The position numbers and the translations under genes were made by a program. The notes under the pieces are model-generated. The model did no database searches, was not told the DNA's origin, and was given only the letters and a program-made list of their open reading frames with translations. Of a DNA stretch of 49,260 nucleotides, positions 1 through 49,260 are shown one piece after another. Source of the DNA: Clostridia bacterium (GTDB taxonomy: Bacteria > Bacillota > Peptococcia > DRI-13 > UBA5745); assembly GCA_018436095.1 (NCBI GenBank), contig JAHDMJ010000005.1, forward strand, positions 140,400-189,659, given 5' to 3'. The first letter of the stretch is position 1. Every line of letters starts with the position of its first letter.

Positions 1-716
1 CCCGTTTCAATTAATTCTCCTGCATACATAATAGCTACATCATCACAGGTCTTAGCTACTACGCCTAAGTCATGAGTTATCATAATCATTGATGTATTAA
101 GACTCATTTGCAGTTCGTTAATCATACTTAAAACCTGAGCCTGAATAGTAACATCCAGAGCTGTCGTAGGCTCATCGGCGATTAATATTTCCGGTTCACA
201 AGCCAAGGCAATAGCAATAACCACCCTCTGTTTCATGCCCCCGGAAAATTGATGAGGGTAATCCCCTTTACGCATAGGAGAAATACCTACTAAAGAAAGA
301 ACTTCATCAACTCTTTTTTCTAAATCCTCTCTCCTAGCCCCCACATGTTTATGGAAAAACAAAGCCTCGTAAATCTGTTCGCCAATAGTCATAACCGGAT
401 TAAGGCTCGTCATCGGGTCTTGGAAAATCATTGCTATTTTATTACCCCTTATCTTTCTAATTTCCACATCAGAAAGCTGCAAGATATCTTTATCACCAAG
501 CAGAATCTCTCCCTCTGCTACTTGGGAAATCCTTTCCGGCAAAAGCTTCAAAATTGACAAAGCGGCAGTGGTTTTACCGGCGCCGGTTTCTCCAACAATA
601 CCAAGGGTTTGCCCTTTTTCAAGTGAAAAGCTGATATTATTAACAGCATAAACCGTCTCCAAATCCGTCTTATATCTAATTGATAAGTTTTTAATTTCAA
701 GAACTAAGTCCCTCAT
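1..716 (-). CDS. ABC transporter ATP-binding protein, oligopeptide/dipeptide/nickel (DppD/OppD) type, partial
   Basis: Cytoplasmic ATPase energising the peptide/nickel-type importer encoded just upstream on the same strand. The ATG at 716 begins MRDLVLEIKNLSIRYKTD; the ORF is still open at the window edge, so about 238 N-terminal residues are visible and the C-terminal part (including any oligopeptide-specific extension) is missing. Visible motifs are a Walker A (GETGAGKTT), Q-loop (FQDPMTSLNPV, the usual OppD/DppD form), signature (FSGGMKQRV), Walker B (ILIADEPTTALD) and H-loop (ITHDLGV). It starts 25 bases after the DppC-like permease gene ends, so it is the fourth gene of the operon. Family assignment is firm; the substrate is not. 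Confidence 0.95.
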   Translation of the reverse strand, partial: MRDLVLEIKNLSIRYKTDLETVYAVNNISFSLEKGQTLGIVGETGAGKTTAALSILKLLPERISQVAEGEILLGDKDILQLSDVEIRKIRGNKIAMIFQDPMTSLNPVMTIGEQIYEALFFHKHVGARREDLEKRVDEVLSLVGISPMRKGDYPHQFSGGMKQRVVIAIALACEPEILIADEPTTALDVTIQAQVLSMINELQMSLNTSMIMITHDLGVVAKTCDDVAIMYAGELIET

Positions 717-741
717 ACGCTGCCTCCTTACTATTCTTCCA

Positions 742-1641
742 TCAAGTCTTTAACCTTGGATCCAGAGCATCCCTTAGGCCATCACCGACAAGGTTCAAGG
801 ATAGCGTCGAAAGAATAATTAAAAGTCCGGGGAAAATCATTAGATAATTTGCTGTCCGCATAAACTCTTTAGACTCACTAATGATTGATCCCCATTCCGG
901 TGTTGGAGGGTTAATACCCAAGCCCAGAAAGCTTAAAGTCGCTGCCGCTAAAATATTTTGTGCAACGCTCATCGTAACTTGTACCATTATAGGGCCAATA
1001 CAATTTGGCAGAATGCTTTTATAAATAATTCTAAAATCACTAGTGCCGCCGGCCTTGGCTGCCTCCACATATTCCTGATCCCCTACTGAAAGAACAGCAG
1101 TTCTGACAACTCTTATAATTGCGGGGGTTCGCGAAAAAGCTACGGCTATAATCAGGTTAAGCTGACTGGCCCCTAAGGCCGCAACCACAGCCAAAGCCAT
1201 TAATATAGATGGAATGGCAGCAATCACGTCTACAGACCTCATTAAAGCACCATCGGTAAAGCCACCATAATAGCCGGCAATAGAACCTAAAATTATGCCT
1301 AAAATAGCAGAGAAGGCCGCTGAACTAAAACCAATAGCTAAAGATATCCGTCCTCCATGCAGACAGCGGGCAAATAAATCCCGCCCATAGCCATCTGTAC
1401 CAAACCAATGCACCCCGGAAGGAGGCTCAAGTCTATTTTTTACATTTTGGGTTATAGCTGCCTTATATGGAACGATATGTTCTGCAAACAAAACCATTAA
1501 AATAATAATCGTTAGAATAATAAGCCCGATAACAGCCGGCTTATTCTTTTTCATTCTACGGGCTATTTCCTTTAACTGGCTCGGTTTCTTATATATAACC
1601 TGGCTGTTATCCTCCATTGGGCAGGTTTTTCGGTTGATCAT
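742..1641 (-). CDS. ABC transporter permease, DppC/OppC type
   Basis: Inner-membrane permease of a peptide/nickel-class importer, 299 residues, usual for DppC. It has an N-terminal helix near residues 38-55, a periplasmic loop containing HWFGTDGYGRDLFARCLHG (the canonical OppC/DppC N-domain motif), then five helices with the EAA-type coupling loop (YVEAAKAGGTSDFRIIYKSI) that contacts the ATPase. Its ATG overlaps the stop of the upstream permease gene by four bases (ATGA), indicating translational coupling. A second in-frame ATG eight codons downstream (MEDNSQ) is a less likely start. Confidence 0.95.
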   Translation of the reverse strand: MINRKTCPMEDNSQVIYKKPSQLKEIARRMKKNKPAVIGLIILTIIILMVLFAEHIVPYKAAITQNVKNRLEPPSGVHWFGTDGYGRDLFARCLHGGRISLAIGFSSAAFSAILGIILGSIAGYYGGFTDGALMRSVDVIAAIPSILMALAVVAALGASQLNLIIAVAFSRTPAIIRVVRTAVLSVGDQEYVEAAKAGGTSDFRIIYKSILPNCIGPIMVQVTMSVAQNILAAATLSFLGLGINPPTPEWGSIISESKEFMRTANYLMIFPGLLIILSTLSLNLVGDGLRDALDPRLKT

Positions 1642-2588
1642 ATGGCAGCTCTCCTCCCCCTTGAATATTTGGCTTTAATCCGCGGATCGATTAGAGCGTA
1701 AAGCAAATCTACAATAAGCATTATCAGGGAACAAATTATAGATAGAACAATGATCCCACCCATCACCATCGGTATATCTTTCATTTTTATTCCTGTTACC
1801 ACCATACTGCCCAGCCCGGGTATGGAAAACAGTGTTTCTGTCGCTACGGCGCCGCCAAGAATCAGACCAAAGTTTATACCTATGATCGTAATAATCGGCA
1901 TAAGGGCATTTTTAAGAGCATGCTTCCAAATAATGATATTCTCAGGGGCCCCTTTTGCTTTAGCAGTACGAATATAATCCTGCCTTATGGTCTCTAACAT
2001 TGATGAGCGGGCAAATCTTAATTGCTGAGCAGCAAAAGGCAAGCCCAAACTTAAAGAAGGCAATACATAACCTTTCCAACTCGCTATACCTGTAGCCGGG
2101 AATATAGGTATTTTCAGGCTTAAGACCAGCATCAACATCATGCCCAGCCAAAAAGTAGGGATAGCTGCAAAGAACAGGGCCAGTACTGTGGGGAATGTAT
2201 CAAATAAAGAATACTGCTTTACAGCCGACAATACGCCTATGGGCACCCCTACCATTGATGCTATTAATAATGAAAAAGTTGTTACCTTTACGGAGACCGG
2301 GAGCCTTTGTTTAATATTTGACCATACAGTCGTCTTAAACTGATAAGAGGTACCCAAATCATGCTTTACTACAGCCTTATACAAATAATCTCCGTAGCGG
2401 ACTAAAAAGGGTCTATCATAGCCCAGCTCCTGATTAATCCGGTCAATATCTTCTTGGGTGCCTCCAATCCCCAAAATCATAGTTGCGGGATCCCCGGGAG
2501 TAATTGCCATGATGCTAAATACAATAAAAGAAACGCCCAAAGTTATTGGAATGATCAGCAGGCATCTCCTGAACAAATATCGCCACAT
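1638..2588 (-). CDS. ABC transporter permease, DppB/OppB type
   Basis: First permease of the importer, 316 residues, six predicted membrane helices. It begins with the typical DppB start (MWRYLFRRCLLIIPITLGVS), has the GDPA motif in the first outer loop, and an EAA loop (YIRTAKAKGAPENIIIWKHA) near residues 203-222. A good ribosome binding site (GGAGGG, 7 bases before the ATG) supports the start at 2588. It follows the binding-protein gene after an 86-base gap containing a perfect 12-bp hairpin, which may lower permease expression relative to the binding protein. Confidence 0.95.
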   Translation of the reverse strand: MWRYLFRRCLLIIPITLGVSFIVFSIMAITPGDPATMILGIGGTQEDIDRINQELGYDRPFLVRYGDYLYKAVVKHDLGTSYQFKTTVWSNIKQRLPVSVKVTTFSLLIASMVGVPIGVLSAVKQYSLFDTFPTVLALFFAAIPTFWLGMMLMLVLSLKIPIFPATGIASWKGYVLPSLSLGLPFAAQQLRFARSSMLETIRQDYIRTAKAKGAPENIIIWKHALKNALMPIITIIGINFGLILGGAVATETLFSIPGLGSMVVTGIKMKDIPMVMGGIIVLSIICSLIMLIVDLLYALIDPRIKAKYSRGRRAAI

Positions 2589-2621
2589 ATTCAGCCCTCC
2601 TGAGATTTATCAATGCTTCAT

Positions 2622-2648
2622 AAAAGGGCGTATAAAATACGCCCTTTT
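2622..2648 (-). terminator. Perfect 12-bp hairpin between binding-protein and permease genes
   Basis: The arms AAAAGGGCGTAT and ATACGCCCTTTT with a 3-base loop lie between the solute-binding-protein gene and dppB-like permease gene on the minus strand. The stem ends in four T residues. It may be a leaky terminator or an RNA-processing/stability hairpin that sets a high binding-protein to permease ratio, as is common in ABC operons (inference). Confidence 0.6.
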
Positions 2649-2674
2649 ACACCTACAGCCTGGGGAAGAAAGGT

Positions 2675-4246
2675 TTACCAACTCCAGTTATAAATTTCCG
2701 GGAAGTTAGGATAATTCACTACTTTTAAATCTTTATTCCAAACATAGGTTTGAACTTTGTTAATACAGGGGAAACAAGTGGCCGTATCCATAAACATATC
2801 GTTGTACTCTTTATAAATTTCAGTCCTTTTTGCAGCATCCATTTCCACCGCGCCGGCTTCAAGGAGAGCATCAAGTTTTGCTCCGTCAAATTGCTTGTCA
2901 TTATACACCACATAGGTAGCCCCTTTTTGAGAGCTATGCCAGCGGGTATACATATAGCTATAATCACCATAATATGACCAGCCATAAGTAGCTATATCAT
3001 AGTTCTGTGACCTTAAGTTAGGGGAAACCGAAGCTTGTTCGATCATTTGCAAATCACATTTGATGCCAATTTCATTTAATGATGTATGGAGAACTTGGGC
3101 CATTTTCTCATAGTAACCGCCAGTCCAGGACATAATTGCTCCAACATCAACGCCATCAGGATATCCCGCTTCAGCCAATAATTCTTTGGCTTTTTCCGGA
3201 TTGTAATCATATATTATGCCTAAATCAAAATCTGAAGAGGTATTTTGGACAGGCACCATATAATCCGTAATGACGGCAAGACCGTTAAAACCGACTATAT
3301 TCATGGCTTCCTTATCAATTGCATGGCCAATCGCTTTACGTACTAAAGGGTTGTTTAATGCCGGATTAGCATCAGGATTGACGACAAAAACGGAAATGTG
3401 ATTGGCAGGTACAATTTCTGTTTTGTATTTTTCTGTGTTAGCAACTAAGTCATCCCAGTTAGCAACCGGGGCAATATACCAATCTAATTCACCTGCTTCA
3501 AAAGCAACCAGGCCAGCGGAAGCATCGGAAATAGGCTTAAACCTTATGGTCTTTATATCTGCTGCCCCACGATAATAGTCTTCGAAAGCCTCAAGGGTCC
3601 AGCCATTAGCATGATCCACATGGGACCAATAATAGGGACCTGTTCCAGCCAAGGCTACCTTAGTGCCAAACTCTGCCCCTTGCTCTTCCACAATCTTTTC
3701 GTTAAGAATATAAACACCGCACATATCAGTCATAAATGCAGCCATAGGGGCTTTTAGTTTAATTTCAATAGTGCTGCCATCAATTTCCGTGACCGAATCC
3801 ACATTTGCCACCCTAGAGGCGACAGAGGGGTGCTCCCCCGCTCTTTTGAATGAATAAATTATGTCTGATGGTTTTACGGGCTCACCGTTATGAAACTTAG
3901 CATTTTCATTAAGTTTAAATAAATAAGTTTTACCATCCTCACTAATTTCATAACTGGAGGCTATCCTGGGTTCGAATTCTCCCGTTAATTCGTTTTGATA
4001 GTATAGGCCTTCGTAAGTCTGCCTAAAAGCATACATATCCGCAATCTTTTCCGAAAAATGGGGATCAATGGATGTTAAAACAGTGGTTACGGAAAGGTTT
4101 AAGTCTTCTCTTTTAGGAGCTGTGGGAGTATCAGTTGATACCGGATCCTTTGGTGCAGCAGTTGGCTGCTGCACCCCACTTGAGCCGCAACCTGATAAGA
4201 GCGATACCAGTAAAGCAATAACCAGGAATATTGACATCTTTCTCAT
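2675..4246 (-). CDS. Extracellular solute-binding protein family 5 (peptide/nickel), lipoprotein
   Basis: Membrane-anchored binding protein of the ABC importer. The signal peptide ends in a lipobox (LLSGC) with the lipidated Cys about 20 residues from the start, followed by a Thr/Pro-rich linker (QQPTAAPKDPVSTDTPTAP). The SBP_bac_5 core follows, with recognisable pieces such as the EPRIASSYEISEDG and FHNGEPVKPSDIIYSFKRA segments. The ATG at 4246 is preferred because GGAAGG sits 6 bases before it; a longer reading from 4276 adds ten charged residues ahead of a good signal peptide. First gene of the operon; ligand (peptide, nickel chelate or other) cannot be read from sequence. Confidence 0.93.
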   Translation of the reverse strand: MRKMSIFLVIALLVSLLSGCGSSGVQQPTAAPKDPVSTDTPTAPKREDLNLSVTTVLTSIDPHFSEKIADMYAFRQTYEGLYYQNELTGEFEPRIASSYEISEDGKTYLFKLNENAKFHNGEPVKPSDIIYSFKRAGEHPSVASRVANVDSVTEIDGSTIEIKLKAPMAAFMTDMCGVYILNEKIVEEQGAEFGTKVALAGTGPYYWSHVDHANGWTLEAFEDYYRGAADIKTIRFKPISDASAGLVAFEAGELDWYIAPVANWDDLVANTEKYKTEIVPANHISVFVVNPDANPALNNPLVRKAIGHAIDKEAMNIVGFNGLAVITDYMVPVQNTSSDFDLGIIYDYNPEKAKELLAEAGYPDGVDVGAIMSWTGGYYEKMAQVLHTSLNEIGIKCDLQMIEQASVSPNLRSQNYDIATYGWSYYGDYSYMYTRWHSSQKGATYVVYNDKQFDGAKLDALLEAGAVEMDAAKRTEIYKEYNDMFMDTATCFPCINKVQTYVWNKDLKVVNYPNFPEIYNWSW

Positions 4247-4317
4247 TAATATCCTTCCTCTCTTCACCCTTCTCATAATGACACCTTTTATGATTGCATA
4301 CTCCTATTGGCAATGTT

Positions 4318-4346
4318 ATAATATCAAATATATTCAGAATTCACAA
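4318..4346 (-). promoter_or_regulatory. Sigma-A-type promoter of the peptide/nickel ABC operon
   Basis: On the minus strand TTGTGA (4346-4341) and TATTAT (4323-4318) are separated by exactly 17 bases, about 70 bases before the binding-protein start. The spacer contains repeated GAAT units (GAATTCTGAAT), a possible operator for the divergent regulator. No -24/-12 sigma-54 promoter was seen in this intergenic region. Confidence 0.5.
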
Positions 4347-4440
4347 TTATATTATCCCTTTTATGGTTAACTCCTCTCTATTTTAGTTTGTTTTTCTCTC
4401 ATTATGAAAATATATTATCATTTTGAAAGGATGCGCTGCT

Positions 4441-6165
4441 ATGACTTTACTTACAAAGATTCAAGGTTATTGCCAAGAGGCTATTGAAAAATTCTCCTCT
4501 GCATATAATCTTAATATTGAAATTATTGATAACGAATTGAGATATATTGGGGCTGTAGGCAGATATTTTAATCGAATCAATGATTTAATTCCTTCAATTG
4601 GAGGACGCTTAACCATAAAGGTATTGAGCATGAAAAAAGAAATTTATGTGGACGACCCCCAAAACCACCCCATATGTTCAGAGTGTTACAACCTGGCTAA
4701 TTGCATAGACCGGGTAGAAATATGCTATCCGATAATTTATAACGATATTTCTTTAGGAGTAATATCTATCGCCTCTGCTAACTTTGAGCAAGCAGAAATG
4801 ATCAAAAACAATCGTGAAACTTTTATGTTATCTGTTTCTTTACTAGCTAGTACTATACAAGAACATGCGGGAAATTATGATCTGCAGGAAGAACTGGCAA
4901 AAGGTACAGAAATCAATAGTTTATGTCTTAACGCAATTCCTGAGGGGGCTATCGTTTTTAAAAACAACAGCAATATAATCCAAATGAATTCCCACAGCGA
5001 AAAAACCCTTGGCTATACCATGGCCCAAATCCCCTACTTAGAAAAAATTAACCAAATCAAAGTTAGCTTTCAGAAATCCTCCGATAGCTTTGATGAATGC
5101 CAAGTAAAAATAAGAGGCAAAGAAATAGTCTTAAGAGGACGACTTTTAGCTTCAAATAAAGATGAAGGCTGCTTTGCCAGCCTATTTGTCTTCGGCGATA
5201 TTTGTGTATCTAAAGATTTTCATTGCTCCTTTAATCAACCCATCCCTTTTACTTTTGCATCGCTAATTGGCAAAAGTCCGGCTTTTTTACTTGCCTTGGA
5301 AGAAAGTAAAAAGCAAGCATTTTCCAATACTTGCTTTTTGCTGTGGGGGGAAGTGGGGGTAGGAAAAGAAAGGCTTGCCAGAACTATTCACACTGAAAGC
5401 ACCAGGAGGGAGCAAAACTTCATTAAGATTGCAAGAAATAATGATTTTATTGATTTGTTTCAGGAACTATTTAACTATGCCAAACCAGAAGATAAAAAGA
5501 GTACGTCATTGTTAAATAATGATATGTTAGAAGGGAGCACCATTTATATTGATGAAGTCGGTTCTTTAGACCAATATAACCAAGAAAAATTGCTGTCTCT
5601 GCTCAGCAATGCTAATTATTTTAACTTCAAGATAATTCTATCTTCTACTTGCGATCTTAAAAGTTTAGTAAACAGGGGTGAGTTTATTAGAGATTTATAT
5701 CATGCTCTGGAACTAAACTCTGTTTATTTACCTCCCCTTAGGCAAAGAGGCGAGGACATAATTCTGCTTGCTCAACATTACTTAAAAAAATACAATCTTT
5801 TCCATAAGAAGAATTTATATTTTTCCAGAAATATAATTGACGCTTTATTAAAGTACAGCTGGCGAGGCAATATTATAGAGCTGGAAAATGCTATTGGCTT
5901 TACCGTACAAGCTCATGATGATGTAGGTGATGAAATTACCTTAGACAATATACCAGATAATTTAAAAAAGCGTTTATGGGAAGGGAATCAAAACTCCTTC
6001 AATTTAGAAAACAGTGAAAAAGAAATGATCATCAAGGCTTTAAATGAGTTGGGGGGCTCAGGTAAATCCATGAAGCTAGTAGCTGAAAAATTAGGAATAA
6101 GCATATCCACATTATACAGGAAATTAAAATACTACAATATTTCCTCTGATAGCAGTTATATTTGA
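4441..6165 (+). CDS. PocR/PAS/AAA+ transcriptional regulator with Fis-type HTH (sigma-54-activator-like, lacking GAFTGA)
   Basis: Probable regulator of the divergent ABC operon. The ATG at 4441 has GAAAGG ten bases upstream; a TTG at 4423 is in frame but lies upstream of that site. Residue order: a PocR-like sensory domain (about 8-140) with a Cys cluster (CSECYNLANC, then EICYP), a PAS-like region (about 160-255), an AAA+ domain (about 272-500) with Walker A GEVGVGKE and Walker B IYIDEV, and a C-terminal Fis-type helix-turn-helix (KLVAEKLGISISTLYRKLK). The GAFTGA loop that contacts sigma-54 is absent: the position reads ELFNYAKPEDKK. The sensor-II region reads WRGNIIELEN instead of the usual W-GN-RELEN. 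This suggests a regulator working without sigma-54, as in TyrR (inference). Confidence 0.85.
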   Translation: MTLLTKIQGYCQEAIEKFSSAYNLNIEIIDNELRYIGAVGRYFNRINDLIPSIGGRLTIKVLSMKKEIYVDDPQNHPICSECYNLANCIDRVEICYPIIYNDISLGVISIASANFEQAEMIKNNRETFMLSVSLLASTIQEHAGNYDLQEELAKGTEINSLCLNAIPEGAIVFKNNSNIIQMNSHSEKTLGYTMAQIPYLEKINQIKVSFQKSSDSFDECQVKIRGKEIVLRGRLLASNKDEGCFASLFVFGDICVSKDFHCSFNQPIPFTFASLIGKSPAFLLALEESKKQAFSNTCFLLWGEVGVGKERLARTIHTESTRREQNFIKIARNNDFIDLFQELFNYAKPEDKKSTSLLNNDMLEGSTIYIDEVGSLDQYNQEKLLSLLSNANYFNFKIILSSTCDLKSLVNRGEFIRDLYHALELNSVYLPPLRQRGEDIILLAQHYLKKYNLFHKKNLYFSRNIIDALLKYSWRGNIIELENAIGFTVQAHDDVGDEITLDNIPDNLKKRLWEGNQNSFNLENSEKEMIIKALNELGGSGKSMKLVAEKLGISISTLYRKLKYYNISSDSSYI

Positions 6166-6180
6166 AACCAGGAAGTATCA

Positions 6181-7623
6181 TCAGAAAGGCATTTTCCTGG
6201 GCTGGGTTTGCATGGTCAGCCATTTCAGCTCCGTGTATTCCTCCATGCTGTAATGGCCCCCGGAACGGCCCAGGCCGCTCCAGCCTAAGCCCCCGGAGGG
6301 GGCGGTGGTAGCGCTGAGGTACGTGGTGTCATTGATATGGACCATACCGGCCCTGATCTTTTGGCCCAGCTCCCAGGCCAGGCTCAAGTCATTGGTAAGG
6401 ACGGAGGCGGACAGGCCGTAAAGGTTGTCATTGCATAGAGCCAGGGCTTCTTCGGCGTCGGCGCAAGGGATGACGCTGGTTACCGGCCCGAAGGTCTCGT
6501 GATAAAAGATATCCATGGCCGGCGTCACATCCGCCAATACCGTCGGCTCATAATAAGGGCCTCGGGCTTTGCCGCCGGTGAGCAGCCGGGCCCCTTTGGC
6601 CAGGGCATCCTGAATCTGTCCGTCGATAAAGGCACAATGCTCCGGCGTAATCAGGGGACCGATTACCACCTGGGGATCCCGGGGGTCTCCTACTTTTAAA
6701 CTTTCAGCCTTGGACTTCAAAAGAGGCAAGATAGCTTCATAAGCTTTGCCTGCGGCGATGATCCGGGAAGTGGCCATACAAAGCTGGCCCTGGTGGCAAA
6801 ATGCGCCGTAGCCGGCGATTTCAGCAGCTTGCTCCGGGTCAAAGTCCTCCAACAGAACCAAGGGATTTTTGCCTCCCAGCTCCATGCTGCAGCGTTTAAG
6901 CAGGCTGCCGCAATCGGCGGCAATCTGCCGCCCTACCTTCGTGCTGCCGGTAAAGGATACCATAGCCACCCGGGGATCCCGAACCAAAAGATTGCTAAGC
7001 TCCGCCGTCTCCGCGGGCACCACTTGCAGCACGCCGGCAGGCAGGCCGGCTTTTTCCAGTATCTCGGCAATTTTAAGGCCGATAACCGGCGTATGGGGAG
7101 AAGGCTTAAGAATAAAGGTATTGCCGGCAGCCAAGGCAAAGGCCAGTTTTTTGACGGCTAAAATCAGGGGATAGTTGAAGGGGGCAATCCCCAGCACCAC
7201 ACCCAGGGGACTGCGCAGGGTCATGGAAACCTGGCCGGGATAAAGAGCCGGCATGACTTCCGTGTTCAGACGCCGGCACTCCCCTGCCGCCACCCGGAAA
7301 ACACCGGCTGAGGCTTTAACCTCACCGCCGGCCTTGGAGCGGGCGGAACCGCTTTCCGTAATCAGAATTTCCGTCAGTTCCTCAGCCTTTGCTTCCAGAA
7401 GCTCCGCGGCTTGCAGCAGGATTTCTTCTTTGCGGTCCGGCAGTACAGCCGCCCATTTCTCCCGGCAAGCCCAAGCTGAAGCCAAAGCCGCCTCTGCCTC
7501 CTGAGGCCCGGCCATATGAACCCGGGCCCAGCCCCGGCCATCGGCGGGATTAATATTTTCAACGACTCTGCCGCTTTTCGTCTCCTGCCAGCGGCCATAC
7601 ACAAACAATAAATAGTCTCGCAT
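6181..7623 (-). CDS. NAD(P)-dependent aldehyde dehydrogenase
   Basis: Oxidises an aldehyde to the carboxylate with NAD(P)+; cytoplasmic, about 480 residues, full family length. The catalytic elements are visible: the oxyanion Asn in PFNYP, general-base Glu in MELGGKNP, nucleophilic Cys in GQLCMA, the cofactor-binding FTGSTKVGR turn, and the C-terminal ETFGPV and LGRSGG motifs. It resembles the benzaldehyde/vanillin dehydrogenase branch, but substrate cannot be fixed. I prefer the ATG at 7623 (AAAGGTG upstream); a GTG at 7632 is in frame. It converges on the regulator gene with only 15 bases between them, and the next gene upstream (chemoreceptor) is over 60 bases away, so it is probably monocistronic. 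Confidence 0.93.
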   Translation of the reverse strand: MRDYLLFVYGRWQETKSGRVVENINPADGRGWARVHMAGPQEAEAALASAWACREKWAAVLPDRKEEILLQAAELLEAKAEELTEILITESGSARSKAGGEVKASAGVFRVAAGECRRLNTEVMPALYPGQVSMTLRSPLGVVLGIAPFNYPLILAVKKLAFALAAGNTFILKPSPHTPVIGLKIAEILEKAGLPAGVLQVVPAETAELSNLLVRDPRVAMVSFTGSTKVGRQIAADCGSLLKRCSMELGGKNPLVLLEDFDPEQAAEIAGYGAFCHQGQLCMATSRIIAAGKAYEAILPLLKSKAESLKVGDPRDPQVVIGPLITPEHCAFIDGQIQDALAKGARLLTGGKARGPYYEPTVLADVTPAMDIFYHETFGPVTSVIPCADAEEALALCNDNLYGLSASVLTNDLSLAWELGQKIRAGMVHINDTTYLSATTAPSGGLGWSGLGRSGGHYSMEEYTELKWLTMQTQPRKMPF

Positions 7624-7693
7624 CAAAGTCACCTTTTCCCTTCCGGATACTCCTGCTAATTATAGCACATAATCCTGACGGTTAAAGGCTGAA

Positions 7694-9523
7694 TCAATAT
7701 TTATCGTAGCCGCTGCTGCTGGCCATAGCGGCAACGGACTCCCGGGCCGCCGGTCCATCCCATTTTTGGGCAAAAGACTGGTCGGCAAAAGACTGGTCGG
7801 CAAAAGACTGGTCGGCAAAAGATTGGTCGGCAAATGATTGATCCGCAAAAGAATGGGTCGCAAAAGCCGTCCCTCTTGCAGACTCTTTTAGCCGGAAACG
7901 GGAAATTAAGCCTTCCAGCATACTGGACTGGCCGCTCATCTCTTCACTGGCGGCGGCGCTCTCTTCGGCGGTGGCGCTGTTTTGCTGGATTACCTGGGCA
8001 ACCTGGTCGATGCCCGTATTAACCTGCAGCGTGGCTTCCGCCTGCTGGTCGGACAAGTAAGCAATTTGCTCTACAATCTCGGCACTGCGGTTGATGCCGC
8101 TGACGATCTCGTTGAGGGAAGCGGAGGTTTCTGTTGCAATGTTCAGGCCCAAATTGGCCTTGGCTACAGAGTTGGCAATCAGGCTGCCGGTATCCTTGGC
8201 CGCCGCCGCACTTTTGGCGGCCAGGTTACGGACCTCGTCGGCCACCACCGCAAAGCCTTTGCCGGCAGCCCCCGCCCTTGCTGCCTCTACGGCGGCGTTC
8301 AGGGCCAATATATTCGTCTGAAAGGCAATATCGTCGATGACCTTCATTACCTTTTCTATTTGTACGCTGGCCTGGTTTATTTCTTTGACGGCTCCCATCA
8401 TATGCTCCATCTGAGCGCTGCCTTTTTCGGCTTTGTCCTTAATGGCGACGGAGAGACGGGCTCCTTCTCTGGCAATGTCGGCATTCTGCTTGGTTTTGTT
8501 GGCAATCTCACTGATGGAGGCGGAAAGCTCTTGGATTACCGAGGCCTGCTCTGTTGAGCCTTGGGCTAAGGCCTGAGCCCCGTCGGCAATCTGCTTGGAA
8601 CCGATGGATACCTGCTGGGCGGCGCTGCGGATCTCGGTAAACATGTCATTTAAATTGCCGATCATCTTTTTCAAAGCGAAATTCATCATATCTTTTTGGC
8701 TTCTGGGCTCAATATCCACCGCCAGATTTCCCGCCGCCAAAGCTTCGGCGGCAACCACCTGCTTTTTCGTGGTTTCGACCAGATTTTGAAAAGACTTGGC
8801 CAGTGTGCCGATTTCATCATCCACGGCGTATTCCACCGTCACATCCAAATCGCCGGTGGCAATGGTTTCCGCCGCCAAAGTAATATCCCTGAGAGGCTTC
8901 ATAATGCTTTTGATAATTCTGGAAGCTAAAATAATACTAATAATAATGGCCAAAGCAATCAGACCGGCGTAAATTGCCGTAGTCACATTGCCGTAGCGGA
9001 CAATTTCCGCGCTTTTGACCTCCGTTGCCACGGTGTAATTATGTTCCATTTCCGTTAAAATGCTGATAACCTCTGCCGTCCGGGGCAGCACGTTATCCAG
9101 AAGTTCCCGCTTTGCCACCTCCGTTCTGCCGGTTTTGATCATATCGGTAATGATTTTCGCTTCGTTATGAATGAAAGCATGGGGTTCTTCAATTTTCTCC
9201 AATAAAGAAATAAAGGCCGGATCGGTTATGGTTTGGGCTTCCGGGCTGTTTTTCCATTGGCCCAGAGCGCAGGAATTAGGATCGAGAGAACCCTTAAATT
9301 CGCCGCCGCTCAATACCGCCTCCGTCAGTCCCTGCCGCCAGGTGTAATGGGCATTCAACACCGCGGAAATACTGGTAGCCGTTTTTTTCATCGTATATAG
9401 CTCATCGGACATACCGGTAAGCAGGCGGGTGGATATCAAGCCCATAACGCCAAGAAGTAAACCAATAACCAGGATAACAACAAAACCTCCGATAATTTTT
9501 TTGCGAATTGTCACAGTGATCAT
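7694..9523 (-). CDS. Methyl-accepting chemotaxis protein with CZB-like extracytoplasmic sensor and pentapeptide-repeat tail
   Basis: Transmembrane chemoreceptor of 609 residues. TM1 is about 11-31 and TM2 about 182-202. The outer sensor (32-181) carries the chemoreceptor zinc-binding pattern: His59, then 25 residues, then Cys85 in CALGQW, and His115/His119 (HAFIH). HAMP (about 203-255), then the signalling domain with the highly conserved hairpin tip ([19 protein letters not shown]). After the last coiled coil the tail contains five FADQS repeats flanked by degenerate copies, then a short acidic/aromatic end (SGYDKY) that may tether adaptation enzymes (inference). The gene has its own promoter and an inverted repeat in the leader; no che genes are nearby. 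Confidence 0.92.
7770..7859 (-). repeat. Six 15-bp tandem repeats inside a chemoreceptor gene
   Basis: Units of 15 bp (plus-strand GCAAAAGACTGGTCG) begin at 7770, 7785, 7800, 7815, 7830 and 7845. The first three are identical and the last three diverge stepwise. Being a multiple of three, copy-number change would lengthen or shorten the FADQS linker without breaking the frame. Confidence 0.9.
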
Positions 9524-9550
9524 CCTTTCAGTCAGACAGCAGAGTATACT

Positions 9551-9579
9551 AAATATTTCTATTTTTCATAGAAATATTT
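9551..9579. repeat. Perfect 12-bp inverted repeat in the chemoreceptor leader
   Basis: AAATATTTCTAT (9551-9562) and ATAGAAATATTT (9568-9579) flank a 5-base loop. It lies between the predicted promoter and the chemoreceptor start, so it could be an operator or an RNA stem-loop in the 5' untranslated region. There is no adjacent T-run to suggest termination. Confidence 0.6.
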
Positions 9580-9592
9580 GGCTTGCCTGAAC

Positions 9593-9620
9593 ATTCTAGC
9601 ATATTTCCGGGAAAATGCAA
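9593..9620 (-). promoter_or_regulatory. Promoter of the first chemoreceptor gene
   Basis: TTGCAT (9620-9615) and TAGAAT (9598-9593), 16-base spacer, minus strand, about 70 bases before the start codon. No flagellar sigma-D consensus was found here. Confidence 0.45.
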
Positions 9621-9670
9621 ATAGAATTATCAATAATCATTACCAATTATAAGTTAGCAAACAACTAGGA

Positions 9671-9697
9671 AATAGGGGGATAGGAGCATCCCCCATT
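9671..9697 (-). terminator. Hairpin after the ger operon
   Basis: On the minus strand the arms AATGGGGGA and TCCCCCTATT form a GC-rich stem immediately after the stop of the last ger gene. The following T-run is weak, so termination efficiency is uncertain. Confidence 0.5.
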
Positions 9698-9907
9698 TCA
9701 GTAGCTGATGCCCCAAGCTTTCAGCCAATCCCCCAAAGCCAGCATCAGGCTGGGTACTTCCACATTCTTTTGCCGCAGTACCGCCAAGGTCAGAGCGGGA
9801 ATAAAAAACAAAAAAAAGCCAATGGCGCTGCGCCAGGAGCGCCGCCGGACAATGGGAACCAAATCCATCAGCAGAATCAGCGTAAATCCAACCAATATCA
9901 TAGCCAT
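9698..9907 (-). CDS. Small two-helix membrane protein, candidate germinant-receptor D-type subunit
   Basis: A 69-residue protein with two hydrophobic segments (about 3-17 and 27-43) separated by a basic turn (RRRSWR). It begins 4 bases after the gerB-type gene stops, and its ribosome binding site (GGAG) lies inside the last codons of that gene, so translation is probably coupled. Small two-helix D proteins are known as extra members of some Bacillus ger operons, where they modulate receptor function. The position, size and topology fit that group, but the assignment rests on context rather than on a recognised motif. Confidence 0.7.
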   Translation of the reverse strand: MAMILVGFTLILLMDLVPIVRRRSWRSAIGFFLFFIPALTLAVLRQKNVEVPSLMLALGDWLKAWGISY

Positions 9908-9911
9908 AAGG

Positions 9912-11012
9912 CTACATCTCCTTTCCGGCCGGCAGTTTTTTTATCTTGGCAACAATAAAGGTCAAAAGAGGTATTAATATCTCAAAAGGGCTCCAGATAA
10001 ATGGCGTGGTCTCTTGGGCTGAAGCCGCATGCTTTACAGGGCAAGGGTACAGCGTGAGCCCATAGGTGATCATAAAAGCGCCTACGGACAAAATGAGATG
10101 GCGGTACTTCTTGATTTTTAACAGATGAGCCACCGTCATAACCGACACGTAATATAGAACCATAATTTTAAAAAACAAAAGTATAATTAGAACGATGACA
10201 AACAGAATCTCCATTCGGCTTAAAGCCATGCCCAGATTAACCAGCCGCAGGGTGACCAGGGGAGGCATGGTAAACATGTCCAAGGTATTGCCCAATACCG
10301 CCACATCCCGCAGCACAGTGAACAGCATGGTAAACCCCCCCAGGAAAAATGCCCAAAGCAGATAACGGCCGCTATCCCGGCGGGACATCTTTGCATTAGG
10401 ATGGATCATCAAAAAAACCACCAGCTCGCCATAGGGTATAGCCGCAATAATATGGGTGCCTTGAATATATTTTCCGATGGGCTGGTCAAAAACCGGCAGA
10501 AAGTTTTCCAGTTTGATCTGGTTCAGCAGCAGTATGATGGAAATAACCAATACGCTGAAAGCCACGGTAACAAAGAAGTCGCTGTATCTGACCACCAGGC
10601 TGACCCCCCGGCGGAGGGCCATGGCGGCAACCAGGATACACATGATCAATAGCACCACATTAGGCGTTTCCTCCATGATCGTCAGCTTCACAAAATCCCC
10701 CAAATCCGTCAGATTGATGGAGCCCAAGGTAATAAAAAACCAGCAATAGCCGGCACTGACGACTTTTCCCAGCACCGGGCCATACACCTCGTCAAATATC
10801 TCCAACAGATTTTGATGGGGAAACATGACCATCAGGCTGCGGTACAGCCAGATCAGAGGCAGGCAAACCAGGCTGCCGGACAAGGCCGCCAGCCAGGAGT
10901 CCTGAAAGGTAACGGATGCGATGAAGGTGCTTAGCAGCGTGGAGGCCTGGATAAAGCAAGTCATGGCAAACATAAACTGCAGGCCGCTGATTCTGCTTTT
11001 GTCTATTCTCAT
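9912..11012 (-). CDS. gerB: GerB-family spore germination permease-like protein
   Basis: B subunit of a nutrient germinant receptor, located in the inner spore membrane and belonging to the APC transporter superfamily. 366 residues with about ten hydrophobic helices; it starts MRIDKSRISGLQFMFAMTCF, typical of the family, in which helices early in the protein form the ligand pocket. The start overlaps the end of the gerC-type gene by four bases. Which paralogous receptor this is cannot be decided from one locus, so the symbol is a family name only. Confidence 0.93.
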   Translation of the reverse strand: MRIDKSRISGLQFMFAMTCFIQASTLLSTFIASVTFQDSWLAALSGSLVCLPLIWLYRSLMVMFPHQNLLEIFDEVYGPVLGKVVSAGYCWFFITLGSINLTDLGDFVKLTIMEETPNVVLLIMCILVAAMALRRGVSLVVRYSDFFVTVAFSVLVISIILLLNQIKLENFLPVFDQPIGKYIQGTHIIAAIPYGELVVFLMIHPNAKMSRRDSGRYLLWAFFLGGFTMLFTVLRDVAVLGNTLDMFTMPPLVTLRLVNLGMALSRMEILFVIVLIILLFFKIMVLYYVSVMTVAHLLKIKKYRHLILSVGAFMITYGLTLYPCPVKHAASAQETTPFIWSPFEILIPLLTFIVAKIKKLPAGKEM

Positions 11013-12223
11013 GGCTTGGGTTCCTCCATTTCCAAGGATTTGGCGATCTGGCCTGTAGCGGGCAGCTTGACTTTAACCTGCAGATCCAGGTCCATCTCAC
11101 GAAAGAGCTGGTCCCATTGCTCTTCAATAGTTTTCCATACCTTGGGGTGGCGGCGGTGAAAATCCAGGCCAAATCTATAGATATCGGCGTCCAATTCCTG
11201 GGCCACCTTAAAGGCGTCCCTGATCTGTCTTTTTATCTCATTTTCCGACAAGGTAACGAGATAAGGCATCAGCTCCAGCGGCGTCATCCCGCTAAAGCCC
11301 CGGAGTTCTGTCAGAGCCAGTGTGGCATATACGGATATTGTCCCCCGGATACTGCCGTTAGGGTTCAGGCCGATATCTCTTTTGGCCTCTAATTTAACAA
11401 TGCGAAATACCGCCCGGCCCAGATCGGTTTGCGCCGCCAGTGCGCCTTGTTTTACATTGCCCATGGTCCAAATGTATCCCTGCATCTCCTGGCTGCTGAG
11501 GCTGCCCACCATTTTATCCTTTTTAAATATGGCCATTCCTTTAAGCTTCAGCCGTTCCTTATCCTCCTGCTCCACCAATTCAACGATAGGAGCCACCGCC
11601 GACGACGTACCGTCCCGCAGGCGGGAGACAAAGTCCAGCATGCGAATTTTGTAATGGGGAGATACATTGTACAAATCCTGCATCATTCCATATAAATACA
11701 TGCTGGAGATTTCTTCTTCCTCCAATTCGGCGGCCAGAATATCCTCCGCCCGCCGGTCAGCCACCATCACCAATACTTCCATACGCATCTGCTGATTTCT
11801 CAGAAAAGCATCGATGCGGTTTTCTATCCCCGATTTGGCCAAATCCCTGCCCAGAAGCATCACTTGATTATGATGGAGCAGCATAGTACGGCTGCTATCC
11901 TGATCTAGCTGCATTATGCTTTCCATCGTTGTGTCTTTGGCGGTTTTCAGCAAAATGGCGGAGCTTTTCTGGGTGCCGGTATCACTGCTGCCGGTAGACG
12001 GGGACTGGGTTTTGCCGATTTGCAGGGTAACGTCCATTTTTTCGGTGTTTGCCTCTTTATCCGGATCTTCCTCTTTATCTGAGTCCGCCACCTGGTCCAG
12101 CCCCACTCCCGTGACGATAAAGAGGTTCTCCAGCTCATGGTAGTCCCAGCAGCCGGCCAGAAGCAAGGAAAACAGCAGCAACAATATAAGAAAGCTCCAC
12201 CGGCTCAGCCATTGCCTCTTCAC
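11009..12223 (-). CDS. gerC: GerC-family spore germination lipoprotein
   Basis: C subunit of the germinant receptor, a 404-residue lipoprotein on the outer face of the inner spore membrane. The signal peptide ends at the lipobox LLAGC (Cys at about residue 25) followed by the family hallmark WDYHELENLFIVTGVGLD. The remaining domains include the typical GMAIFKKDKMVG segment and a C-terminal helical part (DAFKVAQELDADIYRFGLDF). An acidic, Gln/Ser-rich insert (about residues 45-85) is low-complexity. It overlaps both neighbours by four bases. Confidence 0.94.
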   Translation of the reverse strand: MKRQWLSRWSFLILLLLFSLLLAGCWDYHELENLFIVTGVGLDQVADSDKEEDPDKEANTEKMDVTLQIGKTQSPSTGSSDTGTQKSSAILLKTAKDTTMESIMQLDQDSSRTMLLHHNQVMLLGRDLAKSGIENRIDAFLRNQQMRMEVLVMVADRRAEDILAAELEEEEISSMYLYGMMQDLYNVSPHYKIRMLDFVSRLRDGTSSAVAPIVELVEQEDKERLKLKGMAIFKKDKMVGSLSSQEMQGYIWTMGNVKQGALAAQTDLGRAVFRIVKLEAKRDIGLNPNGSIRGTISVYATLALTELRGFSGMTPLELMPYLVTLSENEIKRQIRDAFKVAQELDADIYRFGLDFHRRHPKVWKTIEEQWDQLFREMDLDLQVKVKLPATGQIAKSLEMEEPKP

Positions 12224-13911
12224 GCTCCTGCCCCCCTCTCTTTAGGCCCCTCTTCCTGCTCATCTTCACTGTCTTCATCCAGGACTTCATGGGGGCGAAA
12301 AACAGGAATAAAAAAACGGCCCCGAACCGTATTGTTTTCAGGAATCCCCTGGGGCCGCCGGATCATGAACCATAGGGGCATCCTCACTATGGTGTCCTCC
12401 TGGTCCCTTGTCCAGGCCAGGCCGTTAAAGTAAGGCACGCCAAAGGAGTTCAGGGAACCCAGGTGCATCAGCACCGCCAAAGCACCCATGGAAATGCCGT
12501 ACCAACCGGTAAAAGACGCCAAAACCATCATAACCACCCGTAAAACCGAGGCGGCGTCGTTTTGGGCCGGCACCAGAAAGCTGGCCACCGCCGTAATGGC
12601 TACGGTAATTACCACCGGGGCTCCCACCAGCCCTGCCGATACCGCCGCATCCCCCATAATCAAAGCCCCCACAATACTGATGGCCTGGCCTACGGGCCGG
12701 GGCAGGCGGATACCGGCTTCCCGCAATATCTCAAAGGCAAAGACCATACCCATGCTTTCCAGCAATACGGGAAAGGGCGTGCCTTCCCGGGCATTGGCAA
12801 TAGAAAACAGCAAGGTAGTGGGTATAAATTCCTGGTGAAAGGAAGTCAGGGCAATATAGAGAGCCGGAGCGAAGATGCTAATCAGATAACCGACGAATCG
12901 CAGCATCCGCACCAAACTGGCATACAGGGGGCGGGTATAATAATCCTCCGTGGTTTGAAAGCTTTCAATAAAAAGCATGGGAGCCGTCAATACGAAGGGG
13001 GTTCCGTCCACCAAAATAGCCACCCGGCCCTCCAGGATTTGGGCTGCAATCACATCGGGCTTTTCACTATAGCCAACGGTACTAAAAGGTGAAAAAGGAG
13101 CATCCTCAATGTACTCTTCAATGTAGCCGGACTCCAGTATGGCGTCCACATCCAGGCGGCCCAGGCGTTTTTTTACCTCGGCCACCACTTCGTGACTGGC
13201 CACGTCCTCCAAATACATCAGGCGCACATCGGTTTGGCTTCTTCTGCCTACGATCAGATTTTCCACATGGAGCCGGCCGGACCTGATTTTGCGGCGGATC
13301 AAGGCCGTATTGTTGCAGATGTTCTCCGTAAAGCCCTCCCGGGGACCCCGTATTACCGTTTCCGATTGAGGCTCGCTGACGCTGCGTTTTTCCCAGCCTT
13401 TAGTGCCGATAATCAGGCCGGTGGCACAGCCATCCACTAAAACCGCCGTGTTGCCCGAAAGGCACTCCAGAATAATATCGCCAAGGGAGGCAACAGGTTT
13501 AACGCTGCCTGCACAGATGACTTTTTTAGCAAGCTCATTGATCAGTCCGTCGCCGGCGGCGGGCATCTTGCTTTCAGGCCGCCAATCTTTCAGAGGACGT
13601 AAAATACCGTCGGTGATTTTGCCATTGTCTATCATACCTTCAATGAACACCATGGCTCCCGACCATTGGTTTTTCGGTCCAAATTCCAGAGGATGAACTT
13701 TTAAGTCACAGCTATCGCTGAGGTTGTCTTTCAGGTAAGCCAGGTTCTTAGTTAACTCTTTTTCCATGCCGGGGCCCTTAGTCCGGTCATCGTAAGGGCC
13801 GGTAGTCTTCCGGTATAGAGCGTACTGGTTGCCTAAAAAAGACAGCTTGCGGAACAAAAATCCTAGCAACAAGATAGATAATTCCTTCCATGAATTATTT
13901 TTGATTAGCAT
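12220..13911 (-). CDS. gerA: GerA-family spore germination protein
   Basis: A subunit of the germinant receptor. A soluble N-terminal domain (to about residue 270) precedes four to five membrane segments and a short acidic C-terminus (EVLDEDSEDEQEEG). Family signatures include EGMIDNGKI-like, AVLVDGCATGLIIGTKGWEKR, GPREGFTENICNNTALIRRKI and EGRVAILVDGTPFVLTAP. The reading frame is open to a TTG at 13968, but that codon lies in the preceding terminator hairpin. The ATG at 13911 is my choice, though it lacks a clear ribosome binding site; a TTG downstream of a GGAAGGA and the ATG at 13767 are alternatives. First gene of the operon gerA-C-B-D. Confidence 0.9.
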   Translation of the reverse strand: MLIKNNSWKELSILLLGFLFRKLSFLGNQYALYRKTTGPYDDRTKGPGMEKELTKNLAYLKDNLSDSCDLKVHPLEFGPKNQWSGAMVFIEGMIDNGKITDGILRPLKDWRPESKMPAAGDGLINELAKKVICAGSVKPVASLGDIILECLSGNTAVLVDGCATGLIIGTKGWEKRSVSEPQSETVIRGPREGFTENICNNTALIRRKIRSGRLHVENLIVGRRSQTDVRLMYLEDVASHEVVAEVKKRLGRLDVDAILESGYIEEYIEDAPFSPFSTVGYSEKPDVIAAQILEGRVAILVDGTPFVLTAPMLFIESFQTTEDYYTRPLYASLVRMLRFVGYLISIFAPALYIALTSFHQEFIPTTLLFSIANAREGTPFPVLLESMGMVFAFEILREAGIRLPRPVGQAISIVGALIMGDAAVSAGLVGAPVVITVAITAVASFLVPAQNDAASVLRVVMMVLASFTGWYGISMGALAVLMHLGSLNSFGVPYFNGLAWTRDQEDTIVRMPLWFMIRRPQGIPENNTVRGRFFIPVFRPHEVLDEDSEDEQEEGPKERGAGA

Positions 13912-13943
13912 GACCAAATCATTGGGAACTATACCGGAAAAAG

Positions 13944-13968
13944 GAAAAAACCGTGCATTAGCAATCAA
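13944..13968 (-). terminator. Rho-independent terminator after the [FeFe]-hydrogenase gene
   Basis: On the minus strand CCGTGCATT and AATGCACGG form a perfect 9-bp stem with a 7-base loop, followed directly by TTTTTTCCTTTTT. It lies about 70 bases past the hydrogenase stop and before the gerA start, so it separates the two transcription units. Confidence 0.85.
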
Positions 13969-14036
13969 TGCACGGCTCGTCTTTTAAGGTAAAACCTTAT
14001 TTCAAAAGCTTAATTTATGCTGTTGGGACGGGGTCT

Positions 14037-15545
14037 TTACTCTTTAATCATATGCAAAGAGCTTTTGTGAGGGGTATCCAAAGCGTTGGCCATTTTGCTC
14101 TGGGTTTGCTCCCGGGCTACCAGGGTAGCCGTCTTTCTTGAGGGCTGCAAGGTGCCGGCGCCGGCGGCACAGCCGCCGGGGCAGGCCATGCCTTCCAAAA
14201 GATAGCCGTCATATTTGCCGGCCTTAGCCAGATTCAGCATCTTTTTGCATTCCCTTAAACCTTCGGCGGAAGCGATCCTAATCTCTCTTTCAGGGGCCAG
14301 GCGCTCAATAACCTCAGCCACGGCCTTGGCCACGCCGCCGCTGACGGCAAAGCCCTTACCGGCGGCGGTAGCTTCGCTGACAGCAGGCTCCTCCGCCATC
14401 TGCTCCGGATTGATGCCCTTGGCTTCAAACAATCCCATAATCTCCTCAAAAGTAAGAACGAAGTCCACGTTGCTGCGGACGCTGCGGCGGCTGGCCTCCA
14501 ATTTCTTGGCAGAACAGGGGCCGATAAAAACAATTTTGCATTCGGGGCATTTTTGCTTTTGCAAACGGGCCGTCAGCACCATAGGAGTAAGGGCCATGCT
14601 GATGCAGTGAGCCATCTCGGGGTACTCGGTCTTGGCCATTACCGACCAAGCCGGGCAGCAGGAAGTACCCATAAAAGCCTGTTTGTCCGGCACTTCCTCC
14701 AAGAAGTCCTTGGCTTCTTCAATGGAGCAAAGATCAGCCCCCACCGCCACCTCGAAAACGTCTTTGATGCCTAATTCCTTTAAGGCCGTCACCAGCTTGC
14801 CGTAGGTCACCTTCGGTCCAAACTGGCCCACAAAAGCGGGGGCCAATATGGCAATTACCGGTGCGCTGCCTTTTATGGCGTGGATTAGCTGAAAAATCTG
14901 GCCCTTATCGGAAATGGCGCCAAAGGGGCAGTTGACGATACACATGCCGCAGGATACGCATTTGCTGTAATCAATGGCGGCCTTGCCGTTTTCGTCGCTG
15001 CCGATGGCGTCCACGCCGCAGGCCTCGGCGCAGGGCCGTTCCAGCTTCAGTATGGCGCTGTAGGGACAAACGGAGCGGCAGCGGCCGCATTTGATGCAGC
15101 GGTCCTGGTCAATGACGGATTTGCGGTTTTCGCCGATAGCGATGGCGTCTACGGGGCAAGCCTCTATGCAGGGATGGGCCAAACAGCCCTGGCAGCCGTT
15201 GGAGACAAAGTATTTCTCCGGACAGGCATTGCAGGCAAACTTAATAATATTCACCAGAGGAGGATCGTAATATTTCTCCGCAATAGCGCTGGCGTCAATA
15301 TTCATGGAAAGAGGGGCGTGCTCGTCAACAGGACGCAAGGGCAGCCCAATGGCCAAACGCAGCCGCTCGCCGACAATGGCCCGCTCCAGAAAAATCGATT
15401 CCCGGTACTTTGCCACCTCTCCCGGCACAATCCGGTAAGGCAGCTCCTCGATGCGGGAATAGTCGCCGCCTTCAAAAGCCATCCGGGCCACTTCCGTAAA
15501 TACTTTCCGGCGGATTTCTCCCACCTGTGATTCTACAATACGCAT
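14037..15545 (-). CDS. [FeFe]-hydrogenase, monomeric, group B-like
   Basis: Iron-only hydrogenase of 502 residues, presumably cytoplasmic and ferredoxin-linked. The N-terminal 90 residues precede a Cys-rich region (105-206) with CNACPEK, CIEACP, CIKCGRCRSVC and CVSCGMCIVNC clusters, indicating several [4Fe-4S] centres. The H-cluster domain (about 225-465) has all four cluster ligands: Cys297 in TSCCPAW with proton-relay-type Cys296 before it, Cys344 in IGPCSAKKLE, and Cys455/Cys459 in MACPGGC. The IGPC form of the second motif, rather than MPC, points to group B (knowledge-based inference). It has its own terminator and is separated by a hairpin from the ABC importer upstream. No maturation genes (hydEFG) are in the window. 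Confidence 0.93.
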   Translation of the reverse strand: MRIVESQVGEIRRKVFTEVARMAFEGGDYSRIEELPYRIVPGEVAKYRESIFLERAIVGERLRLAIGLPLRPVDEHAPLSMNIDASAIAEKYYDPPLVNIIKFACNACPEKYFVSNGCQGCLAHPCIEACPVDAIAIGENRKSVIDQDRCIKCGRCRSVCPYSAILKLERPCAEACGVDAIGSDENGKAAIDYSKCVSCGMCIVNCPFGAISDKGQIFQLIHAIKGSAPVIAILAPAFVGQFGPKVTYGKLVTALKELGIKDVFEVAVGADLCSIEEAKDFLEEVPDKQAFMGTSCCPAWSVMAKTEYPEMAHCISMALTPMVLTARLQKQKCPECKIVFIGPCSAKKLEASRRSVRSNVDFVLTFEEIMGLFEAKGINPEQMAEEPAVSEATAAGKGFAVSGGVAKAVAEVIERLAPEREIRIASAEGLRECKKMLNLAKAGKYDGYLLEGMACPGGCAAGAGTLQPSRKTATLVAREQTQSKMANALDTPHKSSLHMIKE

Positions 15546-15622
15546 AGTTCCTCCTCAATCATCACGGAATATCTCTTCTTATTATATCTCTTTTTTCTAT
15601 CACGTTTCCTTCCGGCTGTCAA

Positions 15623-15677
15623 CCTGAGACAGCAAAAACCCGGAAAAGCTTGGGCAGCTCTCCCGGGCTGTCTGAGG
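15623..15677 (-). terminator. Nested hairpin between the ABC binding-protein gene and the hydrogenase gene
   Basis: An inner stem CCGGG/CCCGG followed on the minus strand by TTTTT has the form of an intrinsic terminator. Outside it the arms CCTGAGACAGC (15623-15633) and GCTGTCTGAGG (15667-15677) pair with one mismatch and enclose the inner stem and its T-run, so a longer competing stem is possible. Confidence 0.6.
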
Positions 15678-15695
15678 CCTTTGTCCCGGCGTTCC

Positions 15696-16709
15696 TTATT
15701 CTACTTTCAGGATCAGTCCTTCAATATCCACCGGATTTTCGATCATATCATTGTCCTGCATGAATTGTTCCGTCTTTTTCATTGACGCAATATCGGCAGC
15801 CGTTATTTCCGTGTCAAAATCATACATGGGGAACATTTCCTCAACTGCCTCAATGCTCAATTCCGTTTCCTTAGCGGTAATTTCCAGAATTTCTTCCGGA
15901 TTATCCTGCATATATTGCCGGATTTCGTCCTGGGCTTTCAGGAAGGCCTTGACCAGCAGAGGATTTTTCTCATAAAAGGCCTGACTGGTGGCTACTACGA
16001 TGGTGGCGTCCACCAAGTCCTGGCCTGTCGTCACCACCGAATAACCGTCTTTGGCCATATTATAAGCTACGGGTCCCGCCAATAAAGCGCAGTCCACGGC
16101 GCCGCCGGCCAAAGCAGCCTGAGCCTCGGGGATACCCATGGAAACAAACTCCACGTCATTTTCCGTCAGACCCGCCGTACCCAAATAAGCAATCAACAGC
16201 TCATGGAGAATTGTCCCTTTAGGTCCGGCAATCTTTTTGCCGGCCAAATCGGCGGCGCTTTCAATAGAGCTATCCTTGCCGGCAAAGAGGCGAAAGGCTT
16301 CGGGAGAACGGCTGTAGGTGCTGATAATCTTAATATCCGCACCATTGGAAGCAGACAAAATAACTGAAGTAGCTCCTACCGCATAAAGGAATTGAATGTC
16401 GCCGGAAGCCAGAGCCTGAGTCTGCTCAGGTCCCGCAGTCAAATTGGAATATTCCACAGGCAGGCCGTATTCTTCAAAAACCCCGGCGAAAATCCCTTTT
16501 TCCTTTTCAATGATCGAAGGAACATTGAGAGGAGATTTTACATAGGTTACGCCGATTTTATTTACGGTGAATTCCGGCGCCGCCTCAGGTTCCGTTGAGG
16601 CAGGAGGGGTGGTTGCCGGCGGTTCTCCGGCTTGGGCTCCATTGCCGCAGCCGGCTAATATACCGCTTACCATTACCAGGGTAAGAAAAAGAGAGAGAAT
16701 ACGTTTCAT
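15696..16709 (-). CDS. ABC transporter substrate-binding protein, NMT1/TauA/SsuA type, lipoprotein
   Basis: Binding lipoprotein, 337 residues. Signal peptide with lipobox ILAGC (Cys at 21), a Pro/Thr/Glu linker, then an NMT1-like periplasmic-binding fold: GVTYVKSPLNVPSIIEKEKG, LTAGPEQTQALASGDIQFLYA, IAGPKGTILHELLIAYL and EAQAALAGGAVDCALLAGP match the sulfonate/nitrate/thiamine-precursor binding branch. The start has GGAGTG 5 bases upstream. It is the last gene of the four-gene transporter operon. The ligand is unknown; this family covers sulfonates, hydroxymethylpyrimidines, bicarbonate and aromatic acids. Confidence 0.92.
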   Translation of the reverse strand: MKRILSLFLTLVMVSGILAGCGNGAQAGEPPATTPPASTEPEAAPEFTVNKIGVTYVKSPLNVPSIIEKEKGIFAGVFEEYGLPVEYSNLTAGPEQTQALASGDIQFLYAVGATSVILSASNGADIKIISTYSRSPEAFRLFAGKDSSIESAADLAGKKIAGPKGTILHELLIAYLGTAGLTENDVEFVSMGIPEAQAALAGGAVDCALLAGPVAYNMAKDGYSVVTTGQDLVDATIVVATSQAFYEKNPLLVKAFLKAQDEIRQYMQDNPEEILEITAKETELSIEAVEEMFPMYDFDTEITAADIASMKKTEQFMQDNDMIENPVDIEGLILKVE

Positions 16710-16720
16710 ATGACACTCCT

Positions 16721-17443
16721 TTACTTTATTGTTGTAATAATATCCTTCTTCATCCCGATGAGCTCGGAAGACAGAATATCTCGAGGATAGGCGAAATTCT
16801 CCAGGGAGAACTGCCGCTGGATTTTGCCCTGGTCCAGCACCAGGATTTTTTGTCCCAAAAGCAAGGCTTCGTCAATGCTATGGGTGACAAATACAATGGT
16901 TTTCTTACGCAGGGTAAAGATGCGCAACAGCTCCTCCTGCATAGCCTCCCGGGTGAAATGGTCCAAAGCCGCAAAGGGTTCGTCCATTAAAATCAAGTCG
17001 GGATCATAAGCCAGGGCCCGGGCTAAAGCTACCCTTTGCTGCATGCCGCCGGAAAGCTGGGCAGGATAGGCTTTTTCAAAGCCCGCAAGCCCCACAGCAT
17101 CAATCAATTCCTGAATCGCCGGCGGGGAAAACCGGTTTTTGGGCACGCCGAAGGTGATATTCTTCCATACCGTCAGCCAAGGCATCAGCCGGGGTTCCTG
17201 AAAAACCATACCGGTTTTGTGGGGGGGAGGGGCCCCTAAAGTACCCTTCTCGTATGCTTCGAAGCCTCCCAATATCCGCAAAAGGGTGGTTTTGCCGCAG
17301 CCGCTGCGGCCCAGGATAACGGTGATGCTTTCTCCCGGAAACTCTGCCGTCAGCCCATCCAGTACGGTCAGATGCTTTTCTGCCACCCGGTAGCTTTTAT
17401 AGAGATTTTCCAGCTTAACTCCAGCTATCGTCAACACCTCCAT
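16721..17443 (-). CDS. ABC transporter ATP-binding protein, SsuB/TauB type
   Basis: ATPase of the NMT1-type importer, about 240 residues. Motifs: Walker [11 protein letters not shown]-loop [13 protein letters not shown], signature [15 protein letters not shown], Walker [14 protein letters not shown]-loop [10 protein letters not shown]. The 'EPRLMPW' form after the Q is typical of the nitrate/sulfonate/taurine branch. The ORF extends upstream to 17482, but the ATG at 17443 ([18 protein letters not shown]) fits the family N-terminus and has GGAAA upstream. It overlaps the permease gene end by 29 bases. Confidence 0.93.
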
Positions 17444-18173
17444 GAAGGGATTTCCGAATGGCAAAAGAAAATAACAAGTCACATAAATAGCCCACGATGC
17501 CGATAACGAAAATACCCACTACAACTTTGTCCGACCGGGACATTTGCTGGGCGTCCAGAATCAGATAGCCCAAACCGCTGGCAGCCGCAATCATTTCCGC
17601 ACCAATAATAGCCCGCCAGCTATAGCCCAGGCCAATGCGCATACCTACCAAAATATCCGGCAGAGCGTAGGGCAGCATGATACGGAAAAACTTCTGGCTT
17701 TTGGTAAAGCCCATGGAATGGCCTACTTCCAGCAGCTTAATATCGCAGGAGGCCAAGCCTTTTTTAATATTAAGAAACATCGGGAAAAAAGAGGCCAGCA
17801 CAATAATAATGATTTTAGAGGTTTCCCCAATACCAAACCATAAAATAAGCAGAGCAATCAGACTTAAGGGCGGCACATTGCGCAGAAACTCCACGATATG
17901 CTTATAGTAAGCGCCGCCGGCAGGGTATAGTCCAGCCAATACACCAAGAAGGAAGGCCAGAGAAAAGGCAATGGTAAAACCGGTAAGCACCCGCCAAAGG
18001 CTGACCAAAACATGCCGGAGCAATACACCGCTTTGCACCATACTCCAAAAAGAATGGAAAACCCGGGCCGGGCCGGGCAGCACATAAGCACTCCATATAC
18101 CCGTAGCCGACGCCGCCAGCCACAGCAGCAAAATCAGGGCAATGGGCAGAAATCCTTTCCAAAAGTTTTTCAT
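17415..18173 (-). CDS. ABC transporter permease, SsuC/TauC type
   Basis: Inner-membrane permease, about 252 residues with six helices. Typical elements are [14 protein letters not shown] near the N-terminus and the EAA loop ([39 protein letters not shown] region). The frame is open upstream to 18545, but that part is out-of-frame overlap with the preceding gene; the ATG at 18173 ([18 protein letters not shown]) starts directly in the first helix and follows the stop of the upstream gene by 8 bases. Confidence 0.92.
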
Positions 18174-18180
18174 GCTTTTT

Positions 18181-18792
18181 TTACACCCCATTTCCCTTGT
18201 GGCAGCCCTGAGGGCAATACAGCAGCTCCAGGATGCTTTCGGCAGGCTGCCGGGGACCGGCTGAAAAATATTCGTCAATCTTTTCTTTGCTGTCCAGCAT
18301 AATACCCCGGGCCCCATATTCCGCAAAAAAACCTGGCGGGATAGGGCTTGCCTGCAATGGGGCTTTCTGCAGCAGCAACTCTTCTTGCCGGACGAACTCT
18401 GCCCAGGTAAGGAAAGTAACTCCCGGCAAACCAAGGCTTCTGCCCAGGTCGCGCAAGGCCTCGCAAGGTGTGGTGACATATAACCGCCCTTTGCCCTCCA
18501 GTCTTTGCTGCAGCTCTCTGGCACAATGCAGTAAGATCGGCTCAATAGCCGGGTATTCCAGAAAGGGCGGGTTATACTCCGCCTTAATATAGTCCACGGC
18601 CAAAGGGCAGCGCATATCGGCCAGGCAACCTTCAGCCTTTTTAAGGGCCAAACGGTATTTTTCGCGCACCGCAGCTATATGGTCCCGGCCACAGGCCACA
18701 ACCTCAAAGCCCCTCCGCTCAAGCTGCTGCCGCAGCTCCGGCGAATCATACATTTCTGCAGCAACAGGATTAATCCAAAGAAACTTGTCCAT
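18181..18792 (-). CDS. Miniature [FeFe]-hydrogenase H-cluster-domain-like protein
   Basis: About 203 residues. Aligned by eye to the hydrogenase encoded 2.6 kb downstream, it keeps the H-cluster skeleton in order: MRCPLAVDYIKAEY (Cys62, matching TSCCPAW...KTEYP), YVTTPCEALRDLGRSL (Cys110, matching FIGPCSAKKLEASRRS) followed by VTFLTWAEF (matching VDFVLTFEE), PPGFFAEYGARG (matching GKGFAVSGGVAKA), and ELLYCPQGCHKGNG (Cys193/Cys197, matching GMACPGGCAAGAG). All four cluster-ligand cysteines are present, but the adjacent proton-transfer Cys is Arg61, and there are no ferredoxin domains. The domain is far shorter than a working hydrogenase, so a sensor, scaffold or non-hydrogenase enzyme is more likely (inference). 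First gene of the ABC operon. The ATG at 18792 has AGAGG 5 bases upstream; ATG 18795 and GTG 18810 are alternatives. Confidence 0.75.
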   Translation of the reverse strand: MDKFLWINPVAAEMYDSPELRQQLERRGFEVVACGRDHIAAVREKYRLALKKAEGCLADMRCPLAVDYIKAEYNPPFLEYPAIEPILLHCARELQQRLEGKGRLYVTTPCEALRDLGRSLGLPGVTFLTWAEFVRQEELLLQKAPLQASPIPPGFFAEYGARGIMLDSKEKIDEYFSAGPRQPAESILELLYCPQGCHKGNGV

Positions 18793-18814
18793 CATTGCCT
18801 CTGCTTTCACGGTA

Positions 18815-18830
18815 GTTAGTTACAACTAAC
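18815..18830. promoter_or_regulatory. Palindromic operator over the transcription start of the mini-H-cluster/ABC operon
   Basis: GTTAGTT and AACTAAC are perfect 7-bp arms around a 2-base centre. It begins 4 bases downstream of the -10 box and covers the expected start point, an ideal repressor position. The cognate repressor is not encoded next to the operon. Confidence 0.65.
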
Positions 18831-18834
18831 CGTC

Positions 18835-18863
18835 ATTATACCTGCATTCGCACCTGCTGTCAA
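18835..18863 (-). promoter_or_regulatory. Perfect consensus sigma-A promoter of the mini-H-cluster/ABC operon
   Basis: TTGACA (18863-18858), 17-base spacer, TATAAT (18840-18835) on the minus strand. Such a strong promoter normally needs tight control, consistent with the palindrome immediately downstream. Confidence 0.85.
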
Positions 18864-18894
18864 TCACAGTTAATTAGTATGAAATAAAACAAAA

Positions 18895-18925
18895 AGCGCC
18901 GGGCTGCCGCAGCAGCCAAGGCGCT
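18895..18925 (-). terminator. Intrinsic terminator of the second chemoreceptor gene
   Basis: On the minus strand AGCGCC and GGCGCT enclose a GC-rich inner stem (GGCTGCTGCGGCAGCC) and are followed by TTTTTGTTTT. It is 57 bases past the chemoreceptor stop. Confidence 0.85.
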
Positions 18926-18982
18926 ATTTCATCGGGGACAATTATATTCGGATGTATTCAGAGTGCCTTCTCTATAGCACCG

Positions 18983-20563
18983 CTACCGGCCGCCTTTCAG
19001 CGTAAACTGACCGGCTAGACCGCTGAGAACTTTAGCCTGGGCCGATAACTCCTCACTGGCGGCGGCGCTTTGCTGGGCGGTGGCTGAGTTGGACTGCACT
19101 ACCGCCGATATTTTGTCTACGCTCCTTGTAATATCGAGAATAGAACGGCTTTGCTCCTGGGAAGCGGCCTGAATTTCGCCTACGCCGGCAGCAATTTGCC
19201 GGGCATCCACTAAAACAGTGCCTAAGGTTTGAGCCATGGAATCCGACAACGCTTTACCTGACTCCACAGACTTCACCGAAACATCAATCAGACCGGTGGT
19301 GCTTTTGGCCGCTAAAGCGCTTTTGGCTGCCAAATTGCGCACTTCGTCGGCCACTACGGCAAAACCCTTGCCGGCGGCGCCGGCTCTGGCTGCCTCAACG
19401 GCCGCATTCAAAGCTAAAATATTGGTCTGAAAAGCAATATCCTCAATGGTTTTATTGATTTTAATGATTTCTTCGGAATTCTTACGGATATCATCCATTG
19501 CTTTAAGCAAGAGCTTCATCTGGCGCTCGCTTTCGTCGAGGCTGACGCCCATCTGCCGGGCCTTGCCGTTGAAGATATTGGCATTTTCAGCAGTATAATC
19601 GATCTTGGCTACAATCTCCTCCACTGCCTGGGAAAGATTCTCTATAGCCATGCTCTGTTCCATGGCCCCTTCCGACAGAAGCTGGGAACTGGCCGCCACA
19701 TGGTCAGCCCCCACGGACACCTGCTCGGAGGTCAGGTTCAATTGGCCCAGAGTATGGGAAATCTGAGCGGAAAACTCTTCGATAGAGCGGCCGATATCCG
19801 TAAAGTCGCCGATATACTGCTGCACCGGCAAATCAAAATTGCCCTTCTCCATCTGGGCCATGGAATCACCAATCCGGGAAACGTAGCCGGAAAGAGTGGC
19901 CATGGATTTGCGCATGCTTTCGGCCAGCATACCCAATTCATTGCTGGAGAAATACTCTATCTTGCTCTGCAGATCCCCCTGGGCCAGGCCTTCCATACCT
20001 TTTTCCAGTGTTTTTACGGGCAGAAGGATTTTCCTGCGGATAATAGCCAGGATAAAAACAATAGCAATGAGATTGAGGACCAGGGTAATGACGCTGACGA
20101 TTTTTAGCTTAATAATGCCCTGGGCGGAAAAGCTCTCCGCCTGAGAAACAGCGGCATTGCTTTTATTAAAAAGCTCCTCGCTGTTGGCCAGGACCAGTGC
20201 CTCCTGCTGAGAACCGGCCTGCTGATTCAGCAAGGGCTTTACCTGCTCTTGCCAGTAACTGCGGATTTCCTCCATTTGCTTGACCAGCTCTCCATCCCTC
20301 GGCTCAGGCAACTCCAGCTCCTCATCGCCGGCGATCAGGCCATCCATGACTTTTTCCACCTTGGCAATATGCTCCGCCACCGGCTGTTCCAGCAAGTAAA
20401 GCTTCACAATACGCTGGGTGGCCCCCCTGACAACGCCGCAATAATTGACAATTTTGCCGTTGCTTTGATTCTGGTCAAGAAGTAAAAAAAGGAAGCTCGT
20501 GTTGAAAAGGCTTAGTACAATAAGACCGATCATTGTGCTGTAAATAATTCTTTTAATACTCAT
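18983..20563 (-). CDS. Methyl-accepting chemotaxis protein with PilJ-like N-terminal sensor
   Basis: 526-residue chemoreceptor. TM1 about 8-28, TM2 about 153-173. The outer region opens with a PilJ/NarX-like P-box ([19 protein letters not shown]), the same kind of element used by nitrate sensors and pilus chemoreceptors, followed by a helical bundle. HAMP is near 176-230 and the signalling domain carries the conserved hairpin tip. Divergent from the c-di-GMP phosphodiesterase gene at 20783, separated by about 220 bases with a promoter for each direction expected. It lacks the C-terminal tail of the other chemoreceptor. Confidence 0.92.
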
Positions 20564-20612
20564 ACTTTTAGCCCTTTCAGTAGTTTGACATATACTAAAG
20601 ATATAATGTATT

Positions 20613-20641
20613 ATTCTACAGTCAAAGCTAATTTAAGTCAA
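20613..20641 (-). promoter_or_regulatory. Promoter of the second chemoreceptor gene
   Basis: TTGACT (20641-20636), 17-base spacer, TAGAAT (20618-20613), minus strand, about 50 bases before the start codon. Confidence 0.5.
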
Positions 20642-20782
20642 TAAAAATACAGGCAAGACTCTGAATCTTCTATGCATATACAAATTATACTTATCGACAT
20701 TGTCGGATATAGAGACATGCAACCTTGTTTTGCCATTTCATATCAATTATAATAAATTTAGCAGTAAGCTGCGGGGGTGTAT

Positions 20783-23700
20783 ATGTTTAACCAGAATATC
20801 TGGCTGGGCTTAGTTAATAACTCATCATGGTTATTGGCTCTTTTTGCCATTTACGAGATTAGCTGCTTTTGGGCTGGTAAAAATCATATCTTGGGTCAAA
20901 TGGTCAGCGGCATACTGATTTCCGCTATCTGCATAGCTGTTATGGCCTGGCCCTTTCCTCTGTTTGAAGGGATTCTCTTTGACACCCGCAGCATATTAAT
21001 CAGCACCACAGCCCTGGCCTTCGGCGGCATTCCTGTCATTATCACGGCGGGAGCGGCAGCATTTTTTCGCATAATCCAAGGGGGCTCCGGCACTGTAGCC
21101 GGTTTAGCCGCCATTGCCTCCAGCGCTATGATCGGTCTGCTCTGGCGGCGCTTTCCCATGCCCAAAACCAGAATCCTCAAGCTGCTGAATGTATACCTGA
21201 TGAGCCTGGTCGCTCATTTGGCCATGATTCTGAATATGCTTTGGCTGCCGGCCCCTCACCGCTTCACTGTAATTCAGCGCATCTCTTTGCCGGTAATGCT
21301 GATCTATCCCGTGGTTTCCGTAGTATTGAGCGTACTGCTTTTTTACCAGCAAGAACGCCGGCAGTATCAGGAAGGGCTGAAAAGCAATGAAGAAAAATAC
21401 CGGCTGATTACGGAAAATGTCTCCGATGTGGTGTGGACTATGGATCTTGATCTGCGTGTCACTTATATCAGCCCGTCGGTGGAAAGGCTCTTGGGGGAAT
21501 CGGCTTCCCAATATATGCAGCGTCCTATTGAGGAAAGGTTTTCGCCGGAGACGCTAAAAAAAATCAGGAATCTCTATGCCCAGGAACTGGCCAAGGAGCA
21601 AGATCCGGCCTTCCCCAAGGACAGAACCTGCATAATCGAGCTGGAGCATTATAAAGCCGACGGCGGCACCCTCTGGCTCTCTATGCATATTGCTTTTTTC
21701 AGGGATGCCGGCGGCAACATCATCGGCCTTCATGGGGTCAGCCGTGACATCACCAAGCAAAAAAACAGCGAGCAGGCACTGGATACCGAGAAAAAGAAGG
21801 CTCAGTTATACATCGAAATTGCTCCTGTCATCTTCCTTACCCTGGATACGGACATGAATGTTACGTTGATCAATCAGGAAGGCTGCAATATATTAGGCTT
21901 ATCCAGAGAGCAAATAACCGGCAAGAATTGGCCGGAGAATTTTGTTCCCCTCAAGCACCGGGCGGCCCTTTGCCAAATGATAAAAAACATGTTTGAAGGC
22001 GGCAATGAAAATTACAGAATCTACGATAATTCCGTCATAACCGACGACAATGGCGAACGGCTGATCTCCTGGCGCAACATAGCAATGAAGGATGATGAAG
22101 GCAATATCACCGGTATGCTGGCTTCCGGCATCGACATCACCTACCAAATGATTACCATCAATGCTCTCCAGGAAAACGAACGCAGCAAAAGGGTTTTGCT
22201 GGAGAATCTGCCGGGAATGGCTTACCGCTGCAAATATGACCGGGACTGGACCATGGAATTCGTCTCCATGGGCTGCCTGGACCTGACGGGCTACGAGCCT
22301 GACAGCCTGCTTTTTAACCGGGATCTGTCCTTTAATGACTTAATCTTGCCGAAATATCATGAATTTTTATGGAATAAATGGCAGGAAGCCGTGGCCGGTC
22401 ACTCTATGTTTGAGGAAGAATATGAGATTGTCTGTGCCGGCGGTGAAGTTAAATGGATTTGGGAGCAGGGTCAAGCCATTTATGATGATAACGGCAGCGC
22501 CTTGTGCCTGGAAGGCTTGATTATCGATATTACGGACAGAAAGAAAAATGAAATTAAGCTCAAGTATTTAAGCGAGTGCGATTCTCTCACCGGCCTCTAT
22601 AATTTGCGGTCCTTTGAAAACATATATAAGAAAAGGCCGCCCTCCCCGGCGGCCGTCATGATGATCAATGTTCGCAGCTTCAGCGTCATCAACCGTATTT
22701 TTGGTTTTTCTTTCGGCAATAAACTCATCCAGGATATCGCAGCCTGCCTGTCAAAACACAGCGCTGAAGGTCAGATACTTTTCCATACGGCTATTGACCG
22801 CTTTCTCCTTTACCTGCCCCAGTGCGATACCAGGCAGGAACTGATTCGCCTATGTGAAAATATTTTTAAGTCTTTGGACGCCGCCGTCAGCGAAAAAATT
22901 GTCCGTTTCAGTATCGGTGTGCTGGAACTGGAGGCCGATTGTGATTATAACGCGGAGAAGGTATTAAAGAATGTGTCCACGGCAGCGGAATACTCTCCCG
23001 ACCATGAGCGGTTCGGTTTTTGTTTCTTTAGCAGAGAAATCGAGGAAAAACAGCAGCGGGAGGCGGTAGTCAGGCTATCTCTGGTGGAAACTCTGCACAA
23101 TAGCTGTCCTGATCATGATGAATCCTTATATATGCTGTACCAGCCCATCATTGATTTAAGGACCAATAAAATCACGGGCTTTGAGGCTCTGGCCAGGTAT
23201 ATGCTGCCGAAATTAGGGGTAATTTCCCCGGCGGAATTTATCCCCATAGCCGAAGCCTCCCAGCTCATGCTGCTTTTAGGCAAAAGATTGATGCGCATGG
23301 CTTTGGGATTCTCCGTCCACCTGGCCCGGCAAGGCCATGATTCCATCACCTTATCCTTTAATATTTCAGCCATCCAGATTCTCAGCGAAACCTTTTTAGA
23401 GGATTTAGCTCAATTGCTGGAGGAAACCGGCGCCGATCCCCACAATCTGAATGTGGAGATCACAGAATCCGTCTTTTCCGACAATTATCAGAAGATCAAC
23501 GAAAAATTGGGTCAAATCAAAGCCATGGGCATGCGGGTTTCCATCGACGATTTCGGCACCGGTTATTCCTCCTTAGCCCGGGTTAATGAGCTGAATATTA
23601 ATTGCCTGAAAATAGACAAGTATTTCATCGATAAACTGCTGAGCACTCAGCCGGAAAATGCCATAACCGGCGACATCATTTCTATGGCCCACAAGCTGGG

Positions 23701-23845
23701 CCATTGCATCGTAGCCGAAGGCGTGGAGCACGAGCAGCAAAAGCAATACCTGGTAGAGCATGACTGCGACATGATGCAGGGCTACTTGTTCAGCAAACCG
23801 CTGGATCCGGCAGCCGCCCTGGAGCTTTTGCAGCGGACCAATTGA
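20783..23845 (+). CDS. Membrane 5TM-PAS-GGDEF-EAL protein, c-di-GMP phosphodiesterase with degenerate GGDEF
   Basis: 1020 residues. The N-terminal 5TM domain of LytS/YhcK type (about 1-185) has the hallmark DTRSILI...FGGIPVII...FRIIQGGSGT pattern. Three PAS domains follow (about 205-330, 335-460, 470-595), then GGDEF (about 600-760) and EAL (about 775-1018). The cyclase signature is lost: the position reads AIDRF, so cyclase activity is unlikely. The EAL half keeps its catalytic set: EALAR, FNIS, EITES, DDFGTGYSS, KIDK, AEGVE and QGYLFSKP. The protein therefore probably degrades c-di-GMP in response to membrane and PAS signals. The ATG at 20783 has GGGGG 5 bases upstream; GTG 20777 is in frame. 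Confidence 0.92.
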   Translation: MFNQNIWLGLVNNSSWLLALFAIYEISCFWAGKNHILGQMVSGILISAICIAVMAWPFPLFEGILFDTRSILISTTALAFGGIPVIITAGAAAFFRIIQGGSGTVAGLAAIASSAMIGLLWRRFPMPKTRILKLLNVYLMSLVAHLAMILNMLWLPAPHRFTVIQRISLPVMLIYPVVSVVLSVLLFYQQERRQYQEGLKSNEEKYRLITENVSDVVWTMDLDLRVTYISPSVERLLGESASQYMQRPIEERFSPETLKKIRNLYAQELAKEQDPAFPKDRTCIIELEHYKADGGTLWLSMHIAFFRDAGGNIIGLHGVSRDITKQKNSEQALDTEKKKAQLYIEIAPVIFLTLDTDMNVTLINQEGCNILGLSREQITGKNWPENFVPLKHRAALCQMIKNMFEGGNENYRIYDNSVITDDNGERLISWRNIAMKDDEGNITGMLASGIDITYQMITINALQENERSKRVLLENLPGMAYRCKYDRDWTMEFVSMGCLDLTGYEPDSLLFNRDLSFNDLILPKYHEFLWNKWQEAVAGHSMFEEEYEIVCAGGEVKWIWEQGQAIYDDNGSALCLEGLIIDITDRKKNEIKLKYLSECDSLTGLYNLRSFENIYKKRPPSPAAVMMINVRSFSVINRIFGFSFGNKLIQDIAACLSKHSAEGQILFHTAIDRFLLYLPQCDTRQELIRLCENIFKSLDAAVSEKIVRFSIGVLELEADCDYNAEKVLKNVSTAAEYSPDHERFGFCFFSREIEEKQQREAVVRLSLVETLHNSCPDHDESLYMLYQPIIDLRTNKITGFEALARYMLPKLGVISPAEFIPIAEASQLMLLLGKRLMRMALGFSVHLARQGHDSITLSFNISAIQILSETFLEDLAQLLEETGADPHNLNVEITESVFSDNYQKINEKLGQIKAMGMRVSIDDFGTGYSSLARVNELNINCLKIDKYFIDKLLSTQPENAITGDIISMAHKLGHCIVAEGVEHEQQKQYLVEHDCDMMQGYLFSKPLDPAAALELLQRTN

Positions 23846-23880
23846 TTAGCCAGCCGTAACCCTATTCGCAACCCTTCCGG

Positions 23881-25092
23881 CTATTCCATTAACCAGGATT
23901 CGTCCTCTTCCTCCCGCAGCAGCTCTACTTCCAGGATTTCTCCTGCTTGATGGCCCTCGAGGCCCAGCTTGCTGATGTATTGGGCCGGCGCAGTCAGAGT
24001 TTCCGCCATATGAGCCCCCCGGAAAGACACTTGGGCAGTCCGGTAGCCCTCCGCCGTCTTTTCCAGCCGCATTTTGCATAGAAACTCCATGCCGGGATGG
24101 CCGCTTAGTTCCTCGGTCAAAACCGCTTTTACGGTTTTACGCTTAGGCATGGGCTGCCGGATAAATTGGTTGACGGCCCAGCGGATACACCATTCCAAGC
24201 CATAATAAGCGCCAATGGAGGGACCCGGCAGATTTACCGCCAGCTTACCGCCGATAACCGTCAGGGACATGGGCTTGCCGGGGGCGGCGGCTATGCCGTG
24301 GCACAGCAAATTGCCCTTGCGGGCCAAGGCTCTGGTGTTATAATCTTCTTTGCCTTTGGAAGAACCGCCGTTGATGATGACAATATCGGCATTTTGCAAA
24401 GCTTCATCCAGGGCTTTATCTATGGCGGCGGGATCATCTTTGACAATGGGCAGGCACAGGGGGACAGCCCCCAATTCTTCCAGCATGGTTCTGACCAAAA
24501 TCGTATTGGAATCGATGATCTGCCCTCTTTGCAGCCGGCTGCCCGCCGGTACCAGCTCGCTGCCTGTAGGAATAAAAGCCACCACCGGCCTGCGGAAAAC
24601 CTCAACAGTCACAGCGCCTGCCGCCACAAGAACGGAAAGATCACAAGGGGTCAGCTTCGTCTTGGCTGGCAAAATCAACTCTCCCCGGGTCATTCTGCTG
24701 CCGCCGGGGCTCACATTCATGCCCGGCGTAACCGTAAGTCCCGGCTCAAAGACAAGGCCCCCTTCCTCCGTAAATGTAACCGCTTCAATAGCAATTACAC
24801 TGTCGTAAGCATCGTCAAAATCATCGCCGGTATCGGCCCGCACATACTCTTTCCCTTCCCGCCATCCCCTGGTATCGGCAAGGCTGCCGGCAAACATCCG
24901 GCTATCTACGGCAACGCCATCCATACGGGAGGCTCTGACTACCGGCAGATTATGGACGGCCCTTACCTCTGCCGCCAGCACCCGGCCATAAGCTGCCTCA
25001 ACGGCAATTTCCTCCGTGGCCACAGCAGGCTGCCAAGCCTCTTGCAGCCGCTTCAGCACTTCTTTTCTTGTGGGAAGATTGGTCCATTCCAT
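23881..25092 (-). CDS. moeA: Molybdopterin molybdenumtransferase MoeA
   Basis: Inserts molybdate (or tungstate) into adenylated molybdopterin. 403 residues, full length with domains I-IV. Visible: RASRMDGVAVDS (substrate-binding N-terminal motif), SPGGSRMTRGELIL (MoeA hallmark), FIPTGSELVPAG and DSNTILV of the MPT-binding domain, and NGGSSKGKEDYN replacing the more usual GG-S-GD-D loop. LPGPSIGAYYG is the family's C-proximal motif. Last gene of a five-gene minus-strand cluster with a FecBCD-type importer and a methyltransferase. Three 14-bp tandem repeats lie just upstream of its ribosome binding site (AAAGGAG). Confidence 0.92.
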   Translation of the reverse strand: MEWTNLPTRKEVLKRLQEAWQPAVATEEIAVEAAYGRVLAAEVRAVHNLPVVRASRMDGVAVDSRMFAGSLADTRGWREGKEYVRADTGDDFDDAYDSVIAIEAVTFTEEGGLVFEPGLTVTPGMNVSPGGSRMTRGELILPAKTKLTPCDLSVLVAAGAVTVEVFRRPVVAFIPTGSELVPAGSRLQRGQIIDSNTILVRTMLEELGAVPLCLPIVKDDPAAIDKALDEALQNADIVIINGGSSKGKEDYNTRALARKGNLLCHGIAAAPGKPMSLTVIGGKLAVNLPGPSIGAYYGLEWCIRWAVNQFIRQPMPKRKTVKAVLTEELSGHPGMEFLCKMRLEKTAEGYRTAQVSFRGAHMAETLTAPAQYISKLGLEGHQAGEILEVELLREEEDESWLME

Positions 25093-25102
25093 ACTTTCAT
25101 TC

Positions 25103-25144
25103 TCCTTTATCTATGTGCCTTTACCTATGTTCCTTTACCTATAT
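25103..25144. repeat. Three 14-bp tandem repeats between methyltransferase and moeA
   Basis: Units TCCTTTATCTATGT, GCCTTTACCTATGT and TCCTTTACCTATAT sit back to back at 25103, 25117 and 25131. On the minus strand each contains an AAAGG, and the set runs from the methyltransferase stop codon to the moeA ribosome binding site. Confidence 0.85.
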
Positions 25145-26064
25145 GATGATTGCCGTTTTTCCTGCTTGCGCACATCCCACAAAATCCAGCCATAGACCGT
25201 TTTCGCCCGGAGCTCCATCTTGCCTCCCCTGGCCTGGCCTTGCAGATAATCGTAGATGCGGGCGGACTCTTCCAAGGCCTGGGGAATTTTTTTGCCCAAG
25301 GCCCGGCTATAATGCTCAGCCAATTGCCGGCTGACTTCCACTTCGTTATTCTTGAACTGTTCATGGTAGGTGGTCTCCGGATAATAACCCATAAGCCACA
25401 GCAGGTTAAAAAGTGCATAAAACCATCTGCCGTCCCAAACCGGCGCCGCCGGCCGGCCATATAGGCCTGCAGTAAGCATTTCCTCGATATTGTCGGAGCC
25501 ATAGACAAAAGTGCTATTAAAGCAGTAAGCCTTGCTCAGGCTGATGATTTTTTCCAGCCCGTTCATCCCGTCAATGGCCGGCGTCAGCGACGCAAAGACC
25601 AAATCAAACCGCTGTCCGCCTCCCAGCCGGGTCAAATCCGCCTGCTGAAAATTGCATTGGACAAATTCTATATTGGCCAGCCCTTTTTTCTCTGACGTTA
25701 AAGCGGCATATTTCAGCATTTCTGCGGAAATATCCGTGGCCACCACAGACTTGACATATTTGGCAAACTCCGCTGCAAATTGCCCCGGCCCGCAGCCCAC
25801 ATCAATTACTGCGGCGTCGCTATGCAAGATACCTTTGCGCAAAAAGTAATTTACGGTTTCAGCCACCCGTTCATCCAACCGGCCTTTTCTCTTTGTTTGG
25901 CCTGCCAATTCCCTTATCCAGGAGCCGGCTTTTTTATCCCATTGCTCCTGGGTGGCTTTACTGGGCTGTTCGCTTTTATTGGTCCACAAATCGGCAAAAT
26001 AGGCAAGATCCCGCTGAAAATTTACCCCGGCAGGATTTATCCCGGTAAAATTCGCCTCCGTCAT
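25135..26064 (-). CDS. Class I SAM-dependent methyltransferase
   Basis: 309 residues. The Rossmann-type SAM site is clear: motif I DVGCGPGQFAAEFAKYV, then VVATDISAEMLKYA and FDLVFASLTPAI. An N-terminal helical part (about 1-80) and a C-terminal part rich in aromatic residues frame it. Its substrate is unknown. Placement between a metal/metallophore-type importer and moeA suggests a role with that system, such as modifying a metal-binding small molecule or a cofactor precursor (inference). The ATG at 26064 follows GGAGC; the gap to the ATPase gene is 32 bases. Confidence 0.88.
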   Translation of the reverse strand: MTEANFTGINPAGVNFQRDLAYFADLWTNKSEQPSKATQEQWDKKAGSWIRELAGQTKRKGRLDERVAETVNYFLRKGILHSDAAVIDVGCGPGQFAAEFAKYVKSVVATDISAEMLKYAALTSEKKGLANIEFVQCNFQQADLTRLGGGQRFDLVFASLTPAIDGMNGLEKIISLSKAYCFNSTFVYGSDNIEEMLTAGLYGRPAAPVWDGRWFYALFNLLWLMGYYPETTYHEQFKNNEVEVSRQLAEHYSRALGKKIPQALEESARIYDYLQGQARGGKMELRAKTVYGWILWDVRKQEKRQSSYR

Positions 26065-26096
26065 ACTAAGCTCCTTTTCAATAAAAATCTGCCCGG

Positions 26097-26876
26097 TTAC
26101 AGCTTAGGGGGGACACAGGCAGTGCGGTCAAGCTCCTCTATATCCAAGAGATGCAATTGGGCCTGGTAAATACCGGCCAGGCGCGGCTCCGTAATGATAT
26201 CCCCTGCCCCGCCTATGCTAAAATGGCCCTCATATTCCATAGTGGCCACTTTGCCTCCCAAAAGCAGCACATGGTCCGGATTATGGGTGGTTAAAATTAC
26301 GGCATAGCCTTCAGCCGCCAATTTTTTGATCATGCGCAAGGTGATCATTTGCCGGCCATAATCCAGATGGGAGGTGGGCTCATCAAAAAGCAGGACTTTC
26401 GGCTGGTGGATTACCGCCCTGGCTATCATTGCCTGCTGCTGTTCGCCGCCGCTTAAATAAATATAGGGTTTGTCCGCCAAATGGACAATATGAAACATCT
26501 CTAAAATATGCAAGGCCCTGGCATGATCCTCTTTTGCCGGACGGCTGAATAAATTTTTTGTCGAGGCGCAGCCCATAAGCACAAAATCCAAAACCGTATA
26601 AGCAAAGACGGGATTATGGCTTTGCTGCACATAACCGATTTGCCGGGCAATCTCTTTTTCCGTCAGGCTCCTTATATTGCGGCCTGCCAAAAAGATATTG
26701 CCCTTTTGGGGTTTAAGAATGCCTATTAAACTATTGAGCAGGGTGCTTTTGCCGGCGCCGTTAGGGCCCAATATAGAGAGAATCTCCCCCTCCTTAAGCT
26801 CAAAACTGCAATTGCGGTAAATTGTCCGGGAGCTGCCCGGATAAGCAAAGCTTATGTTTTCCACCTGATAAATCAT
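26097..26876 (-). CDS. ABC transporter ATP-binding protein, FecE/BtuD/MolC type
   Basis: ATPase of a type II (BtuCD-like) importer, 259 residues. Walker A GPNGAGKST, Q-loop VQQSHNPVF, signature YLSGGEQQQAMIARA, Walker B VLLFDEPTSHLD and H-loop TTHNPDHVLLL are all intact. The C-terminal tail (IYQAQLHLLDIEELDRTACVPPKL) is slightly extended. It starts 9 bases after the permease gene ends. Confidence 0.93.
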   Translation of the reverse strand: MIYQVENISFAYPGSSRTIYRNCSFELKEGEILSILGPNGAGKSTLLNSLIGILKPQKGNIFLAGRNIRSLTEKEIARQIGYVQQSHNPVFAYTVLDFVLMGCASTKNLFSRPAKEDHARALHILEMFHIVHLADKPYIYLSGGEQQQAMIARAVIHQPKVLLFDEPTSHLDYGRQMITLRMIKKLAAEGYAVILTTHNPDHVLLLGGKVATMEYEGHFSIGGAGDIITEPRLAGIYQAQLHLLDIEELDRTACVPPKL

Positions 26877-26885
26877 AGCATACCC

Positions 26886-27989
26886 CTAGCTTAGCCTTGT
26901 ATGGTTTTTATATAGGAGCCAAGCGTAGAAAGGCGCTCCTATCAATCCGGTAATAATACTTAGGGGCAGTTCCGTTTTGGCAATGGTGCGCCCCAAGGTA
27001 TCGGCAAACAGCAGAAACAATCCCCCCAAAAGGGCGGAGGCCGGCAGCAGGCGGCGGTTGTCAGGCCCCACCAGCATTCTGCCTAAATGGGGAATAACCA
27101 GCCCCACCCAGCCGATGGTACCGCTGATGGAAACGGAGCTGGCCGTTAAAACCGTGGCGCAAAGAATAGTGACGCCCCGAAGCTGCGCCACATTGGCCCC
27201 CAGGGCTTGGGCGTCTTTTTCGCCCAAGGACAAAATATTGATCCACCAGGCCAGCCCCAGCAATACGGTCATGGAAACAGCCATGGGGGCCAGCACATAG
27301 GCCAGGGACCGGAAATTGATGTTGGCTACGCTGCCCATTTGCCAATAAGTTATGGCCGGCAACTGGGTGGTGGGATCGGCTATGTATTTGAGAAGCCCCA
27401 TGATAGACCCCATAGCGCCGCCTACAATCACCCCGGATAGCACCAAGACAATAGCGGAACGGCTGCGCAACAGCCGGGGCAGCAGCGTCGTCAAGGCTAC
27501 CGCCAATATGCCGCCGGCTAAAGCGAAAGCCTGTATAGCCAGGGAATGAAAGCCCAATAAAATAGCGATAGCCGCACCTACGCAAGCGCCGGCGGAAACC
27601 CCCAGAAAATCCGGGGATACCAGGGGATTGCGAAAGACCCCCTGGTAAGTTGCCCCGGAAATGGACAAGGAAGCGCCGATAACTACCGCCGATAATACCC
27701 GGGGCAGCCTGAGGCCCATGACTACATTTTCCGTCATGGTGTCCCAATCGCCCTGCCATCCCAGGATATTATAGAATACAATCTTCAGGCTTGCGCTGAA
27801 GCTGACGGGGTATTTGCCTACGCAAAGGGCCAGAAAGATACCCAGGCAGACGGCTGCAATAAGTATTAAGTTGAAGGGTAGAGCCTTGCCGGATTTAGCA
27901 AATCCAGGAGATTTGAGGGCCTGCACTTTTTTCATGTTGATGGCTTTTTTCATGCTGATGGCTTTTTTCATGCTGATAGCTTTTTTCAT
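26886..27989 (-). CDS. ABC transporter permease, FecCD/BtuC/MolB type
   Basis: Inner-membrane permease of a type II importer, about 350 residues with roughly ten helices. FecCD hallmarks are present: GLRLPRVLSAVVIGASLSISGATYQG-type region, NPLVSPDFLGVSAGACVGA, and the C-terminal FVGL-like VGLVIPHLGRMLVGPDNR-type loop. The N-terminus contains a repeated MKKAIS/MKKAIN unit, giving four in-frame ATG codons (27989, 27971, 27953, 27935); none has a strong ribosome binding site, so the start is uncertain. Confidence 0.92.
   Translation of the reverse strand: MKKAISMKKAISMKKAINMKKVQALKSPGFAKSGKALPFNLILIAAVCLGIFLALCVGKYPVSFSASLKIVFYNILGWQGDWDTMTENVVMGLRLPRVLSAVVIGASLSISGATYQGVFRNPLVSPDFLGVSAGACVGAAIAILLGFHSLAIQAFALAGGILAVALTTLLPRLLRSRSAIVLVLSGVIVGGAMGSIMGLLKYIADPTTQLPAITYWQMGSVANINFRSLAYVLAPMAVSMTVLLGLAWWINILSLGEKDAQALGANVAQLRGVTILCATVLTASSVSISGTIGWVGLVIPHLGRMLVGPDNRRLLPASALLGGLFLLFADTLGRTIAKTELPLSIITGLIGAPFYAWLLYKNHTRLS
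27934..27989 (-). repeat. Three 18-bp tandem repeats, each with a start codon, at the 5' end of the FecCD permease gene
   Basis: The minus strand repeats ATGAAAAAAGCTATCAGC three times with one to three changes, then enters ATGAAAAAAGTG. Every unit supplies an in-frame ATG and codes for MKKAI(S/N). Confidence 0.85.
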
Positions 27990-27997
27990 GCTGTGGC

Positions 27998-29077
27998 TTA
28001 CTTGTCCAGGGCAGACCGCTCGATATCCAGATTATAAACCGTCTTATAAAAATCGGACGCCAGCTTGTCCATTTCTTCTTCACTATATTGTTCGGGGTAG
28101 AGCTTCATCATGGACCATACGGTACCCAGGCAAGTAGCCATACCAGGATTTTCCCAGTTGTGCAATTTGCTTGGCAGTTCATAGACGCGGCCATTTTTTA
28201 CTGCGGCCAGATCAGCCCACACGGGATCCTGCAAAATTTCTTCAGCGGTATATTTGGCCTGCCGGGAGATAAAAATCACATCGGGATTCCATTCGAAAAC
28301 CTGCTCAACGCCTACCTCCGGCCAGAATTCTTCCGCAGCAATAGAGGCAGCCTTGTTTATCCCGCCGCCATTGATAATCATCTCCGATTGCATCATGCTG
28401 CCGTCGGCTACCTTGCCTTTTTCCCCGCCCAGCAAAACAAAGGTGGGCCGCTGATCCTCGGGGATATTGCCAATGCGGTCCGTGGCAATTTTTACCGTAT
28501 TGCGGTAATATTCCTCAAGCATAATCGCCCGCCCTTCATTGCCGGTTGCTTTACCAACCAAATGATAAGCCTCCAGCGTGGCGTCGATGTCTTCGGGGTC
28601 GATTTGAATCATCGGTATGCCCAATCTTTCTATAGCGTCGATATTCTCTTTATCGGCTACGGTGTGGATAAATAAATCAGGATTCAATGCCGCCAGCTTT
28701 TCCATATCCGGCCGGCCCCGTCCCACGGTTTGCAGGTTGGGAATCCCGGGCAGCACCATGATCTGAAAATCGTCATGGGGTCCGATAGAGGCCAGCTTAT
28801 CGCCCAATCCCATAGCCAGCACGAAATCGTTAGCCATATACCAGCATACGGAGATAGTTTCCACATCTCCTACTTCCACAGTTCGTCCGGCTTGATCCGT
28901 AATGGTCACAGCCTTGGGCTGCTGGGGAGCCGCCGGTTCGGTGGCAGCGGCAGGCTCCGTGGCAACCGGGGAAGCCGGAGGAGCCGGAGGAGCCGGGGGA
29001 GCGGAGGTGCTGCTGCCGCAAGCGGCTAAGGAAATGGCCAGGATAATTGAGAATAGATCAATGATTATTTTTTTCAT
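27998..29077 (-). CDS. ABC transporter substrate-binding protein, FecB/BtuF/MolA type, lipoprotein
   Basis: Binding lipoprotein of the type II importer, 359 residues. Lipobox SLAAC (Cys20), then a low-complexity Ala/Pro/Glu linker (about 24-52), then a Peripla_BP_2 fold: ITDQAGRTVEV, GLGDKLASIGPH, KLAALNPDLFIHT, FEWNPDVIFISRQAKYT and KNGRVYELPSK are standard class III binding-protein segments. First gene of the cluster SBP-permease-ATPase-methyltransferase-moeA. The moeA link favours molybdate or tungstate (MolABC-like) over iron-siderophore or cobalamin (inference). Confidence 0.92.
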   Translation of the reverse strand: MKKIIIDLFSIILAISLAACGSSTSAPPAPPAPPASPVATEPAAATEPAAPQQPKAVTITDQAGRTVEVGDVETISVCWYMANDFVLAMGLGDKLASIGPHDDFQIMVLPGIPNLQTVGRGRPDMEKLAALNPDLFIHTVADKENIDAIERLGIPMIQIDPEDIDATLEAYHLVGKATGNEGRAIMLEEYYRNTVKIATDRIGNIPEDQRPTFVLLGGEKGKVADGSMMQSEMIINGGGINKAASIAAEEFWPEVGVEQVFEWNPDVIFISRQAKYTAEEILQDPVWADLAAVKNGRVYELPSKLHNWENPGMATCLGTVWSMMKLYPEQYSEEEMDKLASDFYKTVYNLDIERSALDK

Positions 29078-29117
29078 ATGTACCCTCCATTATTCGTATG
29101 GTTTTTGAAAATAATTC

Positions 29118-29134
29118 GCTAAATGTATTTTAGC
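29118..29134. promoter_or_regulatory. Inverted repeat overlapping the -10 box of the FecBCD/moeA cluster
   Basis: GCTAAA and TTTAGC are 6-bp perfect arms around TGTAT. It overlaps the predicted -10 hexamer, so it could be an operator for a metal-responsive repressor (inference). Confidence 0.45.
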
Positions 29135-29155
29135 ACAATTTTCCACACTTGTCAT
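29127..29155 (-). promoter_or_regulatory. Promoter of the FecBCD/methyltransferase/moeA cluster
   Basis: ATGACA (29155-29150), 17-base spacer, TAAAAT (29132-29127) on the minus strand, about 50 bases before the binding-protein start. Confidence 0.55.
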
Positions 29156-29248
29156 GGGATTTAAATAAGCAAAACCAACGGCAACGGCGGGCGGGCAGAT
29201 AGTGTAGCCGGAAGGCAGGCGGGCAGCGGCCCCGTTTGGTTGGGGAAT

Positions 29249-29489
29249 GAGCAAAATTGCAGGTTTGTCATCGTTTGCTGGGGCTAACTGTGCAAAATTG
29301 CAGATTTGTCGGGGCCAAATCACTGCCTTTTGGCCGTTTTAGCATCAAAACAGGCTAAAAACCGGATTTTTATAGTTGGAAGCCCTTACAAACCTGCAAT
29401 TTTGAGCAAAAACCCCTCCCGCCAGGTTACAAACTTGCAATTTTGCACAAAACGCCGCGGGCTAACCTTACAAACCTGCAATTTTGCAC
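29249..29489. repeat. Array of about 22-bp repeats at exact 41-bp period in two opposing blocks
   Basis: Core consensus GTGCAAAATTGCAGGTTTGT. Two forward copies start at 29249 and 29290; three reverse copies start at 29386, 29427 and 29468. Every within-block step is exactly 41 bases, while the 19-base spacers are unrelated. The 74 bases between the blocks hold two further inverted repeats (GGCCAAA/TTTGGCC and TTTTAGC/GCTAAAA). The core TGCAA-AA-TTGCA is itself palindromic. No gene explains 29156-29624. Confidence 0.85.
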
Positions 29490-29624
29490 GGTGGACGGCC
29501 CCCATTGCTGTAAATTGCATAGGCTGGGACCGGCCCTTCAAAAGAAATTTTGCCTTTTCCAAATGGTTTAAGGTTGTGCCGCATCCGGTTCGGAACTTGA
29601 AATTGAAGCAGTGACATCCCAGTC

Positions 29625-29981
29625 TTAATCAGTCACAATTGCTACCATATAAACCATGGGATCAGGGCCCGGGTTCCGCATCTGCTGCTCATCTTCTGAC
29701 CCCGACACGATAGCACAGTCACCGGGCAATAAAGTATGCTCCTCTCCGCTATTATCTTTATAGAGACAAACACCTTCCAAAATGCAGACAGCCTCGGTTT
29801 TTCCCGTATGATTGTGACGGCCAATAGTGGCCCCGGCTGGGACAGTCACTCTGGCAAACATATGAAAGCGTGGGTTATTGTGGTCTTGCTTTTCTATGCC
29901 GTGAGTAATAGTAATTTGTCCCTGGCCGCCATATTGGTTTTCCTTCAATTCCACCCGCTGCTCTGCCTTTTTTCTGATCAT
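29625..29981 (-). CDS. Small cupin-domain protein
   Basis: 118 residues, a single-domain cupin. Cupin motif 1 is PAGATIGRHNHTGKTEAVCILEG with metal-ligand candidates His, His and Glu; motif 2 is LLPGDCAIVSGSEDEQQMRN, where the usual His is replaced by Gln, so the metal site may be altered. Such proteins are sugar isomerase-like, dioxygenase-like or simple binding proteins, and the function here is unknown. It stands alone on the minus strand, divergent from the metallo-hydrolase gene at 30300. GGAGG lies just upstream of the ATG. Confidence 0.88.
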   Translation of the reverse strand: MIRKKAEQRVELKENQYGGQGQITITHGIEKQDHNNPRFHMFARVTVPAGATIGRHNHTGKTEAVCILEGVCLYKDNSGEEHTLLPGDCAIVSGSEDEQQMRNPGPDPMVYMVAIVTD

Positions 29982-30098
29982 TTCTGTCCCTCCTGCTATA
30001 ATGAATTATATATTTTTGATTTTACTATACTTTATCTTACCATAAAAAAGAATAGTTGGGATATAGGCAGGCAGCATCCGTCGAAATTTCTCATAAAA

Positions 30099-30151
30099 AA
30101 CAACACTAACAAGAAAAAAAGTTACCGGTGTTGTTGGAAATATTTTCTTGT
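30099..30151. other. Interlocked inverted repeats with pseudoknot topology
   Basis: Arms A AACAACAC (30099-30106) and A' GTGTTGTT (30128-30135) interleave with arms B ACAAGAAAA (30109-30117) and B' TTTTCTTGT (30143-30151). The order A-B-A'-B' permits either an H-type pseudoknot or two mutually exclusive hairpins. It lies in the 318-base divergent gap between the cupin and metallo-hydrolase genes. Confidence 0.5.
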
Positions 30152-30299
30152 CAGTCAGTGCCGGCGCATGGTAAAGTAAGGTAGAGTTGCCCCTTGAGCG
30201 GCCGGTTCATTTCCTCTAAAGACCTTTACTTTATACATCAGGAATGATTTTTCCTGGTTTTCCCTATATAATTAGTACAATTAGCAAGGAGAATAGAAG

Positions 30300-31034
30300 A
30301 TGGACATACGAATACACAATGTCGGCGGCTATATCACGCAAAACTACTTGCTGGAAACACCCCTGGGCTGGATTGCCATAGATACCGGCTATTCCGGCGG
30401 TGAAAAGAAGTTCCTGCAGCGTCTGTCCCGGCTTTGCAGGCCCGAGGATTTGAAATACATCTTTCTGACCCATTCCCACGACGACCACGCGGGATTTCTG
30501 GCGGCCCTGCTGGAGGCAGTCCCGGCCAAGGTAATACTGCATCCGGCGGCTTTGCCCTGTCTGGAAGCGGGAGAAAATGCGGAGCCGGCGGGCAGCGGTT
30601 ATGCCACCAGAATGGGCGCTTTGTTTGGCCTTGTCAAAAAATCCTTTACCTTTCCGCCTGTTCACTTGGGGGATAGAGCCGTTTTTGTGGAGAAGGAGGA
30701 TGACCAGTTTTTTGAGGAACTGGGCCTGCCTTTGCGCATTGTCTTTCTGCCAGGCCATACTGCAGATTCCATCGGACTTTTCCTGCCGCAAACCGGTCAG
30801 CTCTTTTGCGGTGACGCGGCCATGAACGCCGTGATCAGCTTAGGGCGGCATACCATATGGATTGATAATGTCTCTGAATTTCAGAGGTCTTGGGATAAGA
30901 TGATCGCCCTGAAACCGGTACGGATTTACCCCAGCCACGGCACACCTTTTTCGCCAAAAGATTTGCTGAAATACCGTCGGTTTATGGATGGCCGCCCGGT
31001 CATCCAGCCCAATAACCAGCCCAATAAAAGGTAA
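30300..31034 (+). CDS. Metallo-beta-lactamase-fold hydrolase
   Basis: 244 residues. The metal-binding signature THSHDDHAGF is intact; further ligands are His in PGHTADS, Asp in CGDAAMN and His in YPSHGTPF. This is a glyoxalase II-like single-domain enzyme; the substrate cannot be told. The ATG at 30300 has AAGGAG 9 bases upstream. An SD-like AAGGAGG right at its stop codon indicates that another gene follows. Confidence 0.9.
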   Translation: MDIRIHNVGGYITQNYLLETPLGWIAIDTGYSGGEKKFLQRLSRLCRPEDLKYIFLTHSHDDHAGFLAALLEAVPAKVILHPAALPCLEAGENAEPAGSGYATRMGALFGLVKKSFTFPPVHLGDRAVFVEKEDDQFFEELGLPLRIVFLPGHTADSIGLFLPQTGQLFCGDAAMNAVISLGRHTIWIDNVSEFQRSWDKMIALKPVRIYPSHGTPFSPKDLLKYRRFMDGRPVIQPNNQPNKR

Positions 31035-31047
31035 GGAGGCGGTTTGT

Positions 31048-31506
31048 ATCAATACGCTAAAAACGGTAAAGATCACATCGGAATTTCCCGCATCCCTACC
31101 GGAAATTTGGGCCCGGCTGACAAAAGTGGAAACCCTGCAGTACATTGCATCTCCCTATGCCACATTTGAACCGCTGAGTCCTGCGGATGCAAACACATGG
31201 TCTGCCGGTTCCACCAGGCATTACCGTCTGAATATATTTGGAATTATTCCAATAGGAGTTCATACCATTCATGTACGTAAATTTGATGAAGCTGCTTATT
31301 ATGTTTTTACCGAGGAAAGCAACCGGCGGGTGCCGGCTTGGAACCACACCATTATCATTGAGCCAATTCACAAGCATAAATCGCGGTATACCGATATTGT
31401 AGAAATTGACGCCGGTCTGCTTACCGGATTGGTATGCTTTTGGAGTAAGCTTTTTTATCGCCATAGACAGAAAAAGTGGATAAAATTGCTTTCATCAACA
31501 TCTTAG
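31048..31506 (+). CDS. SRPBCC-like protein with no canonical start codon
   Basis: About 153 residues resembling the START/SRPBCC lipid- or ligand-binding fold: KITSEFPASLPEIWARLTKVETLQYIASP is a typical first strand and helix, and the C-terminal helix (TGLVCFWSKLFYRHRQKKW) closes the fold. A strong ribosome binding site AAGGAGG (31033-31039) is followed 8 bases later by ATC in frame, where an ATG would be expected. The only in-frame ATG is at 30988, inside the hydrolase gene. Either initiation is non-canonical, the long overlap is used, or a start codon was lost. Confidence 0.6.
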   Translation: MNTLKTVKITSEFPASLPEIWARLTKVETLQYIASPYATFEPLSPADANTWSAGSTRHYRLNIFGIIPIGVHTIHVRKFDEAAYYVFTEESNRRVPAWNHTIIIEPIHKHKSRYTDIVEIDAGLLTGLVCFWSKLFYRHRQKKWIKLLSSTS

Positions 31507-31540
31507 GCGGCTGAGTCAGGACTGCCCTTATTGCGACTCT

Positions 31541-32149
31541 TCAATTCATCTGCCTGGCTGCGGTAACCGCGGCCAGGATTTTTTGTCGGTCCTTGCAGCG
31601 GTCTGTCTCCACTCCGCTGCTCAAATCCACGCCTATTGGCTTGGCCTGCCGGATAGCTGCGGCCAAATTGCCGGGGTTCAAACCCCCTGCCAAGAAAAAA
31701 GGCCGGTTAATGGCAGCAGTCAGGCTCCAATCAAAACTCTGTCCGCTGCCGCCGCCATTGTCCAGGATGATCTGGTCGGCGGCGGAGGCAGCGGCTGCCG
31801 CCAGATCGGAAAGGCCCCGGATCCGAAAGGCCTTCCAAATTGGCTTTCCTGCCGTCCGGCTGCGCAGGGCGGCGATATATTCCTCATCCTCCCGGCCGTG
31901 AAGCTGTACTGCGGCAATGATCCCTTCCTGCAGCAATTCTGCCGCTTTCTCCAGGGGCTGATCCACCAGTACACCCACCGGTATGATCCCCGGGGCCAGA
32001 TTGCGGGTTAGATCCCGAACCTGCTGGGGCGTCACGTTACGGTGGCTTTCGGGGAAATCGATGATAAAACCGCAGTAGTCGGGAGCGGCCTCGTTGACGT
32101 AATCGATGTCACAGGGGCGGTACAGGCCGCAGATTTTGATTTTCGTCAT
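31541..32149 (-). CDS. trpF: Phosphoribosylanthranilate isomerase TrpF
   Basis: Third step of tryptophan synthesis from anthranilate (Amadori rearrangement of PRA to CdRP). 202 residues, a TIM barrel of normal length. Motifs: KICGLYRPCDIDYVNEAAPDYCGFI with the catalytic Cys, VQLHGREDEEYI, the DNGGGSGQSFDW phosphate loop and GVDLSSGVETDRCKDRQKI with the catalytic Asp. Starts overlapping the trpC end by four bases. It is the last gene; trpB and trpA do not follow. Confidence 0.95.
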   Translation of the reverse strand: MTKIKICGLYRPCDIDYVNEAAPDYCGFIIDFPESHRNVTPQQVRDLTRNLAPGIIPVGVLVDQPLEKAAELLQEGIIAAVQLHGREDEEYIAALRSRTAGKPIWKAFRIRGLSDLAAAAASAADQIILDNGGGSGQSFDWSLTAAINRPFFLAGGLNPGNLAAAIRQAKPIGVDLSSGVETDRCKDRQKILAAVTAARQMN

Positions 32150-33012
32150 CTTCCGCCTGCTTTTTTCATAGCCGTCAACATAGCCTGCCTGTCACAACTG
32201 CTCATGAGGGCTTCGCCTATGAGCACGGCATCGGCGCCGCTCTCTCGTAAAACAGCCACATCCTCCGGGCCGGACACGCCGGACTCGGCTACATACAGCA
32301 CATGAGGAGGAACCTGTTGCCGCAGCCGGGCAGCATTGGTAATATCCACTTGGAAATTCTTCAAATTCCGGTTGTTGACGCCGATGATCCGGGCGCCGGC
32401 AGCCAAGGCAGAAGAAATCTCCGTCTCATTGTGAGCCTCCACCAGCGCCGACAGGGCCAATTGCCCGCATAGCTGCAAATACCGGACAATATCAGCCCTG
32501 TCCAGCAGAGCGCAGATCAGCAGCACTGCATCGGCTCCCAGAACTTTGGCCTGGTAAATTTGGTATTCGTCCACCACAAAGTCTTTGCGCAGCATAGGCA
32601 ACGACACCGCTTGCCTTATCTCCCGGAAGATTTGATCGGACCCTCGAAACCATCTGGGCTCTGTCAGGCAGGAGATGCAATCCGCTCCTGCCGCCTGGTA
32701 GTCCCGGGCAATGTCCAGATAGGGGAAATCCGCCGAAATAACGCCTTTGGAAGGAGAGGCTTTTTTCACCTCACAGATAAAGCTCATACCCGGCTTACGC
32801 AGGGCCGCCTCAAAAGCATTGGAGCCGGCGCCGCCAACACTGCTGCCTTCGTCTCCGCCATTGCCACCTTCGCCGCCGCCAATACTGCCAATCCTGGCCT
32901 TGCTCCCAACCAGCTCAAAGCATTGCCGCTTCAATTCTTCCAGGGAAACCCGGGCCCTCTCCTGCTCCACCCGGCAGCGGGCATAGGCGGCAATCTCCCG
33001 TAAAATATTCAT
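32146..33012 (-). CDS. trpC: Indole-3-glycerol-phosphate synthase TrpC with Gly-rich insertion
   Basis: Cyclises CdRP to indole-3-glycerol phosphate. 288 residues, about 25 longer than usual. Core motifs are present: [15 protein letters not shown] (catalytic Glu and Lys), [25 protein letters not shown] (Lys and Asp), LVEAHNETE (Glu), [11 protein letters not shown] (Asn) and [12 protein letters not shown] (Glu, Ser). The additional length is a Gly/Ser-rich stretch at about residues 42-64 ([15 protein letters not shown] and following) in the N-terminal region before the barrel. It overlaps neighbours on both sides by four bases. Confidence 0.95.
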
Positions 33013-34019
33013 CGGCTGCTCTCCTCCACAAACTGCTTCAGCTTGGCCCGGGCCCTGCCGCTATCCAGCAGTTGCTCGGCCAGCCTCGCTCCCGCTTCTA
33101 TGGTTTCGGTTTTGCCGCCGATATAAAGGGCGGCACCGGCGTTAAGACACACCGCATGGCGCTTGGGGCCCCGTTCTCTGCCCTCCAGGATAGCCTCGGT
33201 GATGGCGGCGTTTTCCGCCGGATTTCCGCCCACCAGGTCTTCCTTGCTGCAGCGGCTATAGCCAAACTGCTCAGGGGTGAGCTCATAGGACTGGAACCAG
33301 CCATCTTTGATCTCACACACCGCAGTGGAGGCGCTCATGGATATTTCATCCAGCTTATCCAGGCCGTAGACCACCATGCCCCGGGTGACCCCCAGTTTAG
33401 CCATTACCTGAGCCAGAGGTTCCACCAGGGCCTCTTCGTACACGCCCATCAGTTCCATGTCAGCTCCGGCCGGGTTGGACAGGGGTCCCAGGATATTGAA
33501 CACCGTACGGATTCCCAGCTCCTTGCGGATGGGCGCCACATATTTCATGGCAATGTGATAGTTCTGGGCAAAGAGAAAGCAGATGCCAATATCCCGCAGC
33601 AGCTGGGCGCTCCGCTCCGGCGGCAGATTGATGTTAACGCCCAAGGCTTCCAACACATCGGCGGAACCGCACTTCGATGAAGCGGCCCGGTTGCCGTGTT
33701 TGGCCACCGGCACGCCGCCGGCAGCGATGACCAGAGAAGCCGTAGTGGAAATGTTGAAGGAATTGGCCCCGTCGCCGCCGGTACCCACAATTTCAAGTAC
33801 GTTCATATCATGGAGCAGCTTGATGCAATGGGCCCGCATGCCGGCGGCGGAGGCAGTGATTTCGTCGATGGTTTCCCCCTTGAGAGACAGGGCGGTAAGG
33901 TAAGCCGACATTTGAACCGGGCTGGCCCGGCCGTCCATAATCTCGTTCATCACGGCTTCCGCCTGGGCGTAGGAAAGGTCTTTTTTCTGAGACAGGTTGA
34001 TAATAGCTTCCCGGATCAT
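33009..34019 (-). CDS. trpD: Anthranilate phosphoribosyltransferase TrpD
   Basis: Transfers phosphoribose from PRPP to anthranilate. 336 residues. Conserved elements: [20 protein letters not shown] (PRPP-binding GTGGD), [49 protein letters not shown] and the [12 protein letters not shown] segment. Four-base overlaps with trpG and trpC. Confidence 0.95.
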
Positions 34020-34618
34020 ATGGAATCCCCCCTATCTAAGCTAGTCAAGGAAAGGCTGGCAAAGAAATTGCGGATGATGGTTTCTCCCATTGGAGTCATA
34101 ATCGACTCGGGATGAAACTGGACGCCGCAAACGGGATAATCCCGGTGCTCTACGGCCATGACTTCACCCTCCGTTGTCCGGGCGGTAACCCGCAGCACAT
34201 CGGGGATAGCAGCCTCCGGCGCCGCCAGGGAGTGATAGCGGGCAGCGGGAAAAGGCTCCTCCAACCCCCGAAACAGGCGGCTATCCGGCTCACCCCCTAT
34301 CAGGGAGGGTTTGCCATGCATAAGACATTTGGCATAAGAAACCGTGCCGCCGAAAGCTTCGATAATGGCCTGGTGGCCCAGGCAGACGCCGAAGATGGGC
34401 ACCTGTCCGGCCAAGGCGCGGACAGCAGCTTCACAGATGCCGGCCTTCGCCGGATGGCCGGGGCCGGGTGAAAGGAACAGAGCCGCCGGAGCCATGGCCT
34501 CCAGCTCTTCCACCGTACAGGCGTCGTTGCGCAATACCTTAATATCGCTGCGGACAGTACCGATAAGCTGGTATAGGTTGTAAGAAAAACTGTCGTAGTT
34601 GTCGATAAGCACAATCAT
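34016..34618 (-). CDS. trpG: Anthranilate synthase glutamine amidotransferase subunit TrpG
   Basis: Provides ammonia from glutamine to TrpE. 200 residues, class I amidotransferase. Visible: [14 protein letters not shown] start, [13 protein letters not shown], nucleophile Cys in [10 protein letters not shown], and His/Glu of the triad in [11 protein letters not shown]. It could also serve as PabA in folate synthesis, as in some Firmicutes. Four-base overlaps with trpE and trpD. Confidence 0.95.
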
Positions 34619-36147
34619 GCCAATCCCCCCTCTGCCAATTCCAGGGCCTTGACCACAGCCCGGGCCTTATTAATGCATTCCGTAAATTCCTTCTCCGGCA
34701 CGCTATCGGCTACAATACCTGCCCCGGACTGGACGCAAACCCTGCCCTTCTTCTTGTAGGCCAGCCGGATGGCAATGCAGGTATCCAGATTGCCGGTGAA
34801 ATCCAGGTAGCCGATGGCCCCGCCATAGATGCCCCGTTTCCGGCCCTCCAGTTCCTGAATAATCTGACAAGCCCGCAGCTTTGGTGCGCCGGAAAGGGTT
34901 CCCGCCGGCAAAATGGCGTCCACCGCGTCCACTGCATCCTTATCCTGGCGGATCCTGCCAGAGATAGTGGAGCCGATATGCATGACATGGGAAAATCTCT
35001 CGATAGTCAGATACTGCTCTACCCGGACGGTTCCCAGGGCACTGATCCGGCCGATATCATTGCGGCCCAGATCCACCAGCATATTGTGCTCAGCCAGTTC
35101 CTTCTCATCGCTGAGCAATTCCCGCTCCAGGCGAAAATCCTCTTCCGCCGTCTTGCCCCGGGACCGGGTGCCCGCCAAGGGAAAGGTATGGAGGACCCCG
35201 TCCTCCAGCTTCACCAGAGTCTCCGGCGAAGCACCGGCAATCTCCACGTCGTCACTGGAAAAGTAGAACATATAGGGTGAGGGATTTTCTGTGCGCAGCA
35301 CCCGATAGGCGTCAAACAGGCTGCCCTCTGCCGGGGCCGTCAGAGGATCAGAGAGCACTACCTGAAAGATATCCCCTTCCCGGATATAATGTTTGGCCCG
35401 CTCCACCATCTTGCAGTACTCCTCTTGTGAAAAGACAGGGGCAAGAGGTTGTCTGAGACGGAGAGGCTTGAAATCCCCCCGGGCGCCGCTGTTCAGCAGC
35501 CGGGCCATCTCATTCAGCTCCTCCTCCGCCTCGCCATAGGACTCCTCCAGCCGGGCAGGATCAGCACCGGCGATGAGGATAAGCTTCTGCCGGCCATGGT
35601 CAAAAACGATCACCTTATCGAACAGCATTAGGTCCACATCCCGGAAATCCTCCTCCGGCCCGGAAGAGAGCCGCAGCGTCGGTTCCGCATATTTGATGTA
35701 GTCGTAAGAAAAGTAGCCTACCAAGCCGCCGGTAAAGGGCGGCAGCCCCTCCACTTTCGGGCTGCGGTATTGGGCCAAAATGTCCCGGATGAATTTGCCG
35801 GGGTGTCCGGGATGGCCAGGTTTTTCCGAGCGGCCGGAATGACCAGCCTGGATTATCCTTTCCTCAGGCGCCTCCTGCTCCCCCTCTTTGCTTACCTTCC
35901 GCAGACGAAGCTGGCCGTCGGTACAGGTCAGCTCCAGGGTAGGGGAATAGCCTAAAAAAGAGTACCTGCCCCATTTGTGACTGCTGTCCGCACTTTCCAG
36001 CAGATAGCAATGGCGGCTGGCCGCCCTCAGCGTACGCATGACCTCTACCGGAGTGAAACGGTCTGCCAGCAGCTCCCGGCTCACCGGAATACGCCGGTAA
36101 TCACCGCTGCCGGCAATTTGCCTGGCCTGTTCCAAAGTTGGATACAT
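34615..36147 (-). CDS. trpE: Anthranilate synthase component I TrpE
   Basis: Converts chorismate and ammonia to anthranilate. About 510 residues. Visible motifs include SPSPYMFYFSSDD (order NPSPYMFYF), AGTRSRGKTAEED, DEKELAEHNMLVDLGRNDIGR, GTLSGAPKLRACQII and GAGIVADSVPEKEF. A low-complexity His/Gly/Pro stretch (HSGRSEKPGHPGHPGK) sits in the N-terminal half. The ATG at 36147 has AGGAAGG 8 bases upstream; a longer ORF from 36180 enters the terminator region and is not favoured. First gene of trpEGDCF, controlled by the upstream T-box. Confidence 0.95.
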   Translation of the reverse strand: MYPTLEQARQIAGSGDYRRIPVSRELLADRFTPVEVMRTLRAASRHCYLLESADSSHKWGRYSFLGYSPTLELTCTDGQLRLRKVSKEGEQEAPEERIIQAGHSGRSEKPGHPGHPGKFIRDILAQYRSPKVEGLPPFTGGLVGYFSYDYIKYAEPTLRLSSGPEEDFRDVDLMLFDKVIVFDHGRQKLILIAGADPARLEESYGEAEEELNEMARLLNSGARGDFKPLRLRQPLAPVFSQEEYCKMVERAKHYIREGDIFQVVLSDPLTAPAEGSLFDAYRVLRTENPSPYMFYFSSDDVEIAGASPETLVKLEDGVLHTFPLAGTRSRGKTAEEDFRLERELLSDEKELAEHNMLVDLGRNDIGRISALGTVRVEQYLTIERFSHVMHIGSTISGRIRQDKDAVDAVDAILPAGTLSGAPKLRACQIIQELEGRKRGIYGGAIGYLDFTGNLDTCIAIRLAYKKKGRVCVQSGAGIVADSVPEKEFTECINKARAVVKALELAEGGLA

Positions 36148-36182
36148 TATAAAAACCTTCCTTTCGGCTGCCGGAGGCAAAG

Positions 36183-36474
36183 AAAAAACCCGCCCCTGAC
36201 AGAATTTAAATGTCTGTCAAGGACGGGTATAAAAATTATTCCCGCGGTGCCACCTTGATTCACGGTTTGACCCGTGCTCTCGACGAGATACCAACATATC
36301 TCCGGCAACTGACGTATGCCCTACGTCGCAGAATACTTGGCTCACGGCCGTTCACTACGCCCTCAGCGGTCCATTTGGCAACCTGCGTTCGATCCGGCTC
36401 TCAGCTGCCCGGACTCTCTGTGCGTGCACAATTACTTTGATCTCCGCTTCTACGGTTTATGGTATAAAATTGTT
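36183..36474 (-). promoter_or_regulatory. Tryptophan-specific T-box leader with intrinsic terminator
   Basis: The minus strand carries the T-box sequence AAGGTGGCACCGCGG (36256-36242). Its UGGC bulge can pair with the NCCA end of a tRNA whose discriminator is G, as in tRNA-Trp. The probable specifier codon UGG lies at 36373-36371, followed by ACC as usual. The terminator pairs CCCGCCCCTGACAGA (36189-36203) with TCTGTCAAGGACGGG (36213-36227), then six T residues. Uncharged tRNA-Trp should stabilise the antiterminator and turn on trpEGDCF. Confidence 0.92.
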
Positions 36475-36480
36475 GGTCTG

Positions 36481-36509
36481 ATTATAAAGGCTGCCTTCGG
36501 CTATGTCAA
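36481..36509 (-). promoter_or_regulatory. Perfect consensus promoter of the trp operon
   Basis: TTGACA (36509-36504), 17-base spacer, TATAAT (36486-36481) on the minus strand, immediately upstream of the T-box leader. Confidence 0.85.
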
Positions 36510-36552
36510 GAATTATTTAGGCGTCTTATAAATTATGAGGACTTAAATATTT

Positions 36553-37539
36553 CTACATATTTGAAATCAGCAAGGTGAAGTCAAGTGCATTTATTTCCCG
36601 ATATACTCCATATTGAATACAACTGCGAAAATCTTCCCATGTGTTTTCCGAGTAATCCTCGATATAAGGAAATTTAATATTTTCTTTATGAAAAAAAGGC
36701 TCTGCTTCTACATGGCAAATATAAGGATATATTAGCCGGTTAGCTTTAATTTCATCCTTCCAATATAAATCGTCGGCAGCACCCTTTAATTGCCTTAAAC
36801 GTTTGTCAGATAATTTTGAAGTAACTTTATAGGCAACTATCTTTTTTACGTTAAGATCACCCTGCTTTATCGAATCAATAAATATTTTTCTTTTACCACG
36901 GCGGCCATCTGCATCTATCATTACACAAATATCATTTGGCTGTAAATCCCTCACAAATATGTTTTTTTCATACCCATCTTCTTTAAAACCCAGCAAGGAG
37001 GGGCTTCCGGGATCTCTCTTATATAAACTTCCGTCATCGGCAAAGTAATTCTTATGCGCTGCATTACTAATCGGATAAAGGACTATTCTTGGAATATTTC
37101 TAATATAATTGCCAACCATAAAATCTTCGAGAGTGCTGTCAATATATTCATCGGACTTCAACTTAAACCACTTCTTAAATGATTTTTTAAACTGTGTTTC
37201 CGTATTAGCAGAACTTAAGATTGATATCTGCTGCACATTTGGTATTTTTTTATTCTCGCGCACTACCAAAATTACGCCATTCAATTCCTTGAATTTTGGA
37301 AAGTCGGCACTTTTATCGTGTTTATGAGCGATGAAATTTTGGGAAATCCATTCGACTTCTACCGGAATCCATATGCCATTTGATAATTTGCCTTCTAAAT
37401 CCCAAAAGGTTCCCGTTTTATTAGACCTTGCATCTACAAGTAATTGATATTCGTTTTTGTATTTCACAGATAGTTCCATACTTGAAATATGCTCAATAAT
37501 GTATTCCTGTAAAACGATCTCATGTATGTATTGACTCAT
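36553..37539 (-). CDS. Unknown protein, possible nuclease-like plus EVE/PUA-like domains
   Basis: 328 residues, not recognised with confidence. The N-terminal half (1-150) has YQLLVDARSNKTGTFWDLEGK followed by GIWIPVEVEWIS, an acidic pattern reminiscent of PD-(D/E)xK-like folds; there is no clear Lys motif. The middle is rich in Lys and aromatic residues. The C-terminal half contains RDLQPNDICVMIDADGRRGKRKIFIDSIKQGD, resembling EVE/PUA-like base-binding domains. Base composition is markedly more AT-rich than the trp genes, and it sits between the trp promoter region and a tRNA gene with a duplicated 3' end, suggesting acquisition by transfer. Function unknown; a defence or modified-DNA role is only a guess. 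Confidence 0.7.
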   Translation of the reverse strand: MSQYIHEIVLQEYIIEHISSMELSVKYKNEYQLLVDARSNKTGTFWDLEGKLSNGIWIPVEVEWISQNFIAHKHDKSADFPKFKELNGVILVVRENKKIPNVQQISILSSANTETQFKKSFKKWFKLKSDEYIDSTLEDFMVGNYIRNIPRIVLYPISNAAHKNYFADDGSLYKRDPGSPSLLGFKEDGYEKNIFVRDLQPNDICVMIDADGRRGKRKIFIDSIKQGDLNVKKIVAYKVTSKLSDKRLRQLKGAADDLYWKDEIKANRLIYPYICHVEAEPFFHKENIKFPYIEDYSENTWEDFRSCIQYGVYREINALDFTLLISNM

Positions 37540-37638
37540 TACATATGCACCTCCATATCTCCGGCAGTATAGTTACTCAAGTGAACTGTTATTTCTTAAG
37601 TATAATCAAATTATAATCAAAAAACCACCTTTGATCAT

Positions 37639-37678
37639 CTCAAAAGTGGTTTTGTTTTAGTGGAGACGAGGGGGATCG
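37639..37678. repeat. Direct-repeat copy A: duplicated tRNA-Ala 3' end and terminator
   Basis: A perfect 40-bp match to 37822-37861, with weaker similarity extending to 37621. It contains the last 23 or so bases of the tRNA-Ala gene and the downstream terminator hairpin. This arrangement is what site-specific integration into a tRNA 3' end leaves behind. Confidence 0.85.
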
Positions 37679-37804
37679 CTCCGCTCGCCTACGCACAAGC
37701 CTCAGCCCCTGGAAGCTCGCTATCACGCCGGGGCGGGCCAACCCTCCCCATAGGTCGGCTTGGCTATTCCGCCCGTTCGATCCCTCCATCATATAGCTAA
37801 AACA
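37679..37804. other. Structured 126-bp insert between the tRNA-Ala direct repeats
   Basis: GC-rich and foldable, no ORF. On the minus strand GAGGGATCG near one end can pair with CGATCCCCCTC at the other, and inner arms GGGCGG/CCGCCC add a second stem. One end carries an inverted T-arm-like sequence (plus-strand GTTCGATCCCTCC). Origin unknown: element remnant, tRNA-derived repeat or structured RNA. Confidence 0.5.
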
Positions 37805-37806
37805 AA

Positions 37807-37821
37807 AACCACTTTTGATTT

Positions 37822-37835
<14 letters not shown>
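37807..37835 (-). terminator. Terminator of tRNA-Ala (bidirectional form)
   Basis: ACCACTTTTGA and TCAAAAGTGGT pair across a short loop, with T-runs in both directions (TTTTTGTTTT on the minus strand). It lies 9 bases after the tRNA 3' end. A near-copy exists at 37623-37652. Confidence 0.8.
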
Positions 37836-37916
<81 letters not shown>

Positions 37917-37969
37917 ATATTTTACTGAATATGCAGTTTAGCAAGTCCAATGTTCCTGCAACATTGATT

Positions 37970-37998
37970 ATTCTAGCATAACATTTATGATCCTGCAA
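37970..37998 (-). promoter_or_regulatory. Promoter of tRNA-Ala
   Basis: TTGCAG (37998-37993), 17-base spacer, TAGAAT (37975-37970) on the minus strand, about 55 bases before the mature tRNA 5' end. Confidence 0.5.
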
Positions 37999-38091
37999 CT
38001 ACTTTTTTTACTTTTTTACGATTGTTGTTGAATAGAAGATTTTGTTATATCATTTATGTAACCTTAATAAGAATTAGAAAGTGAGCCTGCC

Positions 38092-38460
38092 ATGAACGAC
38101 ATATCTATCGACAATATCCTCAACCGCATAGAACAGTTTTGCAAGGACCGCAATTGGGATCAATTCCACACACCGAAAGAGCTGGCTATCGGCGCCGTCA
38201 CCGAAGCTGCCGAGTTGTTGGATTTATTTCGTTTTCTTTCTGACCAACAAATAGAAGATATGCTGACCGACGAAAACGGGCGCGCTAAAATAGGCCAAGA
38301 GCTAGCGGATATCCTATACTTCTTACTGCGCTTTTCCCAACTCTACGGCTTTGACTTGCTTGAGGAAGTTGATAAGAAAATGAGCATTAACGAGGCGAAA
38401 TATCCCGTAAAATTATCCCGGGATTGCAATTTGAAATACAATGAACTGACAGAGAAATAA
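38092..38460 (+). CDS. MazG-like nucleotide pyrophosphohydrolase
   Basis: 122 residues, all-alpha NTP-PPase of the MazG/RS21-C6 (dCTPase-like) type. The metal-binding pattern is visible: EAAELLDLFRFL with the E..E pair, then GQELADILYFLLRFSQL with E...D. Probably a house-cleaning enzyme that hydrolyses non-canonical or excess (d)NTPs to NMP and pyrophosphate. The start has GAAAGTGAG upstream. A lipoprotein gene follows 18 bases downstream and may be cotranscribed. Confidence 0.9.
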   Translation: MNDISIDNILNRIEQFCKDRNWDQFHTPKELAIGAVTEAAELLDLFRFLSDQQIEDMLTDENGRAKIGQELADILYFLLRFSQLYGFDLLEEVDKKMSINEAKYPVKLSRDCNLKYNELTEK

Positions 38461-38478
38461 TAATAGGAGGCAATCTGA

Positions 38479-39117
38479 ATGAAACGGAACCACACTATTT
38501 TCTTAACATTACTGATTATCCTTTTTGCATTATTCCTGGCCTCTTGCGGCGAAGGCGACGAGCCTATGGCTGAAAAACCTGTGATTTATTTGTACCCCGC
38601 AGAAAAAACCGACATTACCGTTAAGCTTGATTATCATGGCGAACTCTTTGTTACCTATCCAAGCTATGGCGAGGGCTGGAGCGTAACTGCCTACCCTGAT
38701 GGCACAATTATTAACAAAGCTGATGGCCAGGAGTATTCCTATTTGTTTTGGGAAGGAAGCGCAGACAGCGAATACGATTTTTCTGCAGGCTTTGTTGTAA
38801 AAGGCGGGGATACGGAAGCTTTCTTGAAAGAAAAGCTTAAATTCATGGGGCTTTTGCCTAAAGAATATAATGAATTCATTGTGTATTGGCTGCCGAAAAT
38901 GATCGCTAATCCTTTCAACCTGATTTCATTTCAAGGAAAAGCCTATACAGACGATGCTCCACTGGAGATTTCCCCTGCTCCGGACAGCGTGCTAAGAGTT
39001 TTCATGGCCTTCAAACCTCTTGAGAGGGCAATAGAGGTACCTGAGCAGAAATTAGAGCCTTTCCAGCGAAAAGGCTTCACCGTTATCGAATGGGGCGGCA
39101 GTCAAGTCATTGATTAG
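38479..39117 (+). CDS. Conserved lipoprotein of unknown function
   Basis: 212 residues with a signal peptide and lipobox FLASC (Cys at about 23). After the lipid anchor comes KPVIYLYPAEKTDITVKLDYHGELFVTYPSYGEGW and a YLFWEGSAD segment, a pattern I recognise from unannotated clostridial proteins without known function. A beta-rich extracellular domain is likely. Ribosome binding site AGGAGG 8 bases before the ATG. Confidence 0.85.
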   Translation: MKRNHTIFLTLLIILFALFLASCGEGDEPMAEKPVIYLYPAEKTDITVKLDYHGELFVTYPSYGEGWSVTAYPDGTIINKADGQEYSYLFWEGSADSEYDFSAGFVVKGGDTEAFLKEKLKFMGLLPKEYNEFIVYWLPKMIANPFNLISFQGKAYTDDAPLEISPAPDSVLRVFMAFKPLERAIEVPEQKLEPFQRKGFTVIEWGGSQVID

Positions 39118-39130
39118 GCCGCAATACTGT

Positions 39131-40440
39131 TTATATACAAAAAGCTGCATAAAGGGGCACTGTTTTGATGCGGTTTTCAAAACCAAAGTTCCTGCCGGAC
39201 AGCTTGATTGCGTAGGCCGGCTTATAGGTGTCAATATAGACTCCCAGGCTTTTCGCCTTCGTATTGTCAGCAGCCTTGACCTCGATGGGAATAATTTCAC
39301 CCTGTCGCTGGATCACAAAATCCACCTCAGCGCCTCTTGGGGAAAACCAATAAAAACAGGTATATCCATTTGCGGTCAGTTGGCAGCATACGTAATTTTC
39401 TGTCATGCCTCCCTTGAAATCGTCCAGTTCGCCGGAAAGATACAAAACGTCTTCCGCAACCACGTCTTTCTTGGCGCAAAGCAACCCTGCATCGGATACA
39501 TAGGTTTTGAAAGAATCGATATTGCGGTAGTTTTCAAGAGGCTTCATCGCTTGTTCAACCTGATAGATTCTGGTGACAATACCAGAGAGTGCCAGCCACT
39601 CGATTGCGTTCTCAAACTCAGAAGCCCTGCCTCCCTTTTTAATAAGCTTATACTGAAAACGTGTGTTTTTCTTTGAGAGCTGAACAGTGATATTGTCGTA
39701 TACCAGACGCACCTTTTTAATTTCGTTCTCCTGATTGTATTTGCTCATATCATTAAGATAGCTGGTAAGGATGGTCTTTTGGGTATGGCGGATCAAAATA
39801 TAATCCTTTGTTTCCACGAATTTAGCTACACAATCGGGCATCCCACCCACTATCAGGTACTGCCTGTAATAGTTCATGGCGGCATCGTGCAAGGCTTGTG
39901 GCATCGCTGAATCGCTTTCAAAGCAAGTCTTAATTTGCATGACCAAACTGTCCTCATCCAGGGCCAGCAAGAACTCCTCAAAATCCATTGGGTAGAGTGT
40001 CCTGATATCCACCTTGCCGACGGGGAAGGAGAATTGTTCTCTGTTAACAGCCACACCCAATAAACTTCCGGCCGCGATCACGTGATAGTCCGGCGCATTT
40101 TCGCAGAAGTATTTCAAAGAAGTAAGAGCCCTCTCGCATAGCTGAACTGCATCGAAAACGATGAGGGTTTTTTTTCGTATGATCGTTTGGCCGGCAAGGC
40201 GGGATAATATGGGCACCAAATAGTCTGGATCCAGACTTTCTTCAAAAGTTTTTATCAGTGAAGGATTTGTTTCAAAATTAAAATAGGCGACGTTTTCGTA
40301 ATTATTCCGGCCAAATTCGAGAATCGAATAGGTTTTTCCTACCTGTCTGGCGCCTTGTAAAATAAGGGGCCTGCGAAGTTTTTTAAGTCTTACATTAGTA
40401 AAACAATTGACACATGTCTTACTTTTTGTTAATATCTGAA
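39131..40440 (-). pseudogene. DUF4143 AAA+ ATPase, probably decayed (no start, Walker B Glu lost)
   Basis: Related to the ATPase/DUF4143 family (N-terminal AAA+ domain, C-terminal DUF4143). The Walker A (GARQVGKTY) and the C-terminal domain are present (NYVCCQLTANGYTCFYWFSPRGAEVDFVIQ). The Walker B reads IVFDAVQL where the family has DE, so the catalytic Glu is Ala. Between the tetR start codon at 40482 and the P-loop there is no ATG, GTG or TTG in frame; earlier ATGs would lie inside tetR on the other strand. The 5' end therefore seems to have been lost when this region was joined to the tetR promoter. The exact 5' limit is arbitrary. Confidence 0.65.
40407..40435 (+). promoter_or_regulatory. 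Promoter of the tetR-CGGC cluster
   Basis: TTGACA (40407-40412), 17-base spacer, TAATAT (40430-40435), about 45 bases before the tetR start. Confidence 0.75.
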
Positions 40441-40481
40441 TTACGATTAAAAGACCGGATGACAGATAGGAGGCATGCTCT

Positions 40482-41033
40482 GTGTATAAAGGAACGAATC
40501 CCTCTGCTAAGCGTTCGCAGGAGTGGATTGCCGATTCTCTTGTTTCTTTGATGCGGGAAAAGCCCTTCGAGCAAATTTCAATAAAGGAAATCATGGAAGA
40601 CAGCAAGCTGGCCAGGCAAACTTTTTATCAGGTATTTGATTCGAAAGAGGATGTGCTGGAATATTACATGGATTGTTTGTTTGCCGAATATTTAAAACGT
40701 TGTGAAGCGGAGGTGGTTGGCAATCTCTGCGACGCCGCAAAATTATTCTTTAAATTTTTCAATCAAAATGAGCCTTTTATCGAGTCATTGGCGCAGAATC
40801 ACAAGGTGGGTATCCTGCAAAAAAAATGCAACGACTATTTGCAAAACGAACGCTTTATGAAGTTCACCCATGCCGGCATTCATAATCCCCAGGAAAAAGC
40901 CTTTGCTTCCGCTTTTGTTACGGCAGGCTTAATCGGTTTGCTGGTAGACTGGTTTAAAAGCGGCAAGACTGTCGGTACAGAAGAGCTGGCTAATCTTGTC
41001 TGCCGGATCACCAATACAAAAACCACTGAATAA
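40482..41033 (+). CDS. TetR/AcrR-family transcriptional regulator
   Basis: 183 residues. The N-terminal helix-turn-helix is typical (FEQISIKEIMEDSKLARQTFYQVFDSKEDVLEYY); the remaining helices would form the ligand/dimer domain. GTG start with TAGGAGG 8 bases upstream. Followed after 12 bases by the CGGC-domain gene and then a DUF401 transporter, which are its likely targets together with itself. Confidence 0.92.
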   Translation: MYKGTNPSAKRSQEWIADSLVSLMREKPFEQISIKEIMEDSKLARQTFYQVFDSKEDVLEYYMDCLFAEYLKRCEAEVVGNLCDAAKLFFKFFNQNEPFIESLAQNHKVGILQKKCNDYLQNERFMKFTHAGIHNPQEKAFASAFVTAGLIGLLVDWFKSGKTVGTEELANLVCRITNTKTTE

Positions 41034-41045
41034 GGAGACAACGTA

Positions 41046-41378
41046 ATGAAAGTCGGCATAATCAGATGCATGCAAACGGAAGACTATTGCCCTGGCACCG
41101 CAGATTTCCGGGTGATTCGTGAGAAAAAAGGAGCTTTTGAAGGTGTGGCTGAGGATATTGAGTTGATCGGCTTCACCAACTGCGGCGGCTGTCCCGGTAA
41201 AAAGGCGGTGCTGCGGGCAAGGGAACTGGTGAAAAGAGGAGCGGATACCATCGTTTTTGCCTCCTGTATCCAAAGGGGTAATCCAATCGGCTACCCTTGT
41301 CCTTTTGCGAAGAAAATGAAAGAGATCGTCGTTAAGGACTCTGGGGAGCAAATCAGAATCTTGGATTATACCCATTAA
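41046..41378 (+). CDS. CGGC-domain protein
   Basis: 110 residues. The family name motif is present (FTNCGGCPGKKAV), with further cysteines in RCMQTEDYCPG, FASCIQRGNP and YPCPFAKKM. These could bind a metal or Fe-S centre. The function of the family is unknown; members occur in anaerobes. Good ribosome binding site (AAGGAG). Second gene after tetR. Confidence 0.9.
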   Translation: MKVGIIRCMQTEDYCPGTADFRVIREKKGAFEGVAEDIELIGFTNCGGCPGKKAVLRARELVKRGADTIVFASCIQRGNPIGYPCPFAKKMKEIVVKDSGEQIRILDYTH

Positions 41379-41408
41379 GCTTTAAGCTGTGGAGTTGCGG
41401 AGGTATTT

Positions 41409-42623
41409 ATGGCTATTATTAAACTGCTTGTTGTTTTTGCCGTCATGGTAATTGTGCTGAAACTAAAAAAGCCTTTATTCCTGGCCATCATTGGGGCAAC
41501 GATTGCTACCGCCCTTTTATTCGGTATAGGTTTGGGGCCTTTTTTTTCTGCCTTATACCAGGGAGCCACCGGCTGGGGCACCCTTTCCATACTGCTGGTC
41601 TTCTATCTTATTGCCTTTCTCCAGCGGATGCTGGAAAAGCGGGGCAGCCTGAACCTGGCCCAGCAGTCCTTAAACCGCTTATTTAACAGCCGGAGGATCA
41701 CGGCTTCTTTGGCCCCCTTCCTCCTTGGCCTGCTGCCCTCGGCCAGCGTCGTTATCCTCTGCGGCGAAATCGTAGAAAACACTGTAGGCAAGGATTTAGC
41801 CACGGAAGAAAAAGCTTTCGTCACTTCATTTTACCGTCATATTCCCGAAAGCTTTCTGCCCACCTTTTCTTCTGTGGTTATTGCCATTAACCTGACCCAG
41901 GGCGCGGTAACCGCCGGCTCTTTTATACTGGGCATGGTGCCTATGGTCATTGTGCTGGCCCTATTGGGTTACGTTTTTTACCTGAGAAGAATCCCTAAAG
42001 AAACCCTGCTTCCGCCCAGCACCAACAAGTGGCGGGACTTTTTAAACCTTTGCATAGGCTGCTGGCCCATCGCTTTGATTATTGCCTTGATCCTTACCTT
42101 TGATGTTCCTGTATATTTAGCCGCCGCCATCTCCATCCTGCTTTTTATCTTAATCGGCCGTTTCAGTTTAGGGGAGCTAAAGCCCTTTATGAAGTCTGCC
42201 ATTGAGTCGAACCTGTTAATCAGCACCTTCTTTATTATGCTGTTTAAAGAGGTCTTAGGCGCTACTGGAGTTATTGCTACTCTGCCGGCTTTATTTGCCA
42301 AACTCCCCCTGCCGGAATTCCTAATTTTCGCACTGATCTTCTTCTTCGGAACAGTTGTCAGCGGCTCTCAGGCCATTGCCGTAATCGGCATTCCTTTGGT
42401 ATTCATGTCCATTACGTCAGGCCATCTGCCCATGTTCATCCTGCTGATGGGTATGACCTTTGCCGCCAACCAAATCACGCCTACCCACGTCTGCCTGCCC
42501 ATTGCCGCCGAATATTTTCATATCAGCTTTGACGCTTTGGTTAAGCAATCCATTCCCGTCCTCACTGTTTTCTGTGCCGCCCTTTTCGGCTATTACTTTT
42601 TATTAATGCTTTTTGTACATTGA
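41409..42623 (+). CDS. DUF401-family membrane protein, putative transporter
   Basis: 404 residues, about ten to eleven hydrophobic helices, of the DUF401 group in the ion-transporter superfamily. Two internal halves each carry a re-entrant-loop-like Gly/Ser-rich segment (LLPSASVVILCGEIVEN near 115-132; GTVVSGSQAIAVIGIP near 315-330). Ribosome binding site GGAGG. Thirty bases after the CGGC gene, so probably cotranscribed. Substrate unknown. Confidence 0.88.
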   Translation: MAIIKLLVVFAVMVIVLKLKKPLFLAIIGATIATALLFGIGLGPFFSALYQGATGWGTLSILLVFYLIAFLQRMLEKRGSLNLAQQSLNRLFNSRRITASLAPFLLGLLPSASVVILCGEIVENTVGKDLATEEKAFVTSFYRHIPESFLPTFSSVVIAINLTQGAVTAGSFILGMVPMVIVLALLGYVFYLRRIPKETLLPPSTNKWRDFLNLCIGCWPIALIIALILTFDVPVYLAAAISILLFILIGRFSLGELKPFMKSAIESNLLISTFFIMLFKEVLGATGVIATLPALFAKLPLPEFLIFALIFFFGTVVSGSQAIAVIGIPLVFMSITSGHLPMFILLMGMTFAANQITPTHVCLPIAAEYFHISFDALVKQSIPVLTVFCAALFGYYFLLMLFVH

Positions 42624-42713
42624 TTGAAACCTTCCCCTTCTCTAATCGCTGAAAAAATGGTACTCTATTAGTATCAAAGAATATCAAAAGGCAGCACACA
42701 TGGAGGAGACAAG

Positions 42714-44102
42714 ATGAATAGTAAGACTTACACCGCCACGGATCATTTATTGCGATGGATCAGTATTGCTTTTGCCACCTTATTTGTCATCAATTATTTT
42801 GCCGAGATGGAGTCCCTCCGTCTAATCTGCGCCTTTTTCCTAATTATTATTTTATCTCAGAGCTTCCGCCAAATGCGCCCTGTCAATCTGCGGGTAGTAG
42901 GCGGACTGTTTTTAGCCGGCGCCGTTATTTTGATCTGGTCCCGTGCCGATATTCATACCTGGCTGGAGGCATTGATGCAAAATGCCAGCCTGGCCACCAT
43001 GTTTACGGCGGCTCCCATGCTGGCACTGCCCTTTTATTATGAGGATTATCAAGGCGAGCTGGCCCGGTTTGCCCGGTTTAAAATGCAATCTTTGTCAACC
43101 TTTATGTTGCTGAATGCCTTCAGCGGCTTTTTCTTAAGTCTCTTGGTAGGCGTAGGCGCTGTGGTAATTGCCTACGAAATGTTTTACCCCCATAGCAAAA
43201 TGTACGATGCGGAAGAATTGTTTTATCCTTCCCTGACCCGCTACAATTGCTCTCCCGGCTTTTTGGCCCCGGCCTGGGCTTCTATTGCGGTGACCACCAT
43301 GGCGACGGGTACGCCCTGGGTTTCCCTTGTGCCCATAGGGCTGGCCTTTGCCTGCGTTTATATTTTGATTGATATGATTATGCTGTCCATTCATATCCGG
43401 CGGCGGCCGGGACGTTATCCGAAGCTGCAGCCTATTGCCGGCGAGAAGGTTAATTACAAAAGAATCTTCATCATGCTGCTCCTGGCTGTAATTATGCTGG
43501 GGATGATCGGAACGATTAATGCCACTACCGGCTGGAGCTTGATGATCGTTATTCCTATTGTGGCTATTTCCTTCCCCTTGCTGACAGCCCTTTTTCAAAG
43601 GAAAATCCCGGCCTACCGGGCGGGCATGGCTCAATATTATGACAAGTCCCTGCTGAAAGTCCGGACTGAAATAGGCCTGTTTACGGCAGCCGGTTTTCTG
43701 GGCAAAGCTCTGGAGGCCTCCGGTATCGGCGCCAAAATACCGGCTTTATTGCCGGATTGGCTTCATGCCTATCCGGTTTTCATGATCATCGCCATCATGC
43801 TGGTGATTATTTTGCCCTCTCTGGTGGGCATCCATGCCGTAGCTACAGGCAGCGCCTTGCTGGCGGCCTTGACTCCGGCGGCGGTAGGCATGAACCAGAT
43901 GACCTTCGTACTGACGGTACTGGCCGGCTGGATGATTTCCATCATTGTATCGCCTTTTTCCGGTGCAGCTTTAATCGTCGGCGGCTATGCGGAGCAGCCT
44001 CCCTGGCAGATCTCCCTTGGCAAAAACGGCCCCTTCGGCCTGGCTTGCCTAATCGTGTTCAGCCTGCTGATTTACCTGATCGGACCTTTTTTGCAGGTTT
44101 AA
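42714..44102 (+). CDS. Polytopic membrane protein, putative ion-transporter-superfamily carrier
   Basis: 462 residues, about twelve helices, not assigned to a named family. Like the preceding protein it has Gly/Ser-rich loops between helices (AVATGSALLAALTPAAVGMN and IIVSPFSGAALIVGGY), as seen in carriers of the ion-transporter superfamily. Strong ribosome binding site (GGAGGAGA). It lies 90 bases after the DUF401 gene and may be its functional partner (inference). Confidence 0.85.
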   Translation: MNSKTYTATDHLLRWISIAFATLFVINYFAEMESLRLICAFFLIIILSQSFRQMRPVNLRVVGGLFLAGAVILIWSRADIHTWLEALMQNASLATMFTAAPMLALPFYYEDYQGELARFARFKMQSLSTFMLLNAFSGFFLSLLVGVGAVVIAYEMFYPHSKMYDAEELFYPSLTRYNCSPGFLAPAWASIAVTTMATGTPWVSLVPIGLAFACVYILIDMIMLSIHIRRRPGRYPKLQPIAGEKVNYKRIFIMLLLAVIMLGMIGTINATTGWSLMIVIPIVAISFPLLTALFQRKIPAYRAGMAQYYDKSLLKVRTEIGLFTAAGFLGKALEASGIGAKIPALLPDWLHAYPVFMIIAIMLVIILPSLVGIHAVATGSALLAALTPAAVGMNQMTFVLTVLAGWMISIIVSPFSGAALIVGGYAEQPPWQISLGKNGPFGLACLIVFSLLIYLIGPFLQV

Positions 44103-44119
44103 GCAGCAGACAGGGGGCT

Positions 44120-44264
44120 CACTGAAAAAGTCGCTTCCAATCCAGCAACCTGTACAAAAATTGAACTTTTTGGTGCTTGCCTCTTTTAAGATAGTGAGCA
44201 CAATACTTCAATTTTTGTACATTTCAATTCTGCGAAGAGGTCTGCTTCCACGACTTTTTCAGTG
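44120..44264. mobile_element. MITE-like element with nested inverted repeats
   Basis: Outer arms CACTGAAAAAGTCG (44120-44133) and CGACTTTTTCAGTG (44251-44264) are perfect 14-bp inverted repeats. Inside are perfect 15-bp arms TGTACAAAAATTGAA (44151-44165) and TTCAATTTTTGTACA (44207-44221). The ends resemble those of DDE-transposase insertion sequences. No transposase ORF is inside, so it would be non-autonomous. Confidence 0.65.
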
Positions 44265-44400
44265 GCTTGGCAGAGCATACCTGCACAGCTTGCTAAGGAC
44301 AACCGGAAATTCCAATATAAAATAATTAAATCAGGGGCCAGAGCTTACGAATATGAGATACCGCAGTATTTTGTATTACCCCTTGATTAAGAAGTATTTG

Positions 44401-44445
44401 TACAGTAAACGGCATGGTCAGTTTTGACTATGCCGTTTTACTGTA
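44401..44445. terminator. Long hairpin, possible bidirectional terminator
   Basis: TACAGTAAACGGCATGGTCA pairs with the downstream TGACTATGCCGTTTTACTGTA with one bulge and one mismatch. The TTTT within the 3' arm gives weak terminator character. It separates the transporter region from the abrB promoter. Confidence 0.45.
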
Positions 44446-44478
44446 TAATGCCATTTGAATGGATAGGAATTGCCGCCC

Positions 44479-44507
44479 TTGACAACTCAAGGCTCCCAAA
44501 GTATAAT
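44479..44507 (+). promoter_or_regulatory. Perfect consensus promoter of the abrB-acyltransferase pair
   Basis: TTGACA (44479-44484), 17-base spacer, TATAAT (44502-44507). Just downstream AATCATAC occurs twice in a row (44508-44526), a possible binding site for the encoded AbrB-type protein. Confidence 0.85.
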
Positions 44508-44568
44508 AATCATACAAATCATACTTTTACCCCAATACTAACCACTAAAAAGGATGTGAGATAATTCT

Positions 44569-44808
44569 ATGGCTTCCCCCAAAGGTAAGTATGCCTGGAC
44601 TGTTAAAGTAGGCGAAAAAGGTCAATTTGTTATTCCGAAGGAAGCAAGAGAGATTTTCAATATCAAACCCGGCGATACATTGATTATTTTAGCCGATGAA
44701 AAGCAGGGCATCGCTATCCCCCCGCCGGATATGTTTGCCCAGCTGGCAAAGGCCATCTTTCCCGAAAATAGGCCTTCGGCAAAGGGCGGAAAGGAGGAAG
44801 AGGAATAG
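44569..44808 (+). CDS. AbrB/MazE/SpoVT-type DNA-binding protein
   Basis: 79 residues. The swapped-hairpin AbrB fold is recognisable: WTVKVGEKGQFVIPKEAREIFNIKPGDTLIIL. A C-terminal charged tail follows. Likely a dimeric transcriptional regulator, possibly autoregulatory given the repeated AATCATAC after its promoter. Its stop overlaps the GTG start of the acyltransferase gene by one base. Confidence 0.9.
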   Translation: MASPKGKYAWTVKVGEKGQFVIPKEAREIFNIKPGDTLIILADEKQGIAIPPPDMFAQLAKAIFPENRPSAKGGKEEEE

Positions 44809-45875
44809 TGCCCCATACCACTCTGCCAAGGAAAAATTATTTTGATAATATCCGTTGCGCAACGATCGTACTTGTGCTTATTTATCATGTTATATATATT
44901 TTTAATAGTGCAGGGGTCGTCAGCAATATTCCCATACAGGGGATTCCGGCTCTGGACGCTATCTGTTATTTTCTTTATCCCTGGTTCATGTGCCTGCTGT
45001 TTGTGGTTGCCGGTATCAGCGCCAGGTATTCCCTGCAGACACGCAGTACCGGACAATTCCTGCGGGAAAGGGTGCGAAAACTAATCATTCCTTATTTTGG
45101 CGGTGCGTTTTTGCTAGGCTGGCTTAACGGGTGGGTGACGGCCCATTATGTGGATATGTTCGGTGGGCATGCGGTTCCCGGTTTAGTAAAGTATCTGGTG
45201 TATACTCTGAATATCGGCCCGTTGTGGTTTCTTTTGGAGCTGTTCGTGCTTTCCATGATTCTGCTGCTGATCCGCAGGATTGACCCCAGGGACAGACTTT
45301 GGACACTGGCTGGGAAAGCCGGTCTGCCGCTTATCCTTTTGCTCTTCCTGCCGGTATGGGGTTCCTCATTTTTGCTCAATCTACCTGTTGTCGTTGTCTT
45401 TCGCAACGGAATTTACGGGCTGATGTTTCTGCTCGGCCATTATGTATTTTCCCATGACAGCATTTTGGCAAAGCTAAATAAACACGCCGTTCTGTTTTTG
45501 ATTATTGCCGTCGGATTGGGGATTGTTGAAGTCTGGTATTTCTTCGGTCAGAACTATACATCCGACGCCTGCCTGCAGCATCCACTCACAAACCTGTACC
45601 TTTGGGCAATGATCCTCGCTATTCTGGGATGTGCTCAGAGGTGGCTTAATTTCAGCAACTCCTTTACAAAGTATGTGCAAAAACGCAGTTTCGCCCTTTA
45701 CGTGTTCCATTATCCGCTGCTGGTCACGGCGGCGTATCTGATCACGACTTATGCCGAATTGCCTATGGCGGCGGTTTATCTGATTTTACTGCCCTTCACT
45801 TTTGCCGCACCTGTACTCCTTTATGAAATCATCAGCAGAATACCGGTCATCCGCTATCTTTTGTTGGGGATATGA
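44808..45875 (+). CDS. Acyltransferase family 3 membrane protein
   Basis: 355 residues, about ten helices. The family start is clear (RKNYFDNIRCATIVLVLIYHVIYIF, with the catalytic-type His), followed by a conserved Arg-rich loop (RERVRKLIIPYFGG). These enzymes O-acylate sugars, peptidoglycan or exopolysaccharides at the membrane. GTG start with GGAGG upstream; translationally coupled to the AbrB-type gene. Confidence 0.9.
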   Translation: MPHTTLPRKNYFDNIRCATIVLVLIYHVIYIFNSAGVVSNIPIQGIPALDAICYFLYPWFMCLLFVVAGISARYSLQTRSTGQFLRERVRKLIIPYFGGAFLLGWLNGWVTAHYVDMFGGHAVPGLVKYLVYTLNIGPLWFLLELFVLSMILLLIRRIDPRDRLWTLAGKAGLPLILLLFLPVWGSSFLLNLPVVVVFRNGIYGLMFLLGHYVFSHDSILAKLNKHAVLFLIIAVGLGIVEVWYFFGQNYTSDACLQHPLTNLYLWAMILAILGCAQRWLNFSNSFTKYVQKRSFALYVFHYPLLVTAAYLITTYAELPMAAVYLILLPFTFAAPVLLYEIISRIPVIRYLLLGI

Positions 45876-45909
45876 GGATTATATTCTTGGTTTCCTTTAA
45901 CACAAAAAA

Positions 45910-45952
45910 CCCCCTGTAAGCCAACGATAGCATACCAATGGTTTACAGGGGG
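45910..45952. terminator. Bidirectional terminator between acyltransferase and catalase
   Basis: CCCCCTGTAA (45910-45919) pairs with TTACAGGGGG (45943-45952), with CCA/TGG extending the stem after a bulge. A-run before and T-run after serve both converging genes. Confidence 0.85.
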
Positions 45953-46008
45953 TTTACTCATGCCCTTTGATGTTTCATAGCCTATTAAAGGTTGTTACAT
46001 AACCCCTC

Positions 46009-48063
46009 TCAGCAGATCTGACGCTGGAAGTGTCGGCCCTCCGTAAGGGCTGTCAAAAAATCAGCAACATAGTTTTCCATATTGGGAGCCGGCTCACAGA
46101 TGATGCCCGGCGCCTTTTTTTCGCCGCAGCGCAGCAGACAGAGCAGAGCTGAGGCTTCACCGCTTAGACCGATGGTCTTATAGTGGTTAAAGGTATCGCA
46201 AAGGTAGGTCTGCACATCGGCTAAGCCTTTAAGGGTCTCCACCTGGGAGCCGCCGGGCACATAAACGCCATCGTAAAAGACGGGGGCTGTAGTGGCGTAA
46301 GTCTTGTTAGCCTCTACTGTGCTGCTGTCACAGGCGGTGACCGGCCCTAAATTGCCGGATACTACATCAAAACAAGCGCCGGCCCCGGTAAGTGCGGAAG
46401 TAACGGCGTCAAACTGTGCCCTGTCAAAACCGCCGGCAACCAGTACGGCCACCTTTTTGGTTTGAGGGCTCTTCGGCGTATTGGCCATACTGAGAGCGGG
46501 CGAGGAAAAAGCGGTAGGCTTGGCCATATTAGCCGGCGGCGTGGCGCCCAAGCCTTCGGCTACTTTTTGGGCCAGCTCCGGATCAACGTTGCCCAGCATA
46601 TCCACCAGTTTTTGTTGGGTATTTTTATTTTTGCATTTGCCCAGCTCGAACCAGAAAGCATCAACAATGTGTCTCTTTTCCCAGTCAGACATGCTGTTCC
46701 AAAACATAGCCGGCTGCGTATAGTGGTCCCGGAAGCTGGCGCTGCGTTCCCGGATAATGTGACCGTCTACTTTCTCCTGGTAATGCTCAAAATGGCTTTC
46801 ATGAGGGCCGGCGGCATGGGGCTGGCCGTTATTTAGAGAGTTGGGGTAGTAACTGGTCTGGCCTTCGTCAATGGTCATGCGGTGCATGCCGTCCCGCTGG
46901 TTGTTGTTGACGGTAATCAGCGGCCGGTTGATGGGAATCTGCTGGAAGTTGGGCCCGCCCAAACGGGAAATCTGGGTATCAATGTAAGAAAACAACCGGC
47001 CCTGGAGCATGGGATCATTGGTAAAGTCGATACCCGGCACCACATTACCCGGACAGAAGGCCACTTGCTCCGTTTCCGCAAAAAAGTTGCTGACATTCTG
47101 GTTCAGCGTCATCTTGCCGATTTTCTGAAGAGGAACCAGCTCCTCCGGCCAAAGCTTTGTGCAATCCAGGATATCAAAATCAAACCTGAACTCGTCTTCC
47201 GGGTTTAGCACTTGAATAGCCAGTTCAAATTCAACGGCATTACCTTGTTCAATTTTCTCCCATAGATCCCTTCGGTTGAAATCCGGATCCTTGCCGGCGA
47301 TCTTCTGAGCCTCGTCCCAGACCAGGGAATGGACGCCCAAAATGGGCTTCCAGTGGAATTTGACGAACTTGAATTCACCCTTGGCATTGACGAGACGGAA
47401 GGTGTGAATGCCAAAGCCCTCCATGGTACGGTAGCTCTGGGGTACGGCCCGGGGCGACATCAGCCACATCACATTATGCATGGTTTCCGGCGTATTCACC
47501 ACAAAGTCCCAGAAGGTATCGTGGGCTGAGGCTGCCTGGGGCATTTCATTATTAGGCTCGGGCTTCAGGGCATGGATAAGGTCAGGAAACTTAATGGCGT
47601 CCTGAATGAAAAATACCGGCATATTGTTGCTGACAATATCATAGTTGCCTTCTTCCGTATAGAACTTAACCGCAAAGCCCCGGACATCCCGCACTGTATC
47701 CGGAGAACCCCGGAATCCTGCAACGGTGGAAAAGCGCACGAAGACCGGCGTGACTAGGTTAGGATCGCTAAGGAAATGGGCTCTTGTCAGATGAGAAAGG
47801 TTTTCGTAAACCTGAAAATAGCCATGGGCTCCTGATCCCCGGGCGTGAACAATCCGCTCGGGAATTCGCTCATGGTCGAAATGAGTAACCTTTTCCCGGA
47901 AGATAAAATCCTCCATCAGCGTGGGACCCCGTTTGCCAGCCTTCAGGGAATCGTCGGTATTGCTAACGCCCACACCTTGATTGGTAGTGAGATAACCGCT
48001 GCTATGGCTAACCCGGGCAGCGTCAAGATCCAGGGATTTTGCATTTTGCTTCTCTGCCTGCAT
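46009..48063 (-). CDS. katE: Large-subunit (clade 2, HPII-like) catalase
   Basis: Decomposes hydrogen peroxide; heme enzyme of about 684 residues, with the extra C-terminal flavodoxin/GATase-like domain that marks large catalases ([31 protein letters not shown]). Catalytic His in [12 protein letters not shown], Asn in [11 protein letters not shown] and the proximal heme Tyr in [14 protein letters not shown]. The ATG at 48063 has GGAGGT 6 bases upstream; the longer ORF from 48120 has no such site. A 6-1-6 palindrome lies just upstream of that site. Unexpected but not unusual in an anaerobe: probably protects spores or cells from oxygen exposure. Confidence 0.94.
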
Positions 48064-48076
48064 GTGATACCTCCAT

Positions 48077-48089
48077 ATAGAATTTCTAT
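48077..48089. promoter_or_regulatory. Palindrome upstream of the catalase start
   Basis: ATAGAA and TTCTAT around one central base, ending 3 bases before the ribosome binding site. Size and symmetry recall PerR/Fur-like boxes (7-1-7), but the match to those consensus sequences is poor. Confidence 0.35.
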
Positions 48090-48259
48090 TATGTAGTATT
48101 GTCCATGCAGGAAAATTCATGCAGGTAAAGGAAATTTATTCTTTATGGGGTAGCATTTTGCCGGCATATTCGAATTTAGTATTCAAAACGAAGAAGAAAG
48201 CTGCCGGCTGACGGTGCTATACTTGTAGCATCCGCCAAAATCAACCAAGGAGGGACTCC

Positions 48260-48307
48260 ATGAAAGGTCTGCGTCTTCCCAGCATTGAAATTCCGGTATC
48301 GATATGA
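48260..48307 (+). CDS. Short upstream ORF (15 codons) coupled to the Fe-S protein remnant
   Basis: ATG at 48260 with AAGGAGGG upstream codes for MKGLRLPSIEIPVSI and stops at 48305-48307, overlapping the next ATG by four bases. It may be a leader peptide or the start of a gene whose body was deleted. Confidence 0.4.
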   Translation: MKGLRLPSIEIPVSI

Positions 48308-48793
48308 GTAAATGCTATTTTAATCCCGGCTGCGCGCTATGCGTATACAAGCCCGAGTCCGGTCAAAAAATACTGAATATGCTAAACGAATATTTTGGGC
48401 CGGTGCAACTTCACGGCATCTGCTGCCACCATGAGCCCCGGTTGCCTTACGGCGCTGTGGTTATCAATAATTGTGCCGGCTGCGACAGACGATTCCGCTC
48501 TTTATATGAGGTAATCCAAACCATTTCATTATGGGAGGTATTGGACAGCATCCCAAACCTGCCCCTGCCCAATCACAGGGGACTGACGGTGTCTGTCCAT
48601 GACTCTTGCTCCTACCGGCCCAAGCCCCAGGTTCATAAGGCTGTCAGGAGCATCTTGCATTAAATCCATGACTATCGGCGGCAAAACCGCCCATCACGCG
48701 GCCAATCTTATTTTAGGTGAGGCAACGGAGCCTCAGGAAACGAGAATCGACGTATACCATAAAGCGGTGGATCAATATATCGATCAGCATTAA
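48304..48793 (+). pseudogene. HdrB-like Cys-rich (Fe-S)-binding protein, internal deletion and frameshift
   Basis: The first part (48304 to about 48655) codes for NPGCALCVYKPESG, GICCHHEPRLPYG, NNCAGCDRRFRSL and SVHDSCSYRPKPQVHKAVRS, which is the N-terminal two-thirds of a clostridial Fe-S protein with CCG-like motifs. It then stops at 48661-48663. The family's C-terminal end (SCIKSMTIGGKTAHHAANLILGEATEPQ) continues in another frame up to 48793. The usual middle part with the second CCG motif (about 50-60 residues) is missing. This is best read as a gene broken by an internal deletion. Confidence 0.75.
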
Positions 48794-49260
48794 CCCCCCC
48801 CCTAAATCCTGAGTTCCCGCAGAATTAAACCATACAATCCTAGAACCCTTGATCAATAAGGGTTAATCAGATTCTTATCCCAAAAGCTGTATGGGATAAT
48901 ATACTCTACCTTGGCGCAAGGGGCCGGCAGACAAAATTGCAGGTTAAAGTGGATCGTTTCTCTATGGTAGTGGGAAATTTCCATACGATAGTGTTTCTTC
49001 CTGATTCTATCCACTATATATAGCGTAGATGATATTTAACTTTATTCAGAAAAATCCGGACACTTTAAACTTGCATTTTTGGTTATTTCCGCTACCCCAA
49101 GCTGATCCGCCGGCGAGGATAAGAGGGTTTTCAAACTATATTGGCCTATCCCTAATGGAAAGAAATGGGCATGCCCCCCCACCGGCAGGGGGTGGTTGGC
49201 TTATTGAGGTCCCTCCTCTGTGCAAAATTGCAAGTTTGTCTTCGTCTAGAGACCCTATCA
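48794..49260. repeat. Gene-free region with dispersed copies of the 41-bp-period repeat family
   Basis: No ORF of merit. Copies of the GCAAAATTGCAGGTTTGT family lie at 48929-48950 (variant ending GGTTAAAGT), 49062-49083 (reverse, ACTTTAAACTTGCA variant) and 49220-49241 (forward). AGTGGAT (48948) and ATCCACT (49014) form a long-range pair; AACCCTT/AAGGGTT (near 48844) and CCCCC/GGGGG (near 49180) form local stems. The last copy is 20 bases from the window edge, so an array may continue beyond it. Confidence 0.6.

Follow-up and report, generated by a model that had tools for sequence, protein, structure and literature searches.

What is a miniature relative of the H-cluster domain of [FeFe]-hydrogenases doing in the operon of an ABC importer? 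The locus raising this question lies on a stretch of 49,260 nucleotides from a Clostridia bacterium (hereafter the window), where four closely packed minus-strand genes constitute the importer operon in the order mini gene, permease, ATPase, and substrate-binding protein (SBP). Upstream of these genes, a sigma-70 promoter (18835..18863, minus strand; TTGACA-17 nt-TATAAT, 12/12 consensus matches) is followed immediately past its -10 box by the palindromic operator GTTAGTTGTAACTAAC (18815..18830, minus strand), a probable iron-responsive repressor site. The mini H-cluster-domain protein gene (18184..18792, minus strand; stop codon 18181-18183) encodes 203 amino acids including Cys62, Cys110, Cys193, and Cys197, its best start being the ATG at 18792 preceded by AGAGG. 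Next in the operon are an ABC permease of the SsuC/TauC type (17415..18173, minus strand; 252 amino acids, PF00528 1e-24, start set according to the L010 orthologue), an ABC ATPase of the SsuB/TauB type (16721..17482, minus strand; PF00005 1.3e-26), the gene of which overlaps that of the permease, and a substrate-binding lipoprotein of the SsuA/NMT1 type (15696..16709, minus strand; PF09084 3.3e-23, lipobox LAGC). An intrinsic terminator with 14 pairs and a T tail (15637..15669, minus strand) closes the operon. A full group B [FeFe]-hydrogenase (14037..15545, minus strand; TIGR04105, 615.3 bits at a cut-off of 450) is encoded just downstream, as pointed out in an earlier reading of the sequence alone (the sequence-only reading). 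Since the terminator intervenes and no hydrogenase gene was seen beside the operon at the other loci, we rejected it as an operon partner and consider it a separate transcription unit.

The relationship of the mini protein to hydrogenases is barely visible from the single sequence. The window protein alone gave no PF02906 match at E<=1 and only one weak, unrelated Pfam match, a phmmer search of the PDB returned nothing, and pairwise BLASTP against the neighboring hydrogenase reached merely the C-terminal CPxGC motif (E 0.020), so that profiles were required to address homology. On the level of the family, six of the seven members of the first alignment matched PF02906 at E<=1 (best 7.2e-12), and three orthologues, taken with their neighboring stretches, exceeded the curated cut-off of this profile (G230 with 45.2, G1127 with 36.6, and G972 with 32.1 bits); the anticipated PF02906 match was thus found for the family and not for the window protein by itself. 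Comparison of the mini family with 14 H-cluster domains by hhalign resulted in a probability of 98.0% and an E-value of 2.7e-13, with the four cysteines in register. Profiles built from two to three mini sequences retrieved full-length H-cluster proteins as the next matches, which was the case for 31/31 checked secondary matches. The window protein shares 30-64% identity with its family, including a relative from Marasmitruncus massiliensis with 63%; further relatives were obtained from searches of prokaryote genomes, while searches of plasmids and viral contigs yielded no relative. Within a set of close relatives the mini gene is under purifying selection (dN/dS about 0.08-0.18), indicating a gene in use.

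The predicted fold leads to the same assignment. An AlphaFold model computed from 20 orthologues, with no hydrogenase in the input, reached a pLDDT of 87.8 and a pTM of 0.85. Its alignment with TmHydA and CpI by VIA-align covered 193-195 of 204 residues at a Z-score of about 12 (12.1) and an rmsd of 3.5-3.6, and among the structural matches listed for the model 50/50 were [FeFe]-hydrogenases or the hydrogenase subunit of CO2 reductase. Foldseek placed [FeFe]-hydrogenases at ranks 1-10 (best E 3e-3); as these E-values are modest, the weight rests on the Z-scores, the coverage, and the agreement with the sequence evidence. An earlier model from three sequences (pLDDT 68.7) had given no meaningful PDB match. 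The structure prediction proposed beforehand as a check against CpI/HydA-type enzymes hence recovered the [FeFe]-hydrogenase fold, and from the alignment with hydrogenase structures we infer that the four cysteines sit together in space. PF02906 matches in the family, profile comparison, and predicted fold all agree, by which the mini protein is confirmed, at the level of sequence profiles and a structural model, as a compact homologue of the [FeFe]-hydrogenase H-cluster domain.

Does a protein with such a fold still carry a complete H-cluster? The four cubane-ligand cysteines (Cys62/110/193/197 in the 203-residue numbering, Cys63/111/194/198 in the 204-residue numbering) are invariant in 20/20 orthologues and in register with those of hydrogenases in the hhalign comparison, every other cysteine being variable; the retention of all four, proposed from a single sequence, therefore extends to the entire family. 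Hydrogenase residues are given in CpI numbering and were mapped via the profile alignment. At C299, the proton-transfer cysteine, all 20 mini proteins carry Arg, so that this replacement, too, proved to be invariant. The K358 position is occupied by Leu (19/20) or Phe (1/20), as opposed to the Lys present in nearly all of the 14 full H-cluster domains compared. Leu (12/20) or Phe (8/20) is found at M497, Cys, Thr, Ala, or Ser at M353, Val (19/20) or Ile (1/20) at S232, and Asn (20/20) at A230. Taken together, every second-sphere [2Fe] residue examined differs from hydrogenase in all 20 orthologues. Electron-relay clusters are missing from the mini protein, as already described. The invariant residues beyond the cluster ligands include Asp, Arg, Trp, and an SPxPxG motif.

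These substitutions bear on whether the mini protein could carry a complete H-cluster and be a genuine hydrogenase in miniature or an H2 sensor. The conserved cysteines and fold would fit such a protein, as would the occurrence of HydF and full hydrogenases in most mini-protein genomes. Sensory enzymes vary at C299, M353, and M497 as well (PMC10055695, PMC8163306), for which reason the loss of these residues by itself would not exclude a [2Fe] subsite. The residues forming hydrogen bonds to the [2Fe] cofactor stay conserved even in sensory enzymes (PMC10055695), and in CpI the exchange M497L, comparable to the Leu or Phe of the mini family, leaves [2Fe] not properly integrated (PMC10055695). 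The lost Lys at K358 in combination with the bulky, charged Arg at C299 makes [2Fe] unlikely. With its pocket replaced throughout, the mini protein more probably holds a [4Fe-4S] cluster alone than acts as a hydrogenase or H2 sensor, and we regard a complete H-cluster as highly improbable. Hydrogen sensing, one of the roles suggested in the sequence-only reading, found no support, since all second-sphere [2Fe] residues examined are changed and a signaling domain is absent.

The association with the importer is a conserved trait. The order mini gene, permease, ATPase, SBP on one strand was kept in 19 of 20 loci (window included), mostly with overlaps or short gaps, in line with the proposed linkage to SsuABC-type genes, which holds in many genera. 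The exception is L056, a mini gene flanked by rRNA genes on a contig of 7.8 kb with no transporter nearby. Pairwise distances of the mini and the transporter proteins correlate with r 0.97-0.98. Two of the operons carry a fifth gene. Distribution of the family is patchy: mini proteins occur in 16/394 genomes of one order (one of them a fragment), in 1/394 genomes of the order of Marasmitruncus, in 5/391 genomes of a class sample, and in 2/398 genomes of a sample of the window's phylum, own genome counted, where the remaining matches are full H-cluster proteins. HydF was detected in six of seven genomes tested; G1127 has none over the cut-off and yet carries full hydrogenases, rendering HydF absence unusable as an argument against a [2Fe] site.

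This almost one-to-one linkage to the transporter, together with the co-evolution of the two, could also be read as the mark of a cytosolic Fe-S sensor of iron or redox state, which would bind to the importer or to a regulator and tune uptake by the state of its cluster. The nearest sequence relatives of the mini protein, putative sensory group C/D proteins, point in the same direction. However, the 203-residue protein is devoid of the features of these groups (ferredoxin-type domains, PAS or C-terminal cluster domain), signaling and DNA-binding domains are absent, and the L056 member has no transporter nearby. Moreover, the invariant Asp, Arg, Trp, and SPxPxG suggest ligand binding or catalysis beyond the mere holding of a cluster. 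We therefore consider a sensor or gate quite unlikely.

Under which conditions might the operon be expressed? Sequences resembling TGATAATGATAATCATTA occur in the upstream regions of orthologous loci. Scanning within 100 bp of the start revealed Fur-box-like sites with 14-17 matches to the 19-bp consensus, located at -33 to -95 from the start, in 16/20 loci. In a shuffle test, p-values were <=0.003 for eight divergent loci and 0.000-0.037 for eight closely related ones, the latter not being mutually independent. No Fur box was found at the window (best site 10/19), L010, L106, and L056. The window, L010, and L106 share an alternative palindrome, GTTAGYnnnnRCTAAC, which is exact in the upstream regions of L010 and L106. 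Within the 1.23 of 3.7 Mb of the window's own genome covered by the scan, the operator pattern was found at seven sites (its own and six more) against 0.11 expected, and 29 palindromes with permuted arms averaged 0.38 sites in the same 1.23 Mb with a maximum of three. Two of these sites precede a nitrogenase-like operon of a NifH-like gene and two Oxidored_nitro genes, two precede DUF3793 and a flavodoxin, one lies beside a hemerythrin-DUF438 gene, and one is situated in a repeat-rich stretch. Flavodoxin is a classic low-iron gene. For the window operator we infer a regulator of the Fur or DtxR type, and the importer operon appears to be switched on under iron shortage. Both the Fur-box-like sites in 16/20 loci and the alternative palindrome in the window and two relatives are new here; regulation by iron starvation was missed by the first reading and reframes the function of the mini-protein operon.

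An apparent counterpart exists in C. difficile, where CD630_29890-29920 comprise ssuA2, ssuB2, and ssuC2 together with an uncharacterized "iron hydrogenase-like" protein (PMC6311696), by annotation the same four genes in the same order. Judged from annotation and gene order, CD630_29920 is apparently the orthologue of the mini protein. At low iron the RNA of these genes increased by log2 +2.6 to +3.5, in a fur mutant by +4.4 to +6.1; the proteins rose as well wherever they were measured, with proteome values of +1.07 and +5.83, respectively, for CD630_29920 (PMC6311696). The true hydrogenase gene hydA falls while CD630_29890-29920 rise (PMC6311696), a further point against a miniature hydrogenase. 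The authors saw no Fur box, regarded the effect as indirect, and interpreted it as co-regulation of sulfur and iron; the operon was published without family, conserved residues, or Fur box for CD630_29920 (PMC6311696). The earlier statement that no characterized system of this form is known thus needs to be qualified: the system is still uncharacterized, but it has already been seen in the iron-response data of C. difficile (PMC6311696).

All three transporter subunits belong to the SsuABC/TauABC family. The window SBP scored 171.2 bits against TIGR01728 (SsuA_fam, cut-off 163.5), and the SBPs of five other loci likewise exceeded this cut-off. Belonging to a sulfonate-type and not a siderophore-type family, the SBP does not by its family imply import of iron. 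Known riboswitches were not found in the loci, leaving no thiamine, flavin, or cobalamin hint to the ligand. Fe-S-dependent desulfidases exist, and a sulfonate or another sulfur compound might be imported, with the [4Fe-4S] protein aiding its reduction or desulfuration and thereby feeding Fe-S repair in iron scarcity. That the SBPs of all tested loci exceed the SsuA_fam cut-off would fit this organosulfur route, as does the link drawn by the C. difficile authors between the operon and sulfur plus iron metabolism (PMC6311696). On the other hand, the SBPs stay far under the narrower models for SsuA and taurine (for the window SBP, 75.6 vs 299 bits with PRK11553 and 69.2 vs 304.25 bits with TIGR01729), control by Fur is untypical of sulfur limitation, and CD2989-2991 were mentioned, as unpublished data, to be up and not down with cysteine (PMC5767170). 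An organosulfur route accordingly seems unlikely to us.

We tentatively favor, at somewhat less than an even chance, an iron-starvation uptake operon the Fe-S protein of which processes the imported ligand in iron supply. When iron runs low, a repressor of the Fur or DtxR type would leave the promoter, and the operon, whose derepression under this condition is supported, would provide the cell with a membrane-anchored SsuA-type SBP, permease, and ATPase as well as the cytosolic mini protein. The importer, going by its family, would take up a small ligand. Judged from fold and conservation, a single [4Fe-4S] cluster most likely sits on the four cysteines of the mini protein, which would be free of the [2Fe] subsite; the cavity formerly occupied by this subsite would be re-lined by invariant residues including Arg61 and Asp59 (203-residue numbering) together with bulky residues. 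This cavity may bind the imported ligand or its product beside the cluster, which could donate electrons to it. In the most economical, FhuF-like version, the ligand would be an iron complex and reduction by the cluster would free the iron; the exact reductive step is more tentative than the overall proposal. From an evolutionary perspective, an H-cluster domain that lost [2Fe] might have been repurposed as a ligand-processing [4Fe-4S] enzyme for an NMT1/SsuA-type importer, forming an iron-acquisition pathway across Clostridia, likely including C. difficile, a view we hold with the same reserve. If true, this would represent a new use of the H-cluster fold, and anaerobes would have a new kind of access to iron (or iron-linked sulfur); the invariant residues offer a concrete test set.

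In comparison with known systems, the transporter shares its subunit family with SsuABC/TauABC importers, from which the operon differs by the extra Fe-S protein and the iron-type regulation, and its SBP, unlike sulfonate- or taurine-specific ones, falls under the cut-offs of the corresponding specific models. "Sulfonate transporter" operons, including one iron-induced operon of C. difficile, appear to be a distinct iron-linked system with a hydrogenase-derived Fe-S protein, and a gene set bearing this label may serve iron supply. With the putative sensory group C/D [FeFe]-hydrogenases (TmHydS, TamHydS) the mini protein has the H-cluster-domain fold and the four cubane cysteines in common. Those proteins, however, comprise about 450-700 amino acids in our matches, bind [2Fe], and extend beyond the core by ferredoxin-type clusters at the N-terminus and additional domains at the C-terminus, whereas the mini protein consists of the core domain only. 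The family would illustrate an H-cluster domain freed from [2Fe] binding and in this respect can be likened to Nar1/NARFL, the eukaryotic hydrogenase-like Fe-S assembly protein, which combines a hydrogenase-derived fold and [4Fe-4S] with the lack of a [2Fe] subsite; Nar1/NARFL has an extra N-terminal cluster site, acts in cytosolic Fe-S assembly, and has no transporter link. The functional analogy proposed here is to the FhuF-type ferric siderophore reductases, Fur-controlled cytosolic [2Fe-2S] proteins serving imported ferric complexes. The FhuF family did not appear among the profile matches at E<=1 of the window protein and the first family alignment, so that the mini protein would fill an analogous role from an unrelated family.

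The probable iron-responsive repressor site GTTAGYnnnnRCTAAC also occurs elsewhere in the window's own genome, on contig 4. Two copies, situated behind a good promoter, precede a nitrogenase-like operon encoding NifH and two Oxidored_nitro proteins (L111, 12241-15558); some 2 kb past this operon there is a gene for an ABC ATPase. Since two further copies are located in front of a pair of DUF3793 and flavodoxin genes (L125, 11848-13020), our data suggest that DUF3793 is part of the low-iron response. At another locus with a family member, L104, the mini-protein operon is preceded at a distance of approximately 250 bp by a flavodoxin gene (3603-4028), as would suit a cluster of iron-starvation genes. 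The near-palindrome GTTCGCnnnnGCTAAC, recurring in six stretches of the window's genome (L112, L118, L127, L128, L136, and L156), apparently belongs to an interspersed repeat.

The single-contig genome G1127 (locus L058) carries full [FeFe]-hydrogenase genes, and no HydF was detected in it above the NCBIfam cut-off. Transporter genes are absent around the family member of L056 (3974-4624), which is flanked by rRNA genes on a 7.8-kb contig terminating in 23S rRNA at both ends. In two operons, a fifth gene follows immediately after the gene of the substrate-binding protein (L055, 926-1459, minus strand; L107, 7767-8312, plus strand). Its products of about 178 aa, 43% identical between both loci, matched no Pfam family, and this gene is a possible clue to the importer substrate.
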